From the NCBI RefSeq assembly GCF_025144145.1, contig NZ_CP083546.1, positions 1,876,501 through 1,940,500 of the forward strand: DNA of 64,000 nucleotides. The letters are read 5' to 3'. Positions 1 to 64,000 of this stretch are shown piece after piece. How positions within the stretch are numbered: position 1 is the stretch's first letter; every line of letters begins with the position of its first letter. The DNA is from Leisingera sp. M658. GTDB taxonomy: Bacteria; Pseudomonadota; Alphaproteobacteria; Rhodobacterales; Rhodobacteraceae. The notes beneath the pieces were generated by a model. It was not told the origin of the DNA. It did not search any database and saw nothing but the letters and a program-made list of their open reading frames with translations. Made by a program: the position numbers and the translations under genes.

Positions 1-590
1 GCCAGGGTCTTGATCGGGCCGGCCGAGATTGCATTGACGCGGATGCCGTCCTTGCCCAGATCCTCGGCCAGGTATTTGACCGAAGCCTCCAGCGCCGCCT
101 TGGCTACACCCATCACATTATAGTGCGGCATCACCTGCTCGGCACCGTAATAGGTCAGGGTCAGCAGCGAGCCACCCTCGCTCATCATCTTCTCAGCACG
201 GTTTGCCACCGCGGTGAACGAGAATACCGAGATGTCCATGGTCATCTGGAAATTGCTGCGGCTGGTGTCGACATAGCGGCCGCGCAGCTCGTTCTTGTCG
301 GAAAAGCCGATGGCGTGGACAACAAAGTCCAGCTTGCCCCATTTGGCCTCAAGCCCGGCGAACAAGGCGTCAATGGACGCTTCGTCCGAGACGTCGCACG
401 GCAGCACGATATCGCTGCCCAGCTGCGCCGCCAGCGGGGCGACCCGCTTTTTCAGTGCGTCGCCCTGATATGAAAAGGCAAGCTCGGCGCCGGCATCGGC
501 GCAGGCCTTGGCAATCCCCCAAGCGATGGATTTGTCATTGGCCAGGCCCATGATGAGGCCGCGCTTGCCGGCCATCAGGTGATTAGACAT
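1..590 (-). CDS. fabI: Enoyl-ACP reductase (NADH), C-terminus cut by window edge
   Basis: Reduces the enoyl-ACP double bond in the last step of each fatty-acid elongation cycle, in the cytoplasm. Reading from an ATG at 588-590, the protein begins MSNHLMAGKRGLIMGLANDK, the glycine-rich NAD-binding start typical of FabI. It then shows the YYGAEQVMPHYNVMGVAKAAL stretch, which holds the catalytic Tyr and Lys, and SAGPIKTLA at the window edge. About 196 residues are present, so roughly 70 C-terminal residues lie outside. It is divergent from pdxH, with a 132-bp gap that must hold both promoters. FabI rather than FabG is supported by the SxGPIKTLA motif. Confidence 0.95.
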   Translation of the reverse strand, partial: MSNHLMAGKRGLIMGLANDKSIAWGIAKACADAGAELAFSYQGDALKKRVAPLAAQLGSDIVLPCDVSDEASIDALFAGLEAKWGKLDFVVHAIGFSDKNELRGRYVDTSRSNFQMTMDISVFSFTAVANRAEKMMSEGGSLLTLTYYGAEQVMPHYNVMGVAKAALEASVKYLAEDLGKDGIRVNAISAGPIKTL

Positions 591-722
591 GCAGGTTCTC
601 CGCCTGTGATCTGTGAATTAGAGGGTGTTTAGTATGCCGCGCGGGCCGCTTCAAGGGTGCACGCCCTTGTCGCGGCGCCGGAAGCTGCATAGGTTGCTGC
701 CAAATCCGCAAAGAGGTGCCCG

Positions 723-1328
723 ATGACCGACCGTACAGGTATATTTGCAGGTGACGATCCGTTTGCCATCGCCCGGTCCTGGCTGGGAGAGGCGGAACAG
801 GCCGAACCCAACGATCCCAACGCCATTGCCCTCGCCACGGTGGATGAGACCGGGTTGCCGAACAGCCGCATGGTTCTGCTTAAGGAAATCGAAGACGGCG
901 CCTTTGTGTTCTACACCAATTACGAGAGCGCCAAGGCGCAGGAGCTGGATCAGGCCGGCAAGGCTGCCTTTGTGGTGCATTGGAAATCGTTGCGCCGCCA
1001 GATCCGGGTGCGCGGCACGATCACCCGCGAAGACGGGCCGCAGGCGGATGAATACTACAAGTCCCGCTCGCTCAAAAGCCGGCTGGGGGCCTGGGCCTCA
1101 AAGCAATCACAGCCGCTGGACAGCCGCGGCACGCTGATGGCCGAGGTGGCAAAGGTCACAGCCATGAAGGGTCCGAACCCGGACCGTCCGCCGTTCTGGG
1201 GCGGTTTCCGCCTGGTGCCGGTTGAGATAGAATTTTGGGCAGATGGCGCATTCCGGCTGCATGACCGGTTTCGCTGGCGCCGCAAGAATGCAGCTGCAGA
1301 ATGGGAAATCCTGCGGCTTAATCCATGA
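723..1328 (+). CDS. pdxH: Pyridoxamine 5'-phosphate oxidase
   Basis: FMN-dependent oxidase making pyridoxal 5'-phosphate from pyridoxine or pyridoxamine phosphate, the last step of vitamin B6 synthesis and salvage. The 201-residue length is normal. Visible family motifs are [13 protein letters not shown] (FMN contact), [13 protein letters not shown], and [13 protein letters not shown] in the middle. The C-terminus has the [15 protein letters not shown] and WEILRLNP segments that close the dimer active site. An AAAGAGG ribosome-binding site precedes the ATG by 6 bases. It stands alone between divergent fabI and the cold-shock gene. Confidence 0.95.
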
Positions 1329-1463
1329 GCGGAAATGGCAAAGGCTTACCTAGGGTCAAGAGTAATTTCATGACAATTTCTAGACTTTTTAGCTTGAAAT
1401 CCAAGGTCAGAATCGCGCATCAGGGCACCATCAAAATAAAAAAAACGCGGTAGGGAAAAGTAC

Positions 1464-2003
1464 GTGGCAGAAGATCTGAGCAGCTTGCAGCAAATCCAGG
1501 GGCTGGTGAAGTGGTTCGATCCCGCCAAAGGATACGGATTTGTCGTATCTGACGAGGGCGGCGCGGACATTCTGCTCCACGTGAATGTATTGCGTAATTT
1601 CGGCCAAAGCTCTGTCGCGGACGGCGCCAGGATCGAGATTGTCACCCATCAGACCGACCGCGGTGTCCAGGCCGTTGAAGTGATCTCCATTCAGCCGCCC
1701 GAACGTGATGATACTCCGGTGCTAAGCGATTTTGCCGAACTGGACATGACCAGCCTGCAGAACGAACCGCTGGAGCCTGCCCGGGTCAAATGGTTCGACA
1801 AGGGCAAAGGGTTCGGCTTTGCCAATGTCTTTGGCCGCGGCGAGGATATTTTCCTGCATGTCGAAGTGCTGCGGCAGTCCGGGCTGGCGGATCTGCAGCC
1901 GGGGGAAGCCTTGGCAATGCGGGTGATCGACGGCAAACGCGGCCGCATGGCGGTAGAAGTGCTGGCCTGGGAGGCTGCGATGCTCCCCGGCGACGAGGAC
2001 TGA
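1464..2003 (+). CDS. Double cold-shock-domain protein
   Basis: 179 residues with two cold-shock (CSD/OB-fold) domains, about residues 12-70 and 107-170. Each carries the RNP1-like nucleic-acid motif, as KGYGFVVSD in the first and KGFGFANVF in the second, preceded by VKWFDPAK or VKWFDKGK. Such two-domain Csp proteins are common in alphaproteobacteria and probably bind single-stranded RNA or DNA as chaperones or antiterminators. The start is GTG at 1464 behind AGGGAAAAG, and the upstream reading frame lacks a better start. The 135-bp AT-rich leader (1329-1463) is typical of cold-shock mRNAs. Four bases separate it from the DUF192 gene, so the two are probably co-transcribed. Confidence 0.9.
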   Translation: MAEDLSSLQQIQGLVKWFDPAKGYGFVVSDEGGADILLHVNVLRNFGQSSVADGARIEIVTHQTDRGVQAVEVISIQPPERDDTPVLSDFAELDMTSLQNEPLEPARVKWFDKGKGFGFANVFGRGEDIFLHVEVLRQSGLADLQPGEALAMRVIDGKRGRMAVEVLAWEAAMLPGDED

Positions 2004-2007
2004 GATT

Positions 2008-2484
2008 GTGATGCGGCGCCTGCTTCACTGGAGCTTGGGCGCCTGCATGACTTTTATCGCCGGCACCGCGCTGGCGTCTGACTGCCAGCTTGCACAGGCC
2101 GATCTTCGCGGCGACTGGGGGCAGGCGGGATTTACCGTTGAAATTGCCGCTACAGAGGCGGAGCGGGCCCAAGGGCTGATGTTCCGCGAAGACCTGCCGC
2201 GCGGGGCAGGGATGCTGTTTGTCTATGACAGCCCGCAGCCTGCGGCGTTCTGGATGAAGAATACTCTGATCCCGCTCGATATCATTTTTCTGAATGAACA
2301 CGGACTGGTGACCTCGGTTCACGAGAACGCCGTGCCTGGCGATCTGACCCCGATTCCGGGGGGGGACGCTGTCTTTGCAGTGCTGGAAATCAACGGCGGG
2401 CTTGCCCGCAAATACGGTATCGCGGCAGGCTCGCAGATGCGCCATGAAATTTTTTCCCTCAGCGGCGCAGTTTGGCCCTGTTAG
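2008..2484 (+). CDS. DUF192 family exported protein
   Basis: 158 residues with an N-terminal hydrophobic signal segment (about residues 4-24, ending TALAS), so probably periplasmic. The mature part has the DUF192 signature: ERAQGLMFRE, GMLFVYD, and FWMKNTLIPLDIIF, a stretch conserved across the family. Function is unknown. The gene starts as GTG-ATG, so the start could be 2008 or 2011. It follows the cold-shock gene by only 4 bases and is followed by tRNA-Pro. Family assignment is firm; role is not. Confidence 0.88.
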   Translation: MMRRLLHWSLGACMTFIAGTALASDCQLAQADLRGDWGQAGFTVEIAATEAERAQGLMFREDLPRGAGMLFVYDSPQPAAFWMKNTLIPLDIIFLNEHGLVTSVHENAVPGDLTPIPGGDAVFAVLEINGGLARKYGIAAGSQMRHEIFSLSGAVWPC

Positions 2485-2527
2485 GGGTTTCCAAATCAGT
2501 TTGGCAGAGATAGGAAGGCGCACGGTC

Positions 2528-2604
2528 CGGGGCGTGGCGCAGTCTGGTAGCGCACCTGTTTTGGGTACAGGGGGTCGTGAGTTCGAATCTCGCCGCCCCG
2601 ACCA
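2528..2604 (+). tRNA. tRNA-Pro(TGG)
   Basis: A 77-base cloverleaf with a seven-pair acceptor stem (CGGGGCG, 2528-2534, with CGCCCCG, 2594-2600), discriminator A and encoded CCA. The anticodon stem CCTGT/ACAGG encloses loop TTTGGGT, giving anticodon TGG (reads CCA and, with wobble, CCN). The T-arm GTTCGAATC is standard. Confidence 0.96.
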
Positions 2605-2624
2605 TACTTCTTCAATAAGTTGCA

Positions 2625-2663
2625 GCGAATCTTTGCCGGGTAAAACCCGGGGCAAAGATTCGC
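2625..2663 (+). terminator. Strong hairpin after tRNA-Pro
   Basis: A 13-bp perfect stem (2625-2637 with 2651-2663) is continued by GGG/CCC around a TAAAA loop with a 2-base bulge. It sits 21 bases past the tRNA CCA end. The following bases are T-poor (TTCCCGTATTT), so termination is likely but not certain. Confidence 0.6.
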
Positions 2664-3330
2664 TTCCCGTATTTGGTGAACTGAAACTGCGCAGTTCAAT
2701 CGGGGGTGCTATTGCTTTCTTAACGCACTGTTAAGACACCCTTAACCAATTGCCGCTGAGCCGCATCAAAAAGTTAATCGGAGGCTGGCTGTCCGAAGGC
2801 CCGTGGCAGGAAGCCACAAAAAATCGCTTCTAAGCTGTGCACCCTGTTTTCAGCCAGTGCAGCTGCATGGTTTTACACAGCCATCACCTCTGGCCGGTAC
2901 GGCCGCTGTCCTTCTGCAAGGCAGCAAGTCACTCACCCGTCAAAGGAAATCCGAACAGGCAGCAGCGCAGTCCGAAGACATTGAACGGGACAGGGCCTGT
3001 GGATGAATCAACGCCCCGCCGCAGACCCTGCAATCCGCGGAAACCGTCAACAGCAAAGATAGTTGCCAAAGTGTAAATTTGCCGTTGACCCTTAGTGTCC
3101 GAATACGCCAAATTGTGGACACCGGTTGCGACGGCACTAGATCTGGTGGGTGACAGAGCCGAAGCAACAACGCTGAAAACAACAGACAGCCCTGTGAGAA
3201 TGGCCGGCGAGGGCCGCAAGCGCGCTATATGCGGCGTGCGACGGGTGTTTGTGTTTTCCGTGACCGGATCTGACTGGCGCTTGGGGGCGCCGCGGCAAAT
3301 AGACGACGAATGCTTGAAAAGGGGCTGAGC
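2664..3330 (+). other. Long gap upstream of nrdJ
   Basis: About 670 bases with no convincing gene; short reading frames here lack ribosome-binding sites or recognisable content. It holds the TTAA array at 2720-2745 (listed separately). It also holds an inverted repeat GTGTCC (3095-3100) / GGACAC (3117-3122) with a 16-base spacer, just downstream of a TTGACC hexamer (3085-3090) that could be the -35 of the nrdJ promoter. I saw no NrdR-box pair and no cobalamin riboswitch. A small RNA driven by the TTAA array is possible. Confidence 0.45.
2720..2745. promoter_or_regulatory. Tandem CtrA-type sites (TTAA-N7-TTAA-N7-TTAA)
   Basis: Three TTAA half-sites start at 2720, 2731 and 2742, exactly 11 bases apart, giving two overlapping copies of the CtrA recognition pattern TTAA-N7-TTAA (the outer ones read TTAAC). 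The spacing and match are seen directly; CtrA binding is inferred. The organism has the CtrA phosphorelay, since chpT is in this window. The nearest annotated downstream gene, nrdJ, starts about 585 bases away. Confidence 0.55.
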
Positions 3331-6300
3331 ATGAAGATCGAACGGAAGTTCACCAAACCCGGACAGGATGCCTATGCTGATCTGGCCTTTCTCTCGGCCA
3401 CATCGGAGATCCGCAATCCGGACGGGACCATTGTTTTCCGGCTCGACAACATCGAAATTCCCGCATCCTGGAGCCAGGTCGCCAGCGACGTCATCGCCCA
3501 GAAGTATTTCCGCAAGGCCGGCGTGCCGTCGCGGCTGAAGAAAGTCCGCGAAAAAGGCGTTCCTGAGTTCCTGTGGCGCTCGGTCCCTGCGGACGGCGCA
3601 GTGCTGGGCGGGGAAACCTCCTCCAAGCAAGTGTTCGACCGTCTGGCCGGCGCCTGGGCCTATTGGGGCTGGAAGGGCGGCTACTTCTCCTCCGAGGAGG
3701 ACGCCCGCGCCTTTTACGACGAGATGCGCTATATGCTGGCAACCCAGCGTTCCGCCCCCAATTCCCCCCAATGGTTCAACACCGGCCTGCATTGGGCCTA
3801 TGGCATCGACGGCCCGGCCCAGGGCCATCACTACGTCGATTACAAGACCGGCAAGCTGACCAAGTCCGACAGCGCCTATGAGCATCCCCAGCCGCACGCC
3901 TGTTTCATCCAGTCGGTCTCGGATGATCTGGTCAAGGACGGTGGCATCATGGATCTGTGGGTGCGCGAGGCGCGCCTGTTCAAATACGGTTCCGGCACCG
4001 GCACCAATTTCAGCCATCTGCGTGCCGAAGGCGAGCCGCTGTCCGGCGGCGGCAAGTCTTCGGGCCTGATGGGGTTCCTAAAAATCGGCGACCGCGCGGC
4101 GGGCGCCATCAAATCAGGCGGCACAACCCGTCGAGCAGCAAAAATGGTGATCGTGGACGCGGATCACCCGGACATCGAGCAGTTCATCGAATGGAAGGTG
4201 CTGGAGGAGCAAAAGGTTGCCTCCATCGTCGCCGGGTCCAAGATGCACGAAAAGATGCTGAACGGCATTTTCGAGGCGATCCGCAGCTGGGACGGCGGTG
4301 AAGCGGATGCTTATGACCCGGCAGTCAACACCGGGCTGAAGGTCGCGATCCGCGAGGCCAAAAAGGTGGCGATCCCGGAAACCTACGTCAAGCGGGTGCT
4401 GGATTACGCCAAGCAGGGCCATACCTCGATCGAGTTCCCGACTTATGACACCGACTGGGACTCCGAGGCCTACAGCTCTGTCTCCGGGCAGAACTCCAAC
4501 AACTCGATCCGGGTGACAAACGCCTTCCTGCACGCGGTTGAAAAAGACGCCGACTGGCAGCTGATCAACCGCACCGACGGCAAGGTCGCCAAAGTGGTGA
4601 AGGCCCGCGAGTTGTGGGAGAAGGTCGGCCATGCGGCCTGGGCCTGCGCCGATCCGGGCATCCAGTTTCACGACACCGTGAATGAGTGGCACACCTGCCC
4701 GGAAGACGGTGAGATTCGCGGCTCAAACCCTTGTTCGGAATACATGTTCCTGGACGACACCGCCTGCAACCTGGCGTCACTGAACCTGCTGACCTTCCTG
4801 AAGGACGGGCTGTTCCAGGCGGATGACTTCATGCATTCCTGCCGCCTGTGGACGCTGACACTGGAAATCTCGGTGATGATGGCGCAGTTCCCGTCCAAGG
4901 AAATCGCGCAGCGCTCCTATGATTTCCGCACGCTGGGTCTGGGCTATGCCAATATCGGCGGCCTTTTGATGAACATGGGCTACAGCTATGACTCGGATGA
5001 GGGCAGGGCGCTTTGCGGTGCGTTGACCGCGCTGATGACCGGCGTGTCCTACGCCACCTCGGCCGAGATCGCCGCGGAATTGGGGCCGTTCCCGGGGTAT
5101 GCAAAAAACACAGACCACATGCTGCGTGTGATCCGCAATCACCGCAACGCTGCAATGGGCAACGCGGACGGCTACGAGGCACTGTCGGTCACCCCGGTGC
5201 CGCTGGATATTTCCAACTGCCCGGACGCGCTGCTGGCTGATCTGGCCGCCAGCGCCTGGGACGAGGCGCTGGAGCTGGGCGAAAAGCACGGTTACCGCAA
5301 CGCCCAGACCACAGTCATTGCACCCACCGGCACGATCGGCCTGGTGATGGATTGCGATACGACGGGCATCGAGCCTGACTTCGCCCTGGTGAAGTTCAAG
5401 AAGCTGGCCGGCGGCGGCTACTTCAAAATCATCAACCGTTCGGTTCCTTCTGCACTGGAGGGTTTGGGCTACAGCTCTGCCCAGATTGAAGAAATCGCAT
5501 CCTACGCAGTTGGCCATGGCTCTATCGGTAACGCGCCGGGCATCAACCACACCTCGCTGGCTGGCCACGGCTTTGGCCCCAATGAGCTGGCCAAGGTGGA
5601 CGCGGCACTGGAATCGGCCTTTGACATCCGGTTTGTGTTCAACCAGTGGACCTTGGGCGAAGATTTCTGCACCGGTGTGCTGGGCATCCCTGCGCCCAAG
5701 CTGAATGATCCGACCTTTGACCTGCTGCGCCACCTGGGCTTTACCAAGGCGGACATTGACGCGGCCAACGACCACGTCTGCGGCACCATGACCCTGGAAG
5801 GCGCGCCGCATCTGCAGCAAGAACACTATGCGATCTTTGACTGCGCCAACCCCTGCGGTAAAAAAGGCAAGCGTTTCCTGAACGTTGACAGCCACATCTA
5901 CATGATGGCAGCCGCCCAAAGCTTTATCTCCGGCGCAATTTCCAAAACCATCAATATGCCGAATTCGGCCACCATCGAGGACTGCCAGAAGGCCTATGAG
6001 CTGAGCTGGAGCCTGGGGGTTAAGGCCAATGCGCTTTACCGTGACGGCTCCAAGCTGAGCCAGCCGCTGGCGGCGGCACTGGTTGAGGATGACGACGACG
6101 CGGCAGAAGTTCTGGAGAGCGGCGCGCCGCAGGAGAAGGCAGCGGTTCTTGCCGAAAAAATCGTCGAGAAAGTGATCATCAAGGAGGTGCTGAAATCGCA
6201 CCGCACCAAGATGCCGCAGCGGCGCAAGGGATATACCCAAAAGGCAGTTGTCGGCGGTCACAAGGTTTATCTGCGGACCGGCGAATACGAGGACGGCAAC

Positions 6301-6975
6301 CTGGGCGAGATCTTCATCGACATGCACAAGGAAGGCGCAGGCTTCCGGGCGATGATGAACAATTTCGCCATCGCGGTGTCGGTCGGCCTGCAATACGGCG
6401 TGCCGCTGGAGGAGTTTGTCGACGCCTTCACCTTCACCAAGTTTGAGCCCGCCGGCATGGTCCAGGGCAATGACTCGATCAAGAACGCCACCTCGATCCT
6501 TGATTACGTGTTCCGCGAACTGGCCGTCAGCTATCTGGACCGTACCGATCTGGCGCATGTGAAGCCCGAGGGCGCAAGCTTTGACGACCTGGGCCGCGGC
6601 GAAGAAGAAGGCGTGTCGAACCTGAGCGAGCTGAGTGAAAACGCAGCCTCGCGGTCGCTGGAGGTGCTAAAGCAGATCTCTTCGACCGGCTATTTGCGCA
6701 AACGGCTGCCGCAGGAACTGGTGGTCCTGCAAGGCGGCCAGACCGAAGTATCGGCACTGGGAACTGGAACTGATCCGGTTGCCGCGTTGCAATCGCTGGT
6801 GCCAGAGACCGGTGATGCGCCTGTGCAGCCCGGCGGCGGAATGGATGCGCGCGTCAAGGCAAAAATGCAGGGCTACGAGGGCGAGGCCTGCGGCGAATGC
6901 GGCAACTACACGCTGGTCCGCAACGGCACCTGTATGAAGTGCAACACCTGCGGCGGAACCTCCGGCTGCAGCTGA
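3331..6975 (+). CDS. nrdJ: Class II (adenosylcobalamin-dependent) ribonucleotide reductase
   Basis: Converts ribonucleotides to deoxyribonucleotides using adenosylcobalamin as radical source, so needs no oxygen. The 1214-residue length matches the long alphaproteobacterial NrdJ. Visible are [19 protein letters not shown] near residue 145, HACFIQS with the first active-site Cys, [11 protein letters not shown] with the radical Cys and Glu, and [13 protein letters not shown]. The C-terminus has a TSCPD-like segment followed by [18 protein letters not shown], then CGGTSGCS, a Zn-ribbon and redox Cys tail. I chose ATG 3331 ([11 protein letters not shown]) because AAGGGG lies 7 bases upstream; an in-frame ATG at 3310 has no ribosome-binding site. 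No nrdAB is in the window. Confidence 0.96.
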
Positions 6976-6981
6976 AGAACA

Positions 6982-7048
6982 CCGTCTGCGTCTCTGATTT
7001 TCCCTCGGTGGCGCAGACGGATACTGGAAGCGGTGATACTGCTTCCAG
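6982..7048 (+). other. Two hairpins in the nrdJ 3' region
   Basis: Between nrdJ and the convergent tesB (6976-7283) there is no gene. Two perfect stems follow the nrdJ stop: 9 bp (6982-6990 with 7012-7020) and 8 bp (7024-7031 with 7041-7048). Neither has a T-tract, so they may be 3'-end stabilisers or part of a structured RNA rather than terminators. Confidence 0.45.
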
Positions 7049-7144
7049 CGCTATCAGGAATGGGTGCGCCCGTTCTGAACACCGGGAAGGCCCAGGTAAG
7101 AAAACTTTCGGGCAGTCAATGAAGGAGCCTGACCGGTGATAACT

Positions 7145-7178
7145 GGCTTCCTCTGTTTTCAGGGGAAGCCATTTTCTT
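7145..7178 (+). terminator. Rho-independent terminator after nrdJ
   Basis: A 7-bp stem GGCTTCC (7145-7151) / GGAAGCC (7164-7170) is followed by ATTTTCTT. It is the first T-rich hairpin downstream of nrdJ, about 170 bases past its stop. Confidence 0.6.
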
Positions 7179-7283
7179 GACTGCGGGCGGGCTGTTTACT
7201 GTATCGGTAGACCTCATAATGAGAATTATGTTAAATTGACACTCATCAACAGACCACCGTAGCGTAGATTAAACATATAATTC

Positions 7284-8162
7284 TCAACCCCTTGCCGGAC
7301 GCAGTAAACCTTCCTGCGCGACGCTGGCGATTAGCTGGCCGTCTTCCGTGTAAATAGATCCACGATTGAAGCCACGGCCGCTGCCGGTGAACGGTGCATC
7401 CATTGTGTAAAGATGCCAGTTCTCGAATTGAACCGGTGCATGAAACCACATTGCATGGTCCAGGCTTGCGGTCATGGCGCCGGGTTTGTGAAACGTCAGC
7501 CCATGCGGCCGCATCGACGATCCGAGCAAGCCAAAGTCAGACGCATAAGCCATCAGGATATGCTGCAGCTCAGGACCGGCGCCTTTGGCTGCCTCCATTC
7601 TGATCCACATATGATTGATATCAGATGTGTTTTCCGGCTCCAACGGATCCCGCGGCGCAACTTCGCGGATCTCGAATGGCCGCGGCCTAGTGAATTCATC
7701 GCGTTTGGCCGGATCCACCCGGAATGCATTGCGCAGGAGGATTTTGTCACGCGGCTCCAGCGCGGCCGGCGTTGGAACATCCGGCATTTGGTGCTGATGC
7801 TCCCAGCCATGTTCCGGTGCATGAAAGGATGACGCCAGATTCAGGATTTGCTTGCCGTTCTGCATTGCCACAACCCGCCGGGTGGTGAAACTGCGGCCGT
7901 CCCGTGCTGGGTCAACTTCGTAAATGACCGGTCTCGATGGGTCGCCCGGGCGAATGAAATACGCGTGAAGAGAATGACATAAGCGTCCGGAAACAGTTGC
8001 ATATGCTGCCGTCAGCGCCTGTGCGATCACTTGGCCGCCATAGATGCGGGTCGGTGTTTCGCCGCCGGAACCGGATCCGCGGTAGAGATTTGTATCAAGC
8101 TCTTCCAGATCCAGCAGATCAAGGAGAACTTTGGCAGTATCCGGCATGTGCAGCGCTTTCAT
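7284..8162 (-). CDS. tesB: Acyl-CoA thioesterase II
   Basis: Hydrolyses acyl-CoA to free fatty acid and CoA. The 292-residue length matches the double-hotdog TesB family. Conserved features are GGQVIAQALTAAY in the first hotdog, HAYFIRPGDP, the ASLDHAMWFH segment holding the catalytic Asp, and GSIYTEDGQLIASVAQEGL at the C-terminus with the catalytic Gln. The start at 8162 has only a weak AAAAGA upstream; an in-frame ATG six codons later lacks a site altogether. It lies 54 bases behind the serine hydrolase on the same strand, so the two may be one transcript. Confidence 0.93.
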   Translation of the reverse strand: MKALHMPDTAKVLLDLLDLEELDTNLYRGSGSGGETPTRIYGGQVIAQALTAAYATVSGRLCHSLHAYFIRPGDPSRPVIYEVDPARDGRSFTTRRVVAMQNGKQILNLASSFHAPEHGWEHQHQMPDVPTPAALEPRDKILLRNAFRVDPAKRDEFTRPRPFEIREVAPRDPLEPENTSDINHMWIRMEAAKGAGPELQHILMAYASDFGLLGSSMRPHGLTFHKPGAMTASLDHAMWFHAPVQFENWHLYTMDAPFTGSGRGFNRGSIYTEDGQLIASVAQEGLLRPARG

Positions 8163-8216
8163 TGGTCTTTTCTGATGCAGAACGCTTATCTTAGCTGGAA
8201 CTGCGGCAGTTGGAAA

Positions 8217-9428
8217 TCACTCGGCTATGGCGCCATGGATCAGCGCCTTGAGTTCCGGCCGTGCCGGGTATGAACTGGAAGGCGCCAGCTGGGTCAAAAA
8301 CACCACCGACACATCAAGCTGCCGGTCCAGCCAAAAGAACGTTGACGCGATGCCGCCCCAGCTGAAGTCGCCAACTGATCCGGGGCACCGCGCCCGTGCC
8401 GGGTTCAGAACAACAGCGCCGCCTAGGCCAAAACCCATGCCCTCCATCGGCTGTTCGGCAAAGCTTTGCGGGCCCATTGAGGCAATGTCACCTGTAAGGT
8501 GGTTTTGCATCATGAAATCAGCGGTTTGCGAGTTGATGATAATGCCGCTTTGACTGCGGCCGCGGCGCCGGAGCATTTCGGTGAATTTCATGTAATCATC
8601 AATTGTGCCGATCAATCCACCGCCGCCGGAGTGCATTTCAGCCTGCCAGAACGGAGAGTGCGGGAAACTATCTGTCAAGCGCAGACTGTCGGCGCCGGTC
8701 TCTGCGGAATTCAGCGCCATGGCGTCACCCGCCAACGGCGTATAGAGAGAGGCAAACCGGCTCCCTGCCCCGCTGGGCGGTTGGAACCCGGTCTCAGTCA
8801 TTTCCAACGGTTCAAAGATTTCTTCTTGCAAGAACCGGCCCAGAGATTTGCCTGAAACAACCTCTGCTACGCGGCCCAGCACATCAGTCGCAACGGAATA
8901 TTCCCAACGGGTTCCGGGTTGGAAGGCCAACGGCAGCCCGGCAAGCCGGGTCACCATCGGGGCAAGTGATCCGTGGTCGGGCTTGAACAGCAAATCTTCC
9001 TTGGCCATGGCTTCCGGCAGAACACCTGGGTTGAACGGGTAACTCAGCCCGCTGGTGTGGGTCAGCAGCTGGTGCAGTGTCGGAGCAGCGCAGGGTTTGG
9101 TCTGGCTGATCTGGGTGGCTCCGGGTACTAGCGCCTGCATGTCAATGAATTCCGGAAGGAAATCGCTGACAGGCGCATCCAGATGGAACAGCCCTTGTTC
9201 CAGCAGAGACATCACAGCCACAGACGTCACTGGCTTGGTCATCGAATAGAGGCGCACCAGCGTGTCACGGGTGAATGGCAGGTTCTCCTCGATGTTGCGC
9301 AGGCCGGCCGCGTGGAAATACTGTTCCTCGCCGCGGCGGCGGATCAAAAGGGCGCTTCCCGGATATTTCCCTTCATCCACATAGCGTTGCTGCCAGCGCC
9401 TGATGCGTTCCAGCCGGTCTGATCTCAT
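8217..9428 (-). CDS. Serine hydrolase, beta-lactamase/class C (family VIII esterase-like)
   Basis: 403 residues of the class C beta-lactamase/penicillin-binding fold. The nucleophile motif is SMTK at residues 62-65 (YSMTKPVTSVAVM). A Tyr-containing second motif WEYSVATDVLGRV lies near residue 180 where class C enzymes have YxN. There is no signal peptide, which favours an EstB-like cytoplasmic esterase over a periplasmic beta-lactamase. I chose ATG 9428 (MRSDRLERI) because GAGGG lies 7 bases upstream; an upstream ATG at 9461 is possible but has no site. Neighbouring tesB suggests a role with acyl or ester substrates, but the substrate is not known. Confidence 0.82.
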   Translation of the reverse strand: MRSDRLERIRRWQQRYVDEGKYPGSALLIRRRGEEQYFHAAGLRNIEENLPFTRDTLVRLYSMTKPVTSVAVMSLLEQGLFHLDAPVSDFLPEFIDMQALVPGATQISQTKPCAAPTLHQLLTHTSGLSYPFNPGVLPEAMAKEDLLFKPDHGSLAPMVTRLAGLPLAFQPGTRWEYSVATDVLGRVAEVVSGKSLGRFLQEEIFEPLEMTETGFQPPSGAGSRFASLYTPLAGDAMALNSAETGADSLRLTDSFPHSPFWQAEMHSGGGGLIGTIDDYMKFTEMLRRRGRSQSGIIINSQTADFMMQNHLTGDIASMGPQSFAEQPMEGMGFGLGGAVVLNPARARCPGSVGDFSWGGIASTFFWLDRQLDVSVVFLTQLAPSSSYPARPELKALIHGAIAE

Positions 9429-9763
9429 CGCTGTGCCCTCGTACTGCTCTGCCTCTTCCATCCGGACTGTATACTGCCGTTCTAAAGGAGACGAGCCGGC
9501 AGACGTTGCATTTCAGGCATCGGGGCGCAGGTGCCGGAATACAGAAGAATGAAATTCAAAGGCCCCGATGACTGTGCTGACTGGAAATAGAAACGCTCAA
9601 TTTGGAAATGGGCTGGAATTGAGTGCCGCGCAAACGCTTGCGGCGGCGGGTTCAGTAAATTCCAAAATTCGAATTTTTCCAATTTATACGCGTTTGCGTG
9701 TTCGCATTTGCAATAAATTTGTCTTAGAAGTTCAAAGGGAAGGACGAAAAGGAAACGGATCCG
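9429..9763 (+). promoter_or_regulatory. AT-rich promoter region of aroQ-luxR with palindromes
   Basis: A 335-bp gene-free gap, divergent between the hydrolase and aroQ. It holds a perfect 14-bp palindrome AAAATTCGAATTTT (9664-9677), and just downstream two short dyads around ACGC-GTTT-GCGT and TGCG-TGTT-CGCA. The strong drop in GC from 9655 to 9725 fits a promoter. These dyads are candidate operators; which protein binds them is unknown. Confidence 0.45.
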
Positions 9764-10213
9764 ATGACGAGCATTCTGGTATTGAACGGCCCCAACCTTA
9801 ACCTGCTTGGCACCCGGCAGCCGGAGGTCTATGGCTCGGTCACCCTGGCGATGGCCGAGCAGGCCTGCGCCGATCATGGTCAGAAACTCGGGGTCACGGT
9901 CAGCTGCTTCCAGTCGAACCATGAAGGGGCGTTGATTGATGCTATTCATGCGGCCAAGGGGCAGCATCAGGGGATCATCCTGAACGCCGGCGCCTATACG
10001 CACACGTCTGTTGCCCTGATGGATGCGTTGATTTCCGTAGAGATCCCGGCCGTTGAAGTGCATCTCTCCAATATTCATGCACGCGAGCCGTTCCGGCACA
10101 CCTCTTATATCGCCAAGGCGGCGCTGGGGCAGATTTGCGGTTTTGGCGTACAGGGATATCTGTTGGCGCTGGATGCGTTGAAGGCACATTTGGAAATGGC
10201 TGCAACAGCATGA
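9764..10213 (+). CDS. aroQ: Type II 3-dehydroquinate dehydratase
   Basis: Third step of the shikimate pathway: dehydration of 3-dehydroquinate to 3-dehydroshikimate by the trans mechanism, as a dodecamer. The 149-residue length is normal. It shows LVLNGPNLNLLGTRQPEVYG with the catalytic Tyr on the mobile loop, FQSNHEGALIDAIH, LNAGAYTHTSVAL, and VEVHLSNIHAREPFR with the catalytic His region. The stop overlaps the ATG of the LuxR-type gene (ATGA), so the two are translationally coupled, an unusual partner for an aromatic amino-acid gene. Confidence 0.95.
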   Translation: MTSILVLNGPNLNLLGTRQPEVYGSVTLAMAEQACADHGQKLGVTVSCFQSNHEGALIDAIHAAKGQHQGIILNAGAYTHTSVALMDALISVEIPAVEVHLSNIHAREPFRHTSYIAKAALGQICGFGVQGYLLALDALKAHLEMAATA

Positions 10214-10965
10214 AGGTAAAGGATTACCTGAATTTCATTTGCGGCGCTCAAAGCCTGGAAGATCTGTGGCACGGGCATGTCCGGCAAATGTCCAGGTTCG
10301 GGTTCGACCGGCTGATCTACGGATACACCCGTTACAAGACGGAAACGTCGCTGGGGGATCCGGATGATTTTGTTATCCTGTCCAACCACAACAGTGAGTA
10401 TTTGAACGGTTTCCTGCATAAGGGGCTGTACTTCCATGCGCCGATGCTTCGCTGGGCCTTGGACAATGAAGGCGCCGGCAGCTGGCGCATTGTGCAGGAC
10501 ATGATTGCCGGCGGGACGCTTGGGCCCGAAGCCCAAAGAGTGCATGAGTTCAATCAGAAGCTCGACATGAATGCCGGTTATACCGTCAGTTTCTACTCTG
10601 CTTCTCCCCGCTACAAGGGCGCCATATCGCTGGCTGCAAAGCGGGGCATGTCTCAGGATGCGGTAGATGCGCTGTGGCAGAAGTCGGGCGATGACATCGT
10701 GCTTATGAATAATGTCGCCCATCTGAAAATCCTCACCCTGCCCTACATGGCACCTAACCGCAGCCTTACCAAACGGCAGCGGGAGGTTCTGCAATGGGTT
10801 GGCGATGGCAAAACCACTCAGGACATTGCACTTCTGATGGAACTTACACCCGCGACGATTGAAAAACACCTGCGCCTTGCCAGGGAATCGCTTTCTGTCG
10901 AGACAACCGCCCAGGCTGTTTTGAAGGCGGCGTTGCACAATCAGATGTATGTCATGGATGCCTAG
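10210..10965 (+). CDS. LuxR-family regulator with autoinducer-binding-type domain
   Basis: 251 residues. The N-terminal part (about 1-165) is of the autoinducer-binding type, and the C-terminal part is a GerE/LuxR helix-turn-helix: LTKRQREVLQWVGDGKTTQD, then TPATIEKHLRLARESL. In the ligand domain the segment YFHAPMLRWALDN falls where AHL receptors have the conserved DP; here the Asp appears replaced (HAP), so a classical acyl-homoserine lactone may not be the ligand. No luxI is in the window, making it a LuxR solo here. The start at 10210 overlaps the aroQ stop by 4 bases; an in-frame start upstream at 10135 would run deep inside aroQ and is unlikely. Confidence 0.87.
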   Translation: MKVKDYLNFICGAQSLEDLWHGHVRQMSRFGFDRLIYGYTRYKTETSLGDPDDFVILSNHNSEYLNGFLHKGLYFHAPMLRWALDNEGAGSWRIVQDMIAGGTLGPEAQRVHEFNQKLDMNAGYTVSFYSASPRYKGAISLAAKRGMSQDAVDALWQKSGDDIVLMNNVAHLKILTLPYMAPNRSLTKRQREVLQWVGDGKTTQDIALLMELTPATIEKHLRLARESLSVETTAQAVLKAALHNQMYVMDA

Positions 10966-11159
10966 GCAGCCGCTTGACTGCAGATGACCGGGCCGTGCTG
11001 CCGCCGCGGTGGCGTCAATTTCAGATTTCGCCCCGCCGTCTTTGATCGCTTGCAAGCGGCGGAAATTCAACCGGTTTTTCAATCCCGCCCGGCCTGAACT
11101 AAGCCGTAAGAGGTATGGAATTCTATACTACCGTTATAGGTTGATTTTCTGCATGTTGC

Positions 11160-11330
11160 CCCTGTTCCGTGAGTGGTGGCTTTAGCCTAGGAACTAATGG
11201 GTAACGACCCTTGTGATTTCAAGGCTCTCCTACCTGGTCAGGGACAGACGCGTATTGTTCTGCGTCTGTTCCGGATACAGAGGGGCCTCGCCCATCCCCA
11301 TCAGTGGGGTCCCTCACATCCCTTTTGCGG
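11160..11330 (+). ncRNA. Candidate structured RNA, 6S-like
   Basis: The sequence folds as a long interrupted hairpin. An apical 11-bp stem (11240-11250 with 11261-11271, one G-U) carries a loop GTATTGTTCT. Below it GGCTCTCCT (11223-11231) pairs with AGAGGGGCC (11278-11286) with one mismatch. A small CCCCA-TCAG-TGGGG hairpin (11296-11309) sits on the 3' side, and GTGAG (11169-11173) can pair with CTCAC (11312-11316). A long rod with an internal bubble and a small hairpin on the 3' strand is the layout of 6S RNA. I cannot confirm conserved 6S bases from memory, so this is a structural suggestion; boundaries are approximate. Confidence 0.35.
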
Positions 11331-11406
11331 TCTCCGTTCCTTCATAAATGCAAAGATCCGGTCAACCGCTGGGCAACGCATTCAGTTTGTGCGGGCCGAT
11401 GCGCAC

Positions 11407-11437
11407 AAAAAAACCGGCAGGGAAATCCCTGCCGGTT
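11407..11437 (-). terminator. Terminator of rpsB-tsf
   Basis: A 12-bp perfect stem (11412-11423 with 11426-11437) is followed on the minus strand by seven T (11413-11407). It lies 44 bases past the tsf stop and is a textbook rho-independent terminator. Confidence 0.92.
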
Positions 11438-11480
11438 CTTGAATTAAAGCGTAAAACTGAACAGCCCGAATTGGCCCGGA

Positions 11481-12356
11481 TCAGCCCTGTGCGGCTTTGG
11501 CGACTTCGGCTGCAAAGTCTTCTTTTTCGACTTCGATGCCTTCACCGACTTCAACGCGGGCAAAACCGGTGATAGTTGCGCCTGCTTCTTTGGCTGCGGC
11601 TTCCACGGTCAGGTCCGGGTTCACAACGAACTGCTGGTTCAGCAGGGTCGATTCCGCGACGAATTTCTTCATCCGGCCAACGATCATCTTTTCAATCACC
11701 TGCTCCGGCTTGCCGGATTCGCGGGCGATGTCCATCTGAACTTGCTTTTCCTTCTCAACCACAGCGGCGTCCATGTCTGCTTCGGACAGCGCGGCGGGGT
11801 TGGCAGCTGCAATGTGCATTGCAATCTGCTTGCCGATCGCGGCGTCGCCGCCGTTCATGGCAACCAGAACACCGATTTTGCCCATGCCTGCGGTGGCGGC
11901 GTTGTGCACATAGGACACAACGGTTTCGCCTTCCAGCGCGGCCATGCGGCGGACCGACATGTTTTCGCCAATGGTGGCGATCTTGTCGGTGATGGTGTCA
12001 GCAACGGTCTTGCCGCCCATGTCAGCCGCTTTCAGCGCTTCGACGTCCGAAACACCCAGGGCAGCCTTGGCGATACCGCCGACCATTGCCTGGAATTCAG
12101 CGTTCTTGCCAACAAAGTCGGTTTCCGAGTTCACTTCGACGGCAACACCTTTGTTGCCTTCGACGATCACGGCAACCAGGCCTTCTGCGGCGGTACGGCC
12201 GGATTTCTTGGCAGCCTTGGCCAGGCCTTTGGTGCGCAGCCAGTCAACCGCGGCTTCCATGTCGCCGTTGTTTTCGACCAGGGCTTTCTTCGCGTCCATC
12301 ATGCCTGCGCCGGTGGATTCGCGCAGTTCTTTCACCATAGCAGCAGTGATTGCCAT
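11481..12356 (-). CDS. tsf: Translation elongation factor Ts
   Basis: Guanine-nucleotide exchange factor that regenerates EF-Tu-GTP. 291 residues. The N-terminal UBA-like domain has [20 protein letters not shown] and [13 protein letters not shown], and the core motif [13 protein letters not shown] contacts EF-Tu. It lies 79 bases after rpsB in the classical rpsB-tsf operon and ends in a strong terminator. Confidence 0.97.
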
Positions 12357-12435
12357 CTTAGGCTCTCCTCAATTCAAAAACAGATTTGGGGCAGGTGATA
12401 CCCTGCCCCGCATGTCAGTTCCGTGACGGGACGGA

Positions 12436-13212
12436 TCAGGCGTCAGCAGCAGCGGCTTCTTCAGCCACGGCTTCTTCGGCCGGCGCTTCTTCGAGCGCGC
12501 CCAGATCAACGCCTGCGGCACCCAGCTGAGCGGACATGCCGTCAAGTGCTGCGCGGGCAACCAGGTCGCAGTACAGCGAGATGGCGCGCGATGCGTCGTC
12601 GTTGCCCGGAATGATGAAGTCCACGCCATCGGGGGAGCAGTTGGTGTCGACAATAGCCACAACCGGAATGCCCAGTTTCTTGGCTTCGGCGATGGCCAGC
12701 GCTTCTTTTTTCACGTCGATGACGAACAGCAGGTCCGGCACGCCGCCCATATCACGGATACCGCCCAGAGACGCTTCGAGCTTCTCCTGGTCGCGTTCCA
12801 TGCCCAGACGCTCTTTCTTGGTCAGGCCTTCGGCGCCGCCCGCCATTTTCTCGTCGATTTCCTTCAGGCGGTTGATCGACTGGGAAACGGTTTTCCAGTT
12901 GGTCAGAGTGCCGCCGAGCCAGCGGTGGTTCATGAAGTACTGAGCCGACTTTTCAGCCGCTTCGGCAATCGGGCCGGCTGCCTGGCGCTTAGTGCCGACG
13001 AACAGGACGCGGCCGCCTTTGGCAACGGTGTCACGGACAACCTGCAGCGCCTGGTCCAGCATCGGAACAGTCTGGGTCAGGTCCATGATGTGGATGCCGT
13101 TGCGCGAACCGTAGATGAACGGTGCCATGCGCGGGTTCCAGCGCTGAGTCTGGTGGCCGAAGTGTACGCCAGCTTCAAGCAGCTGACGCATGGTGAACTC
13201 AGGAAGAGCCAT
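12436..13212 (-). CDS. rpsB: 30S ribosomal protein S2
   Basis: 258 residues. S2 signatures are [20 protein letters not shown] at the N-terminus, [12 protein letters not shown], and the [21 protein letters not shown] / [21 protein letters not shown] region. The C-terminus ends in an Ala/Glu-rich acidic tail. The ATG follows GAAAGGATATAATAGC. A 115-base leader precedes it, and a matching promoter is listed separately. First gene of the rpsB-tsf operon. Confidence 0.97.
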
Positions 13213-13334
13213 GCTATTATATCCTTTCCGGTTTCAATCCTCGGCGGGGGTTCAGAGCAAATGCTCCAACCGGGGGTCCGTCAGGGATGTCTCCCCTGAT
13301 CAGGCCAAACCCCGCCTGCGGGTTCGTAGGCGCG

Positions 13335-13364
13335 CTCATAGAGCAGAAATTGTCAGCTGACAAT
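13335..13364 (-). promoter_or_regulatory. Predicted rpsB promoter with palindrome over the -35
   Basis: On the minus strand TTGTCA (13363-13358), a 17-base spacer and TATGAG (13340-13335) form a good sigma-70-type promoter. The -35 lies inside a perfect 16-bp palindrome ATTGTCAGCTGACAAT (13349-13364). The predicted transcript start near 13328 gives a leader of about 115 bases. Confidence 0.55.
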
Positions 13365-13400
13365 AGCGGATCCGGAAGAAACCGGTTCCCGCCTGATTTT

Positions 13401-14231
13401 TCAACCCTTCAAAGCGCTCAGGTGGCCGTCTTTTACCAGTTGCCCTGCGGCCGCAGCCAGCGCTTTGCGGTCCACAAAATCCGCAACCTTCAAAGGCTGG
13501 TGGTAAATCAGCTCCACCTGGCCCTGCCGCGGCGCTGCCAGGATCTTAAGAAGATGCGGTCCGAAATCCATATCTCCCCACCAGCCATAAAACCGCGCCG
13601 GGGCGCCACTGGGCGCGCGGTAGCGCACCGAAACAGGCTGGATATGCAGATCTTTGCGCAGTTTCTCAGAAAAGAACGCAGCAAAGAGCGTTGTTTTAAA
13701 GGGCAAAACCCGCAAACCATCGGTAGAGGTGCCTTCGGGAAAAAACAGCAGCTTATGGCCGGCCAGCAGGCGCTGTTCAAACATGTCGGCCTGTTCCCTG
13801 GCTTTCTTGGGATTGCGTTCGATAAAGACGGTGCCGGTGGCCCGCGCAAGCCAGCCGATCCCCGGCCAATTGGCAACCTCCGCCTTGGAGACAAAGTAGA
13901 TCCGCTTGCGCGCATTGAGGGCAAAAATGTCCAGCCAGGAGGCATGATTGGCCACCACGGCCCCATTTTGACGCATCAGCGTTCCGCGGGTTTTGAAGCG
14001 GATCCCCAGAATGCGAAAGGCATTGCGGCAGACAAACTGCGTGATGAACGGCGTGGCCGGCCGCTGCAAGCCGAATACCGGCCGTTCAATCAGCCGCAGG
14101 GCCAGCAAAACCAGCAGCCCGCCAAAAACCAGCACCGCCAGCGGCAACCCGCGCAGCAGCACCAGAAACCAGCCCAAGGCGCTGATCCGCACCGGATCCG
14201 GCGCCTCTTCACTTTGCCAGCTGACGCTCAT
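13401..14231 (-). CDS. olsA: Lyso-ornithine lipid O-acyltransferase
   Basis: Second acylation of ornithine lipid synthesis at the inner membrane, transferring a fatty acyl chain to lyso-ornithine lipid. 276 residues with a hydrophobic N-terminal anchor (about 15-45). The PlsC motifs are NHASWLDIF (HX4D, catalytic) and FPEGTSTDGLRVLPFKT (substrate pocket). I use ATG 14231 (MSVSWQSEE), which overlaps the olsB stop as ATGA, in preference to an upstream in-frame ATG inside olsB. The pairing with olsB favours OlsA over the related PlsC. Confidence 0.88.
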   Translation of the reverse strand: MSVSWQSEEAPDPVRISALGWFLVLLRGLPLAVLVFGGLLVLLALRLIERPVFGLQRPATPFITQFVCRNAFRILGIRFKTRGTLMRQNGAVVANHASWLDIFALNARKRIYFVSKAEVANWPGIGWLARATGTVFIERNPKKAREQADMFEQRLLAGHKLLFFPEGTSTDGLRVLPFKTTLFAAFFSEKLRKDLHIQPVSVRYRAPSGAPARFYGWWGDMDFGPHLLKILAAPRQGQVELIYHQPLKVADFVDRKALAAAAGQLVKDGHLSALKG

Positions 14232-14989
14232 TTCCGGCCCTTGCCTCCGGCATAAATCCTGCGCTGGCGGTCGTTCATTTGCGCGGTGTCCAGGATCAAG
14301 CACACATCGGTGGTGTTGAAGGCCTGATCGACAAAGGCGCCGTCGCCGACATATCCGCCCAGCCGCAGATATGCTTTGATCAGCGCAGGGGTTTCCACCA
14401 TCGCATGTTTGCGGTTCAGATCACTTGCGGGTACCAAGTTCATGGATTGAAACGCTTTTGACCGCACACGCAGCTCGGGCGGCGCCAGATGATTGTGGTG
14501 CAGCATAGCCAGCGGATTGGCCAGCGCAGCGGTATCAGTGCCGTGAAAACTTGCGACCCCGAAAAGAACCTCGATACCATGGGTCTCCACATAGTCTGCC
14601 AGCCCGGACCAAAGGTGGAACATCGCCATGCCGCCGCGGTAATCCGCATGCAGGCAAGAGCGTCCCAGCTCCAGCAGCTTGCGGCCGGACGACCGCAGCA
14701 CGGTCAGGTCATATTCATCCTCGGAATAAAACTGCCCGGCTTTCGCGGCCTGGTCATCGCGCAGCAGCCGGTAGACACCGACGACCATGCCCCTAGTGTC
14801 ATCTATCACCAGCATGTGGTCAAAGAACGGGTCGAACCTGTCCCGCTCCAGCCCCGCATCATGGTCCACCATCGCGCCGCCACCACCAAGCTCGCGCACA
14901 AATACGTCGTACCGCAGGGCCTGCGCGGCGCGCAGCTCTGCGTCTGTTTCTGCAATCTTGACGGAAAATTCCGGCGGGCTGTCTTGCAT
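14228..14989 (-). CDS. olsB: Ornithine N-acyltransferase (OlsB, GNAT-like)
   Basis: Forms lyso-ornithine lipid by amide-linking a 3-hydroxy fatty acid to ornithine. 253 residues. Family features are RAAQALRYDVFVRELG, DPFFDHMLVIDD, LELGRSCLHADYRGG, and LFGVASFHGTD. It overlaps olsA by 4 bases, a gene pair known for phosphate-free membrane lipids, often induced by phosphate limitation. A CtrA-like site is about 90 bases upstream (listed separately). Confidence 0.9.
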   Translation of the reverse strand: MQDSPPEFSVKIAETDAELRAAQALRYDVFVRELGGGGAMVDHDAGLERDRFDPFFDHMLVIDDTRGMVVGVYRLLRDDQAAKAGQFYSEDEYDLTVLRSSGRKLLELGRSCLHADYRGGMAMFHLWSGLADYVETHGIEVLFGVASFHGTDTAALANPLAMLHHNHLAPPELRVRSKAFQSMNLVPASDLNRKHAMVETPALIKAYLRLGGYVGDGAFVDQAFNTTDVCLILDTAQMNDRQRRIYAGGKGRK

Positions 14990-15078
14990 TCGATCACCTT
15001 TGCGTCGATCAGGCTTGAGCGCATCCCTGTATTAAGGCAAAGAACGCGCAGCATTTAAGGCGAATTAGATGGGGTTCG

Positions 15079-15093
15079 TTAACTCTTCATAAA
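15079..15093. promoter_or_regulatory. CtrA-like site upstream of olsBA
   Basis: TTAA (15079-15082), seven bases, then TAAA (15090-15093): a one-mismatch version of TTAA-N7-TTAA, between the DUF3553 stop and the olsB start. Inferred only from the pattern; a single imperfect site could be chance. Confidence 0.25.
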
Positions 15094-15096
15094 CCG

Positions 15097-15279
15097 TTAT
15101 GGATCAAAGACGGGAATAAGGGAGACGCGCGCTCCGTCAATCACAAGCTTGCCTTGGTCGGGGAAATTAACGGTGATCTTGCCGCCCGCGTTCGACTGCA
15201 CCTGCCCGATGCCCCATTCAGGGTGATCCGGGTGCCGGACGAACATGCCGGGGGCTAAAATTGCGTTGAGGTCATTCAT
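15097..15279 (-). CDS. DUF3553 small protein
   Basis: 60 residues, starting MNDLNAILAPGMFVRHPDHP and continuing through EWGIGQVQSNAGGKITVNF to a short C-terminus ending in IPVFDP. This is the compact SH3-like beta fold of DUF3553 (related to the CarD/helicase-tail type that contacts RNA polymerase or DNA). Function is unknown. It is transcribed divergently from chpT with only 34 bases between the starts, an arrangement I associate with other Rhodobacteraceae. A longer in-frame extension upstream would run through chpT and is rejected. Confidence 0.8.
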   Translation of the reverse strand: MNDLNAILAPGMFVRHPDHPEWGIGQVQSNAGGKITVNFPDQGKLVIDGARVSLIPVFDP

Positions 15280-15313
15280 TGGCGGGTGGCCCAGTTCGGA
15301 GGAAGTATAAGTT

Positions 15314-15910
15314 ATGGGTGTAGATAACGCCAATCTGGCTGCATTGGTAGGGTCCCGGATCTGCCATGATCTGATCAGCCCTGTCGGTGCCATAAACAAC
15401 GGTCTGGAACTGCTTGGAATGGCTGGCAGCATGTCCGGCCCCGAGCTGGAGCTGATCTCAGACAGCGTTGCAAATGCCAATGCCCGTATCCGTTTTTTCC
15501 GTATCGCCTTTGGCGCTGCCGGCGACCAGCAGATGGGCCGGGCCGAGTTGATTTCGGTGTTGGAGGACATCAGCAAGGGCGGTCGGATCAATTACCAATG
15601 GTCGCCGCTGGAGGGCTGCACCCGCAGCGAGGCGCGCCTGTCCCTGTTGGCGGCACTGTGCCTGGAATCCGCCCTGCCCTATGGCGGCACAGTTAAGATT
15701 TTCTGCGCCGGCGGCAAATGGACGGTAATGGGCGAAGGCCGCAAGCTGAACGTGGATGACGAGCTGTGGGCGCGGGTCAGCGGCGGCAATTCAAATGCCG
15801 AGATCACGCCGGCGCTGGTGCAATTTGCGTTGCTCCCCGAGGCCGCCAAGGAAGCAGACCGCACCGTCCGGCTGGAGCAGAGCCTGGAAAAGATCACGCT
15901 GCAGTTCTGA
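15314..15910 (+). CDS. chpT: Histidine phosphotransferase ChpT
   Basis: Relays phosphate from the hybrid kinase CckA to the response regulator CtrA, and to CpdR in Caulobacter. In Rhodobacteraceae this controls motility, gene transfer agent production and other CtrA targets. 198 residues: a dimerising helical hairpin with phosphoryl His18 in RICHDLISPVGAINNGLELL, then a degenerate ATPase-like domain (about 80-195) without functional ATP motifs, as in ChpT. AAGTATAAGTT just before the ATG gives only a weak ribosome-binding site; the upstream GGAGGAAG is 10 bases away and is probably used. Confidence 0.92.
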   Translation: MGVDNANLAALVGSRICHDLISPVGAINNGLELLGMAGSMSGPELELISDSVANANARIRFFRIAFGAAGDQQMGRAELISVLEDISKGGRINYQWSPLEGCTRSEARLSLLAALCLESALPYGGTVKIFCAGGKWTVMGEGRKLNVDDELWARVSGGNSNAEITPALVQFALLPEAAKEADRTVRLEQSLEKITLQF

Positions 15911-15973
15911 TCTGCAGCAACTATCGCAAAGAAACGCCGGGCGGTTGGCCCGGCGTTTTGCATTTGTTACCGA

Positions 15974-17239
15974 TTAGGCCCTGGTGGCTCCGTCGCCGCG
16001 CACCAGGTATTTGAAGCTGGTCAGCTGAGTGGCGCCGACCGGACCCCGCGCGTGCATCTTGCCGGTAGCAATCCCGATTTCCGCGCCCATGCCAAACTCT
16101 CCGCCGTCGGCAAACTGGGTCGAGGCATTGTGCATCAGGATCGCGCTGTCGAGTTCAGCAAAGAACTTCTGAACCGCAGCCTCATCCTCGGTGATGATGC
16201 AGTCGGTGTGCTGGGAATGATGGGTGCGGATGTGCTGGATTGCTTCGTCAATGCCGGCGACCTGTTTGGCTGCAATGATGGAATCCAGATATTCCTTGCC
16301 CCAGTCCTCGGAGCTGGCAGCAATCATACCACTCGGACCGGGAAGACCGGCCTCAGCGCGGATTTCCACGCCGGCGGATGCCAGCGCTTCCAACACTGCT
16401 TTACCCAGCGTTTCTGCGATGTCCTGATGGACCAGCAGGCATTCCGCGGCGCCGCAGATGCCGGTGCGCCGGGTCTTGGCGTTCAGCACCACATCCAGTG
16501 CTTTTTGCGGGTCGGCGGATTTGTCGAGGTAAATATGCACGATGCCTTCAAGATGGGCAAAGACCGGCACCCGGGCCTCGCGCTGGACCAGACCCACCAG
16601 GCCCTTGCCGCCGCGGGGTACAATGACGTCGACATAGTCTGTCATCGTCAGCAGTTCCTGCACCGCCGCCCGGTCGCGGGTCGGCACCAGCTGCACGGCG
16701 TCTTCGGGCAGGCCGGCGGATTTAAGGCCTTCAGCCAGGCAGGCGTGGATCGCCTGAGAGGAATGAAAGCTTTCCGAACCGCCGCGCAGAATGACCGCAT
16801 TGCCCGATTTCAGGCACAGCGCGCCGGCATCCGCCGTCACATTCGGGCGGCTTTCATAGATTACCCCGATCACCCCCAGCGGCGTGCGGACGCGCTGGAT
16901 CTTGAGGCCGGTGGGCTGTTCCCACTCTTCCATCACTTCACCAACCGGATCGCGCTGTTCTGCCACCGCGCGCAGACCGTCCACGATGCCCTGGATGCGG
17001 GGCTCGTCCAGCATCAGCCGGTCCATCATCGCGTCGGACAGGCCTTTGTTCCGGCCGAACTCCAGATCCTTGACGTTCTCGGCGATGATCTCAGCCCGGC
17101 GGGTCCAAACCGCCGTGGCTGCGCCGATCAAGGCGGCATGTTTGCGCTCGGCACTGGCCGTGGCCAGGATTTGCGCCGCTTGCTTTGCACGTTTGCCAAG
17201 CTCCGCCATCACGGCGGGAATGTTTTCATTGTCTTTCAT
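15974..17239 (-). CDS. proA: Glutamate-5-semialdehyde dehydrogenase (gamma-glutamyl phosphate reductase)
   Basis: NADPH-dependent reduction of gamma-glutamyl phosphate, second step of proline synthesis. 421 residues from ATG 17239 ([11 protein letters not shown]), matching the usual length; an in-frame ATG at 17275 adds 12 atypical residues. Motifs: [28 protein letters not shown], and [13 protein letters not shown] with the catalytic Cys. It lies 76 bases downstream of proB in the obgE-proB-proA block. Confidence 0.95.
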
Positions 17240-17315
17240 GTGTCTCGCGCCCTTGCCGGTCCTTTTATGGCACATCGGGTGCCTGCCGGCTGGAATAGAT
17301 TATCAGATGGTCTGC

Positions 17316-19453
<2,138 letters not shown>

Positions 19454-19496
19454 TTAATGCGGCGGGATCCTGTGCCCGCCTGCGCAGTACAAGTGT

Positions 19497-19524
19497 CCCG
19501 CCAAAGCCCCAAGGCCTTGGCGGG
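19497..19524 (-). terminator. Hairpin between GNAT gene and obgE
   Basis: CCCGCCAA (19497-19504) pairs with TTGGCGGG (19517-19524), with further pairing inside. No T-tract follows on the minus strand, so it may be an attenuator or processing site rather than a full terminator. Confidence 0.3.
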
Positions 19525-19565
19525 AATGTTTCGTTTGCCTTACCGCAAAGCGCGCGCCGCGCCAA

Positions 19566-20102
19566 TCACAGTTTTCGGCTGTAGGTCCAGGTCGGGACAG
19601 AGGCATCGCGGGCCACCGAATAGCTTTCGGCGTCGCCAAGGTAATCAAAGCCGCAATGGATCAGCACCCGGGCCGAGGCCGGGTTGTCCTGAAACACCGA
19701 AGCAAACATCGCCGCGTTGCTTTGCGGATTTGCATCCACCAATGCCTTTACCGCGGCAGAGGCAAGCCCGGTATTCCAAAACGGCGGCGCCGTCCAATAG
19801 GACACTTCCGACTGGTTGCGGTCCATCCGCTTGAGGCCGATCACGCCTTTCAGCTCTGCGTCGCCTTCGGCGGTGCCATCTATCACCCAGACATCCTCGT
19901 CCCGCTCTTCGGCCATGGCGCGGGCGACAAAGGCCTCGGCGGCGCCGGGCGGCAGCGGATGCGGGACCGAGCGGGTCATGCGGGCAACGCGCGCATCGCT
20001 GACGTAATGTTCAATCAGCCCGGCATCGGATTTTCGCAGCGGCCGCAAAATAAACCGTTCTGTTTCGATGGCCTGCTGACACACGATATGTTCCAAGTTC
20101 AT
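19566..20102 (-). CDS. GNAT N-acetyltransferase (RimJ/RimL-like)
   Basis: 178 residues from ATG 20102 (MNLEHIVCQQ), with GAGGAGG 9 bases upstream; a longer in-frame start lacks a site. RimJ-type features: TERFILRPLRKSDAGLI, GVIGLKRMDRNQSEVSYWT, FASVFQDNPASARVLIHCGF. This subfamily acetylates protein N-termini or small amines. It lies between rpmA and obgE, a common place for GNAT genes in alphaproteobacteria, so a role near ribosome or translation is plausible but unproven. Confidence 0.85.
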   Translation of the reverse strand: MNLEHIVCQQAIETERFILRPLRKSDAGLIEHYVSDARVARMTRSVPHPLPPGAAEAFVARAMAEERDEDVWVIDGTAEGDAELKGVIGLKRMDRNQSEVSYWTAPPFWNTGLASAAVKALVDANPQSNAAMFASVFQDNPASARVLIHCGFDYLGDAESYSVARDASVPTWTYSRKL

Positions 20103-20319
20103 GGACGTGCTCCTCCTCTGCCTGTGTACTTCTGGCGGCAATTGTCATTGTTGTTGCGGCGATGCTTTTCAGATGTGTTCGCCCTGCCCCTGGAGCAAGC
20201 CCCAAGGTCTTCAATTCGCGCAAAACTACTTGTTGGCCCGGCGTGAACACCGAACTGCAGCGGCACAAAATCGAGGGGGCTGGAAACAGCAAGAAAACTC
20301 ATCATGAACTCGCAGACGC

Positions 20320-20356
20320 AAAAAAGAAAAGAGGGACCGGTCTTATAACCGATCCC
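20320..20356 (-). terminator. Terminator after rpmA
   Basis: GGGACCGGT (20333-20341) pairs with ACCGATCCC (20348-20356), one mismatch, followed on the minus strand by a T-rich tract (20332-20320). It lies about 30 bases past the rpmA stop. The 284-bp gap from here to the GNAT gene holds nothing else I can support. Confidence 0.8.
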
Positions 20357-20386
20357 CCTAAAGATTTCTTTACCCTTCGGGTCGGT

Positions 20387-20656
20387 TTACTCAGCGGCCT
20401 CCGCCACTGGGAGAACCGATACAAAGGTGCGGTTTTTCAGGCCTTTGCGGAAGGTGACAGCACCTTCGGCGGTGGCAAACAAAGTGTGATCCTTGCCAAT
20501 GCCTACGTTTTCGCCCGGCCAGAACTTGGTGCCGCGCTGACGCACGATGATGTTGCCTGCGATGGCCGCCTGGCCACCGAAAAGTTTCACGCCAAGACGG
20601 CGGCCCGCGGAGTCGCGGCCGTTACGTGAGGAACCGCCAGCTTTTTTATGTGCCAT
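20387..20656 (-). CDS. rpmA: 50S ribosomal protein L27
   Basis: 89 residues. Begins [20 protein letters not shown], the conserved N-terminal tail that reaches the peptidyl-transferase centre, followed by [21 protein letters not shown] and [12 protein letters not shown]. It lies 11 bases after rplU. No Firmicute-type cleaved extension is present. Confidence 0.97.
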
Positions 20657-20667
20657 TCTCTCTCTCC

Positions 20668-21213
20668 TTAGCCTTTAGCCAGATCTTTGGCTTGCTCAAC
20701 CCACTCGGGCTTCACTTTGACCGCTTCGATACCAGCAATGTCGTCTTCGGACAAGGCTGCGATCTGGGCAAAGGTGGTCAGGCCTGCTTCGTTCAGCTTT
20801 TTGACGGCAGCAGGGCCAACGCCGGTCAGCTGGGCCAAATCGTCCGACCCAGCAGCAGGTGCAGCTTTGGCAGCGGCTTTCGGGGCAGCTTTGGTTGCGC
20901 CCGATGCCAGGATCTCGGTGATCCGGACCAGGGTCAGCTTCTGACGGTGGCCTTTGGTGCGCTTGGAGGAGTGCTTCCGGCGGCGCTTCACGAAGTTGAT
21001 CAGCTTTTCGCCTTTGATCTGGTCGATCACTTCTGCCTTTACGGCAGCGCCATCTACCAGCGGAGCGCCAACAACAGGTGCGTCGCCGCCAAGCATCAGA
21101 ATTTCGTCGAACTGGATGGTGTCGCCAGCGTCTGCAGCAAGTTTTTCAATGCGGAGGATATCGCCCGCTTGAACCTTGTACTGCTTGCCGCCGGTCTTGA
21201 GGACCGCAAACAT
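20668..21213 (-). CDS. rplU: 50S ribosomal protein L21 with C-terminal helix-hairpin-helix extension
   Basis: 181 residues, against about 103 for classical L21. Residues 1-103 are L21 ([37 protein letters not shown]). A linker rich in Ala, Pro and Lys (about 105-121) leads to a helix-hairpin-helix-like domain (about 122-180) with [21 protein letters not shown]. The same extension occurs in other alphaproteobacterial L21 proteins; the extra domain may bind RNA or DNA, but its role is not known. First gene of rplU-rpmA. Confidence 0.93.
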
Positions 21214-21317
21214 GTGCGTCTTTCCTTTTATACCCGCGTCCTACGGCCCCCTTGCGGGTGTTTTCGGCAAATGCCGCCTCGAACAGCGCGCCCGTGTCAT
21301 GGGCGTATTACAAATGA

Positions 21318-21346
21318 ATCCCGGCGCACGGAGTCCGGGCCGGGAT
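21318..21346 (-). terminator. Possible terminator after DUF2059 gene
   Basis: ATCCCGGC (21318-21325) pairs with GCCGGGAT (21339-21346). On the minus strand it is followed by TCATTTGTAA, weakly T-rich. It lies between the DUF2059 stop and the rplU start. Confidence 0.35.
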
Positions 21347-21417
21347 GCGGGCTTATGGTTCGGAACGCATCAGGTGTCAACCGTTTTCCACAACCTGCGC
21401 CAACAGCCTGTGCAGGA

Positions 21418-22269
21418 TCAGATATCCTGCCCGGGTTTCAGTTCTGCCATCCGGTGCGCCAGTTCTTCAAAGCGGTTGGCTGTGATCTCATATTGCACAG
21501 CGTTGAGCAACTCATAAACCCGTTGCATGGGCGCCTCTTCCAGGGCGATGACATAGGCCTCGACCTCTGCATCGCTGAATTCCTGATAGGTATAGGCCGA
21601 GGCGGCCAGGCTGGAGGCCTGCAGGCTGAGGCGCAGCTCGCCCTCCTGCGCCTTCATCAGGGCCCGCAAGCCGTCGGCGTCCAGCTCCAGCTTGATCACC
21701 CCGGCCGCGGCGGCGGCCATAAGGAAGCGGAACTGGATCTGCTGCAGCGCCTTTACGCCTGCCTCTGCGGCATCAATTGCGGTTCCCATCCGCTGGTACA
21801 TTGCGACACGTGTGCTGCCGTCCTTGACCATATCCGCGATAATGCGGTTGCCTGCCAATTGCTTTACCGTGTCATCTTCGACCTTATGCGAGGCGTTTTC
21901 CGCCCGCACCAGGCGCTGCCCCAGATCGCTGGCATAAAAGGCCGCCGCGTGATCCAGGGCTTCATCGTCCAGCGTGCTTTCGAGGATCTCCAGCGCCAGG
22001 CTGCGCATTTCAGCGGTATCAAAAACGTCCCCGGACAATTCGGTCCATTGGCTGCCAAAGGCGCCTGCATCCAGCCCCAGCATGTCCGGTGCGCTGGAGG
22101 CGGACAAGGCAATGCTGTCGAGCGCGACGTCAAAGCCGGTCACTTCCAGAAACGCCTCAACCCTCTCACGGTCTGCGGCCAGGCCGGTCTGCGGCACTCC
22201 CGCGGCAGCCAAACACAGCAAAGTCAGGATACGTAAAAGCACAGCGGGGGTTTTGAGCGGCATCTGCAT
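21418..22269 (-). CDS. DUF2059 exported protein
   Basis: 283 residues with an N-terminal signal peptide (hydrophobic residues about 9-25, cleavage near GLAAD), so periplasmic or membrane-associated. It is largely alpha-helical, and the DUF2059-type segment lies around EILESTLDDEALDHAAAFYA, then SDLGQRLVRAE. Function unknown. It stands alone between rplU and tRNA-Ser. Family assignment rests on the helical segment and FYxSDLGQ-like motif. Confidence 0.72.
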   Translation of the reverse strand: MQMPLKTPAVLLRILTLLCLAAAGVPQTGLAADRERVEAFLEVTGFDVALDSIALSASSAPDMLGLDAGAFGSQWTELSGDVFDTAEMRSLALEILESTLDDEALDHAAAFYASDLGQRLVRAENASHKVEDDTVKQLAGNRIIADMVKDGSTRVAMYQRMGTAIDAAEAGVKALQQIQFRFLMAAAAAGVIKLELDADGLRALMKAQEGELRLSLQASSLAASAYTYQEFSDAEVEAYVIALEEAPMQRVYELLNAVQYEITANRFEELAHRMAELKPGQDI

Positions 22270-22391
22270 AAAGCAAATTTAGGCAAAAACCTTTGGCTGG
22301 CAACGGCAAACCGGCTTTTTTTGCCACGGCCGCATTTCCCGCTTGCACGCGCCCGGAATCAACCTTAAACGCTGCCCCACCAGACCCCCGC

Positions 22392-22481
22392 GGAGAGGTG
22401 CCGGAGTGGTCGAACGGGGCGGTCTCGAAAACCGTTGAGCCTTCACGGGTTCCCAGGGTTCGAATCCCTGTCTCTCCGCCA
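22392..22481 (+). tRNA. tRNA-Ser(CGA)
   Basis: A 90-base class II tRNA. The acceptor stem is GGAGAGG (22392-22398) with TCTCTCC (22471-22477), ending in a G-U pair, then discriminator G and encoded CCA. Anticodon loop CTCGAAA gives CGA. A long variable arm (TTGAGCCTTCACGGGTTCCC region) and T-arm GGTTCGAATCC are present. Confidence 0.96.
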
Positions 22482-22828
22482 TTTTCCCCTTGATACCGAT
22501 AGATAATTATCCGACCCGCCCGGATGGGATGGCCTCGGTGGTATTGGTCTATCTCGGCATAGTTTAACGACTTTTCGCCCTGTCAGCTGTGCTGGCTATG
22601 CCAGGATGCCCTCGCCCATGCAGCCGGAGGCGTCCATTCTGATGTCCCGAAAAGACGAAGCCCCGCCAGACTGGGCGGGGCTCGTGGCCGTGGGTGGCTT
22701 TCGCTTCGTCCAACAGTTGAACGCTGCCGGGATCGCGCCAACCAAATGAAGTGCGCGACATAAGCTGTTGGTAAACGAAAAAGGCCGGACACTTCTGCCC
22801 GGCCTCTGGTTCAGTCTGACTGCACGGA
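22482..22828. other. Gap between tRNA-Ser and the cobalamin methyltransferase gene
   Basis: 347 bases without a supported gene. It holds a GC-rich hairpin at about 22661-22682 (GCCCCGCC/GGCGGGGC) nested inside GACGAAG/CTTCGTC arms, and the downstream terminator listed next. A 22564-22929 minus frame overlaps the methyltransferase gene out of frame and shows no family features. Confidence 0.45.
22776..22805 (-). terminator. Terminator of the one-carbon operon
   Basis: AGGCCGG (22782-22788) pairs with CCGGCCT (22799-22805) and is followed on the minus strand by TTTTCG. It lies about 25 bases past the methyltransferase stop. Confidence 0.8.
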
Positions 22829-23890
22829 TCAGGCGCGGCGGCGGCGGCCGCCGGCGCGGCCGCCACGGCCACGGCCTTCTTCGCCTTCTTTGGCAGGCTC
22901 TTTGTTAAACTTGATCCAGTCGCCGCCATGCGGGTCGTTGTTGGTCAGGAAGTTGGCGGCGCGAATGGCCTCCATTTCCTTGCCGGCGCGCGGCATGGTG
23001 GAGCCAAGGCCGAACATCTGCACAAAGGCTTCGTCCTCCATGCCCTCGGGCAGGACGATGCCGGCGGCTTCAACTTCCGCCCTTTTCTCGGCGATCTTCT
23101 TCTGCGTGATGGGCAGCGCCACCGGGTTCATAATCGCAGAAGTCATGCCGGCGCCCATTGCCATCGGCAGAAAGGCGTTGTTGATGCCGTGGCGGTTGGG
23201 CAGGCCGAACGAGATGTTGGACGCACCGCAAGTGGTGTTCACACCCAGCTCTTCTCGCAGACGGCGAACCAACGCAAACACCTGCAGACCGGCAGTGGCC
23301 ATTGCGCCAACCGGCATCACCAGCGGGTCAACAACGATGTCGTGGGCAGGAATGCCGAAATCGGCAGCGCGTTCCACGATCTTTTTGGCGACGGCGAAAC
23401 GCACATCGGGGTCTTCCGAGATGCCGGTGTCGTCGTTGGAGATTGCCACAACCGGCACATTGTATTTTTTGACCAGCGGCAGGATTTGCTCCAGGCGCTC
23501 TTCTTCGCCGGTGACCGAGTTCAGCAGCGGACGGCCTTCGCAGATTTCCAGGCCGGCTTCCAGCGCGCCCGGCACCGAAGAGTCGATACACAACGGCACG
23601 TCGACCAGCCCCTGCACCAGCTCGACGATCTTCTTCATCAGCGGCGGCTCGGTCTCGTTCGGGTTCGGGTTTGAGTTATAGACCACGCCCGCGTTGATAT
23701 CGAGCACGGTGGCACCGGCCAGAACCTGCGCCACGGCGTCCTTTTCAACGGTGGAGAAATCGCCGGCTTCCAGCTCGGCCGCCAGTTTCTTGCGGCCGGT
23801 CGGGTTGATGCGCTCGCCGATCACACAGAACGGCTCGTCAAAGCCCAGGACCGCGGTTTTTGTTTTTGATTCTACGACTGTACGGGTCAT
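22829..23890 (-). CDS. Methyltetrahydrofolate:cobalamin methyltransferase (pterin-binding domain protein)
   Basis: 353 residues with a DHPS-like TIM barrel (pterin-binding). Conserved pieces include FCVIGERINPTGRKKLAAEL, ATVLDINAGVVYNSN, LCIDSSVPGALEAGLEI, GRPLLNSVTGEEERL, and VVDPLVMPVGAMA. This is the methyl-THF half of a split methionine synthase as known from Rhodobacteraceae, moving methyl from 5-methyl-THF to a separate corrinoid protein. Adjacent MetF and the small virulence-factor-family protein (same strand, 17 and 26-base gaps) support this. The last ~23 residues are an unusual Gly/Arg-rich basic tail (GRGRGGRAGGRRRR). Confidence 0.85.
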   Translation of the reverse strand: MTRTVVESKTKTAVLGFDEPFCVIGERINPTGRKKLAAELEAGDFSTVEKDAVAQVLAGATVLDINAGVVYNSNPNPNETEPPLMKKIVELVQGLVDVPLCIDSSVPGALEAGLEICEGRPLLNSVTGEEERLEQILPLVKKYNVPVVAISNDDTGISEDPDVRFAVAKKIVERAADFGIPAHDIVVDPLVMPVGAMATAGLQVFALVRRLREELGVNTTCGASNISFGLPNRHGINNAFLPMAMGAGMTSAIMNPVALPITQKKIAEKRAEVEAAGIVLPEGMEDEAFVQMFGLGSTMPRAGKEMEAIRAANFLTNNDPHGGDWIKFNKEPAKEGEEGRGRGGRAGGRRRRA

Positions 23891-23907
23891 TTTTGATCCT
23901 TAGGGTC

Positions 23908-24834
23908 TTAGGAGTTAACCGGCTTGGCGGAATCGCCGCCGTTGTTGATCGCCCAGGTGGCATTGGTCTTGATGCCGCCCAGCGGGAAGAAGTGGACCTT
24001 CTCGATTGCGAAATCGGGGTTGGCTGCCTTATGTGCTGCCAGACCGGCCAGAACCTCGCCCGGCTCATGCGGCAGCAGCAGCTTTGAGACGTCCTTGGCG
24101 CGTTTCTGCAGCACTTTGAGCGACGGGCCGACACCGCAGGCGATTGCAAATTTGATCATGGTCTGCAGCTTGGCCGGGCCGGCGATGCCGATATGAACCG
24201 GCAGGTTCATGCCGCGTTCGCTCAGCTCGTTCACCCAGTCGATCACCGGCTGCGCCTCAAAGCAGAACTGGGTTGCCAGCGCCATCTCAGCGTCGGTGCG
24301 TTTGGAGAATTCCTGTTTCCAGTCCAGCGCCGCATAGGTGTTGGCACGGCCGCCTTTGGGGTCGATGTCCAGATTCGGCTCGGGATGGCCCGCTACGTGC
24401 AGATTGGTAAAGCCTGCGTCGTCGAACAGGCCGGTTTCCAGCAGCTGCATCGAGCTGTCGAAATCGCCATGCGGCTTGGCAACGCCGCCGGCCAGGATCA
24501 GGCCCTGCTTGACGCCGGCTTCGCCCTGGTAGCGGTTGATCCAGTCGCCCAGGGTGGCCTTGTCCTTGATGATACGCGCCGGGAAGTGCGGCATCACATC
24601 ATAGCCTTCACCGGCGATGCGCTTGGCGGTGTCGACCATGTCCTCGATCGGGGTGCCTTCGATATGCGCGACATAGACACGGGTGCCGGCGGGCAGCAGA
24701 TCGCGGAAATCATCGACCTTGGCGGCGGTGCGCGGCATCACTTCGATGGAATAGCCTTTCAGGAAGGCTTCCATTTCGGGGGTGGCAGTCTGGCCAGCAC
24801 CAGAATCGCGTTTCTTAAAGTTCAGCAAAGCCAT
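23908..24834 (-). CDS. metF: Methylenetetrahydrofolate reductase
   Basis: Makes 5-methyl-THF from 5,10-methylene-THF with FAD. 308 residues from ATG 24834 (MALLNFKKRDSG), with GGGAGG 6 bases upstream. Features: YSIEVMPRTAAKVDDF, VAHIEGTPIEDMVDTA, GYDVMPHFPARI, ILAGGVAKPHGDF, HVAGHPEPN, and FCFEAQPVIDWVNEL. This is a divergent MetF subfamily. Being next to the pterin-binding methyltransferase, it probably supplies the methyl-THF that enzyme uses, for methionine synthesis. Confidence 0.88.
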   Translation of the reverse strand: MALLNFKKRDSGAGQTATPEMEAFLKGYSIEVMPRTAAKVDDFRDLLPAGTRVYVAHIEGTPIEDMVDTAKRIAGEGYDVMPHFPARIIKDKATLGDWINRYQGEAGVKQGLILAGGVAKPHGDFDSSMQLLETGLFDDAGFTNLHVAGHPEPNLDIDPKGGRANTYAALDWKQEFSKRTDAEMALATQFCFEAQPVIDWVNELSERGMNLPVHIGIAGPAKLQTMIKFAIACGVGPSLKVLQKRAKDVSKLLLPHEPGEVLAGLAAHKAANPDFAIEKVHFFPLGGIKTNATWAINNGGDSAKPVNS

Positions 24835-24860
24835 CACGGCCTCCCATAGTGGTGTCAGGC

Positions 24861-25157
24861 TCACGCCCATCCGTCATTTGCAATCAGGGTCTTCAAGCGG
24901 TCCTGATCGTATTCTGTTTCCAAGCGGACTGCCTCGGCTTCGGCAACATCGGCCGCTTCGCCTTCGGCGGCATAAGGCGCGGCCTTGCGCCACTCGGCAA
25001 GATAGGCATCCGCGTCCTTGGCGTTCACCTTCATGGCCGCGCGGTCGATGGCCTGCTCGAACCGTTCTTCGAGCTGGCGTTTGGCGCCGCGGCGGCCTTT
25101 GCCAACGATGACCTGCGCAGGGATATCGCGCCAGTATACGATCGTAACGTCGGGCAT
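24861..25157 (-). CDS. Small 'virulence factor' family protein (PF13769-like)
   Basis: 98 residues from ATG 25157 (MPDVTIVYWRDIPAQVIVGK), with AGGAGG 9 bases upstream. It has KGRRGAKRQLEERFEQAIDRAA, an acidic stretch rich in Ala, Glu and Asp around residue 70, and a helical C-terminus. In roseobacters this family is named 'virulence factor' by annotation only. Its place, first in the transcript with metF and the cobalamin methyltransferase, argues for a role in one-carbon or methionine metabolism. No catalytic motif is recognised. Confidence 0.78.
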   Translation of the reverse strand: MPDVTIVYWRDIPAQVIVGKGRRGAKRQLEERFEQAIDRAAMKVNAKDADAYLAEWRKAAPYAAEGEAADVAEAEAVRLETEYDQDRLKTLIANDGWA

Positions 25158-25440
25158 GCCTAATTTCCTCCTAGCCTGGATAGACCACGTTCTAGAGCGG
25201 CGGCCGCCCGCACGTTGGTCGATTTTCGACAACACGATGGGATTGAGCGACGTTTTGCTGCCGGGACACTAGCTTTGTGCCGTTTCGAATGCCACAGGGG
25301 TTTCCCGCCAAAATATTCATGTGGATTATGAGATATCCTCGAAGCTGCGGAAATTGCTTCGCTTCCGCCGTCTGGCGCTTGCGCCGCTGCACCAGCGCCC
25401 CTATTGTTGTCGTTAACACGATAATCGGAGGGCGTGAATC
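25158..25440. promoter_or_regulatory. Divergent promoter region between one-carbon operon and ppx
   Basis: 283 bases holding both promoters. It contains a near-perfect inverted repeat GTTG-TCGA-TTT-TCGACAAC (25214-25233, one bulged G) about 60 bases upstream of the small first gene, and a segment TTGTTGTCGTTAACACGATAAT near the ppx start. The repeat is a candidate operator for the one-carbon operon. No SAM or cobalamin riboswitch elements were recognised. Confidence 0.45.
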
Positions 25441-26553
25441 ATGGCGCCCAGGCGCTCGAAAGGTGCGGGCGCGTTTCCCAAAGCGGTCGAAACCCCTGCA
25501 CCGGCCCGGCCCGATCCTGATGCGCTTTATGCCGCGCTGGATCTGGGTACAAATAGCTGTCGCATGCTGATCGCCCAGCCCAAGGGCAGCGGCATTCATG
25601 TGGTCGACAGTTTCTCCAAGTCGGTGCAGCTCGGCGCCGGGCTGGAGCGGACCGGACGATTGTCGCGGTCCTCGATGGCGCGCACCATCCAGGCACTGCG
25701 GATCTGCCAGCAGAAATTGAAACGCAACAGGGTCCGGCGGATGCGGCTGGTGGCAACCGAGGCCTGCCGCCGGGCAAAAAACGCGCGCGAGTTCATCCGC
25801 CAGGTGAAGCGGGAAACCGGTCTGACGCTGGAAATCATCCAGCCGGAAGAGGAAGCGCGTCTGGCGGTGATTTCCTGCGCGCCGCTGGTCTCTACCAAAA
25901 CGGATCAGTTGCTGGTGGTCGATATCGGCGGCGGCTCGACCGAACTGGTGTGGATCGACATCTCATCAGTCCCGCGGCGCGACCGTCCCTCTGCGATCAT
26001 GCGGCTTCATAACGGGTTCCATACCACCGAAAGCCCGTTTCCCGCGGCCAAGGTGGTGGATTGGATTTCCGTGCCGCTGGGGGTTGCCACATTGCGGGAC
26101 CAGTTCAACGATGTCGAAGACGACGCGGCACGTTTTGCGCTGATGAGCTGGTTTTTCGAGGAAAACCTGGCTGATTTTGCGCCCTATAAGAACGAACAGA
26201 CCCGTACCGGGTTTCAGATTGTCGGCACATCGGGCACGGTTACAACTGTGGCAGCGTCGCATTTGGGGCTGAAACGCTATGACCGGACCAAGGTGGACGG
26301 GCTGCGGATGACCAGCGATCAGATTGACAAGGTGATCCGGGGGTATCTAGAACTCGGGCCTCTGGGCCGCCGCCGCGATCCCCGCATCGGCGAGGACCGT
26401 CAGGCGCTGATCATGTCCGGGTCTGCAATCCTGCAGGCATTGCTGCGCTGCTGGCCGACCGACCGGCTGTCGGTTGCGGATCGCGGCCTGCGCGAAGGGC
26501 TGCTTTATGCACAGATGAGCGCGGATGGCGTTCTGGAGGACGGCCCCTACTAG
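25441..26553 (+). CDS. ppx: Exopolyphosphatase / guanosine pentaphosphate phosphatase family
   Basis: 370 residues of the Ppx/GppA branch of the ASKHA fold. ATPase-like motifs: [14 protein letters not shown] (phosphate 1), [26 protein letters not shown] (phosphate 2) and [11 protein letters not shown]. The enzyme removes phosphate from polyphosphate or converts pppGpp to ppGpp; the sequence does not say which dominates. GGAGGG is 9 bases from the ATG. It lies 65 bases upstream of rlmE, probably one transcript, which would link stringent signalling to rRNA modification. Confidence 0.9.
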
Positions 26554-26618
26554 GCGGGGCCGGAAAAAATGGATATATCCGGGCCGGAATTTTTACAGAA
26601 CTCCGCGCACCGGCGCAA

Positions 26619-27347
26619 ATGGTGACGATGATGGCAAAGACGCCGACAGGTAAGAACACATCCGGACGCGGTCAGCGCGATCTGAAGGTCAAGGTGAAAT
26701 CCGCGCGCGGGCGCAAGCTCAGCTCGACGCTTTGGTTGCAGCGGCAGTTGAATGACCCCTATGTCAAACGGGCCCAGGCCGAAGGCTATCGCGGGCGCGC
26801 AGCCTATAAGATCATGGAAGTGGACGACAAATACCGCTTTCTGGTGCCTGGTGCCCGGATCGTCGATCTGGGCTGTGCGCCCGGCGGCTGGGCGCAGGTG
26901 GCGGTGAAGCGCATCAATGCTTTGGGCGAGAAACAGGGCAAGGCAGTGGGCCGCATTATCGGCGTGGACCTGCAGGAAGTTGAATCGCTGGCTGGTGCCG
27001 AGTTCCATCAGCTCGATTTCATGGAGGACGGCGCCGACGACAAGGTCAAGGAATGGCTGGGCGGCAAGGCTGACGTGGTGATGTCGGATATGGCCGCCGC
27101 CAGTTCCGGCCATAAACAGACAGATCACATGCGGATCATCTCGCTGTGTGAAACCGCCGCTTACTTTGCCTTTGACGTGCTGGAGGAAGGCGGCACCTTT
27201 GTGGCCAAGGTTCTGGCAGGTGGCGCCGAAGGCGAGTTGCAGAAGCTGCTGAAGCAGAAGTTCACCAAAGTGGCAAACATGAAGCCGCCCTCCTCCCGGT
27301 CGGACAGCTCTGAGAAATTTGTGGTGGCAACCGGGTTCCGGGGTTAA
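26619..27347 (+). CDS. rlmE: 23S rRNA (uridine-2'-O) methyltransferase RlmE/FtsJ
   Basis: Methylates the 2'-OH of U2552 in the 50S A-loop with SAM. 242 residues with a basic N-terminal extension ([14 protein letters not shown]). Core: [12 protein letters not shown] (first catalytic Lys), [17 protein letters not shown] (SAM-binding), [15 protein letters not shown] (catalytic Asp), FVAKVLAGG (Lys), [11 protein letters not shown] (Glu). Several ATGs lie close together (26619, 26628, 26631) with no clear ribosome-binding site, so the exact start is open. Confidence 0.93.
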
Positions 27348-27354
27348 AGCCCCG

Positions 27355-27543
27355 TCAGACCCGGCGGCTGTGCGGTGCGGTCAGCGACCGCGTCGCCAGA
27401 TCGCGCAGCAGGATAGCTTCATCACCCTCACCATCGGCCAGCCGGGACACCCGCAGCTTGCGGCTGACATGGCTGGCCATTTCACGCTGGCGCATCAGTT
27501 CAAACAGGCGCATGTGGCGCAGTTTGTTTTGCAATTTTGTCAT
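27355..27543 (-). CDS. Small basic hypothetical protein
   Basis: 62 residues, rich in Arg, Leu and Lys, no membrane segment. It begins MTKLQNKLRHMRLFELMRQ and ends with TRSLTAPHSRRV, suggesting a short amphipathic helix. AAGGGG lies 7 bases upstream of the ATG, which is why I keep it. It is convergent with rlmE (7-base gap). No family recognised. A chance frame is possible. Confidence 0.45.
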   Translation of the reverse strand: MTKLQNKLRHMRLFELMRQREMASHVSRKLRVSRLADGEGDEAILLRDLATRSLTAPHSRRV

Positions 27544-27671
27544 GATGGCCCCTTCTCGATCCGCTTCTTCCTGAAGATCTAAAAGGTGATTGGGCCGCTA
27601 GATGGGCTCAAATGAGGCAGGGCTGCCTTATTGTTGAAGAAACGGAAACAGTTGCTGAAAACCCGCAGCTT

Positions 27672-28538
27672 TCATGACCGGCCCATCCCGTTGGCGATCT
27701 CGATCAGCGCGCCGTTGAATTCCGCCCCCAGGATCAGGATAGCTGAATTCAGATAGAGGAAGATCATTGCGGCCATGGCGCCAGCAAGCCCTGCGTATGT
27801 GGCCGAGTATTGCGCAAATGAGCCGACGTAAAACGCAAAGCCGCTGCCGCAGGCCAGCCACAGCAGAAGGGTCAGGATTGCTCCCGGCAGGATCCGCCGC
27901 AAGCGGTGCACCCGGCCAGGCAGCAGCACATGGAACGCCAGCACCGCGCCAGTGGGAAGAGCCAGCGCCAGAATGCCCCTCAAGCCCTTTTCCCAGCCTT
28001 TTGGAACACTTTCGAAGGGCAGCAATTGCGCGATGTGCCTGACATAGAGCGGCAGTAGCACCTCAAACACTGTAACGGCCAGAATACCCGCCCCGCCTAG
28101 AACGACCAGCCCGATGCACAGCGCCCTCGACCGCCAAAACGGTCTTGTGTCCGTATCATGATAAGCCTGCACCATGGCGGTGCGGACGGCATCGACGCCA
28201 TTTGAGGCAAAATAAAGCGCAAACAGGCCGCCCAGAGTGACAAGCTGGGTATTTGATGTCTGCAGCACCGCTTTCAGTTCGGTCAGGATCGGCCGTGCCA
28301 CCGCGTCCGGCCAAACGCTGAACACTTGTTCCGTCAGGGTTTCCATGGCGACGTCCTGCGACAGCAAACCGGCAACGGTCCCCGCCAGCGCCACAGTAAA
28401 CAGAACAAACGGAAACAGCGCCAGCATCATCGACATGGCGATATGGCTGCTCATCACCCAGCCGTTTTTCCGGTTGAAGCGGCGGGTGGCGTCTAGCAAG
28501 GCTGCAGGCCAGCAGCGTAATGGCGGCAGGATTGGCAT
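27672..28538 (-). CDS. YihY/BrkB-family inner-membrane protein
   Basis: 288 residues with about six transmembrane segments (FPFVLFTVALAGTV, LFALYFASNGVDAVR, LVVLGGAGILAVTVF, ILALALPTGAVLAF, ILTLLLWLACGSGFAF, MAAMIFLYLNSAILILG). SHIAMSMMLALFPF and YLNSAILILGAEFNGAL are typical of the YihY family. Once named RNase BN by mistake, it is a membrane protein of unknown function. I use ATG 28538; a TTG at 28556 is an alternative. It is divergent from cls by 145 bases. Confidence 0.87.
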   Translation of the reverse strand: MPILPPLRCWPAALLDATRRFNRKNGWVMSSHIAMSMMLALFPFVLFTVALAGTVAGLLSQDVAMETLTEQVFSVWPDAVARPILTELKAVLQTSNTQLVTLGGLFALYFASNGVDAVRTAMVQAYHDTDTRPFWRSRALCIGLVVLGGAGILAVTVFEVLLPLYVRHIAQLLPFESVPKGWEKGLRGILALALPTGAVLAFHVLLPGRVHRLRRILPGAILTLLLWLACGSGFAFYVGSFAQYSATYAGLAGAMAAMIFLYLNSAILILGAEFNGALIEIANGMGRS

Positions 28539-28683
28539 AGGCGTAAGGTTCCACAAGCATTAGGAAATTGCCAGCGGCAAAGAACAAACACACTGATTTC
28601 CGCTTGCCGCAGCCCGGCCAAGTGTAGCAGGCACCGCCTTTCAGTACTAATTTGAAATCAAACCGCTATCTTAGGATCTCCAG

Positions 28684-30099
28684 ATGTTTTGGATTGTTCT
28701 TAGCACCACGGCTATTGCCGCAACCTGGGCCGCTGCCGGGTTTGCAGCCCTTCGTGCAGCCCGCACCGCGCGCACACCTCAAGGGGCGATTGGCTGGGCT
28801 GTCTTCTTGCTGGCTGCGCCGATAGCCGCCCTGCCCGCCTACATGATCTTTGGCCACCACCGGTTCAAAGGGTACTGGACGGCTCGCCGTGCTGCAGAAC
28901 AGGCGGTTGCTGCGACGCGGAACTATACCAGCGCCCAATCAGGAGAGGCGCAGCAACTGCCGGTAAACGCAGCGCCCTTTGAGGCCATTGCCGGCATGAG
29001 CGTCTGCCACGGAAACGGATTGGAACTTTTGACTGATGGTGAAAACACATTTAACGCCATCTTCGAAGCGATTGATAACGCGCAGGAATATATACTTTTG
29101 CAATACTATATCCTGCGTGCGGACAGTGTCGGCAAACAGCTTCAGGCCAAGTTGATCGAAGCCGCGCAGCGCGGTGTGACGGTTTGGTTCATGACAGACA
29201 GTATCGGCAGCCGGAAGCTGCCCCGCAGCTTTGCAGGCGCGCTGGAGGAGGCCGGTGTGAACATGGTTGATCCCGCGGTTCAACGGCCGCCTTGGCACCG
29301 GCTTCGGATCAATTTCCGCAACCACCGGAAAACCGTTATTGTGGACGGGCGGACCGGATTTACCGGCGGGCTGAATGCCGGCGAGGAATACATGGGGCTG
29401 GATCCTGTAATGGGTCCCTGGCGGGATACCCATGTGCGGCTCACCGGACCGGTTGTTCAGCAGCTGCAGCTTTCTTTTGCCGAGGATTGGCACTGGCGCA
29501 CACAAGAGCCAGTCCTGGATCTGCTGAACTGGGACGCTGAACCGTCACCGCAAAACCGGCCCGGCTTGATTGTTTCGACCGGCCCCGGCGATAGCATCGG
29601 CAACGGGTCCATGCTGTTTTTCTCGGCAATCACCGCTGCACAGGACAAAGTTTGGCTGGCCTCCCCGTATCTGGTTCCGGATCAGGAGGTGCTTGCAGCA
29701 TTAAAACATGCCGCGTTGCGCGGGCTGGATGTCCGGATCCTTTTGCCGGAATCCATTGATCACCACCTGCCTTGGCTTGCGGGCTTTGCATTTTTTGATG
29801 AACTGCGGGAGGCAGGTGTTCATATCCTGCGCTACCGGGGCGGCTTCATGCATCAGAAATGTTTTGTTATCGATGACCGGATATCGGGTGTGGGCACGGC
29901 AAACCTCGACTACCGGTCATTCCGGCTGAATTTTGAAACCATGGCCTTGTTTTTCGACCCTCGGTCCGCGCGCGAAATCTCTGAAATGCTGGCCAGGGAT
30001 TTCCAGCGTTCTACCGCGCTTACACAGCCGCTGGACCGGCAGGCATTGCGCATTCGATTGCTGGCTCCCGTGGCGCGGCTGCTGGCGCCTGTGCTTTAA
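28684..30099 (+). CDS. cls: Cardiolipin synthase (PLD family)
   Basis: Condenses two phosphatidylglycerols to cardiolipin and glycerol at the membrane. 471 residues: two N-terminal membrane segments (about 1-25, 35-58), then two PLD domains. HKD motif 1 is NHRKTVIVDGRTGFTGGLNAG; motif 2 is MHQKCFVIDDRISGVGTANL followed by DYRSFRLNFE. ATG 28684 starts the first membrane helix. It is convergent with the ion-channel gene, the last 4 bases overlapping. Confidence 0.92.
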   Translation: MFWIVLSTTAIAATWAAAGFAALRAARTARTPQGAIGWAVFLLAAPIAALPAYMIFGHHRFKGYWTARRAAEQAVAATRNYTSAQSGEAQQLPVNAAPFEAIAGMSVCHGNGLELLTDGENTFNAIFEAIDNAQEYILLQYYILRADSVGKQLQAKLIEAAQRGVTVWFMTDSIGSRKLPRSFAGALEEAGVNMVDPAVQRPPWHRLRINFRNHRKTVIVDGRTGFTGGLNAGEEYMGLDPVMGPWRDTHVRLTGPVVQQLQLSFAEDWHWRTQEPVLDLLNWDAEPSPQNRPGLIVSTGPGDSIGNGSMLFFSAITAAQDKVWLASPYLVPDQEVLAALKHAALRGLDVRILLPESIDHHLPWLAGFAFFDELREAGVHILRYRGGFMHQKCFVIDDRISGVGTANLDYRSFRLNFETMALFFDPRSAREISEMLARDFQRSTALTQPLDRQALRIRLLAPVARLLAPVL

Positions 30100-30545
30100 T
30101 CCCTTGCCCTATGTGTTTCTCCGTTCAAGGAAAACAGCCGCCCCATTGCGCTAACCAGAAAGGCCGTGCTGATCCCAAAGCCGAATAACCCGGTGACTGC
30201 AGCAAAGGCGGCAAAAATCCGCAACGCCGGCCCTAGCACAACGTCGCCGTAGCCAAGCGTGGTATAGGTCGCCAGAGAGAAATAGACTGATGTGTTCCAG
30301 TCGCCGATCGCACCGACCAGGACAAAAGCAGCGGACCAGATCCAGACCTGAGCCGTATGACTGCCCAGAATTATGAAAATCGCAACCACCAGCATGAGCC
30401 CGATCTGCCAGGGCCTGAAGGGTTTGGCAAAGCCCGCCGACATCCTGTTCAGCACGGCGGAACACAAAACCAAAACGGAGATTTCGAGGATCAGGCAGAC
30501 ACTCAGATAGACTGAGCCCCACAGCAACTGGTTCCATAGCGTCAT
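30096..30545 (-). CDS. Small two-pore-helix potassium channel (Ion_trans_2)
   Basis: 149 residues, with membrane segments about 8-32, 50-72 and 120-140 around a pore loop. The pore has YFSLATYTTLGYGDVVLGP, with TLGYGD matching the K+ selectivity filter TxGYGD. No regulatory (TrkA-N/RCK or cyclic-nucleotide) domain is present, so it is a minimal channel gated, if at all, by voltage or lipid. An extra N-terminal helix precedes the usual 2TM pore. Function in K+ flux is inferred from the filter. Confidence 0.85.
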   Translation of the reverse strand: MTLWNQLLWGSVYLSVCLILEISVLVLCSAVLNRMSAGFAKPFRPWQIGLMLVVAIFIILGSHTAQVWIWSAAFVLVGAIGDWNTSVYFSLATYTTLGYGDVVLGPALRIFAAFAAVTGLFGFGISTAFLVSAMGRLFSLNGETHRARD

Positions 30546-30730
30546 CTTTGCTCTCCCGTTGGTGTGGGGCTGTGTTGGGGCTTTTCAGCAGCTTAGAAAG
30601 GTACTCCGCAACGCTTAACCATAAGAAAGCCGGATGGGCCAGCCTTTGTGCCGCACTGGACTTCTTCCTGGCGGAGGTATTGAGTGCCGTTGCAGGCATT
30701 GAAGACCAAAGCGCAGGAGGGTGCCGCAGG

Positions 30731-31387
30731 ATGGTTTTGAAGATCCGCAATGTTACCAAAACCTATCCGGGACAAACGCCGGAAAACGCTGTCTTGCGCG
30801 GGGTGTCTTTGGATTTGGCGGCTGGCAGCAGCCTGGCGCTGACGGGTGACAGCGGCTCAGGTAAAAGCACATTGCTGCACTTAGCCGGGGCATTGGATCG
30901 TTTTGACAGCGGCGAAATTGAAGTTGCCGGCACCCCGCTGTCAAACCTCAGAGACCGGCAGCGCGCGGCGTTGCGGAGAAATGATGTTTCCCTTGTTTTC
31001 CAGCAATTTAATTTAATACCTTCACTCAGTATTTGGCAGAATATCGCGTTGCATGCGCGGTTGGGAAACCGGTGGGACCCTGATTGGGGGCAAGTGCTGG
31101 CGGACCGTCTTGGCCTGGCCGGTTTACTCGATCGCTATCCAGAGCAGCTCTCGGGCGGGCAGCAACAGCGGGTTGCCATTGGCCGTGCCCTGGCCTTGCG
31201 TCCCAAATTGCTGCTGGCGGATGAGCCGACCGGGAACCTGGATGAAACCGCCAGCGCGGCGGTGATGGACCTGATGCTGGAACTGGTCCGGGAGAGCGGC
31301 GCGGCCCTGTTTCTGGTCACGCATTCCGCAGCCATTGCCAGGATGCTGGACCAGCGCCTGCATTTGCAGCTTGGCCAGGCCGCATGA
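30731..31387 (+). CDS. ABC transporter ATP-binding protein (LolD/MacB-like)
   Basis: 218 residues with Walker A GDSGSGKSTLL, Q-loop VFQQFNLIPSLS, ABC signature LSGGQQQRVAIGRALA, Walker B LLLADEPTGNLDE and switch His in FLVTHS. It belongs to the LolD/MacB/FtsE group that drives FtsX-type permeases. AGGAGGG lies 11 bases upstream of ATG 30731; a longer in-frame start (30548) is rejected because it runs into unrelated sequence. The stop overlaps the permease ATG (ATGA). Confidence 0.9.
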   Translation: MVLKIRNVTKTYPGQTPENAVLRGVSLDLAAGSSLALTGDSGSGKSTLLHLAGALDRFDSGEIEVAGTPLSNLRDRQRAALRRNDVSLVFQQFNLIPSLSIWQNIALHARLGNRWDPDWGQVLADRLGLAGLLDRYPEQLSGGQQQRVAIGRALALRPKLLLADEPTGNLDETASAAVMDLMLELVRESGAALFLVTHSAAIARMLDQRLHLQLGQAA

Positions 31388-33801
31388 TCCGTTCCGCGCT
31401 GAGTGCCATCCTGTCGCACTGGCGCCGGCATCCCCTGCAACTGGCAACGCTGATGGCCGGGCTGGCCCTGGCAACGGGGCTTTGGTCTGCAGTTCAGGCA
31501 ATCAACGGCGAAGCCCGCGCCAGTTACGCACGCGCCGCCGAGCAGCTTGGTACAACAGCCGCGGACCGGCTGGCGCCGGAAGACGGCGCAATCCCGCTGC
31601 AGCAATACGCAAGCCTGCGCCGGTCGGGATGGCAGCTGACGCCTGTTCTGGAAGGAACTGTCAGGTTCAAGCGGCAAAGCTTTGATATCATGGGCATTGA
31701 TCTGTTAAGCCATCCGCTGGTTCCGGCCCTGGCCGAGGCGGCAGAGCAGGACAGCACACCTGCATTGGATGCGCTTTTGCCGCCGGGCCGGTTTTTTGCT
31801 CACCCGGAAACCGCGCTTGTGCTTGCAGCCGCGCAAAGTGAGCACCCGGTCACCCAAACGGACAGGTTGCCGCCGGGTGTGCTGATCGCCGACATCAGTT
31901 TGGCCAGCCGGCTGCTGCGCCAGCCGGACAGTCTCAGCTACCTGATTATTCTGCCGGATCAATTGTCCGGCCTGACACCCCTGCAGCGACTTGCCCCGGG
32001 CCTGACCCGCATTCCAGCCCGGAATGCAGCAGCAGATACGGCGCGGCTTACCGACAGTTTCCACCTCAACCTGACAGCCTTTGGTTTGTTGTCCTTTGCT
32101 GTCGGGCTGTTCATTGTTCAAGGAACCATCGGCCTCAGCCTGGAGCAGCGCCGCAGCATGATCCGGACCTTGCGCGGGCTGGGCGTTCCGATGCGGGTAC
32201 TGGTTGCCCTGTTTGCAGCCGAGCTTGCGGTTGTCGCGCTGATTTCCGGGATCGCGGGGCTGGCCGGAGGCTATCTGGTGGCTGCAGCACTGCTGCCGGA
32301 TGTTCAGGCCACGCTGTCCGGGCTCTACGGCGCCTCGGTGGACGGCGCCCTCAGCTTGCGCCTTGAGTGGGTATTGTCCGGGCTGGCAATGGCCTGCGGC
32401 GGCACGTTCCTGGCCGGAGCGCAGGCGCTTTATGCCTTATGGCGGATGCCCCTGCTGGCCGCACCCGCAACCCAGGCCCGCGGGCAGCAGGCAAGCAAGT
32501 CACACCTGGCGGCGGCGATTGCAGGTGCTGTCTGTTTGCTTGCAGGACTTACGGTTATCTTTATCTTTCAAGGGCTTATTGCAGGGTTTATCTTTCTGTC
32601 CGGGCTTATGCTAGGGGCTGCACTGATGCTACCGCTGCTGATCTCCGCTGGCCTGCGGATCGGGGCGCGGCTGTGCACACGTCCATTTGCCGAATGGCTG
32701 TGGGCCGACACCCGGGCGCAATTGCCGGGGATGTCACTTGCCCTGATGGCGCTGCTTTTGGCGTTGGCGACGAATATTGGCGTCGGAACAATGGTTTCCA
32801 GCTTCAGGCTCACCTTTATCGGCTGGCTGGACCAACGCCTGCCGGCTGAAGTTTACGTGACCACGACAAGCGATGAACAAGGAGCGAAGCTGACGCTGTG
32901 GCTGGAGGAGCGGGGCATAACCGTGCTGCCGTTCCGGCGCAGTGACATCCGCTACAAGGGGGCGCCGCTGCGGATATACGGCATTGCGGATGATGAGACC
33001 TACCGGCAGAATTGGCCGCTGCTGGAGGCGCTGCCTGCGGTCTGGGACCGTGTCGCCGCTGGAGAAGCCCTGCTGGTCAATGAACAATTTGCCCGCCGTC
33101 ATGACCTTAGCCCCGGGCATTCTTTGGCTCTGGCACCGGATTGGAAGCTGACAATTGCCGGAATCTACTCCGACTATGGCAATCCGAATGGGCAGGTGAT
33201 CACCTCCCTTGCCGCACTGCTGGCCCGCGCACCGGATATTCCAAACCGGCAGTTCGGGCTGCGGCTGCCTGCTGATGATGTGCCGGAACTGGTCAGCTCC
33301 ATTCGTGAAGCATTTGAAATACCTCGGGAAAACATCGTTGATCAGGCGGGCATCAAGGCCCGGTCTCTGGGTGTCTTTGACCGGACCTTTACCATCACTT
33401 CAGCGCTGAACCTGCTGACGCTGGGAGTGGCCGGATTTGCCATGCTGACCAGCCTGCTGACCTTATGGAGCCAGCGATTGCCGCAGCTTGCCCCGGTTTG
33501 GGCGATGGGTCTTAGCCGCCGCCAGTTGGCCGGTGCCGAAGTCCTGCGCAGCCTGCTGCTGGCCGCGATCACCGCGGTTCTGGCCTTGCCGCTGGGCTTG
33601 GCTTTGGCCTGGGCGCTGCTTTCCGTCATCAATGTTGAGGCGTTTGGCTGGAAGCTGCCGATGCATCTGTTTCCAGGCGACTGGCTGCGGCTTATCCTGC
33701 TGGCCCTGCTGGCCGCGGTGGTGGCAGCCGCCCTGCCCGCGCTCCGTCTCAGCCGCCTGGATCCTGCGGAACTGCTCAAGGTGTTTGCCAATGAACGTTA
33801 G
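31384..33801 (+). CDS. FtsX-type ABC permease, two-domain (AttF/AttG-like)
   Basis: 805 residues with an N-terminal TM (about 15-35), a large periplasmic domain (about 36-225), four TM helices in the middle (LLSFAVGLFIVQGTIG, LAVVALISGIAGLAGGYLV, ...), further TM pairs around residues 380-470 and three at the C-terminus (ALNLLTLGVAGFAMLTSLLT, AAITAVLALPLGLALAWAL, LILLALLAAVVAAALPALRL). This is the two-FtsX-domain form in one chain, with a second periplasmic domain between. It is ATGA-coupled to the ATPase and overlaps the AttH-like gene by 11 bases. Substrate unknown; mechanical or lipoprotein/lipid export is the family's usual role. Confidence 0.85.
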   Translation: MIRSALSAILSHWRRHPLQLATLMAGLALATGLWSAVQAINGEARASYARAAEQLGTTAADRLAPEDGAIPLQQYASLRRSGWQLTPVLEGTVRFKRQSFDIMGIDLLSHPLVPALAEAAEQDSTPALDALLPPGRFFAHPETALVLAAAQSEHPVTQTDRLPPGVLIADISLASRLLRQPDSLSYLIILPDQLSGLTPLQRLAPGLTRIPARNAAADTARLTDSFHLNLTAFGLLSFAVGLFIVQGTIGLSLEQRRSMIRTLRGLGVPMRVLVALFAAELAVVALISGIAGLAGGYLVAAALLPDVQATLSGLYGASVDGALSLRLEWVLSGLAMACGGTFLAGAQALYALWRMPLLAAPATQARGQQASKSHLAAAIAGAVCLLAGLTVIFIFQGLIAGFIFLSGLMLGAALMLPLLISAGLRIGARLCTRPFAEWLWADTRAQLPGMSLALMALLLALATNIGVGTMVSSFRLTFIGWLDQRLPAEVYVTTTSDEQGAKLTLWLEERGITVLPFRRSDIRYKGAPLRIYGIADDETYRQNWPLLEALPAVWDRVAAGEALLVNEQFARRHDLSPGHSLALAPDWKLTIAGIYSDYGNPNGQVITSLAALLARAPDIPNRQFGLRLPADDVPELVSSIREAFEIPRENIVDQAGIKARSLGVFDRTFTITSALNLLTLGVAGFAMLTSLLTLWSQRLPQLAPVWAMGLSRRQLAGAEVLRSLLLAAITAVLALPLGLALAWALLSVINVEAFGWKLPMHLFPGDWLRLILLALLAAVVAAALPALRLSRLDPAELLKVFANER

Positions 33802-34840
33802 ACCCATTTTCACGTTCCTCCTGGCTGGCTGGGCCACTGCAGCCCTGCCGCAGGGTTATGCCGGGCTTGGTACTGAGGCCGAGGGGTTTGCGGTACCAGA
33901 GCTTGGCCGCCAGCTGTCTTTTCCTCAGGATCACGGCGCCCATCCGGATTTCCGCATTGAGTGGTGGTACTTAACCGCCAACCTGACAGACGCCGGCGGC
34001 AAGGACTATGGCATTCAGTGGACCTTGTTCCGGTCCGCCCTGGCTCCGGGAGAGGCTGAAGGCTGGCAAAGTCCGCAAGTCTGGATGGCCCACGCGGCCG
34101 TGACAACGCCGGACCAGCACCTGTTCGCCGAACGCCTTGCCCGCGGCGGCGTGGGCCAGGCTGGGGTTTTGGCTGATCCTTTCGACGCCTGGATCGGGAA
34201 TTGGCAGATGCGCTCCACGGGAGAGGCAATTGAAAAGATGGAGATAACGGCCTCAGGCCAAGAGTTTTCCTATGACTTGCGGCTCAGCGCTGAAGGTCCG
34301 CTGGTGCTGCATGGAGAGGATGGTTATTCCGTGAAGTCCGCCAGCGGCCAAGCGAGCTATTATTATTCCCAACCGCATTATCAGGTGTCCGGAACGCTGG
34401 ACCTGCCCGGCGGTCCGGTTGACGTGGCCGGGCATGGCTGGCTGGACCGGGAATGGTCAAGCCAGCCGCTGGCAGAGGATCAAAGCGGCTGGGACTGGTT
34501 CTCGCTCAGCTTTGACAGCGGTGACAAGCTGATGGCGTTTGTTCTGCGTGGCGGGAGCGGTGATTTCACCTCAGGCACATGGATATCCGCAGACGGCAGT
34601 GTGGAAACATTGTCGCCTGGTGCCTTTCACGCCGAGGCGCTGGCTGCCAGCGATGTCCACGGCCGGCAGATCCCCACCCGCTGGCGTGCAAACCTGCCAG
34701 AAAAAGGCGTTTCCGTTGAGATTCAAGCACTTAATCCGCAAAGCTGGATGGGAACCTCGTTTTCATACTGGGAAGGGCCGGTGTCGGTCAGCGGCAGCCA
34801 CTCCGGCAAAGGCTACCTTGAGATGACCGGCTACGAGTAA
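33791..34840 (+). CDS. AttH/CrtC-like lipocalin-domain protein (carotenoid 1,2-hydratase family)
   Basis: 349 residues with an N-terminal signal peptide (about 1-25, FLLAGWATAALPQGYAG). There is no lipobox Cys, so it is a soluble periplasmic rather than lipidated protein. The family pattern is seen in the N-terminal repeat FRIEWWYLTANLTDAGGKDYG, the QWTLFRSALAP strand, AHAAVTTPDQHLFAE, and the GHGWLDREWSSQPL / WDWFSLSFDSGDKLM segments. Homologues (AttH, CrtC) have twin lipocalin-like barrels. Chromosomal context with an ABC exporter matches attEFGH, not carotenoid genes. The start at 33791 overlaps the permease end; an upstream frame inside the permease is rejected. Confidence 0.82.
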   Translation: MNVRPIFTFLLAGWATAALPQGYAGLGTEAEGFAVPELGRQLSFPQDHGAHPDFRIEWWYLTANLTDAGGKDYGIQWTLFRSALAPGEAEGWQSPQVWMAHAAVTTPDQHLFAERLARGGVGQAGVLADPFDAWIGNWQMRSTGEAIEKMEITASGQEFSYDLRLSAEGPLVLHGEDGYSVKSASGQASYYYSQPHYQVSGTLDLPGGPVDVAGHGWLDREWSSQPLAEDQSGWDWFSLSFDSGDKLMAFVLRGGSGDFTSGTWISADGSVETLSPGAFHAEALAASDVHGRQIPTRWRANLPEKGVSVEIQALNPQSWMGTSFSYWEGPVSVSGSHSGKGYLEMTGYE

Positions 34841-34861
34841 GGGCGCCCGCAAGCGCCCTTA
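34838..34861. terminator. Bidirectional terminator
   Basis: TAAGGGCGC (34838-34846) pairs perfectly with GCGCCCTTA (34853-34861), followed by GTGTTTTC on the plus side. It serves the AttH-like gene and faces the convergent uspA. Confidence 0.75.
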
Positions 34862-34867
34862 GTGTTT

Positions 34868-35299
34868 TCAGCGAACCACAAAGACCGAGCAGTCCGAATG
34901 CCGGATCACCCGGGCCGCATTGGGCCCGAGCAAATAGTCCTTCAGGTCAGGCTTATGCGCGCCGATCACGATCAGCCCGCTGCCCGCCGTTTCGGCCACC
35001 TTAAGGATCTCCTGATAGGCTTTGCCGGTGGCCACCAGATGGCGCACCTTGGCGTTGCCTTCCTCTCCCAGCACCTTGGTGCAAAGATCACGCAGCCGCT
35101 GGGTGGTGTCCTTGACCGCTTTTTGATGGTGGTGTTCCTCAAAGAAGCCCGACACCCAGCTTTCGCCAAAGTCCGGCAGGACGTTGACAACATCCAGCTG
35201 GGCACCGTCCAGATCCGCCAACCGGGCGGCCTGGGTCAGCACTTTTTCGTCGGACGCCGGATCACTCAGTTCCAATGCACACAGTACGGGTTTGTTCAT
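34868..35299 (-). CDS. Universal stress protein UspA family
   Basis: 143 residues, a single Usp domain. ATP-binding-type motif near the C-terminus: VIGAHKPDLKDYLLGPNAAR followed by VIRHSDCSVFVVR, a G-2X-G-9X-G(S/N)-like pattern. Its start overlaps the stop of the TRAP permease gene (ATGA), so it is part of that operon. In Halomonas the TRAP-associated Usp TeaD regulates the transporter; by analogy this one may control TRAP activity. Confidence 0.9.
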   Translation of the reverse strand: MNKPVLCALELSDPASDEKVLTQAARLADLDGAQLDVVNVLPDFGESWVSGFFEEHHHQKAVKDTTQRLRDLCTKVLGEEGNAKVRHLVATGKAYQEILKVAETAGSGLIVIGAHKPDLKDYLLGPNAARVIRHSDCSVFVVR

Positions 35300-37905
35300 G
35301 CCGCTATTCCTTCCTGTTCACGCGCACGGCCGCGCTGCATTAGTGCGACCAGTGCTACCAGCAGCAATGCCGGGAGGAACATAAGCTCCTTTGGCAGCTG
35401 GCTGGCCGGGGCCTGGATCGTTGCAACCCGCACCGGTTCATCGGCGTAGAAATCAAAGCTTTCCAAATTGGGTGCTGCCGGGGTGCCGAACATCGGCTCG
35501 TCCAGTTTCACAACCCCGTCTTCTTCCAGCAGCAGCAGGCCATAGGTATCCACCGCTTGCTGGCCGCCAGTGCCATCGGCGGTCAGGATCATGGTGGTGC
35601 TTTTGATCTCGGACGTATCAAAATCAGGGCCTTCAACTGTGATCCTGAACTCCGCTCCCGCTTCCGCTTCGTCCAGGGCCTGAACCAGCTGGGCCGGCGG
35701 TACTTCGGCATAAGGCGGCATCACCCGGTCCATGAAGAAGTCCGGCCGGAACAGCGCAAAGGCTGCGAAGATCAGCAGGATGCTTTCATAGATCCGGCTG
35801 CGGCTGACAAAATAGCCCATGGTGCCGGCAGTAAAGACCAGGATGGCGATGGTCGCTGATATGGCTACGAGTATCCCCTGTATCCAGGTCACATCGATCA
35901 GCAGAAGATCGGTGTTGAAGATGAACACAAACGGCAGCGCCACGGTCCGCAAGGAGTAGAAGAAGGCAATGAAACCGGTGCGGATCGCATCGCCGCCCGA
36001 CACCGCCGCTGCGGCAAAGCTGGCCAGCCCCACAGGCGGGGTCACATCGGCCATGATCCCAAAGTAGAACACAAACAGATGCACAGCGATCAGCGGCACA
36101 ATCAGACCGGACTGGGCGCCGAGTTCGACCACCACACCGGCCATCAGTGAGCTGACAACGATGTAGTTCGCCGTTGTCGGCAGCCCCATGCCCAGAACCA
36201 GCGAGAGGATACCCACCATCACCAGCATCAGGATCAGGTTGCCGCCCGAAACAAACTCAACCAGTTCGGACATCACCTGCCCGACACCGGTCAGCGTAAC
36301 GGTGCCAACGATCACCCCCGCAGTGGCCGTGGCCAGCGCGATGCCGATCATGTTGCGCGCGCCGTCGATCAGCCCGTTCCACAGGTCGTGGACGCCTTCC
36401 ATAAAGGAATTGGCCATATTGCTTTGGCCGCGGAAGACCGCCTTGAGCGGTTTCTGGGTCAGCAGGATCACAAACAGCAGTGCGGTCGCCCAGAATGCCG
36501 ACAGGCCGGGTGACTTCTGTTCGATCATCAGGAAGTAGACCAGAACGATGATCGGCAGCAGGTAATGCAGGCCCGCCTTATAGATCTCACCCACTACTGG
36601 CAGTTCGACCTCTTTGGCGTTCGGGTCGTCCGGCACCAGATCGTCAACGCCGGAAGCCAGCCACAACAGGGCCGCATAGGCTGCGAACACAAGGGCTGCC
36701 AGTGTCAGCCCGGATGCGCCCGGCATTGCCGAGGTGATCCATTTGACCGGGTATTGAACGCTATAGCAAAGGGCCGCAAAGCCGGCAAAGAACAGAGCCA
36801 TGCCGCCAATGGTGCGGCCCATGGAAACAACGCGGTTGCCCAGCGTCGGCATGTTCCGCTTCACCGCTTCCAAATGAACGATATAGACCAGCGCGATGTA
36901 GGAAATCGCGGCGGGCAGGAAGGCATGGGTGATCACCTCGACATAAGAGATGCCCACATATTCCACCATCAAAAAGGCCGCAGCGCCCATCACCGGCGGC
37001 ATGATCTGGCCGTTCACTGAGGAGGCAACCTCGACTGAGCCTGCCTGTTCGCTGGTAAAGCCCACCCGCTTCATCAGCGGGATGGTGAAAGTGCCGGTTG
37101 TCACCACGTTGGCGATGGAGGAGCCGGAGATCAGACCGGTTGCGGCAGAACCCACCACGGCCGCCTTGGCCGGACCGCCGCGCAGATGGCCAAGCGCGCC
37201 AAAGGCCATCTTGATGAAGTAATTGCCGGCCCCGGCCTTATCCAGCAGTGCACCGAACAGCACAAACAGGAAGACAAACTTGGTGGAGACACCCAGGGCA
37301 ATGCCGAACACGCCCTCAGACGTGATCCACATATGGCTCATCGCCTTTTTCAGGCTGGCGCCCTTCCAGCGGATGACTTCGGGCACCCATTCAGAGGAGC
37401 CAAAGAACACATAGGCCAGAAAGATAGTTGCGATGATCGCCATTGCCGGGCCAAGCGCGCGGCGGGCGGCCTCGAACAGCAGGATCAGGCCCGCCAGCGC
37501 AAACCATTTATCCATGTCATCGGCAAGCCCGCCGGAATCGACAATTTTCTGATAGAAAATATAGCCGTACATCGCGATGACAGTGCCGGCCAGCGCGAAG
37601 ACCCAATCCTGAATGGGAATGTAATTCCGCGGGCTGGACTTCAGCGCCGGATATGCGGCATAGGCCAGAAAAATGGCAAAGGCCAAATGGATTTGCCGGG
37701 AATTGTTCACCACGCTGCCGGGCAGCAGCAGGTTTGAAACGGGTGAAGCCAGAATGACTTGGAACACCGACCAAATGACTGCGACGATAGCCAGGAACAG
37801 CCCCACACTTCCTACCGGATTGCGGGCGCCTGCGTCTGAGGACGCGACAAGTTCCTGAAGCTCTTCTTCGCTGAGCGGCCGATTTCCCTGAGCATCGGAT
37901 GCCAT
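35296..37905 (-). CDS. TRAP transporter permease, fused small and large subunits (TAXI type)
   Basis: 869 residues with about 18-20 membrane segments. It combines the DctQ-like 4-TM part (about 30-180) and the DctM-like part, including GSAATGLISGSSIANVVTTG, SSVNGQIMPPVMGAAAFLM and GMGLPTTANYIVVSSLMAG. The final ~150 residues (RITVEGPDFDTSEIKSTTMI onward) match the DUF3394 tail found on such permeases. It imports an organic acid or similar by proton or sodium gradient with the TAXI binding protein encoded 112 bases upstream on the same strand. Confidence 0.92.
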   Translation of the reverse strand: MASDAQGNRPLSEEELQELVASSDAGARNPVGSVGLFLAIVAVIWSVFQVILASPVSNLLLPGSVVNNSRQIHLAFAIFLAYAAYPALKSSPRNYIPIQDWVFALAGTVIAMYGYIFYQKIVDSGGLADDMDKWFALAGLILLFEAARRALGPAMAIIATIFLAYVFFGSSEWVPEVIRWKGASLKKAMSHMWITSEGVFGIALGVSTKFVFLFVLFGALLDKAGAGNYFIKMAFGALGHLRGGPAKAAVVGSAATGLISGSSIANVVTTGTFTIPLMKRVGFTSEQAGSVEVASSVNGQIMPPVMGAAAFLMVEYVGISYVEVITHAFLPAAISYIALVYIVHLEAVKRNMPTLGNRVVSMGRTIGGMALFFAGFAALCYSVQYPVKWITSAMPGASGLTLAALVFAAYAALLWLASGVDDLVPDDPNAKEVELPVVGEIYKAGLHYLLPIIVLVYFLMIEQKSPGLSAFWATALLFVILLTQKPLKAVFRGQSNMANSFMEGVHDLWNGLIDGARNMIGIALATATAGVIVGTVTLTGVGQVMSELVEFVSGGNLILMLVMVGILSLVLGMGLPTTANYIVVSSLMAGVVVELGAQSGLIVPLIAVHLFVFYFGIMADVTPPVGLASFAAAAVSGGDAIRTGFIAFFYSLRTVALPFVFIFNTDLLLIDVTWIQGILVAISATIAILVFTAGTMGYFVSRSRIYESILLIFAAFALFRPDFFMDRVMPPYAEVPPAQLVQALDEAEAGAEFRITVEGPDFDTSEIKSTTMILTADGTGGQQAVDTYGLLLLEEDGVVKLDEPMFGTPAAPNLESFDFYADEPVRVATIQAPASQLPKELMFLPALLLVALVALMQRGRAREQEGIAA

Positions 37906-38017
37906 GGATAATCTCCCCTGTGGCCGCCGTTTTTCCGGGGCCTGAAATTTAAAGCCTGGGCAGCGGCCTCAGGCAAAACGGGGCGCCAAATGCGCCCCGT
38001 TCCTTATGTTGGGTGGA

Positions 38018-38983
38018 TTACTCAATCCAGCCTTTTTCTTTGTAATACTTGGCAGCACCGGGATGCAGCGGTGCCGACAGACCGTCTGCAATCATCTCTT
38101 CCGGCTTCAGGTTGGCGAAGGCCGGGTGCAGCTTCTGGAAAGCTTCGAAATTCTCGAAGACGGAGCTGACAACGGCATAGACCGCATCGTCGGACACGTC
38201 CGCCGAGGTTACAAAGGTTGCGCCCACGCCAAAGGTCTGGGTGTCGTTGTCAGACCCGCGGTACATGCCGCCGGGGATGGTGGCGGTGCGGTAGAAGGAA
38301 TTGTCGCCAACCAGTTTTTCAACCGCTTCGCCGTCCACGGTCACCAGGACCGAGTCGCAGGCGGTGGAAGCTTCCTGAATAGAACCCGACGGGTGGCCAA
38401 CGGTATAGATCATCGCGTCGATCTGGTTGTCGCAGAGCGCTGCGGACTGTTCCGCTGCCTTCAGTTCGGTTGCCAGGGCGAAATCTTCCATACCCCAGCC
38501 TTTGGCGCCCATCAGCACTTCCATGGTGCCGCGCTGGCCGGAGCCCGGGTTGCCGATGTTGACGCGCTTGCCCTTGAGATCGTCAAAGGTTGAAATGCCG
38601 GAATCCGCGCGGGCCACAACGGTGAAAGGTTCCGGATGCACTGAGAATACGGCGCGCAGACCTTCGAACGGGCCTGCTTCCTCGAATTTGGAGGTGCCAT
38701 TATACGCGTGGTACTGCCAGTCAGACTGGGCCACACCGAACTGCAGCTCGCCTTCGCGGATGGTGTTGATGTTGTAGACCGAGCCGCCGGTGGATTCGAC
38801 GGCGCATTTGAAGCCGTGCTCCTTGCGGCCCTTGTTCACCAGACGGCAGATGGCGCCGCCAGTCGGGTAATAAACACCGGTCACGCCGCCGGTGCCGATG
38901 GTGATGTATTCCTGAGCAAATGCTGCGGGCGCCGCAAAGGACGCCGCCACCAATGCACCGATAGCCAGCTGGGTGTGTTTCAT
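38018..38983 (-). CDS. TAXI-family TRAP solute-binding protein
   Basis: 321 residues with a signal peptide (MKHTQLAIGALVAASFAAPA, cleavage after AFA), so periplasmic. Fold features: ITIGTGGVTGVYYPTGGAIC, CAVESTGGSVYNINTIREGE, GVAQSDWQYHAYNGT, GSGQRGTMEVLMGAKGWG. These are typical of TAXI proteins, which take glutamate-like or other dicarboxylate substrates. I use ATG 38983, with GGGAGAG upstream, over an upstream TTG at 38989. Ligand not predictable from sequence. First gene of the TRAP-usp operon. Confidence 0.93.
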   Translation of the reverse strand: MKHTQLAIGALVAASFAAPAAFAQEYITIGTGGVTGVYYPTGGAICRLVNKGRKEHGFKCAVESTGGSVYNINTIREGELQFGVAQSDWQYHAYNGTSKFEEAGPFEGLRAVFSVHPEPFTVVARADSGISTFDDLKGKRVNIGNPGSGQRGTMEVLMGAKGWGMEDFALATELKAAEQSAALCDNQIDAMIYTVGHPSGSIQEASTACDSVLVTVDGEAVEKLVGDNSFYRTATIPGGMYRGSDNDTQTFGVGATFVTSADVSDDAVYAVVSSVFENFEAFQKLHPAFANLKPEEMIADGLSAPLHPGAAKYYKEKGWIE

Positions 38984-39489
38984 GATCAAGTCTCTCCCAC
39001 TTGTCTTATGATTTGCAGCCTGGCGCGGAAGGCAGTGAAACCGTGGTTACGGTACCTGCACGGCCACAGAATTCGGCCCGCCAGACCGGGCATGTGCGGA
39101 TTATTTCGCACGTGCAGAAGGGTTTCACCGGCACCCCGCCAAGTCAAGGGTGCTATCTATTGACGCACCCCGTAAACCCGCATTTTTCTCCTAATTGACG
39201 AAGGTTAGGTAATTTTCCCCCTCACGGCCCGGATGCATTCGGCCACCTCTGCACAAAGTTTTTTCTTGCAAGGAAAGTGACCGGTACAGCGATTCTTTCA
39301 GCGGGCAGCCGTGCTTCTGCGCCGCCTAACCTTGGCAGCCATTCCGGGCGGATTTTTGCAGCTTTGCGACGGTTTGAAAAACATCCTGGTGACAAATCAT
39401 CCGGATGACGCTAATACGCACCACATAAAAATTGATCCGCGGTACTAAAAATTAACAAAGCGGACAGCATTAACGGGGAGCTTGCGGCA

Positions 39490-39702
39490 ATGCTGCTGAG
39501 CCAAGTGATTACTGACAACCCGTCTTTGACGGATTTCTGGGCGTTGGAACGATGCGTTTCCGCTGAAGCCAGAAAGATACCCAGCGAGGCGAATGCGCCT
39601 TTGACCTGTGATGTGGAGCCGGAGTTCCGCTGTACGCCACGGAAATGGGACCTGATCCTGTCGGCGGCCCATGACCGCGGATTGCGGGCGCGCCGCGCCT
39701 GA
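39490..39702 (+). CDS. Possible small hypothetical protein
   Basis: 70 residues, no membrane segment, with four Cys or Trp residues and a basic end (DRGLRARRA). A GGGGAG site lies 9 bases before the ATG and an AT-rich, promoter-like stretch lies upstream. No family recognised; codon use is ordinary, and a chance frame cannot be excluded. Confidence 0.3.
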   Translation: MLLSQVITDNPSLTDFWALERCVSAEARKIPSEANAPLTCDVEPEFRCTPRKWDLILSAAHDRGLRARRA

Positions 39703-39754
39703 TGCCCGGCTGATCGCAGCCAGCCCCGGCGGACCTTCGGTTCTGATGGAAGAG

Positions 39755-39781
39755 AAAACCCCGCCAGATGCACTGGCGGGG
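39755..39781 (-). terminator. Terminator of the RND operon
   Basis: CCCCGCCA (39759-39766) pairs perfectly with TGGCGGGG (39774-39781) and is followed on the minus strand by TTTTCTC (39758-39752). It begins 10 bases past the RND transporter stop. Confidence 0.85.
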
Positions 39782-39790
39782 CGGTCTGTT

Positions 39791-42700
39791 CTATTCTGCC
39801 GGTTGGGCTGCCGGTGTGCCTTTGATGCGTTCGCGCATTCCCTGCATCATCACATACAGCACCGGTACCACGATGACGCCAACCACGGTTGCTGCCAGCA
39901 TGCCGCCAAAGACGGCAATACCGATGGCCCGCTGGCTGGCCGCGCCGGCTCCTGACGCAACCAGCAGTGGCACCACCCCCAGCAGGAAGGACAGCGCTGT
40001 CATCATCACGGCGCGGAAACGCTGTTTGGCGGCCTCCTGCGCCGCGTCGCGGATCGAGAGCCCGGCGGCGCGCTGCTCCATCGCGAACTCGACAATCAGA
40101 ATGGCGTTTTTCGACGCCAGGCCGATCAGCATGATCATCCCGATCTGCGTGTAGAGGTTGATGTCATTGCCGGCGATTGCCACCGCCGCAACCGCTCCGA
40201 ACAGGGCCACGATCACCGACAGCAGGATGGCCACCGGCATCGTCCAGCTTTCGTATTGCGCGACCAGAAACAAGTAGCCGAACAGCACTGCCATCGCCAG
40301 GATCACGGTGACCAGACCTGCCGAGTCCAGCTGCTGCTGCGCCGTACCGGTCCATTCAAAGGCGTAGCCCGGCGGCAGCGCCGTCGCGGCTTCCTCCTGC
40401 ATCACCCGGATCGCATCGCCGGTGGACAGACCTGCCGCCGGCACAGCGGTAACAGTGGCCGAGCGGAAGATATTGTGCCGCTTCAGCAGCACCGGCCCCA
40501 GCACGTTTTCCACATCAATCAGGGTCGACAGCGGCACCATTTCACCCGACTGCGTCCGCACATACAGGCCGCCGATATCCTCGATCTTGTCGCGGTAGCT
40601 GCCTTCCGCTTGCAGCATCACCTTGTAGACACGGCCAAACAGGTTGAAGTCGTTGACATAGTAGGACCCCAAGAGTGCCTGCATGGTCTGAAACACCTCG
40701 GAAATCGGCACATTCAGCGTCTTGGCCTTTTCGCGGTCCAGATCGACAAACACCTGCGGCACGTTTGCCCGGAAGGTTGTATAGGACTGGGCGATCTCCG
40801 GGCGCTGGTTGGCCGAGTAGACCAGCGAGCCGACCGATTGCGCCAGATCCTGCGGGGTGCCGCCTGCGGTTTGCTGGATTGCCATTTCCACACCTGCGGA
40901 CATGCCCAGGCCCGAAATCGGCGGCGGGTTGAAGGCGACGATGCTGGCGGCGGCTTCCCCGTTGGCAATGCCGTAGATCTGGCCAAGGATGGCATTGGGA
41001 TGCAGCGCCTCGGTTTGCCGTTCATCCCAAGGGTGAAGGGAGGCGATGATCATGGCACCATTGGCCCCCGCCCCGTTCAGCAGGCTGAAACCATTGACCA
41101 GAACCGTGCCCTGGACACCGGGGATCTGCCGGATCTGCTCGTCGATCCGTCCGGTCACTGTCTCCGTCCGTCCCAGCGCCGCTGCGTCGGGCAGCTGCAC
41201 ATCCACAAACAGATAGCCGTTGTCTTCGGCCGGCAGGAAGCCTTTGGACGTAGAGTTGAAAATAGTGCCGGTGCCAAAGGCAACCGCCGCGATGATGGCA
41301 AGCCCGATCACCGGCAAACGCAGCAAACGGGTGACGATGCTCAGATATCCGCTGCGGACGCCGCCGATCATGTTCTCGAACAGTGCCAGCAAGCCTTTTG
41401 GCGGGCCGGAGCGCGCCTTGAGCACAATGGAACAAAGCGCCGGCGACAGTGTCAGCGCGTTGACCGAGGAGATCACAACCGCAACCGAAATGGTCACCGC
41501 AAACTGCGAGTACAGCTTGCCGGTGATCCCGGGCATGAAGGTGACCGGCACAAACACCGCCAGCAGTACCAGGGTTGTGGCAATCACCGGACCGGTGATC
41601 TGCCCCATTGCCTTGCGGGTGGCCTCAGCCGGGGGCAGCCCCTCCTCTGCGATGATCCGTTCGACATTCTCCACCACCACGATGGCGTCATCCACCACGA
41701 TGCCGATCGCCAGCACCAGCGCAAACAGCGAAATGGTGTTAAGCGACATGCCAAGCACCAGCAGGAAGGCAAATGTCCCGATAAGGGACACCGGGATGGC
41801 AATCGCCGGAATAATCGTTGCCCGGAAAGAGCCGAGGAAGATGAACACCACCGTGATCACCAGTGCAAAGGTCATCATCAAGGTGGAAATCACGTCATTC
41901 AGCGACTGTTCGACAAAATCCGTGGTGTTGAACGGCACCGAATAGGCAACGTCGTCCGGGAAATCCCCCGACAGCCGGTCCATCTCTGCCAGCACTGCCT
42001 CGGACACTGCCAGCGCATTGGCGCCGGGAGATTGGTAGACAGCCAGGATCGTCGCCGGCACGCCGTCGAAATAGCCCGAGGAACTGTAATTGGAGGCCCC
42101 CAGCTCAACCTTGGAAATGTCCCTGAGCCGGACAGTGCTGCCGCCGTCGCCGGTGCGGATGACGATGTCCTCAAACTCAGCAACCTCGGTCAGGCGGCCC
42201 TTGGACTTGATGGTATACTGAAAGACCTGATCGCCCGGAACAGGGGGCGCGCCCACCTGCCCTGCGGAGACTTCGATGTTCTGTTCACGCACTGCGTTGA
42301 TAACATCGCCCGGCGAGATTCCGAGGCCTGCCATCTTGTTGGGATCCAGCCAGACCCGCATGGCGTATTCGAAATTGGTCAGGATATCTGCTTTGCCGAC
42401 GCCGTCGACGCGGGCCAGGGCATCCTTGATGTTGATGGCGGCATAGTTTGACAAAAACACGTTGTCATACGAGCTGTTGGGCGATGTCAGGGCCGCAACC
42501 AGCAGCATGTTGGAGGAGCTTTTCTGTGTCACCACCCCGTTTGCCGTCACTTCGGCGGGTAGAGCTGCTGTTGCTTGCGCCACCCGGTTCTGCACGTTGA
42601 CCGAGGCTATATCGGCATCAGTGCCGACTTCGAAGGTTACTGAGAGAGAATAGCTGCCATTGTCAGCCGACGTGGAGGACATATAGAGCATCCCATCCAC

Positions 42701-42916
42701 CCCGTTGACCTGCGCCTCGATCGGCGCGGCGACGCTTTTTTCCACGGTTTCGGCATTGGCGCCGGGATAGCTGGCGGTGACATTCACCACCGGCGGGGTG
42801 ATTTCCGGGAACTGCGCCACAGGCAGCGCGAAGTAGCCGATCACCCCCATGACCGTCAGCACCAGAGAGATGACGATTGCGAATTTCGGTCTTGAAATGA
42901 ATATGCTGGAAAACAT
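39791..42916 (-). CDS. RND efflux permease, HAE1 (AcrB/MexB) type
   Basis: Proton-driven tripartite drug efflux across the envelope. 1041 residues with about 12 membrane helices and two large periplasmic loops. The proton-relay region [19 protein letters not shown] lies in TM4, and [17 protein letters not shown] in the second half. [17 protein letters not shown] and the [13 protein letters not shown] loop are also typical. It lies 3 bases downstream of the membrane-fusion gene. No outer-membrane channel gene is adjacent, so a TolC elsewhere is presumably shared. Confidence 0.94.
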
Positions 42917-42919
42917 TGC

Positions 42920-44068
42920 TTATTCTCCAGCCTGTGCGGCCATGACCGGGTCCACTTCGACACCGGGGCGGATCTTTTGCAGGCCTTCGACCACAACGGT
43001 TTCGCCCTTGGTCAGACCGTCCAGCACAATGATGCCGGTGCCCTGAACATCGCCAGTGACGATATAGCGCTGGGCCACCTGATTCTGATCGTCCACTACC
43101 AGAACAAACGGCCCCTGCTGATCGCGCTGGATCGCAGCCTGGCTGATGATGATCCGGTCAACTGCCTCCTGAGACTGCAGGCCGACGGTCAGAAAAGCGC
43201 CGTCCAGGATCAACCGGTGATCATTTTGAAACTGCGCCCGTACGGTGACGGCGCCGGTGGCTGGATCAACCCGGTTGCCGGCAAAGGCGATCCGGCCTTT
43301 TTCCTCCAGCTCGGCACCATTTGGCAAGACGACGAATACTTCCGGCGCGGTTTCAGTGTCAGAGCGTTCAATACCTTCGGCCTGAAGCTCCTGCAAAATC
43401 TCGACAAACTGCTTTTCGTTCAACGAAAAGGAAACATAAACCGGTGCTTCACGCACGATATTGACCAAAGCCGCGCCACTGGGGTTGACCACATCGCCGA
43501 TGCTGACCTCGACCCGGCCGACCCGGCCCGAGAACGGCGCGTGGATTTCGGTATAGCTCAGATCCAATTCCGCCTGCTTGATCGCAGCCGCAGCGGCGCG
43601 CACCTGGGCTTCGGCCACCAGCTCATTAGCGCGGGAGGTGTCCCGGTCCGCCTCGGGCACCGAACCGCGTTCGAACAGTTCCTGTTTTCGGGCCAGATCC
43701 AACGAGGCGAGCTCCAAATTGGCCTCAGCCTGGGCCAGTTCGGCGCGGCGGCTTTCCAGCACCGCCTCATAAGCGCTGCGTTCGATGCGGAACAGCACGT
43801 CGCCCTTTTCCACCTCAGCACCGTCTTTGACCAGCACCTCCTCCAAGTAGCCGTTGACTCGGGCCATGATGTTTGCCTTGTCGATCGCTTCACCGCGGCC
43901 GATGAAGGTTGAGGTATCCTTGATCGGTTTAACCACTGCCTGCGACACCGAAACCTTTGGTGCAGCACCCTGCTGCGCAAACGCCGCATCCGCACTTACA
44001 AGACCAACCGCTGCAATTGCTGCTAGTCCGGTCCAGCCGGTCAGGCCCCTGTTCCAGAAATTCTTCAT
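42920..44068 (-). CDS. RND membrane-fusion (periplasmic adaptor) protein
   Basis: 382 residues, links the RND pump to an outer-membrane channel. Signal segment about 5-30 (AAIAAVGLVSADAAFA). Lipoyl-like part MARVNGYLEEVLVKDGAEVE, a helical hairpin about 95-160 (EAVLESRRAELAQAEANLEL), and the HAPFSGRVGRVEVSIGDVV barrel start. ATG 44068 follows AAAGGCTCAAGG; an upstream TTG is possible. First gene of the RND pair, probably with the operator in the 44069-44343 gap; no regulator gene is adjacent. Confidence 0.92.
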   Translation of the reverse strand: MKNFWNRGLTGWTGLAAIAAVGLVSADAAFAQQGAAPKVSVSQAVVKPIKDTSTFIGRGEAIDKANIMARVNGYLEEVLVKDGAEVEKGDVLFRIERSAYEAVLESRRAELAQAEANLELASLDLARKQELFERGSVPEADRDTSRANELVAEAQVRAAAAAIKQAELDLSYTEIHAPFSGRVGRVEVSIGDVVNPSGAALVNIVREAPVYVSFSLNEKQFVEILQELQAEGIERSDTETAPEVFVVLPNGAELEEKGRIAFAGNRVDPATGAVTVRAQFQNDHRLILDGAFLTVGLQSQEAVDRIIISQAAIQRDQQGPFVLVVDDQNQVAQRYIVTGDVQGTGIIVLDGLTKGETVVVEGLQKIRPGVEVDPVMAAQAGE

Positions 44069-44343
44069 CCTTGAGCCTTTCAATTTGACGAAAATAAACC
44101 GGGCGGCCGGTTTTCCGGTGCACCCGCTCGTTATAAAACTTAACCCTATTGAACACTGCGCGAGCTGCTGTCTGCAAGGAGCACGCGTGCTGACCGGAAA
44201 ATTTCACACAGAAACTCCGCGATTATCCAGCGGGCCTTTTCAACGAAACCTTGCGCGCAAGGCGCAATTCAGGGAAACCGGAAACAACTTGCCGGCCAAT
44301 CCGGCACCGGCAGCTGCGCTGCAACGAAAAAGGGGAAACTCCG

Positions 44344-45450
44344 ATGAAAGTGAATGGCACCCATTACCGCTCCCTTTGGTGGGATTATGATCACGATGCG
44401 CTGCAGATCATTGATCAGCGCTGGCTGCCGCATGACTTCCGTGTCCAGCAGGTAAACACGCTGCAGGAGTTTGCCGATGCAATTGTTGAGATGCGGGTGC
44501 GCGGCGCGCCGCTGATCGGTGCGACAGCAGCTTATGGCATGGCGCTGGCGATGCGGCTGGATCCGTCAGATGCAGCGATGGATCAGGCCTGGAGCTTTCT
44601 CAACGCCACCCGCCCCACCGCTATCAACCTGCGCTGGGCGCTGGATCGTTGCCGCAATCACCTGCGGCCGCTGGCAGCAGGCGAACGCGCCGCCGCCGCG
44701 CTGGTGCTGGCGCATGAGATCGCAGACGAGGATGTCGGGATCAACCGCAGCATAGGTGCGCATGGGTTGGAACTGATCAGGAAAATCGCCGCGAATAAGC
44801 CTGCGGGCGAGCCGGTCCGCCTGCTGACCCATTGCAACGCCGGCTGGATCGCCACCGTCGATTGGGGCACCGCCACCAGCCCGATGTATCAAGCGCATGA
44901 TGCGGGCATTCCGATCCACGTCTGGGTGGACGAGACGCGTCCGCGCAATCAGGGTGCCCTGACCTCCTGGGAGCTGGGCAGCCACGGCATCAGCCACAGC
45001 TATATTACCGACAATGCCGGCGGCCATTTGATGCAGCACGGTCAGGTGGACCTGGTGATCACCGGCACTGACCGCACCACCCGCCGCGGCGATGTCTGCA
45101 ACAAGATCGGCACCTATTTGAAAGCGCTGGCAGCCAAGGACAACGGTGTGCCTTTCTACGTCGCCCTGCCCTCGCCGACCATCGACTGGACCGTCTTGGA
45201 CGGCGTTGCCGAAATTCCGATCGAAGAACGCAGCGAACGTGAAATCACCCATGTTCAAGGCAAGACCGAGGATGGCGCCATTGGCGTGGTTCAGGTCACC
45301 CCGGATGGCACGCCTGGCGGCAACCCGGCCTTTGACGTGACCCGGAACCGGCTGGTCACCGGCCTGATCACCGAACGCGGGATCTGCGAAGCCTCCGAAG
45401 ACGGCCTGGCCAGGCTGTTTCCGGAAATGGCCGCCGCCAGATCCGCTTGA
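44344..45450 (+). CDS. mtnA: S-methyl-5-thioribose-1-phosphate isomerase
   Basis: Isomerises 5-methylthioribose 1-phosphate, or the deoxy analogue, to the ribulose 1-phosphate form. 368 residues of the eIF2B-like fold. MtnA features: [36 protein letters not shown] with the catalytic Cys, [20 protein letters not shown] with the catalytic Asp, [13 protein letters not shown], and [19 protein letters not shown] 44344 has AAGGGG 9 bases upstream; an in-frame start at 44251 is rejected. 16 bases separate it from the class II aldolase. Confidence 0.93.
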
Positions 45451-45466
45451 GACCGGAGGATTTTGC

Positions 45467-46132
45467 GTGAAGCCTCCTTGTCAGGACAGCCCCGGTCTGC
45501 GGCAGACAGTGATCGACGCTTGCCTGGAAATGAATGCCATGGGCATCAATCAGGGCACTTCGGGCAATATCTCGGTGCGCGCGGGCGATATGATGCTGAT
45601 CACGCCTTCCGGTGTGCCCTATGAAAAGATGACGCCCAAGGATCTGGTGAAGATACCGCTGGACGGCAGCCAGTTACCGGACGGCCAGTTGAAACCTTCC
45701 ACGGAATGGCCTTTTCACCTGGCCATTCTGCAGGCCAAGCCCGCTGTCAGCGCGGTGGTTCACGCGCATCCTGTCTATTGCTGCGCTCTGGCAATGAACC
45801 GCCAGGCTATCCCTGCCTGCCACTATATGGTCGCGGCCTTTGGCGGCAACGATGTGCCGGTGGCAGATTATGCGCTGTTCGGCAGCCGGCAGCTGTCGGA
45901 CAATATCACCCGCTCTTTGCAAAACCGCAGTGCCTGCCTGATGGCAAATCATGGTGCTGTCGCCACCGGAGAAAGCCTGCCGCGTGCACTCTGGCGGATG
46001 GGAGAATTGGAAGCGTTGGCAAAAAGTTATGCGACGAGCCTCACAATCGGCAAGCCGCACATCCTGACTGAAGATGAAATGGAGGAAGTTACCGCTGCCT
46101 TCGCGGATTATGGCCTGAGGGACAGCCGCTGA
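45467..46132 (+). CDS. Class II aldolase (Ald2-like, 5-deoxyribulose/methylthioribulose 1-phosphate aldolase)
   Basis: 221 residues of the class II aldolase/adducin fold. The zinc and catalytic residues of FucA are in place: Glu80 (STEWPFHL), His99 and His101 (VVHAHPVYC), His162 (MANHGAV), with phosphate-binding TSGNISVR (31-38). The spacing equals that of L-fuculose-1-phosphate aldolase. Placement 16 bases after mtnA suggests cleavage of the ribulose 1-phosphate product into DHAP and an aldehyde (the DHAP shunt), rather than dehydration as by MtnB. The GTG start has GGAGG 8 bases upstream. Confidence 0.82.
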   Translation: MKPPCQDSPGLRQTVIDACLEMNAMGINQGTSGNISVRAGDMMLITPSGVPYEKMTPKDLVKIPLDGSQLPDGQLKPSTEWPFHLAILQAKPAVSAVVHAHPVYCCALAMNRQAIPACHYMVAAFGGNDVPVADYALFGSRQLSDNITRSLQNRSACLMANHGAVATGESLPRALWRMGELEALAKSYATSLTIGKPHILTEDEMEEVTAAFADYGLRDSR

Positions 46133-46193
46133 CGTTGCATCAGTGCAAAGCAAGACCAATACGTGATTGCGGAATCCGCCGATGGAAGTGGGC

Positions 46194-46242
46194 AAAAAAA
46201 GAACAAAGGCCTGCAGCAAGAACGTGCTGCAGGCCTTTGTTC
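46194..46242 (-). terminator. Terminator of tRNA-Leu (also faces aldolase gene)
   Basis: A perfect 18-bp stem (46201-46218 with 46225-46242) and a 6-base loop, followed on the minus strand by seven T (46200-46194). On the plus strand it lies about 70 bases past the aldolase stop, so it may serve both directions. Confidence 0.9.
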
Positions 46243-46246
46243 TTAT

Positions 46247-46332
46247 TGGTACCCAAGGCCGGACTCGAACCGGCACGCTGTCACCAGCGGGGGATTTTGA
46301 ATCCCCTGCGTCTACCATTCCGCCACTTGGGC
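46247..46332 (-). tRNA. tRNA-Leu(CAA)
   Basis: 86-base class II tRNA on the minus strand. Acceptor GCCCAAG with CTTGGGT (a G-U at the end), discriminator A and encoded CCA. Anticodon loop TTCAAAA gives CAA (reads UUG). A long variable arm and T-arm GGTTCGAGTCC are seen. Confidence 0.96.
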
Positions 46333-46497
46333 AACGTCCTTTTCCTAGCCAAGCCCGACGCCAAGGTCCAGAGGCAAAAAGGCACTTTGCAGCCAAAAAA
46401 TCAGCGCGTGGCAAATTCACCTGGCAGCAAAGGTTGACGGAATGCGGCGCGCATGCCACCTCATCTTGCAAAACCCGTTGAGGATGCAGGGCGCAGG

Positions 46498-47076
46498 ATG
46501 CTGAAACCGCTATACAACCGGACGATGGCCCTGGCCGATCATCCCAAGGCGCTTTGGTGTTTGGCCGCTGTCGCCTTTGTCGAAAGCTCCGTGTTTCCGA
46601 TCCCGCCGGATGTGCTGATGATTCCGATGATCCTGGCCCGCCCGTCCCGCGCCTGGCTGATTGCGCTAGTGGCCTTGGCGGCCTCGGTCGCAGGCGGTGT
46701 GCTTGGCTATGCGATTGGTGCGTTCTTTTACGAGGGCATCGGCCAGCCGGTGCTAGAGGCGATGGGCAAAGGCGATGCTATCGCTGAATTCAACACCCGG
46801 TTTAACGATTTTGGCTTCTGGGCGGTTCTAGGCGCCGGCGTCACACCGTTCCCCTACAAAGTGATAACCATAATGTCGGGCTGGACCGGCATGCCCATTG
46901 GTACCTTCATTGCCACCTCTATCCTCGCACGCGCATTGCGTTTTTTCATCGTCGCCGGGCTTCTCTGGAAATTCGGAACCCCAATCCGCGACTTTATTGA
47001 GCGCCGCCTGGGTCTGGTTTTCACGGCCTTCATGCTTGTGCTGTTTGGCGGCTTCCTACTGGTAAGGTTTATCTGA
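46498..47076 (+). CDS. YqaA-family DedA-like membrane protein
   Basis: 192 residues with about 4-5 membrane segments. Signature SNARE-associated/DedA elements: VESSVFPIPPDVLMIPMILA, ASVAGGVLGYAIGAFF and a conserved GAGVTPFPYKVITIMSGW re-entrant loop. YqaA proteins are flippase-like or membrane homeostasis proteins of unsettled function. I start at ATG 46498 (MLKPLYNRTM), since an ATG at 46453 has no ribosome-binding site and adds 15 atypical residues. It lies 2 bases upstream of dsbB, in one transcript. Confidence 0.85.
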   Translation: MLKPLYNRTMALADHPKALWCLAAVAFVESSVFPIPPDVLMIPMILARPSRAWLIALVALAASVAGGVLGYAIGAFFYEGIGQPVLEAMGKGDAIAEFNTRFNDFGFWAVLGAGVTPFPYKVITIMSGWTGMPIGTFIATSILARALRFFIVAGLLWKFGTPIRDFIERRLGLVFTAFMLVLFGGFLLVRFI

Positions 47077-47078
47077 TA

Positions 47079-47546
47079 ATGCATCGTTTTTTGATTATCC
47101 TTGCGGCCGGCGGCTCTGCGGCGCTGCTGTTGGGCGCGCTGGGGTTCCAATACATTGGCGAAATGCCGCCCTGTAAACTGTGCTATTGGCAGCGCTATCC
47201 GCATGCCGCCGCCGCAGGGATCGGCGTATTGGCGCTGATCATTCCGGGCGCGCTGCTGCCTTATCTGGGCGCTCTGGCAGCCCTGGCCACAGCAGGCATA
47301 GGCGCCTTTCACACCGGGGTTGAACGAGGCTGGTGGGAAGGTCCGTCCACCTGCACATCCGGCCCGGTTGGCGGCTTGTCTCCGGATCAGTTGCTGGACC
47401 AGATCATGGCCGCACCGCTGGTGCAATGCGATCAGGTGCCGTGGGAAATGCTGTCACTGTCCATGGCCAGCTGGAATGCTATTGCGTCCTTTGGTCTGGC
47501 ATTGCTTTGGGTCGCCGCCGCCAACCATGCCCGCAAGCAGGGTTAA
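47079..47546 (+). CDS. dsbB: Disulfide bond formation protein B
   Basis: Reoxidises DsbA using quinone, in the inner membrane. 155 residues with four membrane helices. First Cys pair PPCKLCYWQRYPH, the CxxC typical of DsbB, and the second pair is about 26 residues apart in CTSGPVGGLSPDQLL and VQCDQVPW. Starts 2 bases after the YqaA-like gene, which fits common co-transcription of small membrane genes. Confidence 0.92.
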   Translation: MHRFLIILAAGGSAALLLGALGFQYIGEMPPCKLCYWQRYPHAAAAGIGVLALIIPGALLPYLGALAALATAGIGAFHTGVERGWWEGPSTCTSGPVGGLSPDQLLDQIMAAPLVQCDQVPWEMLSLSMASWNAIASFGLALLWVAAANHARKQG

Positions 47547-47607
47547 CCTTATGGAAAGTTGAGGTGCGGCAGATAACCCATTGATTATCCCGCAGCCTCC
47601 CCAGGCA

Positions 47608-48033
47608 TCAGCTGTCCTTTTTGGTGGCCAGCAGCAGATTTGTCTCGCTGCTTACAATCCCTTCAAAGGTGCGGATCTTGGCCAAAGCCGTGTCCAGGGT
47701 TTCCAGGGTCTCGGTGCCAAGTTCAACAATCAAATCCCAGCGTCCATTAGTCGTGTGAATGGCCCGCACCTCCGGCAGCCCCTGCAGCTGCCGGGTAATC
47801 CGGCTGGTGCCGCGGCCTTCGATTCCGATCAGCATCAGCCCGCGGACCGGATCCCGCAGCACGTCCTCCTTCAGCACCACGGTAAACCCCAGGATGTCGC
47901 CCCGCGCCTGCAACCGCTCGATCCGTGCCCGCACTGTGGTGCGTGACAGGTTCAGCTCCAGCGCCAGGTCCGACAGAGACGCCCGTGCGTTGTGCCGCAG
48001 GGCCGACACCAGCCGCTCATCCGTTTTGTCCAT
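47608..48033 (-). CDS. Lrp/AsnC-family regulator
   Basis: 141 residues: N-terminal winged helix-turn-helix (MDKTDERLVSALRHNARASL, then LELNLSRTTVRARIERLQ) and C-terminal RAM ligand domain (GIEGRGTSRITRQLQGLPEV, then GRWDLIVELGTETLETLD). ATG 48033 has GAGG 7 bases upstream; a longer in-frame start is rejected. Divergent from the arginase operon, 109 bases apart, a layout typical of an AsnC-type regulator of arginine or ornithine catabolism. Ligand probably arginine or ornithine (inferred). Confidence 0.87.
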   Translation of the reverse strand: MDKTDERLVSALRHNARASLSDLALELNLSRTTVRARIERLQARGDILGFTVVLKEDVLRDPVRGLMLIGIEGRGTSRITRQLQGLPEVRAIHTTNGRWDLIVELGTETLETLDTALAKIRTFEGIVSSETNLLLATKKDS

Positions 48034-48142
48034 TTCATGCCTCAAATTGACCAACCACCAACCTTTATGACCAAATTGAGTGCTGGAATCCATCACATAT
48101 CGGAGGTTCTTAGTATGAAAGCTAAGTTTTTGAGAGGCCAAA
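48034..48142. promoter_or_regulatory. Divergent promoter/operator between AsnC-type gene and arginase
   Basis: AT-rich 109-bp region. It includes CAAATTGACCAACCACCAACC and TTTATGACCAAATTGAG, near-repeats of the type bound by Lrp/AsnC proteins. A strong GGAGG at 48102-48106 precedes an ATG at 48115 that is not the arginase frame (see findings). Operator assignment is inference. Confidence 0.45.
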
Positions 48143-49072
48143 ATGGTGACATCGCAACATTGCATCCTCATTGGCGCCCCGGTGGACAGTGGAAAACGCC
48201 GGGCCGGCTGCCTGATGGGTCCCGACGCCTACCGCACTGCCGGGCTTGCCCCCGCACTGGAAAGCCTTGGCCACACGGTCGAAGACCTTGGCAATCTGGC
48301 ACCCGAGCCCCATACCCCCGACAGCAATGACGGGCTGGTTTTTGCCCGAAATGAAACAATCGGCTGGACCGCACGTCTGGCACAGGCGGCAGAAGACGCG
48401 CTTGAGTGCGGTCTGCCGGTGTTCCTGGGCGGCGATCACTCACTCTCGCTCGGCTCCGTCGCCGGGGCCGCAAACTACGCTGCCAAGGTCGGTCGGCCGC
48501 TGTTTGTTCTGTGGCTGGACGCGCATACCGATTTCCACACGCCTGAAACATCGGACAGCGGCAACCTGCATGGAACACCTGTTGGTTATTTCACTGGACG
48601 CAAAGGGTTCGAGGGCTTTCCTAATGTCACCAACCCGGTGCCGCAGGAGAATGTCTGCATGATCGGCCTGCGGTCTGTCGACACCCAGGAACGGCTTGCC
48701 CTGGAAGGCAGCTCCATCCGCACCCATGACATGCGCCACATCGATGAGAACGGCATTGCGGGTCCGCTGAACCGGTTTCTGGAGCACGTCGCCCAGGCCA
48801 ATGGCATGCTGCATGTCTCGCTGGACGTGGACTTCTTGGACCCGTCCGTCGCCCCGGCAGTTGGCACCACCGTTCCGGGTGGCGCCACGGTCCGCGAAGC
48901 GCATCTGGTTTGTGAAATCCTGCATGACTCTGGGCTGATGACCTCTTTGGATCTCGTGGAATTGAACCCGTTTCTGGATGAACGCGGACGCACTGCGCAC
49001 TTGATGGTGGATCTCTGCGCTTCGGCCCTAGGCCGCCGCGTCTTTGACCGCCCGACACGGAGCTATCAGTGA
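48143..49072 (+). CDS. rocF: Arginase
   Basis: Hydrolyses arginine to ornithine and urea, Mn-dependent. 309 residues. Metal-binding motifs: FLGGDHSLSLGSVAGA (His), LWLDAHTDFHTPETSD (Asp-His-Asp cluster), and SLDVDFLDPSVAPAVGT. GNLHGTPVGYFTG is typical of arginases. ATG 48143 follows GAGAGG by 6 bases. Its stop overlaps the GTG of ctlX. First gene of the operon, divergent from the AsnC-type regulator. Confidence 0.93.
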   Translation: MVTSQHCILIGAPVDSGKRRAGCLMGPDAYRTAGLAPALESLGHTVEDLGNLAPEPHTPDSNDGLVFARNETIGWTARLAQAAEDALECGLPVFLGGDHSLSLGSVAGAANYAAKVGRPLFVLWLDAHTDFHTPETSDSGNLHGTPVGYFTGRKGFEGFPNVTNPVPQENVCMIGLRSVDTQERLALEGSSIRTHDMRHIDENGIAGPLNRFLEHVAQANGMLHVSLDVDFLDPSVAPAVGTTVPGGATVREAHLVCEILHDSGLMTSLDLVELNPFLDERGRTAHLMVDLCASALGRRVFDRPTRSYQ

Positions 49073-49998
49073 CCAGCCTGCAAGCCCCCTCTGCCGTAGT
49101 CATGATCCGGCCGCATCATTTCCGCTCAAACCCGGAAACAAAGGATGATAACGCCTTCCAAACTCAGGAAAATACTTCGGCTGAAACGACATCTGCCCAG
49201 GCACTGGCAGAGTTCGACGGCGCCGTGGAAACCCTGCGCGGCGCTGGTGTTACCGTGCATGTTTTTGACGACACCACCATCAACACACCGGACAGCGTTT
49301 TCCCGAACAACTGGTTTTCTACCCATGCCGGCGGCCATGTTGCGGTTTACCCGATGTTCGCTGACAACCGGCGCAAGGAACGGCGCTGGGATGTGATCGA
49401 ACTGCTGAAGCGGGACTACCGGGTTCAGGATGTGATCGACTACTCCGGTCTGGAACAGGACGGGCTGTCGCTGGAAGGCACCGGAGCCATGGTGCTCGAC
49501 CACATCGGCCGCATTGCCTACACGGTGAAATCCAATCGCGCCGACCCGATCCTGCTGGAGCGGTTTTGCACCCATTTCAACTTTGAACCTATGGTGTTCG
49601 AAGCCAAAGATGAAGCCGGCCGCGACGTCTATCACACCAATGTGCTGATGGGGATCGGCACCGAGTACGCGTTGATTTGCCTCGATATGATCGTTGATCC
49701 CGCGCGCCGTTCCGAAGTCGCCGCGCGGCTGGAGGAGACCGGCCGCAGTGTGATTGATCTGACGCAGGATCAGATCGCCAATTTTGCCGGAAACGCGCTG
49801 GAACTCACTGGCAAGAAACGCATTCTTGCACTTTCTGCCAAGGCGCTGGACGCATTGCGGCCGGACCAGATTGCAGAAATCGAAAGGAGCGCAGAGCCGC
49901 TCCCCCTGACCATTCCGACCATAGAAACCGCAGGCGGGTCGGTGCGCTGCATGCTGGCAGGCATCCACCTCAGCCCCCGTGAAAGGATTTCCGCATGA
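49069..49998 (+). CDS. ctlX: Citrulline-utilisation hydrolase (CtlX-type guanidino/ureido hydrolase)
   Basis: 309 residues of the amidinotransferase (pentein) fold. NTPDSVFPNNWFSTH near residue 75 holds the substrate-binding Asp, EGTGAMVLDHIGRIAY a Glu, VYHTNVLMGIGTEYAL the catalytic His, and VRCMLAGIHL near the C-terminus the nucleophilic Cys. CtlX cleaves citrulline to ornithine, CO2 and ammonia in Francisella; NG,NG-dimethylarginine or arginine deimination is an alternative. Starts with GTG overlapping the arginase stop, and ends as ATGA with ocd, so the three are coupled. Confidence 0.85.
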   Translation: MTSLQAPSAVVMIRPHHFRSNPETKDDNAFQTQENTSAETTSAQALAEFDGAVETLRGAGVTVHVFDDTTINTPDSVFPNNWFSTHAGGHVAVYPMFADNRRKERRWDVIELLKRDYRVQDVIDYSGLEQDGLSLEGTGAMVLDHIGRIAYTVKSNRADPILLERFCTHFNFEPMVFEAKDEAGRDVYHTNVLMGIGTEYALICLDMIVDPARRSEVAARLEETGRSVIDLTQDQIANFAGNALELTGKKRILALSAKALDALRPDQIAEIERSAEPLPLTIPTIETAGGSVRCMLAGIHLSPRERISA

Positions 49999-51041
49999 CA
50001 CAGCCTTCGGAAAAAGCACTGGTGCCTTTTGTCAGCGTCGACAATATGATGCGCCTCGTTCATCACATCGGCGTCGAGCAGATTCTGCGCGATCTTGCGG
50101 GCTATGTGGAAGACGATTTCAAACGCTGGGAGCTGTTCGACAAAACCCCTCGTGTCGCCAGCCATTCGGATGTAGGCGTGATAGAGCTGATGCCAACTTC
50201 GGACGGCGAGGCCTATGGGTTCAAATATGTAAACGGCCATCCCAAGAATACGTCCGAAGGCCTGCAGACTGTCACCGCCTTTGGGCTGCTGGCAGATGTC
50301 TACACCGGCTATCCGGTGCTGCTGACCGAGATGACCATGCTGACCGCCTTGCGCACCGCGGCAACCTCAGCAATGGCTGCCAAGTATCTGGCACCAAAAG
50401 GGTCAACCACGATGGCGATGATCGGCAATGGCGCCCAGTCGGAATTCCAGACCCTGGCGATGAAAGCGATAATCGGCCTCAAATCCGTGCGCCTCTATGA
50501 CAAAGACACCGCAGCAACCGCAAAATGCGCCAGAAATTTGGAAGGGCTAGGGGTTGAGGTTGTGTCCTGTAAAACGCCGGAAGAGGCCATTGAAGGGGCC
50601 CAAATCCTTACCACCTGCACCGCGGACAAGCAAAACGCCACCATCCTGACCGACAACATGGTCGGCAGCGGCGTGCATATCAACGCGATTGGCGGCGACT
50701 GTCCGGGCAAAACGGAATTGGCAGCCGGCATCCTCAGCCGCTCTGACGTCTTTGTCGAATACCCGCCGCAAACCCGGATCGAAGGCGAAATTCAGCAAAT
50801 GCCGGAGGATTTTGCCGTCACTGAGCTGTGGGAGGTGATTTCAGGCCAAAAACAGGGCCGCACCGGTGACCGGCAGATCACGCTGTTCGACAGCGTCGGC
50901 TTTGCGATCGAGGATTTCTCGGCCTTGCGTTACATTCGCGACCGCATCAAAGGCACGGACTATTTCATCGACCTGGACATGCTCGCAGATCCGGACGATC
51001 CGCGCGATTTGTTTGGTATGCTTCAGCGCGCCAAAGGCTGA
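49995..51041 (+). CDS. ocd: Ornithine cyclodeaminase
   Basis: Converts ornithine directly to proline and ammonia with bound NAD+. 348 residues of the OCD/mu-crystallin family. Features: ELMPTSDGEAYGFKYVNGHP, LLTEMTMLTALRTAATSAMA, the Rossmann motif AMIGNGAQSEFQTLA, VHINAIGGDCPGKTELA with the catalytic Asp. ATGA overlap with ctlX completes a three-gene route arginine/citrulline to ornithine to proline. Confidence 0.93.
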   Translation: MTQPSEKALVPFVSVDNMMRLVHHIGVEQILRDLAGYVEDDFKRWELFDKTPRVASHSDVGVIELMPTSDGEAYGFKYVNGHPKNTSEGLQTVTAFGLLADVYTGYPVLLTEMTMLTALRTAATSAMAAKYLAPKGSTTMAMIGNGAQSEFQTLAMKAIIGLKSVRLYDKDTAATAKCARNLEGLGVEVVSCKTPEEAIEGAQILTTCTADKQNATILTDNMVGSGVHINAIGGDCPGKTELAAGILSRSDVFVEYPPQTRIEGEIQQMPEDFAVTELWEVISGQKQGRTGDRQITLFDSVGFAIEDFSALRYIRDRIKGTDYFIDLDMLADPDDPRDLFGMLQRAKG

Positions 51042-51074
51042 CCCAATGCAAAGGCGGCCCGCTAAACTGAGGCC

Positions 51075-51095
51075 GCCGGCACCTCCGGCCTTTTC
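51075..51095 (+). terminator. Terminator after ocd
   Basis: GCCGG (51075-51079) pairs with CCGGC (51085-51089), followed by CTTTTCG. An overlapping GGCGGCC/GGCCGCC pairing (51053-51059 with 51071-51077) upstream could compete with it. Confidence 0.5.
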
Positions 51096-51223
51096 GCCTG
51101 ATCACCGCACTTTTGGCCCTGCAGGCGACGCTCAAGGGGATCTGAGCAACCGCGCCTAACGTAGGCTGGTACACAGGTAAAAAGGCCGGACACCTTAACT
51201 TTCAATATCTTAAAAACTTTTCT

Positions 51224-51808
51224 TCAGGCGTCCAATTCGGTATCCCAGTAAAGGAAATCCATCCAGCTGTCATGCAGATGGTTCGGCGGAAACTTACGTC
51301 CGGTATTGCGCAGCTCCTCTGCGCCTGGACGGCGCGGCGGTTTGCGCAAGGACATACCAGCCCGATGCAGCGATTTCGAACCCTTCTTCAGGTTGCAGGG
51401 GCTGCAGGCCGCCACCACGTTTTCCCAGCTGGTCACCCCCCCCGCCGCACGCGGCACCACATGGTCAAAGGTCAGGTCGCCCTTGCTGCCGCAGTACTGG
51501 CAGTGGAATTCATCCCTCAAAAACAAATTAAAGCGCGTGAAGGCCACGCGCTTTTGAGGTTTCACATAGTCTTTTAGAACCACCACAGAGGGTATTCGGA
51601 TCTCGGTGCTGGGACTGTGCACCACCTCGTCATACTCAGCCACAATCGCCACGCGGTCGAGCCAGGCCGCCTTGACCGCGTCCTGCCAGGACCACAAGGA
51701 CAACGGGTAATAGGATAATGGCCGGTAGTCTGCATTCAGCACCAGCGCCGGGTGCTGCTTCAGCGCCCCTGGAGATCTGACAAACTCTGCTCTGAAATCG
51801 CCATCCAT
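51224..51808 (-). CDS. HNH endonuclease-domain protein
   Basis: 194 residues. The C-terminal half has the HNH nuclease core: EFHCQYCGSKGDLTFDHVVP, TSWENVVAACSPCNLKKG, with two CxxC zinc pairs and the catalytic DH. The N-terminal part (LVLNADYRPLSYYPLSLWSW) is conserved among alphaproteobacteria. Nuclease fold is clear; the biological role (repair, processing) is unknown. Alone, divergent from the pseudouridine synthase by 228 bases. Confidence 0.88.
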   Translation of the reverse strand: MDGDFRAEFVRSPGALKQHPALVLNADYRPLSYYPLSLWSWQDAVKAAWLDRVAIVAEYDEVVHSPSTEIRIPSVVVLKDYVKPQKRVAFTRFNLFLRDEFHCQYCGSKGDLTFDHVVPRAAGGVTSWENVVAACSPCNLKKGSKSLHRAGMSLRKPPRRPGAEELRNTGRKFPPNHLHDSWMDFLYWDTELDA

Positions 51809-52036
51809 TGTGAACGTCTTCCTCGCACTGATCTTCCGTTTTCCGGAACCAGAGCGGGGAAACCGCCCCAGCTTTCATTTGACTATATCTCGTGGTTAGC
51901 GCCTGACAAGCCCTGATGATCCACAATATCTCGGGATCTTTCTAAGCTGATTCCGTGACAATGCGGTGAAAGTTATCCACAAGCCTGTTTTGCGTTCCCT
52001 CTTGCTCTGCCTGATTGGCCCGCCTATTGCCATGCC

Positions 52037-52690
52037 ATGACCCGCCTGATCCGCTTCAACAAACCTTATGATGTGCTGCCCCAGTTTACCGACCGCGGCA
52101 GCCAGGGCAGCCCTCGTGCCACGCTGAGCAATTTCATTGACTGCCCCGGTGTTTATGCTGCAGGCCGTCTTGACCGGGACAGCGAAGGGCTGATGCTGCT
52201 GACAGACAACGGCCGGCTGCAGTCCTGGATCACCGACCCGAAACATAAAATGAACAAGACCTATTGGGTCCAGGTCGAGGGCACGCCTGGTGCTGAGGCT
52301 CTCAAGTTGCTTGCAGAAGGCATTGAACTTAAAGACGGAATGACGCTGCCAGCCAAAGCCCGGCTGATGGATGAGCCGCCGGGCCTTTGGACCCGCACGC
52401 CGCCTGTCCGGATGCGCAAGACCGTCGCCGACAGCTGGATGGAACTTACAATCCGAGAGGGCCGCAACCGGCAGGTAAGGCGGATGACAGCTGCGGCCGG
52501 ACACCCGACCCTGCGCCTGATCCGCTATAGCATCGGCGCTTGGACGCTAGAGGGGCTGGCCCAGGGAGCGTGGGACGATCTTGAAGCCCCAAGAGTGCCA
52601 GGACCGCCCAAACCTTCGCAAAAACCGTCCCGCAGGCCCAAGGCATCTGCGAAACGGAACCCGGCAAGTGACAGGCCGCGGCGGCGCTGA
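52037..52690 (+). CDS. rluE: 23S rRNA pseudouridine synthase, RsuA/RluE family
   Basis: 217 residues lacking the S4 domain, as in RluE. IRFNKPYDVLPQFTDRG at the N-terminus, AGRLDRDSEGLMLLTDNG with the catalytic Asp, NKTYWVQVEGTP, and REGRNRQVRRMTAAAGHPT. A basic, Pro/Lys/Arg-rich C-terminal tail (about 185-217) probably helps RNA binding. RluE acts at U2457 of 23S rRNA; RluB or RluF specificity cannot be excluded. 12 bases to the glyoxalase-family gene. Confidence 0.88.
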   Translation: MTRLIRFNKPYDVLPQFTDRGSQGSPRATLSNFIDCPGVYAAGRLDRDSEGLMLLTDNGRLQSWITDPKHKMNKTYWVQVEGTPGAEALKLLAEGIELKDGMTLPAKARLMDEPPGLWTRTPPVRMRKTVADSWMELTIREGRNRQVRRMTAAAGHPTLRLIRYSIGAWTLEGLAQGAWDDLEAPRVPGPPKPSQKPSRRPKASAKRNPASDRPRRR

Positions 52691-52702
52691 TATTCTATCA
52701 GC

Positions 52703-53125
52703 ATGCCACCGCAAGCCCCTGCCCCCAAAGCCATTCTGGAAACTGCGCTATATGCCGATGATCTGGACGCGGCGGAAGAATTTTATGGCCGGATCCTGGG
52801 ACTTGAGCGGATTCAACGGATCGGTGACAGGCACGTCTTCTTTCGCTGCGGAACTTCGGTATTGCTGATTTTCAACGCTCAGGAAACCATAAAGCCGCCC
52901 GGCAATCCGCGTTTGCCAGTGCCGCCGCATGGCAGCAGCGGCCCGGGGCACATATGTTTTGCCCAGCCGCGGGCAGACCTGCTTTTGATGCGCGGCCGTC
53001 TGGTGGCATCAGGGGTTGCAATAGAAGCTGAGTTCGACTGGCCCAGCGGAGCACGCTCCCTCTACTTCCGCGACCCCGCCGGAAACTCGATTGAAATCGC
53101 CGAGCCGCAGCTCTGGGCTTTTTGA
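52703..53125 (+). CDS. Glyoxalase/dioxygenase (VOC) superfamily protein
   Basis: 140 residues, single VOC fold. Signature pieces are ALYADDLDAAEEFYGRILGL at the N-terminal beta-alpha-beta unit, HICFAQPRADLLLMRGRLV, and SLYFRDPAGNSIEIAEPQLW near the C-terminus. Metal ligands likely include His in GPGHICF and Glu in SIEIAE. Substrate unknown (glyoxalase I, fosfomycin or bleomycin resistance, or dioxygenase). It follows the pseudouridine synthase by 12 bases. Confidence 0.83.
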   Translation: MPPQAPAPKAILETALYADDLDAAEEFYGRILGLERIQRIGDRHVFFRCGTSVLLIFNAQETIKPPGNPRLPVPPHGSSGPGHICFAQPRADLLLMRGRLVASGVAIEAEFDWPSGARSLYFRDPAGNSIEIAEPQLWAF

Positions 53126-53141
53126 GTTGGCTGCAGCGCGC

Positions 53142-53185
53142 CGGAAAATTTCAATTTTCCGACCAAAATTCTTGGCAAGAATTTT
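53142..53185. repeat. Two adjacent perfect palindromes between convergent genes
   Basis: GGAAAATT/AATTTTCC (53143-53150, 53153-53160, extended by a C-G pair) and AAAATTCTT/AAGAATTTT (53165-53173, 53177-53185), with a GGC loop in the second. They are followed by the GC-rich palindrome CCGGGCCCGG. Located between the convergent VOC and hydrolase genes, so a bidirectional terminator or a REP-like element is likely. Confidence 0.6.
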
Positions 53186-53262
53186 GCGGGACCGCCGGGC
53201 CCGGCCCGGAGCGCCTCATCTTTAATGTGGCGGCACCAGGGCGGGAAATCTTTGATCCGGCG

Positions 53263-53928
53263 TTACAGCCCCAGTTTATCGCGCATAAAGGCCAAGGCGA
53301 CGCTCAAGCCATCCGGTGCGATGCCATGGCCTGTGCCCTTTTGAATATGGGCAAAGACATCCTGAAAACCGGCCTCCTGCAGAGCTTCCGCCGCTTCCGG
53401 CAAGGATTGCACCGGCACCACGTCGTCCTGATCTCCGTGCACCAGCAGAATCGGCATTTTGGACACGGCTTCGTCCTTGAGCAGTTCAGGCGCCAGCAGA
53501 CGGCCGGAAAAGGCTACAATGCCGGCCACCGCGTCTTCGCGCCGCGGAGCAATCTGCAGGCTCATCATTGTGCCCTGGCTGAACCCGAACAGCACCACCT
53601 GTTCCGGCAGCACGTCCTCGTCCACCATCAGCGCATTCAGGAAGGCATTCAGATCTTCCTCGGCCGCCTGCATGCCGCGCATGCTTTCCTCTTCCGAGGA
53701 GCCGTCGATCCAGGGGATCGGAAACCACTGATAGCCCATCGGGGCGCCGGCACAGGCCTCAGGCGCGTCAGGCGCGACAAACAGCGTATCCGGCAGATGT
53801 TCAGCCAAAGGGTCCGCAAGCCCCAGCAGGTCGGCGCCATTGGCGCCATAGCCATGCAGGAACACCACAATCGAGCGGATATCGCCGGAGAGCGGCTCTT
53901 TGCGGCCGGCATTCAGTACACGAGTCAT
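53263..53928 (-). CDS. Carboxylesterase/phospholipase (alpha/beta-hydrolase, YpfH-like)
   Basis: 221 residues. Catalytic triad: Ser in VVLFGFSQGTMMSLQ, Asp in VHGDQDDVVPVQS, His in KGTGHGIAPDG. VVFLHGYGANGADLLGLADP is the oxyanion region. It is cytoplasmic and probably a broad esterase. The ATG overlaps the stop of the DNA-glycosylase gene on the same strand (ATGA). Confidence 0.88.
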   Translation of the reverse strand: MTRVLNAGRKEPLSGDIRSIVVFLHGYGANGADLLGLADPLAEHLPDTLFVAPDAPEACAGAPMGYQWFPIPWIDGSSEEESMRGMQAAEEDLNAFLNALMVDEDVLPEQVVLFGFSQGTMMSLQIAPRREDAVAGIVAFSGRLLAPELLKDEAVSKMPILLVHGDQDDVVPVQSLPEAAEALQEAGFQDVFAHIQKGTGHGIAPDGLSVALAFMRDKLGL

Positions 53929-54584
53929 CGGATCCCTTCCCTGTCCTTCGCCACCCGGTAATAGGCCCAGAGAATGCGCGCCGCAACCGATCGCCAGGGC
54001 GACCAGTCTTCGGCCATTTGCCGCAGTTCCCGGTCCCTGGGGCGGGCCGGCAGATCAAACAGCATCCTTGCGGCCTCCTGCAAGGCCAGATCACCGTGGG
54101 CAAAGACATCGGCCCGACCCAGCGAAAACATTGCATAAATCTCAGCCGTCCAAACACCGATCCCCGGAACCTCGACCAGACGTGCAATCACTTCCGCATC
54201 CGGAACGTCCCGCAAAGCTTTGAAATCAATGCGTGCCTCTGCCAGCGCACGGGCATAGCGGATCTTTTGGCGGCTGAGGCCCGCTGCGCGCAGTTCCTCA
54301 TCCGTGGCCCACAGTATCTTACGCGGCCCGGTGAGCCTGGCGGCCTTCATCCGGTTCCAGATCGCCTTGGCGGAGGCCACACTCACTTGCTGGCTGACAA
54401 TTGCGCTCAACAGTTCGGCAAACCCGTCCGGCTTGCGGCGCAGCGGCAAAGGGCCGGTCAGTTTCAATGCATCGGCAAACCGGCTGTCCTGCGCGGCCAG
54501 CCATTCGGCGCCCTCCCTCACGCAGGCGTCGCATTGGATAATCCGTCCCGCCCCCGGCAGGATTGTCTGTCCATATGACGCCAC
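53925..54584 (-). CDS. DNA-3-methyladenine glycosylase II family (HhH-GPD)
   Basis: 219 residues. HhH-GPD core: AELLSAIVSQQVSVASAKAIW, VEVPGIGVWTAEIYAMFSLG (helix-hairpin-helix), and VFAHGDLALQEAARML with the catalytic Asp. Excises alkylated bases for base-excision repair. I choose GTG 54584 (VASYGQTILPG) because AGGGGG lies 5 bases upstream; an upstream ATG at 54674 gives 30 more residues without a site. ATGA overlap with the esterase gene. Confidence 0.87.
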   Translation of the reverse strand: MASYGQTILPGAGRIIQCDACVREGAEWLAAQDSRFADALKLTGPLPLRRKPDGFAELLSAIVSQQVSVASAKAIWNRMKAARLTGPRKILWATDEELRAAGLSRQKIRYARALAEARIDFKALRDVPDAEVIARLVEVPGIGVWTAEIYAMFSLGRADVFAHGDLALQEAARMLFDLPARPRDRELRQMAEDWSPWRSVAARILWAYYRVAKDREGIR

Positions 54585-54679
54585 GTTACCCCCTGATTGG
54601 CGGCGGTTGAAAGAAACCGTGATCACAAGGTCCAGCCCGCTGGCTTGCTCCCGCACATATTCACAGCTACGCATCCCAC

Positions 54680-55897
54680 ATGACCATGAGCATGACCACC
54701 CCCAGCGACGCCGTCGCCAAGAAAAACGTTGCCATCCTGGTGCTGGCCCAGGCGCTCCTCGGCGCCCAGATGCCGATGATCTTCATCGTCGGCGGCCTGG
54801 CCGGGCAGTCGCTGGCCTCGAACCCCTGTTTTGCCACCTTGCCGATCTCGCTGATCGTGGCCGGGTCGATGATGGCGGCCACCCCGGTCTCAGCCGTCAT
54901 GCAGCGCTGGGGCCGCCGGGCCGGCTTTTTCGCAGGGGCGGCCTTTGGCGCCTTGGGCGGGCTGGTCGGGGCTTATGGGTTGTACCTTGGCTCCTTTCCG
55001 ATCTTTCTGATCGGCAGCCTGCTGACTGGCGTTTATATGAGCGCGCATGGCTTTTACCGCTTTGCAGCAGCCGACACGGCGTCCGAGGCGTTCCGCCCCA
55101 AGGCGATCTCCTATGTCATGGCAGGCGGGCTTGCAGCGGCCATTATCGGCCCGCAACTTGTAAAGGCCACCAGCCAAGCCTTTGTTATTCCGTTCTTCGG
55201 CACCTACCTGGCGGTGATTGCGGTGAACGTTGTCGGGGCAGCATTGTTTCTGTTCCTCGACATCCCCAAACCGCCAGCCCCCAGCGCTGACAGCCCCAAG
55301 GGCCGCAGCCGGATGGAGCTGCTGAAAACTCCGGTTATTGCTGTTGCAGTGATTTGCGCAATGGTTTCTTACGCGTTGATGAACCTGGTGATGACCTCCA
55401 CGCCGCTGGCGGTGGTCGGCTGCGGTTTTACCGAAGGCAATGCTGCCGACGTGGTCACCTCACATGTTCTGGCGATGTATGTGCCGTCCTTCTTTACCGG
55501 CCACTTGATCGCCCGCTTCGGTGTGGAGAAGATTGTGGCGGCAGGCCTGGTGATCCTTGCCGGCGCCGGTGCTGTTGCCCTGCAAGGCGTTGAAATCGAA
55601 AACTTCTTCATCGCGCTTGTGCTTTTGGGCGTGGGCTGGAATTTCGGCTTTATCGGCGCCACAACCATGCTGGCCGGCGCACATGAAAGCTATGAGCGCG
55701 GCCGGATGCAGGGGCTGAACGACCTTCTGGTCTTTGGCGGGGTTACCATGGCGTCTCTGGCATCAGGCGGGCTGATGAACTGCTCGGGCGGCAACCCGGC
55801 CGACGGCTGGAGCGCGGTGAACATGGCGATGGCGCCCTTCCTGGTGCTGGCCGGCGGCGCGCTGGTGTGGCTGGTTATGCGCCCCAAAGAAGCCTGA
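54680..55897 (+). CDS. MFS transporter (YbfB/DHA-like)
   Basis: 405 residues with 12 predicted membrane helices. Typical MFS motif A-like stretch VMQRWGRRAGFFAGAAFGAL between helices 2 and 3, and a central cytoplasmic loop about 190-215 with DSPKGRSRMELLK. Substrate unknown. Divergent from the glycosylase gene (the gap 54585-54679 holds both promoters). Followed by a good terminator. Confidence 0.88.
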   Translation: MTMSMTTPSDAVAKKNVAILVLAQALLGAQMPMIFIVGGLAGQSLASNPCFATLPISLIVAGSMMAATPVSAVMQRWGRRAGFFAGAAFGALGGLVGAYGLYLGSFPIFLIGSLLTGVYMSAHGFYRFAAADTASEAFRPKAISYVMAGGLAAAIIGPQLVKATSQAFVIPFFGTYLAVIAVNVVGAALFLFLDIPKPPAPSADSPKGRSRMELLKTPVIAVAVICAMVSYALMNLVMTSTPLAVVGCGFTEGNAADVVTSHVLAMYVPSFFTGHLIARFGVEKIVAAGLVILAGAGAVALQGVEIENFFIALVLLGVGWNFGFIGATTMLAGAHESYERGRMQGLNDLLVFGGVTMASLASGGLMNCSGGNPADGWSAVNMAMAPFLVLAGGALVWLVMRPKEA

Positions 55898-55920
55898 GAT
55901 ATTCTCCCGCAATAAAAGGA

Positions 55921-55947
55921 AAGGCGCCCAATCAGGCGCCTTTTTCC
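55921..55947. terminator. Bidirectional terminator after MFS gene
   Basis: AAGGCGCC (55921-55928) pairs perfectly with GGCGCCTT (55935-55942), loop CAATCA, then TTTTTCC. It serves the MFS gene and faces the squalene-synthase-like gene. Confidence 0.9.
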
Positions 55948-55958
55948 TTGGTTTCTAT

Positions 55959-56759
55959 CTACCAGCGGCCAAGGATCGCACGCCGCATCAGGCCGGTTCT
56001 TCGCCGGAATTCGCTTTGCCCCAGCGCGCCCTGCGCCACCCGCTCCGGCTGTTGCAGCGCCTGTTTCAGAATGGCCTCTGCCTGCCAGCCCGCCAGCAAC
56101 GCCCACCCCGCAGGTTTTGAGACCGCGCTGCGGTCTGAGCGGGCTTTAGTCAAATGCTCCAAGCCTTTGCGCGCCAAAGCTTGCACACCTTCCAAGGTGC
56201 CATCCAGCAGCGGGATCCGCTTTTGGGCTTCCAGCTCCGGAATGGCGCGCAACCAATTGGCAATGCCCGCGCCATAGGCGAAGCCCCTTACCGCGGCTTC
56301 ATCCGCCTGACCTAGTGACGCTGCCGCCATCCACATCAGCGAACCGCTGGTGCGGTTAATGTAGCTATCAAATTCAGCTTCATCCCCAAAGGGATCCTTA
56401 TATATATCCCAACGCCGCGCCTCGGCCATACCGTCGATGCAGGCCGCCAGTTCCGGCTTCAGCAGCCGTCCCAATGGCGTGGCCGCATAGTGGCGGCGGA
56501 CAGAACCCCCTTCGGCAATCTCGGCGCCTGCATCACGCCACCATTGCACCCGCATTTCGGCAATCATACTCTCCTGGCTGGCCCAGGGTGCCCGCGCCAG
56601 TTCGATATTGAAAGCATAGAGCGCAAACAGCAACGGCCGCGCCTGAACCGGCGCAGCCATCGTGGCCAAAAACCGGTCCGGGTCGCTTTTCTGGACCAGC
56701 TCGGCGCAGGCCGTCAGATCAGCATCAAACGTCATCCGCCTGCCCGGCCCCGCCATCAT
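55959..56759 (-). CDS. Squalene/phytoene synthase-like protein, probable complex I assembly factor (NDUFAF6-like)
   Basis: 266 residues of the trans-isoprenyl diphosphate synthase fold. The substrate-binding Asp-rich motif (DxxxD) is absent: the region reads FALYAFNIELARAPWA instead, with no paired Asp. This matches the NDUFAF6 side of the family, thought not to make squalene but to help complex I assembly. The start may be 56759, 56756 or 56735; GGCAGGCGG precedes 56735. It overlaps the cimA stop by 35 bases, so translationally coupled to cimA. Confidence 0.8.
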   Translation of the reverse strand: MMAGPGRRMTFDADLTACAELVQKSDPDRFLATMAAPVQARPLLFALYAFNIELARAPWASQESMIAEMRVQWWRDAGAEIAEGGSVRRHYAATPLGRLLKPELAACIDGMAEARRWDIYKDPFGDEAEFDSYINRTSGSLMWMAAASLGQADEAAVRGFAYGAGIANWLRAIPELEAQKRIPLLDGTLEGVQALARKGLEHLTKARSDRSAVSKPAGWALLAGWQAEAILKQALQQPERVAQGALGQSEFRRRTGLMRRAILGRW

Positions 56760-58362
56760 GGATCAGCTTCCAGCGGATCGCGTCCAGCAGCGCCTCAAAC
56801 GACGCATCTATGATGTTCGGGCTGACGCCAACGGTCGACCAGCGGTGGCCCTGGCTGTCTTCGCTGTCGATAATAACCCGCGTCACCGCCTCGGTGCCGC
56901 CCTGGGTGATCCGCACCTTGAAATCCACCAGCCGCATATCTTCCAGCTGTGCAGAATAGCGCCCCAGGTCCTTGCTCAGCGCCCGCGCCAGCGCGTTGAC
57001 CGGACCACGATCGCTGCCGGTGTCATCAAGGGATTCACTTACAGACAGCCGCTTTTCGCCATCGACCTTAACCACCACAACCGCCTCTGACAGGCTGACC
57101 ATCCGGTTGTACTTGTTTTTGCGCCGTTCGACGGTGACCTTATAGCGTTTGACTTCAAAGAATTCCGGCAGCTGCCCCAGCTCCTTGCGCGCCAGCAGCT
57201 CAAACGACGCCTGCGCGGTGTCATAGGAGTACCCCTCCGCCTCCCGCGTCTTGATCCGGTCCAGGATCAGCGCCAGTGCCGGATTGCCTTTGTCCACACT
57301 CAGGCCCGCATCGGTCAATCGCTTGCGCAGGTTCGACTGACCGGCCTGGTTCGACATCGGTATAACCCGTGCGTTGCCAACCTTGTCCGGCACAATGTGT
57401 TCATAGGTCGAAGGATCCTTGAGGATCGCGCTGGCGTGCAGCCCCGCCTTATGGGCAAAGGCCGAGGCTCCCACATAAGCCGCCTGCCGCACCGGAACGC
57501 GGTTCAGGATATCGTCCAGCATCCGGCTGATCCGGGTTAGGCCTTCCAAAGCTTCGTGGGTGACGCCTGTCTCAAACTGGCTGGCATAGGGTTCCTTCAA
57601 CAGCAGTGTCGGGATCAGCGCAGTCAGGTTGGCATTGCCGCAGCGTTCACCTAAGCCGTTCAGTGTGCCCTGGATCTGGCGCGCGCCGGCCTCCACTGCC
57701 GCGAGCGAGCAAGCGACGGCATTTTCCGTGTCGTTATGCGTGTGTATGCCAAGTTTCTCACCTGGAATTCCGGCGGCAACAACCTCTGAAACGATTTGTT
57801 TCACTTCCGATGGCAGGGCGCCACCATTGGTGTCGCACAGCACCACCCAGCGCGCCCCGGCCTCCAGTGCAGCCCGGCAAGCATCAAGCGCATAACCGGG
57901 GTTATCCTTGTAGCCATCAAAGAAGTGTTCGGCATCAAACAACGCCTCGCGCCCCTGCGCCACGATATGGGCGACCGATGCACGGATGTTTTCCAAGTTC
58001 TCGTCCAGAGTGATCCCCAGCGCCTGGGTCACATGGTAGTCATGGCTCTTGCCCACCAGACACACCGCTGGCGTTCCGGCATTCATCACCGCCGCCAGAA
58101 CATCATCGTTTTCCGCTGACCGTCCTGCCCGTTTGGTCATGCCAAACGCAGTCATCGTGGCGCGTGTATCAGGCGCCTCATTGAAAAACGCACTGTCGGT
58201 CGGGTTCGCCCCCGGCCAGCCGCCTTCGATGTAATCAACACCAAGTCCGTCAAGTGCCTGGGCAATCTGCTTTTTTTCTGCGGTTGAGAATTGCACCCCT
58301 TGGGTCTGCTGCCCATCCCGCAAGGTGGTGTCGTAGAGATAGAGGCGTTCTTTTGCCATCAC
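56725..58362 (-). CDS. cimA: (R)-citramalate synthase
   Basis: Makes citramalate from pyruvate and acetyl-CoA, entering isoleucine synthesis without threonine. 545 residues. DRE-TIM motif [57 protein letters not shown], and a LeuA-type C-terminal regulatory domain ([14 protein letters not shown]...). The start is GTG-ATG, coordinates 58362 or 58359, overlapping the cysS stop. Its C-terminal LeuA domain suggests feedback by isoleucine. Confidence 0.92.
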
Positions 58363-59741
58363 AGCCCCTCCAGCTTGGCCGGGTTGAAGCCAGCACCTGG
58401 TACCAGCTCGACACCTGCCTTGCTCATCCGCACTTCCAAACCCGCTTCAACAAAGGCTGCCTTCAATCGATCAACTTCAGAAAACTCCTTCGTTTCCATG
58501 GCCTTCTGACGCGCTTTGAACAGGCTTTCTTCATAGCCGGAGAGATCCACTGACGGTCCGGCAGCCCACGCACCCATCTCATCTGTCAACAGCCCCAGAA
58601 AATTGGCAGATGCCAGCAGACCGGCTGCGTCACCAGCTGCCGCCAGCTTGTGCAGCTCCGCAATGACACCAGCGGTATTCAGGTCATCCGCCAAAGCCGC
58701 CAGAACCGCGGCAGCAGCGCTGGACGCGGGCTCGATGCCCGTGGTCAGCGCCCGCCACTTGCGCAGCGTCGCCTCGGCCTCTTTTGCCTTTTTGTCTGTC
58801 CAATCCATCGGTTTGCGATAGTGAGTCTGCAAAAACACAAGCCGGATCACCTCACCCGGATAGCCCTGATCCAGCAGGTCACGCACGGTGAAGAAGTTGC
58901 CCAGGCTCTTGGACATCTTCTTACCCTCGACCTGCAGCATCTCGTTATGCAGCCAATACCGCGCAAAACTATCGTCGCCATTGGCGCAGCAGCTTTGCGC
59001 AATTTCATTCTCGTGATGCGGGAACATCAGATCATTGCCGCCGCCGTGAATGTCAAAGGTCTCGCCCAGAAGCTCATAAGACATCGCCGAGCATTCAATG
59101 TGCCAGCCCGGCCGTCCGCGGCCCCAGGGACTGTCCCAGCCGGGCAGATCATCGCTGGAAGGCTTCCACAGCACAAAATCCATCGGGTTCTTTTTGTAGG
59201 GCGCCACTTCCACCCGCGCACCAGCAATCATGTCGTCCACCGACCGGCCCGACAGTTTGCCGTACGACTCTTTCCAGCTGTCGACTGCAAACAGCACATG
59301 ACCTTCAGCCGCATAGGCGTGGCCCTTGGCGATCAGGTCGTCAATCATCGCCACCATCTGCGGGATGTATTCGGTTGCGCGCGGCATGTGGTTAGGCTGC
59401 AGCGCGCCAAGTTCACCCATGTCATCCAGGAACCACTGCGTGGTTTCCGCGGTGATCTCTCCGATCGGACGCCCGCTTGCGGCGGCGCGCGCGTTTATCT
59501 TGTCGTCTACATCGGTGAAGTTCCGGGCGTAAGTCACTTCTCCCGCTCCATAAACCTCACGAAGCAGACGATAAAGCACATCAAATACCACCACTGGGCG
59601 CGCATTGCCCAGATGCGCCCGGTCATAGACCGTGGGACCGCAGACATACATCCGCACATCGCTGGCGTTGATCGGCTCAAAGACCTCCTTCTTGCGGGTC
59701 TTCGTATTCTGCAGCTTGATCTCTATGTCCATGGTACCCAT
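58359..59741 (-). CDS. cysS: Cysteinyl-tRNA synthetase
   Basis: Charges tRNA-Cys. About 460 residues of class I aaRS. Zn/HIGH-like region [47 protein letters not shown], and the KMSKS loop [21 protein letters not shown] 59741 is preceded by GAGAGG; the ATG at 59759 is an alternative. It overlaps cimA (ATGA-like), so the synthetase and the Ile route enzyme share a transcript. Confidence 0.95.
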
Positions 59742-59960
59742 GCCCGGTTCCTCTCCCATGCCCAGCCAAAAACGGCCGACATCACCCGTTGCGCGCAGCG
59801 CGGGCTTAGCAACTTGTCAGAGAAATGAAAACGACAGAAACCGGCCCGCTGGTATGTCAGCAGGTAATGCAGCAGTCAATGATGGTGCAATTTTGGTTCA
59901 TGCAGGATGCTTAGCACGGGACATTCAGCCCGCCAAGCTTTTTGCCTCAAACGGCAACGA

Positions 59961-59993
59961 CCGCCCGGTCCGTCTTGGGCCCGGACCGGGCGG
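59961..59993 (-). terminator. GC-rich hairpin past the Omp gene
   Basis: CCGCCCGGTCCG (59961-59972) pairs perfectly with CGGACCGGGCGG (59982-59993). No T-tract follows, so terminator strength is uncertain; it lies about 50 bases past the Omp25-like gene stop. Confidence 0.45.
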
Positions 59994-60041
59994 CCAAGGG
60001 CGCGGCGGAACAGGAGTGCCGCGCCCGTAATTTTGGCAGGC

Positions 60042-60623
60042 TTAGAACTTGAAGGACGCGCGCAGCGATACCGAAGTGGCATCCGCCCCCACGCCCGAAT
60101 TGCCGAACTGGTCGAACTCATGCTCCAGCACTTCGCCGCCGATTTGCCACTGGTCGGTCACCTGATAGGCAATGCCGACACCGTAGAACTCACCGGTTTC
60201 GCTGCCCAGCGAGCTGTCAGCTTCGGCCACGCCACCGGTCACATAGGCCAGCACATTGCCAAAGTCATAGCCGGCCTTCACCTTGGCACGGGCAACCGAG
60301 TCAACAGTCGCACCGCCGCCCAGATCCAGGTCGGTTGCATCATATTCCAGTTCGCCGCCCAATACGAAACGGCCGAAATCATGGTTGTAGCCGCCGTGGA
60401 TACCATAAGCGGTATCGTCTCCAGAGGCGCCGTTGCTGGCGTCTGCATCCAGCTGGCCGACCTGGCCACCCAGGTAGAAACCGGTCCAGTCGCCGCCATC
60501 GTTGGCCACCGGAACAGGCGCCGGAGCTGGAGCGGGTTCAATTACCGGATCACTTACATTGCCGGCAAAGGCCGCACTGCCCATTACGGCGGCGATGGCT
60601 GTCATAGCTACGAAACGAGTCAT
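60042..60623 (-). CDS. Omp25/OmpA-like outer-membrane beta-barrel protein
   Basis: 193 residues. Signal peptide (MTRFVAMTAIAAVMGSAAFA), a short Pro/Ala-rich linker, then an eight-stranded-barrel type sequence with DWTGFYLGGQVGQLDADASN, HDFGRFVLGGELEYDATDLD, and a C-terminal Phe (RASFKF) recognised by the Bam machinery. This is the alphaproteobacterial Omp25/RopB-like porin-like family. Structural or adhesive role; no pore specificity known. Confidence 0.87.
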   Translation of the reverse strand: MTRFVAMTAIAAVMGSAAFAGNVSDPVIEPAPAPAPVPVANDGGDWTGFYLGGQVGQLDADASNGASGDDTAYGIHGGYNHDFGRFVLGGELEYDATDLDLGGGATVDSVARAKVKAGYDFGNVLAYVTGGVAEADSSLGSETGEFYGVGIAYQVTDQWQIGGEVLEHEFDQFGNSGVGADATSVSLRASFKF

Positions 60624-60866
60624 TCAGACTTCTCCTTTTGCAGTCCCGGCGCAAGCTGTGCGCCGTTGTCAGCTACAAAAGGGTTCTGCACAGGAACTTC
60701 CAGAGCCGCGTTGATCACGCCTGCTGAACTGGCAGTGACTGGCCGAAAACCCTCGGACACGTGCGTCTTTCCGCCGGAATCCGCAGGCAGGAAATTGCCA
60801 AGCCATTGAAAACCGGTCTCCCCGGTCCTAGTGGCGGCAACGCTGCCGAATGTTCAAAAGACCGGG

Positions 60867-61391
60867 TCAGAACCGGAAAGCGGCACTCACCGACAAGGTC
60901 TCCCCGCGCGGGCTGGCAGTGCCGTCCCTTGGTCCGGCCTCGTGGTGAAGCAATTCTCCGGTCACCTGCAGCGCGCGGTTCAGTGAAACCCGCATGCCCA
61001 GGCCAAACAGCGGTCCATGCCGCGATCCGCTGGACGTTTCTGCCTGTACCCTGCCCAGGGTCACAAAACCGGTTGCAGGGCCAAAGTCAAAACCCGCGTG
61101 CAACCGCAGCTGACGGGTTTCTTCCGCTTGCACCGCTTGTGTCAGCAGGCCTGACTGCTCCATCGAGACAGTGCCTGCCAGGATCATTCCGCCCAGATGG
61201 CGGCCATATGCAAATTGAAAGGAGCGTGTTTCACTTGTTGGCCTGCTGCCAGTTGCAGCAGCGCCCTGACCTGTGAAACCGGAGGGCAACGGCCGCCATT
61301 CTTCTGCGGCAGATGTCTGAGAAATCAGAGCCGCCGCCGCAAATACCGCAGCTAGAGAGCACCTGTGTCTGGCCTTTTTAACCATCGGCAT
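60867..61391 (-). CDS. Small outer-membrane beta-barrel-like protein
   Basis: 174 residues from ATG 61391 (MPMVKKARHRCSLAAVFAAA), with AAAAAGG about 9 bases upstream. A signal peptide about 8-28 (cleavage after TSAA), then beta-rich sequence with alternate hydrophobic residues (RSFQFAYGRHLGGMILAGTV, LRLHAGFDFGPATGFVTLGR) and a C-terminal Phe (SVSAAFRF), the Bam signal. Looks like a relative of the neighbouring Omp protein. An upstream in-frame ATG at 61505 gives an atypical extension and is rejected. Confidence 0.7.
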   Translation of the reverse strand: MPMVKKARHRCSLAAVFAAAALISQTSAAEEWRPLPSGFTGQGAAATGSRPTSETRSFQFAYGRHLGGMILAGTVSMEQSGLLTQAVQAEETRQLRLHAGFDFGPATGFVTLGRVQAETSSGSRHGPLFGLGMRVSLNRALQVTGELLHHEAGPRDGTASPRGETLSVSAAFRF

Positions 61392-61831
61392 GTGGCTGTG
61401 CCTTTTTGAAATGCGCTGGATCAGCGCTCCATCCCCAGGATATCCAGTATAGCCATTAATGCTTAATATTTGGTTCCCGAACTCAGTTTGCCAACAATGA
61501 ACCACTCCGTGAAGCGTTAAAAATCGAGATTACAGCATTAAAAATGATGACATTTTAGGAAAAAGCAGGCGGCTTCTCAGGCCTCATGGCGCTCTCTGCT
61601 CAAATGAAAAACATGTCGTTTTTTTCACCAAGGTCGCTATTGTGCTAGAAACGACGCAAATGCGTGCCAATTTGCAGGGAACTGAACAGGAGTCCGCATG
61701 CAAGGTGAACGCTGCCATGTCAGCCTTATCTGTCGCACCATCGGTGCGGCACGGGGCCGTGCGGCAAGGGGCCGGCCGCAGTGAGTTGACGTTTCAACAC
61801 TTCAACTCACCTCTCCTGAAAGGCTCACAGA
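61392..61831 (+). promoter_or_regulatory. Leader and promoter region of the mttB-like gene
   Basis: 440 bases without a gene. The first part (61450-61620) is AT-rich with two GTTAAAAATC / ATTAAAAATG-like copies. The last 100 bases form three hairpins: GCACC/GGTGC (61735-61739, 61743-61747), GCACGG/CCGTGC (61749-61754, 61757-61762), and GTGAGTTGA/TCAACTCAC (61781-61789, 61802-61810), the third just before the ribosome-binding site. Structured leader, possibly regulatory. Confidence 0.45.
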
Positions 61832-63382
61832 ATGAACGATCAAGCCTCCCCGTCCCGCGCCGCCCGTAGCGGAGGGCGTAATGCCCGCCGTGCAGCCCGT
61901 GCTGCTGCATTGCCGGAACACCTGCGCCCGGTCCGCCCCGGCATGGAATCCACTGCGCTGAAGTTGCTCAGCCAGGCAGATATGGAAAAAATCCATGAGG
62001 CCGCCCTGACCGCGCTGGAAGAAATCGGTCTTGCCGACGCGCCGCAAAGCGGTATCGATTACCTGACTTCTGCCGGCTGCGTGCTGGGGGATGACGGCCG
62101 CATCCGGTTCCCGCGCGCGCTGGTCGAAGACACCATCGCCAAGGCAAACCGCTCCGTCACCCTGTACAGCCGGGATGGCAAGTCTGATCTGCAGCTGTCT
62201 GGCGGCCGGGTTCACTATGGCACTGCTGGGGCCGCGGTCAGCGTGGTCGACGTCCACGGCAAGGAATACCGCGATTCAACTGTGCAGGATCTGCACGACG
62301 CTGCGCGCATCTGTGATCAGCTGGACAATATCCACTTTGTCCAACGTCCGATGGTATGCCGCGACATCCCCGACAATCTTGAGATGGACCTGAACTCCAT
62401 TTACGCGACCACTGCAGGCACGACCAAACATGTTGGTGTTTCTTTTAGTGAACCGGATTTCGTGAAGCCGGGACTGGAGCTGCTGCACATGATTGCGGGC
62501 GGCGAAGACAAGTGGCGCGAGCGGCCTTTTGTGTCGAACTCAAACTGCTTTGTGGTGCCTCCCATGAAGTTTGCAACCGAATCCTGTGAAGTGATGGAGG
62601 AATGCATCAAAGGCGGCATGCCGGTGCTGCTGCTGTCGGCAGGCATGGCCGGGGCAACCGCCCCTTCGTCCATCGCCGGCGCCATCACCCAGGCGGTTGC
62701 AGAATGCCTCGCCGGCCTGGTTTATGTTAACGCCGTAAGCCCAGGCGCACCCGCTATTTTCGGCACTTGGCCCTTTGGTCTTGATCTGCGTACCGGTGCA
62801 ATGTCCGTGGGCTCCGGCGAACAGGCGTTGCTGACTGCAGGCTGTGCTCAGATGCATAAATTTTACAACCTGCCGGGCGGCGCCGCGGCTGGCGCATCGG
62901 ATTCCAAACTGCCGGATATGCAGGCCGGCTGGGAGCAGATGTGCTCTGCGGTTATGGCGGGGCTTTCCGGCCTCAACATGGCCTATGAAGCTGCCGGAAT
63001 GCATGCGTCACTGCTGGGGTTTTGCCTTGAGTCGCTGATCTTGGACAACGATCTGCTCGGCCAGGCACAGAGATGCGTTCGCGGCATTGAGGTGAACGAT
63101 GAAACCCTCGCTCTGGACCAGATGCGCGCCACGTGCATGGGCGGGCCTGGCCACTACCTGGGCACCGATCAAACCCTCAGCCGGATGCAGGTCGATTATG
63201 TTTACCCGGATCTGGGCGACCGAACATCTCCCAAGGAATGGGTGGAGCTTGAAAAACCTGACCTGATCCAAAAGGCTATTGCCAAGAAGGAGAAGATCCT
63301 GTCCCAGCGCGCATCCGCTCGGTTTGATGCCGCAACCGACATGGCAATCCGCGAGACGTTCAACATCCACCTTCCGGCTTAA
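61832..63382 (+). CDS. MttB-family corrinoid methyltransferase, pyrrolysine-free
   Basis: 516 residues, the TIM-barrel methyltransferase that transfers a methyl group from a quaternary amine to a corrinoid protein. Motifs: SVVDVHGKEYRDSTVQDLHD, RPMVCRDIPDNLEMDLNSIY, GMPVLLLSAGMAGATAPSSI, FGTWPFGLDLRTGAMSVGSG, and GLSGLNMAYEAAGMHASLLG. The archaeal trimethylamine enzyme has a pyrrolysine (TAG); here no in-frame TAG exists, so glycine betaine, proline betaine, carnitine or similar is more likely. AAAGG is 9 bases upstream. No corrinoid protein is adjacent, so the partner is elsewhere. Confidence 0.87.
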   Translation: MNDQASPSRAARSGGRNARRAARAAALPEHLRPVRPGMESTALKLLSQADMEKIHEAALTALEEIGLADAPQSGIDYLTSAGCVLGDDGRIRFPRALVEDTIAKANRSVTLYSRDGKSDLQLSGGRVHYGTAGAAVSVVDVHGKEYRDSTVQDLHDAARICDQLDNIHFVQRPMVCRDIPDNLEMDLNSIYATTAGTTKHVGVSFSEPDFVKPGLELLHMIAGGEDKWRERPFVSNSNCFVVPPMKFATESCEVMEECIKGGMPVLLLSAGMAGATAPSSIAGAITQAVAECLAGLVYVNAVSPGAPAIFGTWPFGLDLRTGAMSVGSGEQALLTAGCAQMHKFYNLPGGAAAGASDSKLPDMQAGWEQMCSAVMAGLSGLNMAYEAAGMHASLLGFCLESLILDNDLLGQAQRCVRGIEVNDETLALDQMRATCMGGPGHYLGTDQTLSRMQVDYVYPDLGDRTSPKEWVELEKPDLIQKAIAKKEKILSQRASARFDAATDMAIRETFNIHLPA

Positions 63383-64000
63383 CCCGACATTCCAGATGCG
63401 CTGATACGGGCCGGAATTTTCCGGCCCGTTTTTTGCGACCAGCACAAAAGCAGGACGCCAGGCTCGGGAACTCTGGGCGTATTCCTGCCCCCTCAGCTAT
63501 CTCAGCCAGTAAGTTAAGAAAATTTTCACAAAGCACTTTTGCCACACCTGAAATTATGATAACCTTTTATTAACAAACAAAATTTTTCAGGTCTCCTCGC
63601 CTGAATACGGCGATCAATCTGCAAAAACACACCTGTATTTGAGCAAAATGACTTTGAATAACTGCAAAGGTGTCTGCATTTGACCCGGCGTTTAGCGGGT
63701 TGATTTTGCGAAACTGCAAGGTGACTAGGTTTTTAGTCTCATTTGCGTTCGGTTTCACTTCTGCAAGGCAGGGGCAAATGATCACCTGACAATCATTGTA
63801 GAATGCCGATATGATTCATTAAGATTAACCATCAGATGAACTTTTTCCGAAATTCTTTAAGGTTCTGGCCCTCTGCCCGCCTGCTCAATCAACACTTTCG
63901 GATACAAAACCGCTGGCGCGTTTCGCACTCCACCCCTGCCAGCCTTTGCGGAACTCCCGGTGCGCAGCCATGTTGCGGAAATGCATTTCAAAAATGCAGT
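63383..64000. other. AT-rich end of window, no gene seen
   Basis: 618 bases without a supported gene; the terminator of the mttB-like gene is at its start. From 63480 the GC falls well below the window average, with runs such as AAAATTTTC and AAAATTTTTCAGG. One TTAA-N7-type site (ATAA, 63559-63562; TTAA, 63570-63573) is present. It may be the promoter region of a gene beyond the window. Confidence 0.45.
63408..63433 (+). terminator. Terminator after the mttB-like gene
   Basis: GGGCCGGAA (63408-63416) pairs perfectly with TTCCGGCCC (63419-63427), followed by GTTTTTTG. A strong rho-independent terminator 26 bases past the stop. Confidence 0.93.

Follow-up and report, generated by a model that had tools for sequence, protein, structure and literature searches.

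A conserved array of CtrA-type TTAA half-sites upstream of the class II ribonucleotide reductase gene nrdJ in Leisingera

The stretch of Leisingera sp. M658 DNA analysed here, 64,000 nucleotides in length and referred to as the window, contains between a tRNA-Pro gene and nrdJ an array of regularly spaced TTAA half-sites, which we are inclined to interpret as a putative multi-half-site CtrA operator within a long nrdJ upstream regulatory region. CtrA belongs to the OmpR family of response regulators and recognizes TTAA direct repeats that are spaced by one turn of the helix. The array, TTAACGCACTGTTAAGACACCCTTAA at 2720-2745, has the form TTAA-N7-TTAA-N7-TTAA (11 bp start to start), its half-sites being separated by seven bases, one of the two spacings (seven or six) expected of a CtrA site, and is the single match in 64 kb. 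It is separated by 585 bases from the ATG of nrdJ at 3331; the NCBIfam NrdJ model begins at this ATG, which is residue 8 in the longer ORF. The initial annotation had reported three TTAA half-sites 11 bases apart, 585 bases upstream of nrdJ, and these were re-found at 2720-2745; three are indeed intact in the window, but the usual form in the genus has four, the first of which is decayed here. The features of the region are as follows.

2528 to 2604, plus strand: tRNA-Pro(tgg), from the tRNA search; upstream boundary of the gap
2709 to 2712, no strand assigned: decayed unit 1 of the array, CTAT here and TTAA in 17 of 21 genus genomes
2720 to 2745, no strand assigned: three intact TTAA half-sites, units 2-4 of the four-unit array, from pattern match and genus alignment
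2746 to 2777, plus strand: conserved block adjoining the array on its 3' side, with the pattern TTAACC-N2-3-TG-N-YGC ... GCRTCA ... TTAA, the last at 2774-2777
2998 to 3006, plus strand: DnaA-box-like TGTGGATGA, overlapping the GANTC site GAATC (3005-3009)
3085 to 3090, plus strand: TTGACC, recognized by conservation; possible -35 of the nrdJ promoter
3103 to 3118 and 3134 to 3149, no strand assigned: two weak NrdR-box-like sites 15 bp apart, matching the box consensus at 10/16 and 11/16 positions
3331 to 6975, plus strand: nrdJ, B12-dependent (class II) ribonucleotide reductase (NCBIfam NF005736, 2203.5 bits)

The expected count of the triple in 100 dinucleotide shuffles of the window is 0.00. 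The triple is less exceptional at whole-genome scale than these shuffles imply: the complete genome of the strain (G000, 4.89 Mb, 7 contigs) contains two triples versus one for a reversed control pattern, and its 38 TTAA-N7-TTAA pairs versus 44 reversed-control pairs display no genome-wide enrichment of pairs as such. The latter count speaks for an array that arose by chance, or that is neutral sequence shared through recent common ancestry, and such an origin was weighed against the tRNA-Pro to nrdJ gap of 21 Leisingera genomes, the genome of strain M658 included. Within this gap the array is found at one position, about -620 from nrdJ, as a chain of TTAA at 11-bp steps comprising four units in 15 of the 21 genomes, three units in three (the window, L047 and L063), two units in two (L049 and L066) and none in one (L050, genome G155). 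A perfect triple or quadruple is present at the array position in 18 of the 21 genomes, which excludes chance; elsewhere in the same genomes four triples were found, and eight with the reversed control. TTAA is retained at units 1, 2, 3 and 4 (the latter at 2742-2745) in 17, 19, 19 and 21 of the 21 genomes, respectively. The mean pairwise identity is 0.92 for the TTAA columns versus 0.55 for the spacer columns, which indicates that the half-sites are under selection, and the three spacers are represented by 14, 18 and 11 different sequences. Half-sites and spacing are thus conserved beyond neutral drift: the spacers drifted while the TTAA units stayed, and much of the adjoining gap is down to an identity of 0.33-0.39, all of which makes a chance or neutral origin very improbable. 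The view of the initial annotation that chance is much less likely to produce a triple than a single site therefore stands with respect to the shuffles and to conservation at the same place, and is weakened by the genome-wide count of two triples versus one. The loss of units 1-3 in G155 shows that the full array is dispensable in that genome.

Outside the genus, 180 nrdJ upstream gaps of other Rhodobacteraceae were compared. The named nrdJ loci were the best 80 of at least 598 stretches, of which L139, a Leisingera, was removed to leave 79. A whole-genome nrdJ search, which gave a match in 293 of 296 genomes, contributed 108 loci: 28 of the 30 returned (two Leisingera were left out) and 80 of 120 further places listed, from which eight high-ranking places, some on short contigs, were passed over and the last 32 were left out; one stretch among the 108 (L278) is ended by a contig end. 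A tRNA was found in 131 of the resulting 187 loci, and the other 56 are represented by their last 700 bp, which may include coding DNA. Seven of the 187 were removed as redundant, giving 180 gaps (79 named and 101 new).

TTAA pairs with an N7 spacing occur in nine of the first 79 named loci and pairs with an N6 spacing in six. For all 180 gaps these numbers are 16 (N7) and 14 (N6), compared to an average of 2.03 for the 29 other spacings, the highest of which is N17 with eight; the corresponding Poisson probabilities are 6e-10 (N7) and 4e-8 (N6), with loci taken as independent. The excess was replicated, as it reappears in the 101 gaps added after the first sighting (eight for N6, seven for N7, at most three for any other spacing). 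The control motif AATT is also unevenly distributed in the 180 gaps (mean 3.2; nine for N17, eight for N16, seven for both N5 and N7), and N7, with six, is its top spacing in the 101 new gaps. Control DNA came only from the regions flanking the 79 named nrdJ loci and comprises 408 intergenic-like pieces totalling 100,645 bases; it contains two N6 and two N7 pairs, a density of 0.02 per kb each versus 0.11 (N6) and 0.13 (N7) per kb in the gaps. Passages of PMC6180460 and PMC11264516 describe N6 as well as N7 as a CtrA spacing. CtrA-type sites upstream of nrdJ orthologues are therefore in excess of control DNA, but an N6 or N7 pair is present in only 25 of the 180 gaps. The connection to nrdJ proposed in the initial annotation gains from this enrichment in other genera and is restricted by its patchiness; the conservation of the spacing in relatives, which the same annotation had put forward as a check, is found both within the genus (three or more units in 18 of 21 genomes) and as the N6/N7 excess beyond it.

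A profile search of the named nrdJ loci with the array region returned only L139, itself a Leisingera, and a weak reverse-strand match in L123 (E 0.35). The pattern TTAAC-N1-4-TG-N-YGC occurs between -591 and -619 in three of the 180 gaps outside the genus, in one of them on the reverse strand. Upstream of each of the three matches lies another TTAA in the same phase, and a two-unit form of the array may therefore predate the genus. In the GCRTCA part of the block, G, C, T, C and A are invariant in all 21 genus genomes, and the block at 2746-2777 is a possible promoter core or site for a second factor.

With respect to the regulator, the genome encodes both CtrA, which shares 74% identity with its Caulobacter counterpart, and its phosphotransferase: ChpT, which the initial annotation had placed in the same window, was recovered as a PF10090 match at approximately 15542-15883 (E 9.9e-26). 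Single TTAA-N7-TTAA sites in the genome are located near a MotB-plug gene and a PAS_5 gene, near a PAS-HisKA gene that is cut by the stretch end and matches two CckA models best among the NCBIfam families (E 4e-42 and 2e-39, under their full-length cut-offs), and near a PAS-protein gene that is DivL-like by eye only. CtrA is the best candidate regulator among the OmpR-type proteins, others being possible, since eight other near-full-length OmpR-type matches are encoded in the genome. Direct repeats with a period of approximately 11 bp are a general feature of OmpR-family operators, for example those of PhoB and PmrA, and the array could be the operator of a different family member that reads TTAA direct repeats 11 bp apart. 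Such an assignment would fit the observation that three of the six quadruple arrays in 394 family genomes precede an MshEN-type gene (two of these genes being glycosyltransferases by Pfam), a gene that to our knowledge is not established as a CtrA target. We consider it rather unlikely, since the described CtrA spacings are N6 and N7 and single pairs accompany the MotB-plug, PAS_5 and CckA-like kinase genes.

The gap is 720-726 bp long (tRNA end to nrdJ ATG) in all 21 genus genomes, though much of its middle displays an identity of only 0.33-0.39. This near-constant length prompted a search for a coding gene, which was rejected as no frame is open across species. A perfect 14-bp inverted repeat with 13 nt between its arms and without a T run follows the tRNA-Pro gene at 2624-2664; several relatives in the genus retain the outer stem of this repeat, with GAATC/GATTC. 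The array is distant from the nrdJ promoter, the conserved TTGACC following only after approximately 340 bp, and a CtrA operator at this place might drive a short transcript of its own in the 600-bp gap (a small RNA or leader) instead of nrdJ. Unit 4 and the invariant GC-TCA block (2746-2773) could form the promoter of such a transcript, and patches of intermediate conservation are present at 2807-2836 and 2912-2956. We nevertheless judge a separate transcript improbable: the RNAalifold consensus energy is -0.89 kcal/mol with no compensatory pair, no terminator is predicted in the window and candidates of any kind exist in four of 21 species at differing places, the gap contains no Rfam family and no open frame common to the species, and the identity of mid-gap is largely 0.33-0.39. 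The unannotated small RNA suggested in the initial annotation thus has neither conserved structure, terminator, Rfam match nor shared ORF in its favour. The promoter scan found no sigma-70-like promoter in 2400-3400; by eye the -10 downstream of unit 4 is weak, and the block after unit 4 is conserved.

The small subunit of class I ribonucleotide reductase (PF00268) was not found in the genome of strain M658 (0/1), and seven of 14 control genomes were positive. The promoter-proximal part of the gap is conserved in other genera as well, a profile of 2990-3165 matching 47 of the 79 named loci outside the genus (E < 0.01). Downstream of the TTGACC, both NrdR-box-like sites are conserved in the genus and are 15 bp apart; the boxes to which NrdR binds in PMC12051234 are separated by 14-17 bp. 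These sites are a weak lead, because they match the consensus at only 10/16 and 11/16 positions and three further 10/16 matches occur in 2601-3330.

DnaA boxes are enriched upstream of nrdJ in other Rhodobacteraceae. The perfect box TTATCCACA is present in 45 of the 180 gaps (47 sites) and absent from the 100,645 bases of control DNA, and the pattern T[TC]ATCCACA, counted on both strands, is found in 62 of the 180 gaps with one site in control DNA. Plus-strand DnaA sites are concentrated at -462 to -319 from nrdJ (44 of 48). The copy in the window at 2998-3006 differs by one base from TGTGGATAA. In part of the loci the box form TGTGGATGAATC overlaps a GANTC site, and 24 of the 180 gaps contain GGATGAATC. 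As upstream boxes exceed control DNA, the nrdJ regulatory region probably also answers to DnaA, a regulator that in parts of PMC8203912 and PMC3193534 is described as acting on nrdAB in E. coli and on nrdB in Caulobacter.

An N6 or N7 pair and a DnaA box occur together in 11 gaps versus 8.6 expected if independent, indicating that CtrA-type pairs and DnaA boxes are enriched separately and not jointly. Their joint occurrence in 11 of 180 gaps could be taken as the mark of a replication origin or origin-like element in the gap, comparable to the Caulobacter origin with its CtrA and DnaA boxes, were it not so close to this expectation. An origin was rejected and is extremely doubtful: contig 1 begins with dnaA, a dif-like site is located nearby, and GC skew places the 1.88 Mb locus near the terminus. 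In 20 samples of 20 kb the skew is positive up to 1.74 Mb, with the exception of a slightly negative value at 1.505 Mb, and negative from 1.985 Mb. The replication terminus appears to fall within the window. The dif-like site, AGACCTCATAATGAGAATTATGTTAAAT at 7209-7236, lies just 3' of nrdJ near the turn of the skew. A terminus or dif role of the array was also rejected, as the array does not follow dif across the genus genomes: the dif-like core is near nrdJ in the window genome, G162 and G151 (at distances to the array of 4.5, 4.5 and 5.6 kb, respectively), is on a different contig from nrdJ in six other genomes, and has no exact-pattern match in 12 of the 21. A fuller dif pattern was found in none of the 80 named nrdJ loci, the best 80 of at least 598 stretches.

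If the array is a CtrA operator, phosphorylated CtrA would bind it as tandem dimers on one face of the helix, and adjacent dimers would cooperate to give a steep response. CtrA bound at the array would raise or lower transcription of nrdJ, its presumed target. Either sign of the effect is conceivable, since the several CtrA sites of the Caulobacter pilA promoter both induce and repress (parts of PMC11264516). Two routes can be envisaged: the array may belong to a distal promoter, with unit 4 (TTAACC) as its -35, giving a long leader, or CtrA may act on the conserved promoter region approximately 340 bp downstream. Together with DnaA, and perhaps NrdR, CtrA would then tie dNTP supply to replication and to the state of the cell cycle. 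We tentatively propose, well short of an even expectation and from comparative sequence evidence, that the four-half-site array may work as a cooperative CtrA switch on nrdJ, through which the CckA-ChpT-CtrA pathway and DnaA, with NrdR, could gate the supply of DNA precursors, and that the CtrA and DnaA inputs may be old and patchily kept in the Rhodobacteraceae.

The type of site is already known; the four-unit form and the likely nrdJ target are new. The array resembles the CtrA full site TTAA-N7-TTAA of Caulobacter and the roseobacters in its half-site, its 11-bp step and the presence in the genome of CtrA, ChpT and a CckA-like kinase, but differs from it in that four half-sites follow one another without a break at 11-bp steps, each inner half-site being common to two adjacent full sites. 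A single full site at -35 is the rule among CtrA-activated promoters, according to parts of PMC11264516. The same source describes, in the Caulobacter pilA promoter, four CtrA sites, a comparable case of several sites upstream of one gene, in which the upstream sites tune output; the pilA sites stand apart from one another, with 31, 3 and 78 bases between them, and most deviate from the consensus, whereas the Leisingera units are contiguous, near-perfect and about 600 bp from the gene. Control of nrdAB and nrdB by DnaA (parts of PMC8203912 and PMC3193534) offers a parallel for a replication initiator acting on ribonucleotide reductase genes, and repression by NrdR (parts of PMC12186491 and PMC12051234) a parallel for a dedicated repressor; the candidate system differs from both in its class II nrdJ, its added CtrA-type sites and its weak NrdR boxes. 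The portion of the open-licence PMC literature covered yielded no description of a coupling between dNTP synthesis and the cell cycle in roseobacters: the main text of a D. shibae CtrA paper (PMC4046655) mentions neither nrd nor ribonucleotide, and PMC6538847, in which nrdJ and CtrA both occur, as they do in a brucellosis review, names NrdJ once, in a pathway list. A conserved operator would put this question within reach of a single array mutant, and contiguous half-sites common to overlapping full sites would constitute a natural test of cooperative CtrA binding.

Related repeats were also observed at other loci. Quadruple arrays are located near 1501-1537 in L176, L179 and L181 and at 1389-1414 in L182. 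Three quadruple arrays are positioned approximately 45-50 bp before an MshEN ORF, that of L176 being a sub-threshold MshEN match and those of L179 and L181 having a glycosyltransferase-2 domain, and the MshEN-type copy in the genome of strain M658 is preceded by a degenerate TTAA-N7-TTTA-N7-TTAA. A second class of 11-bp TTAA repeats, with a unit like TTTAAACACCC and including a triple, recurs in the genome of strain M658, at L156 (1461-1486, corresponding to G000:C1:2125460-2125485), L006, L008, L013 and L187.
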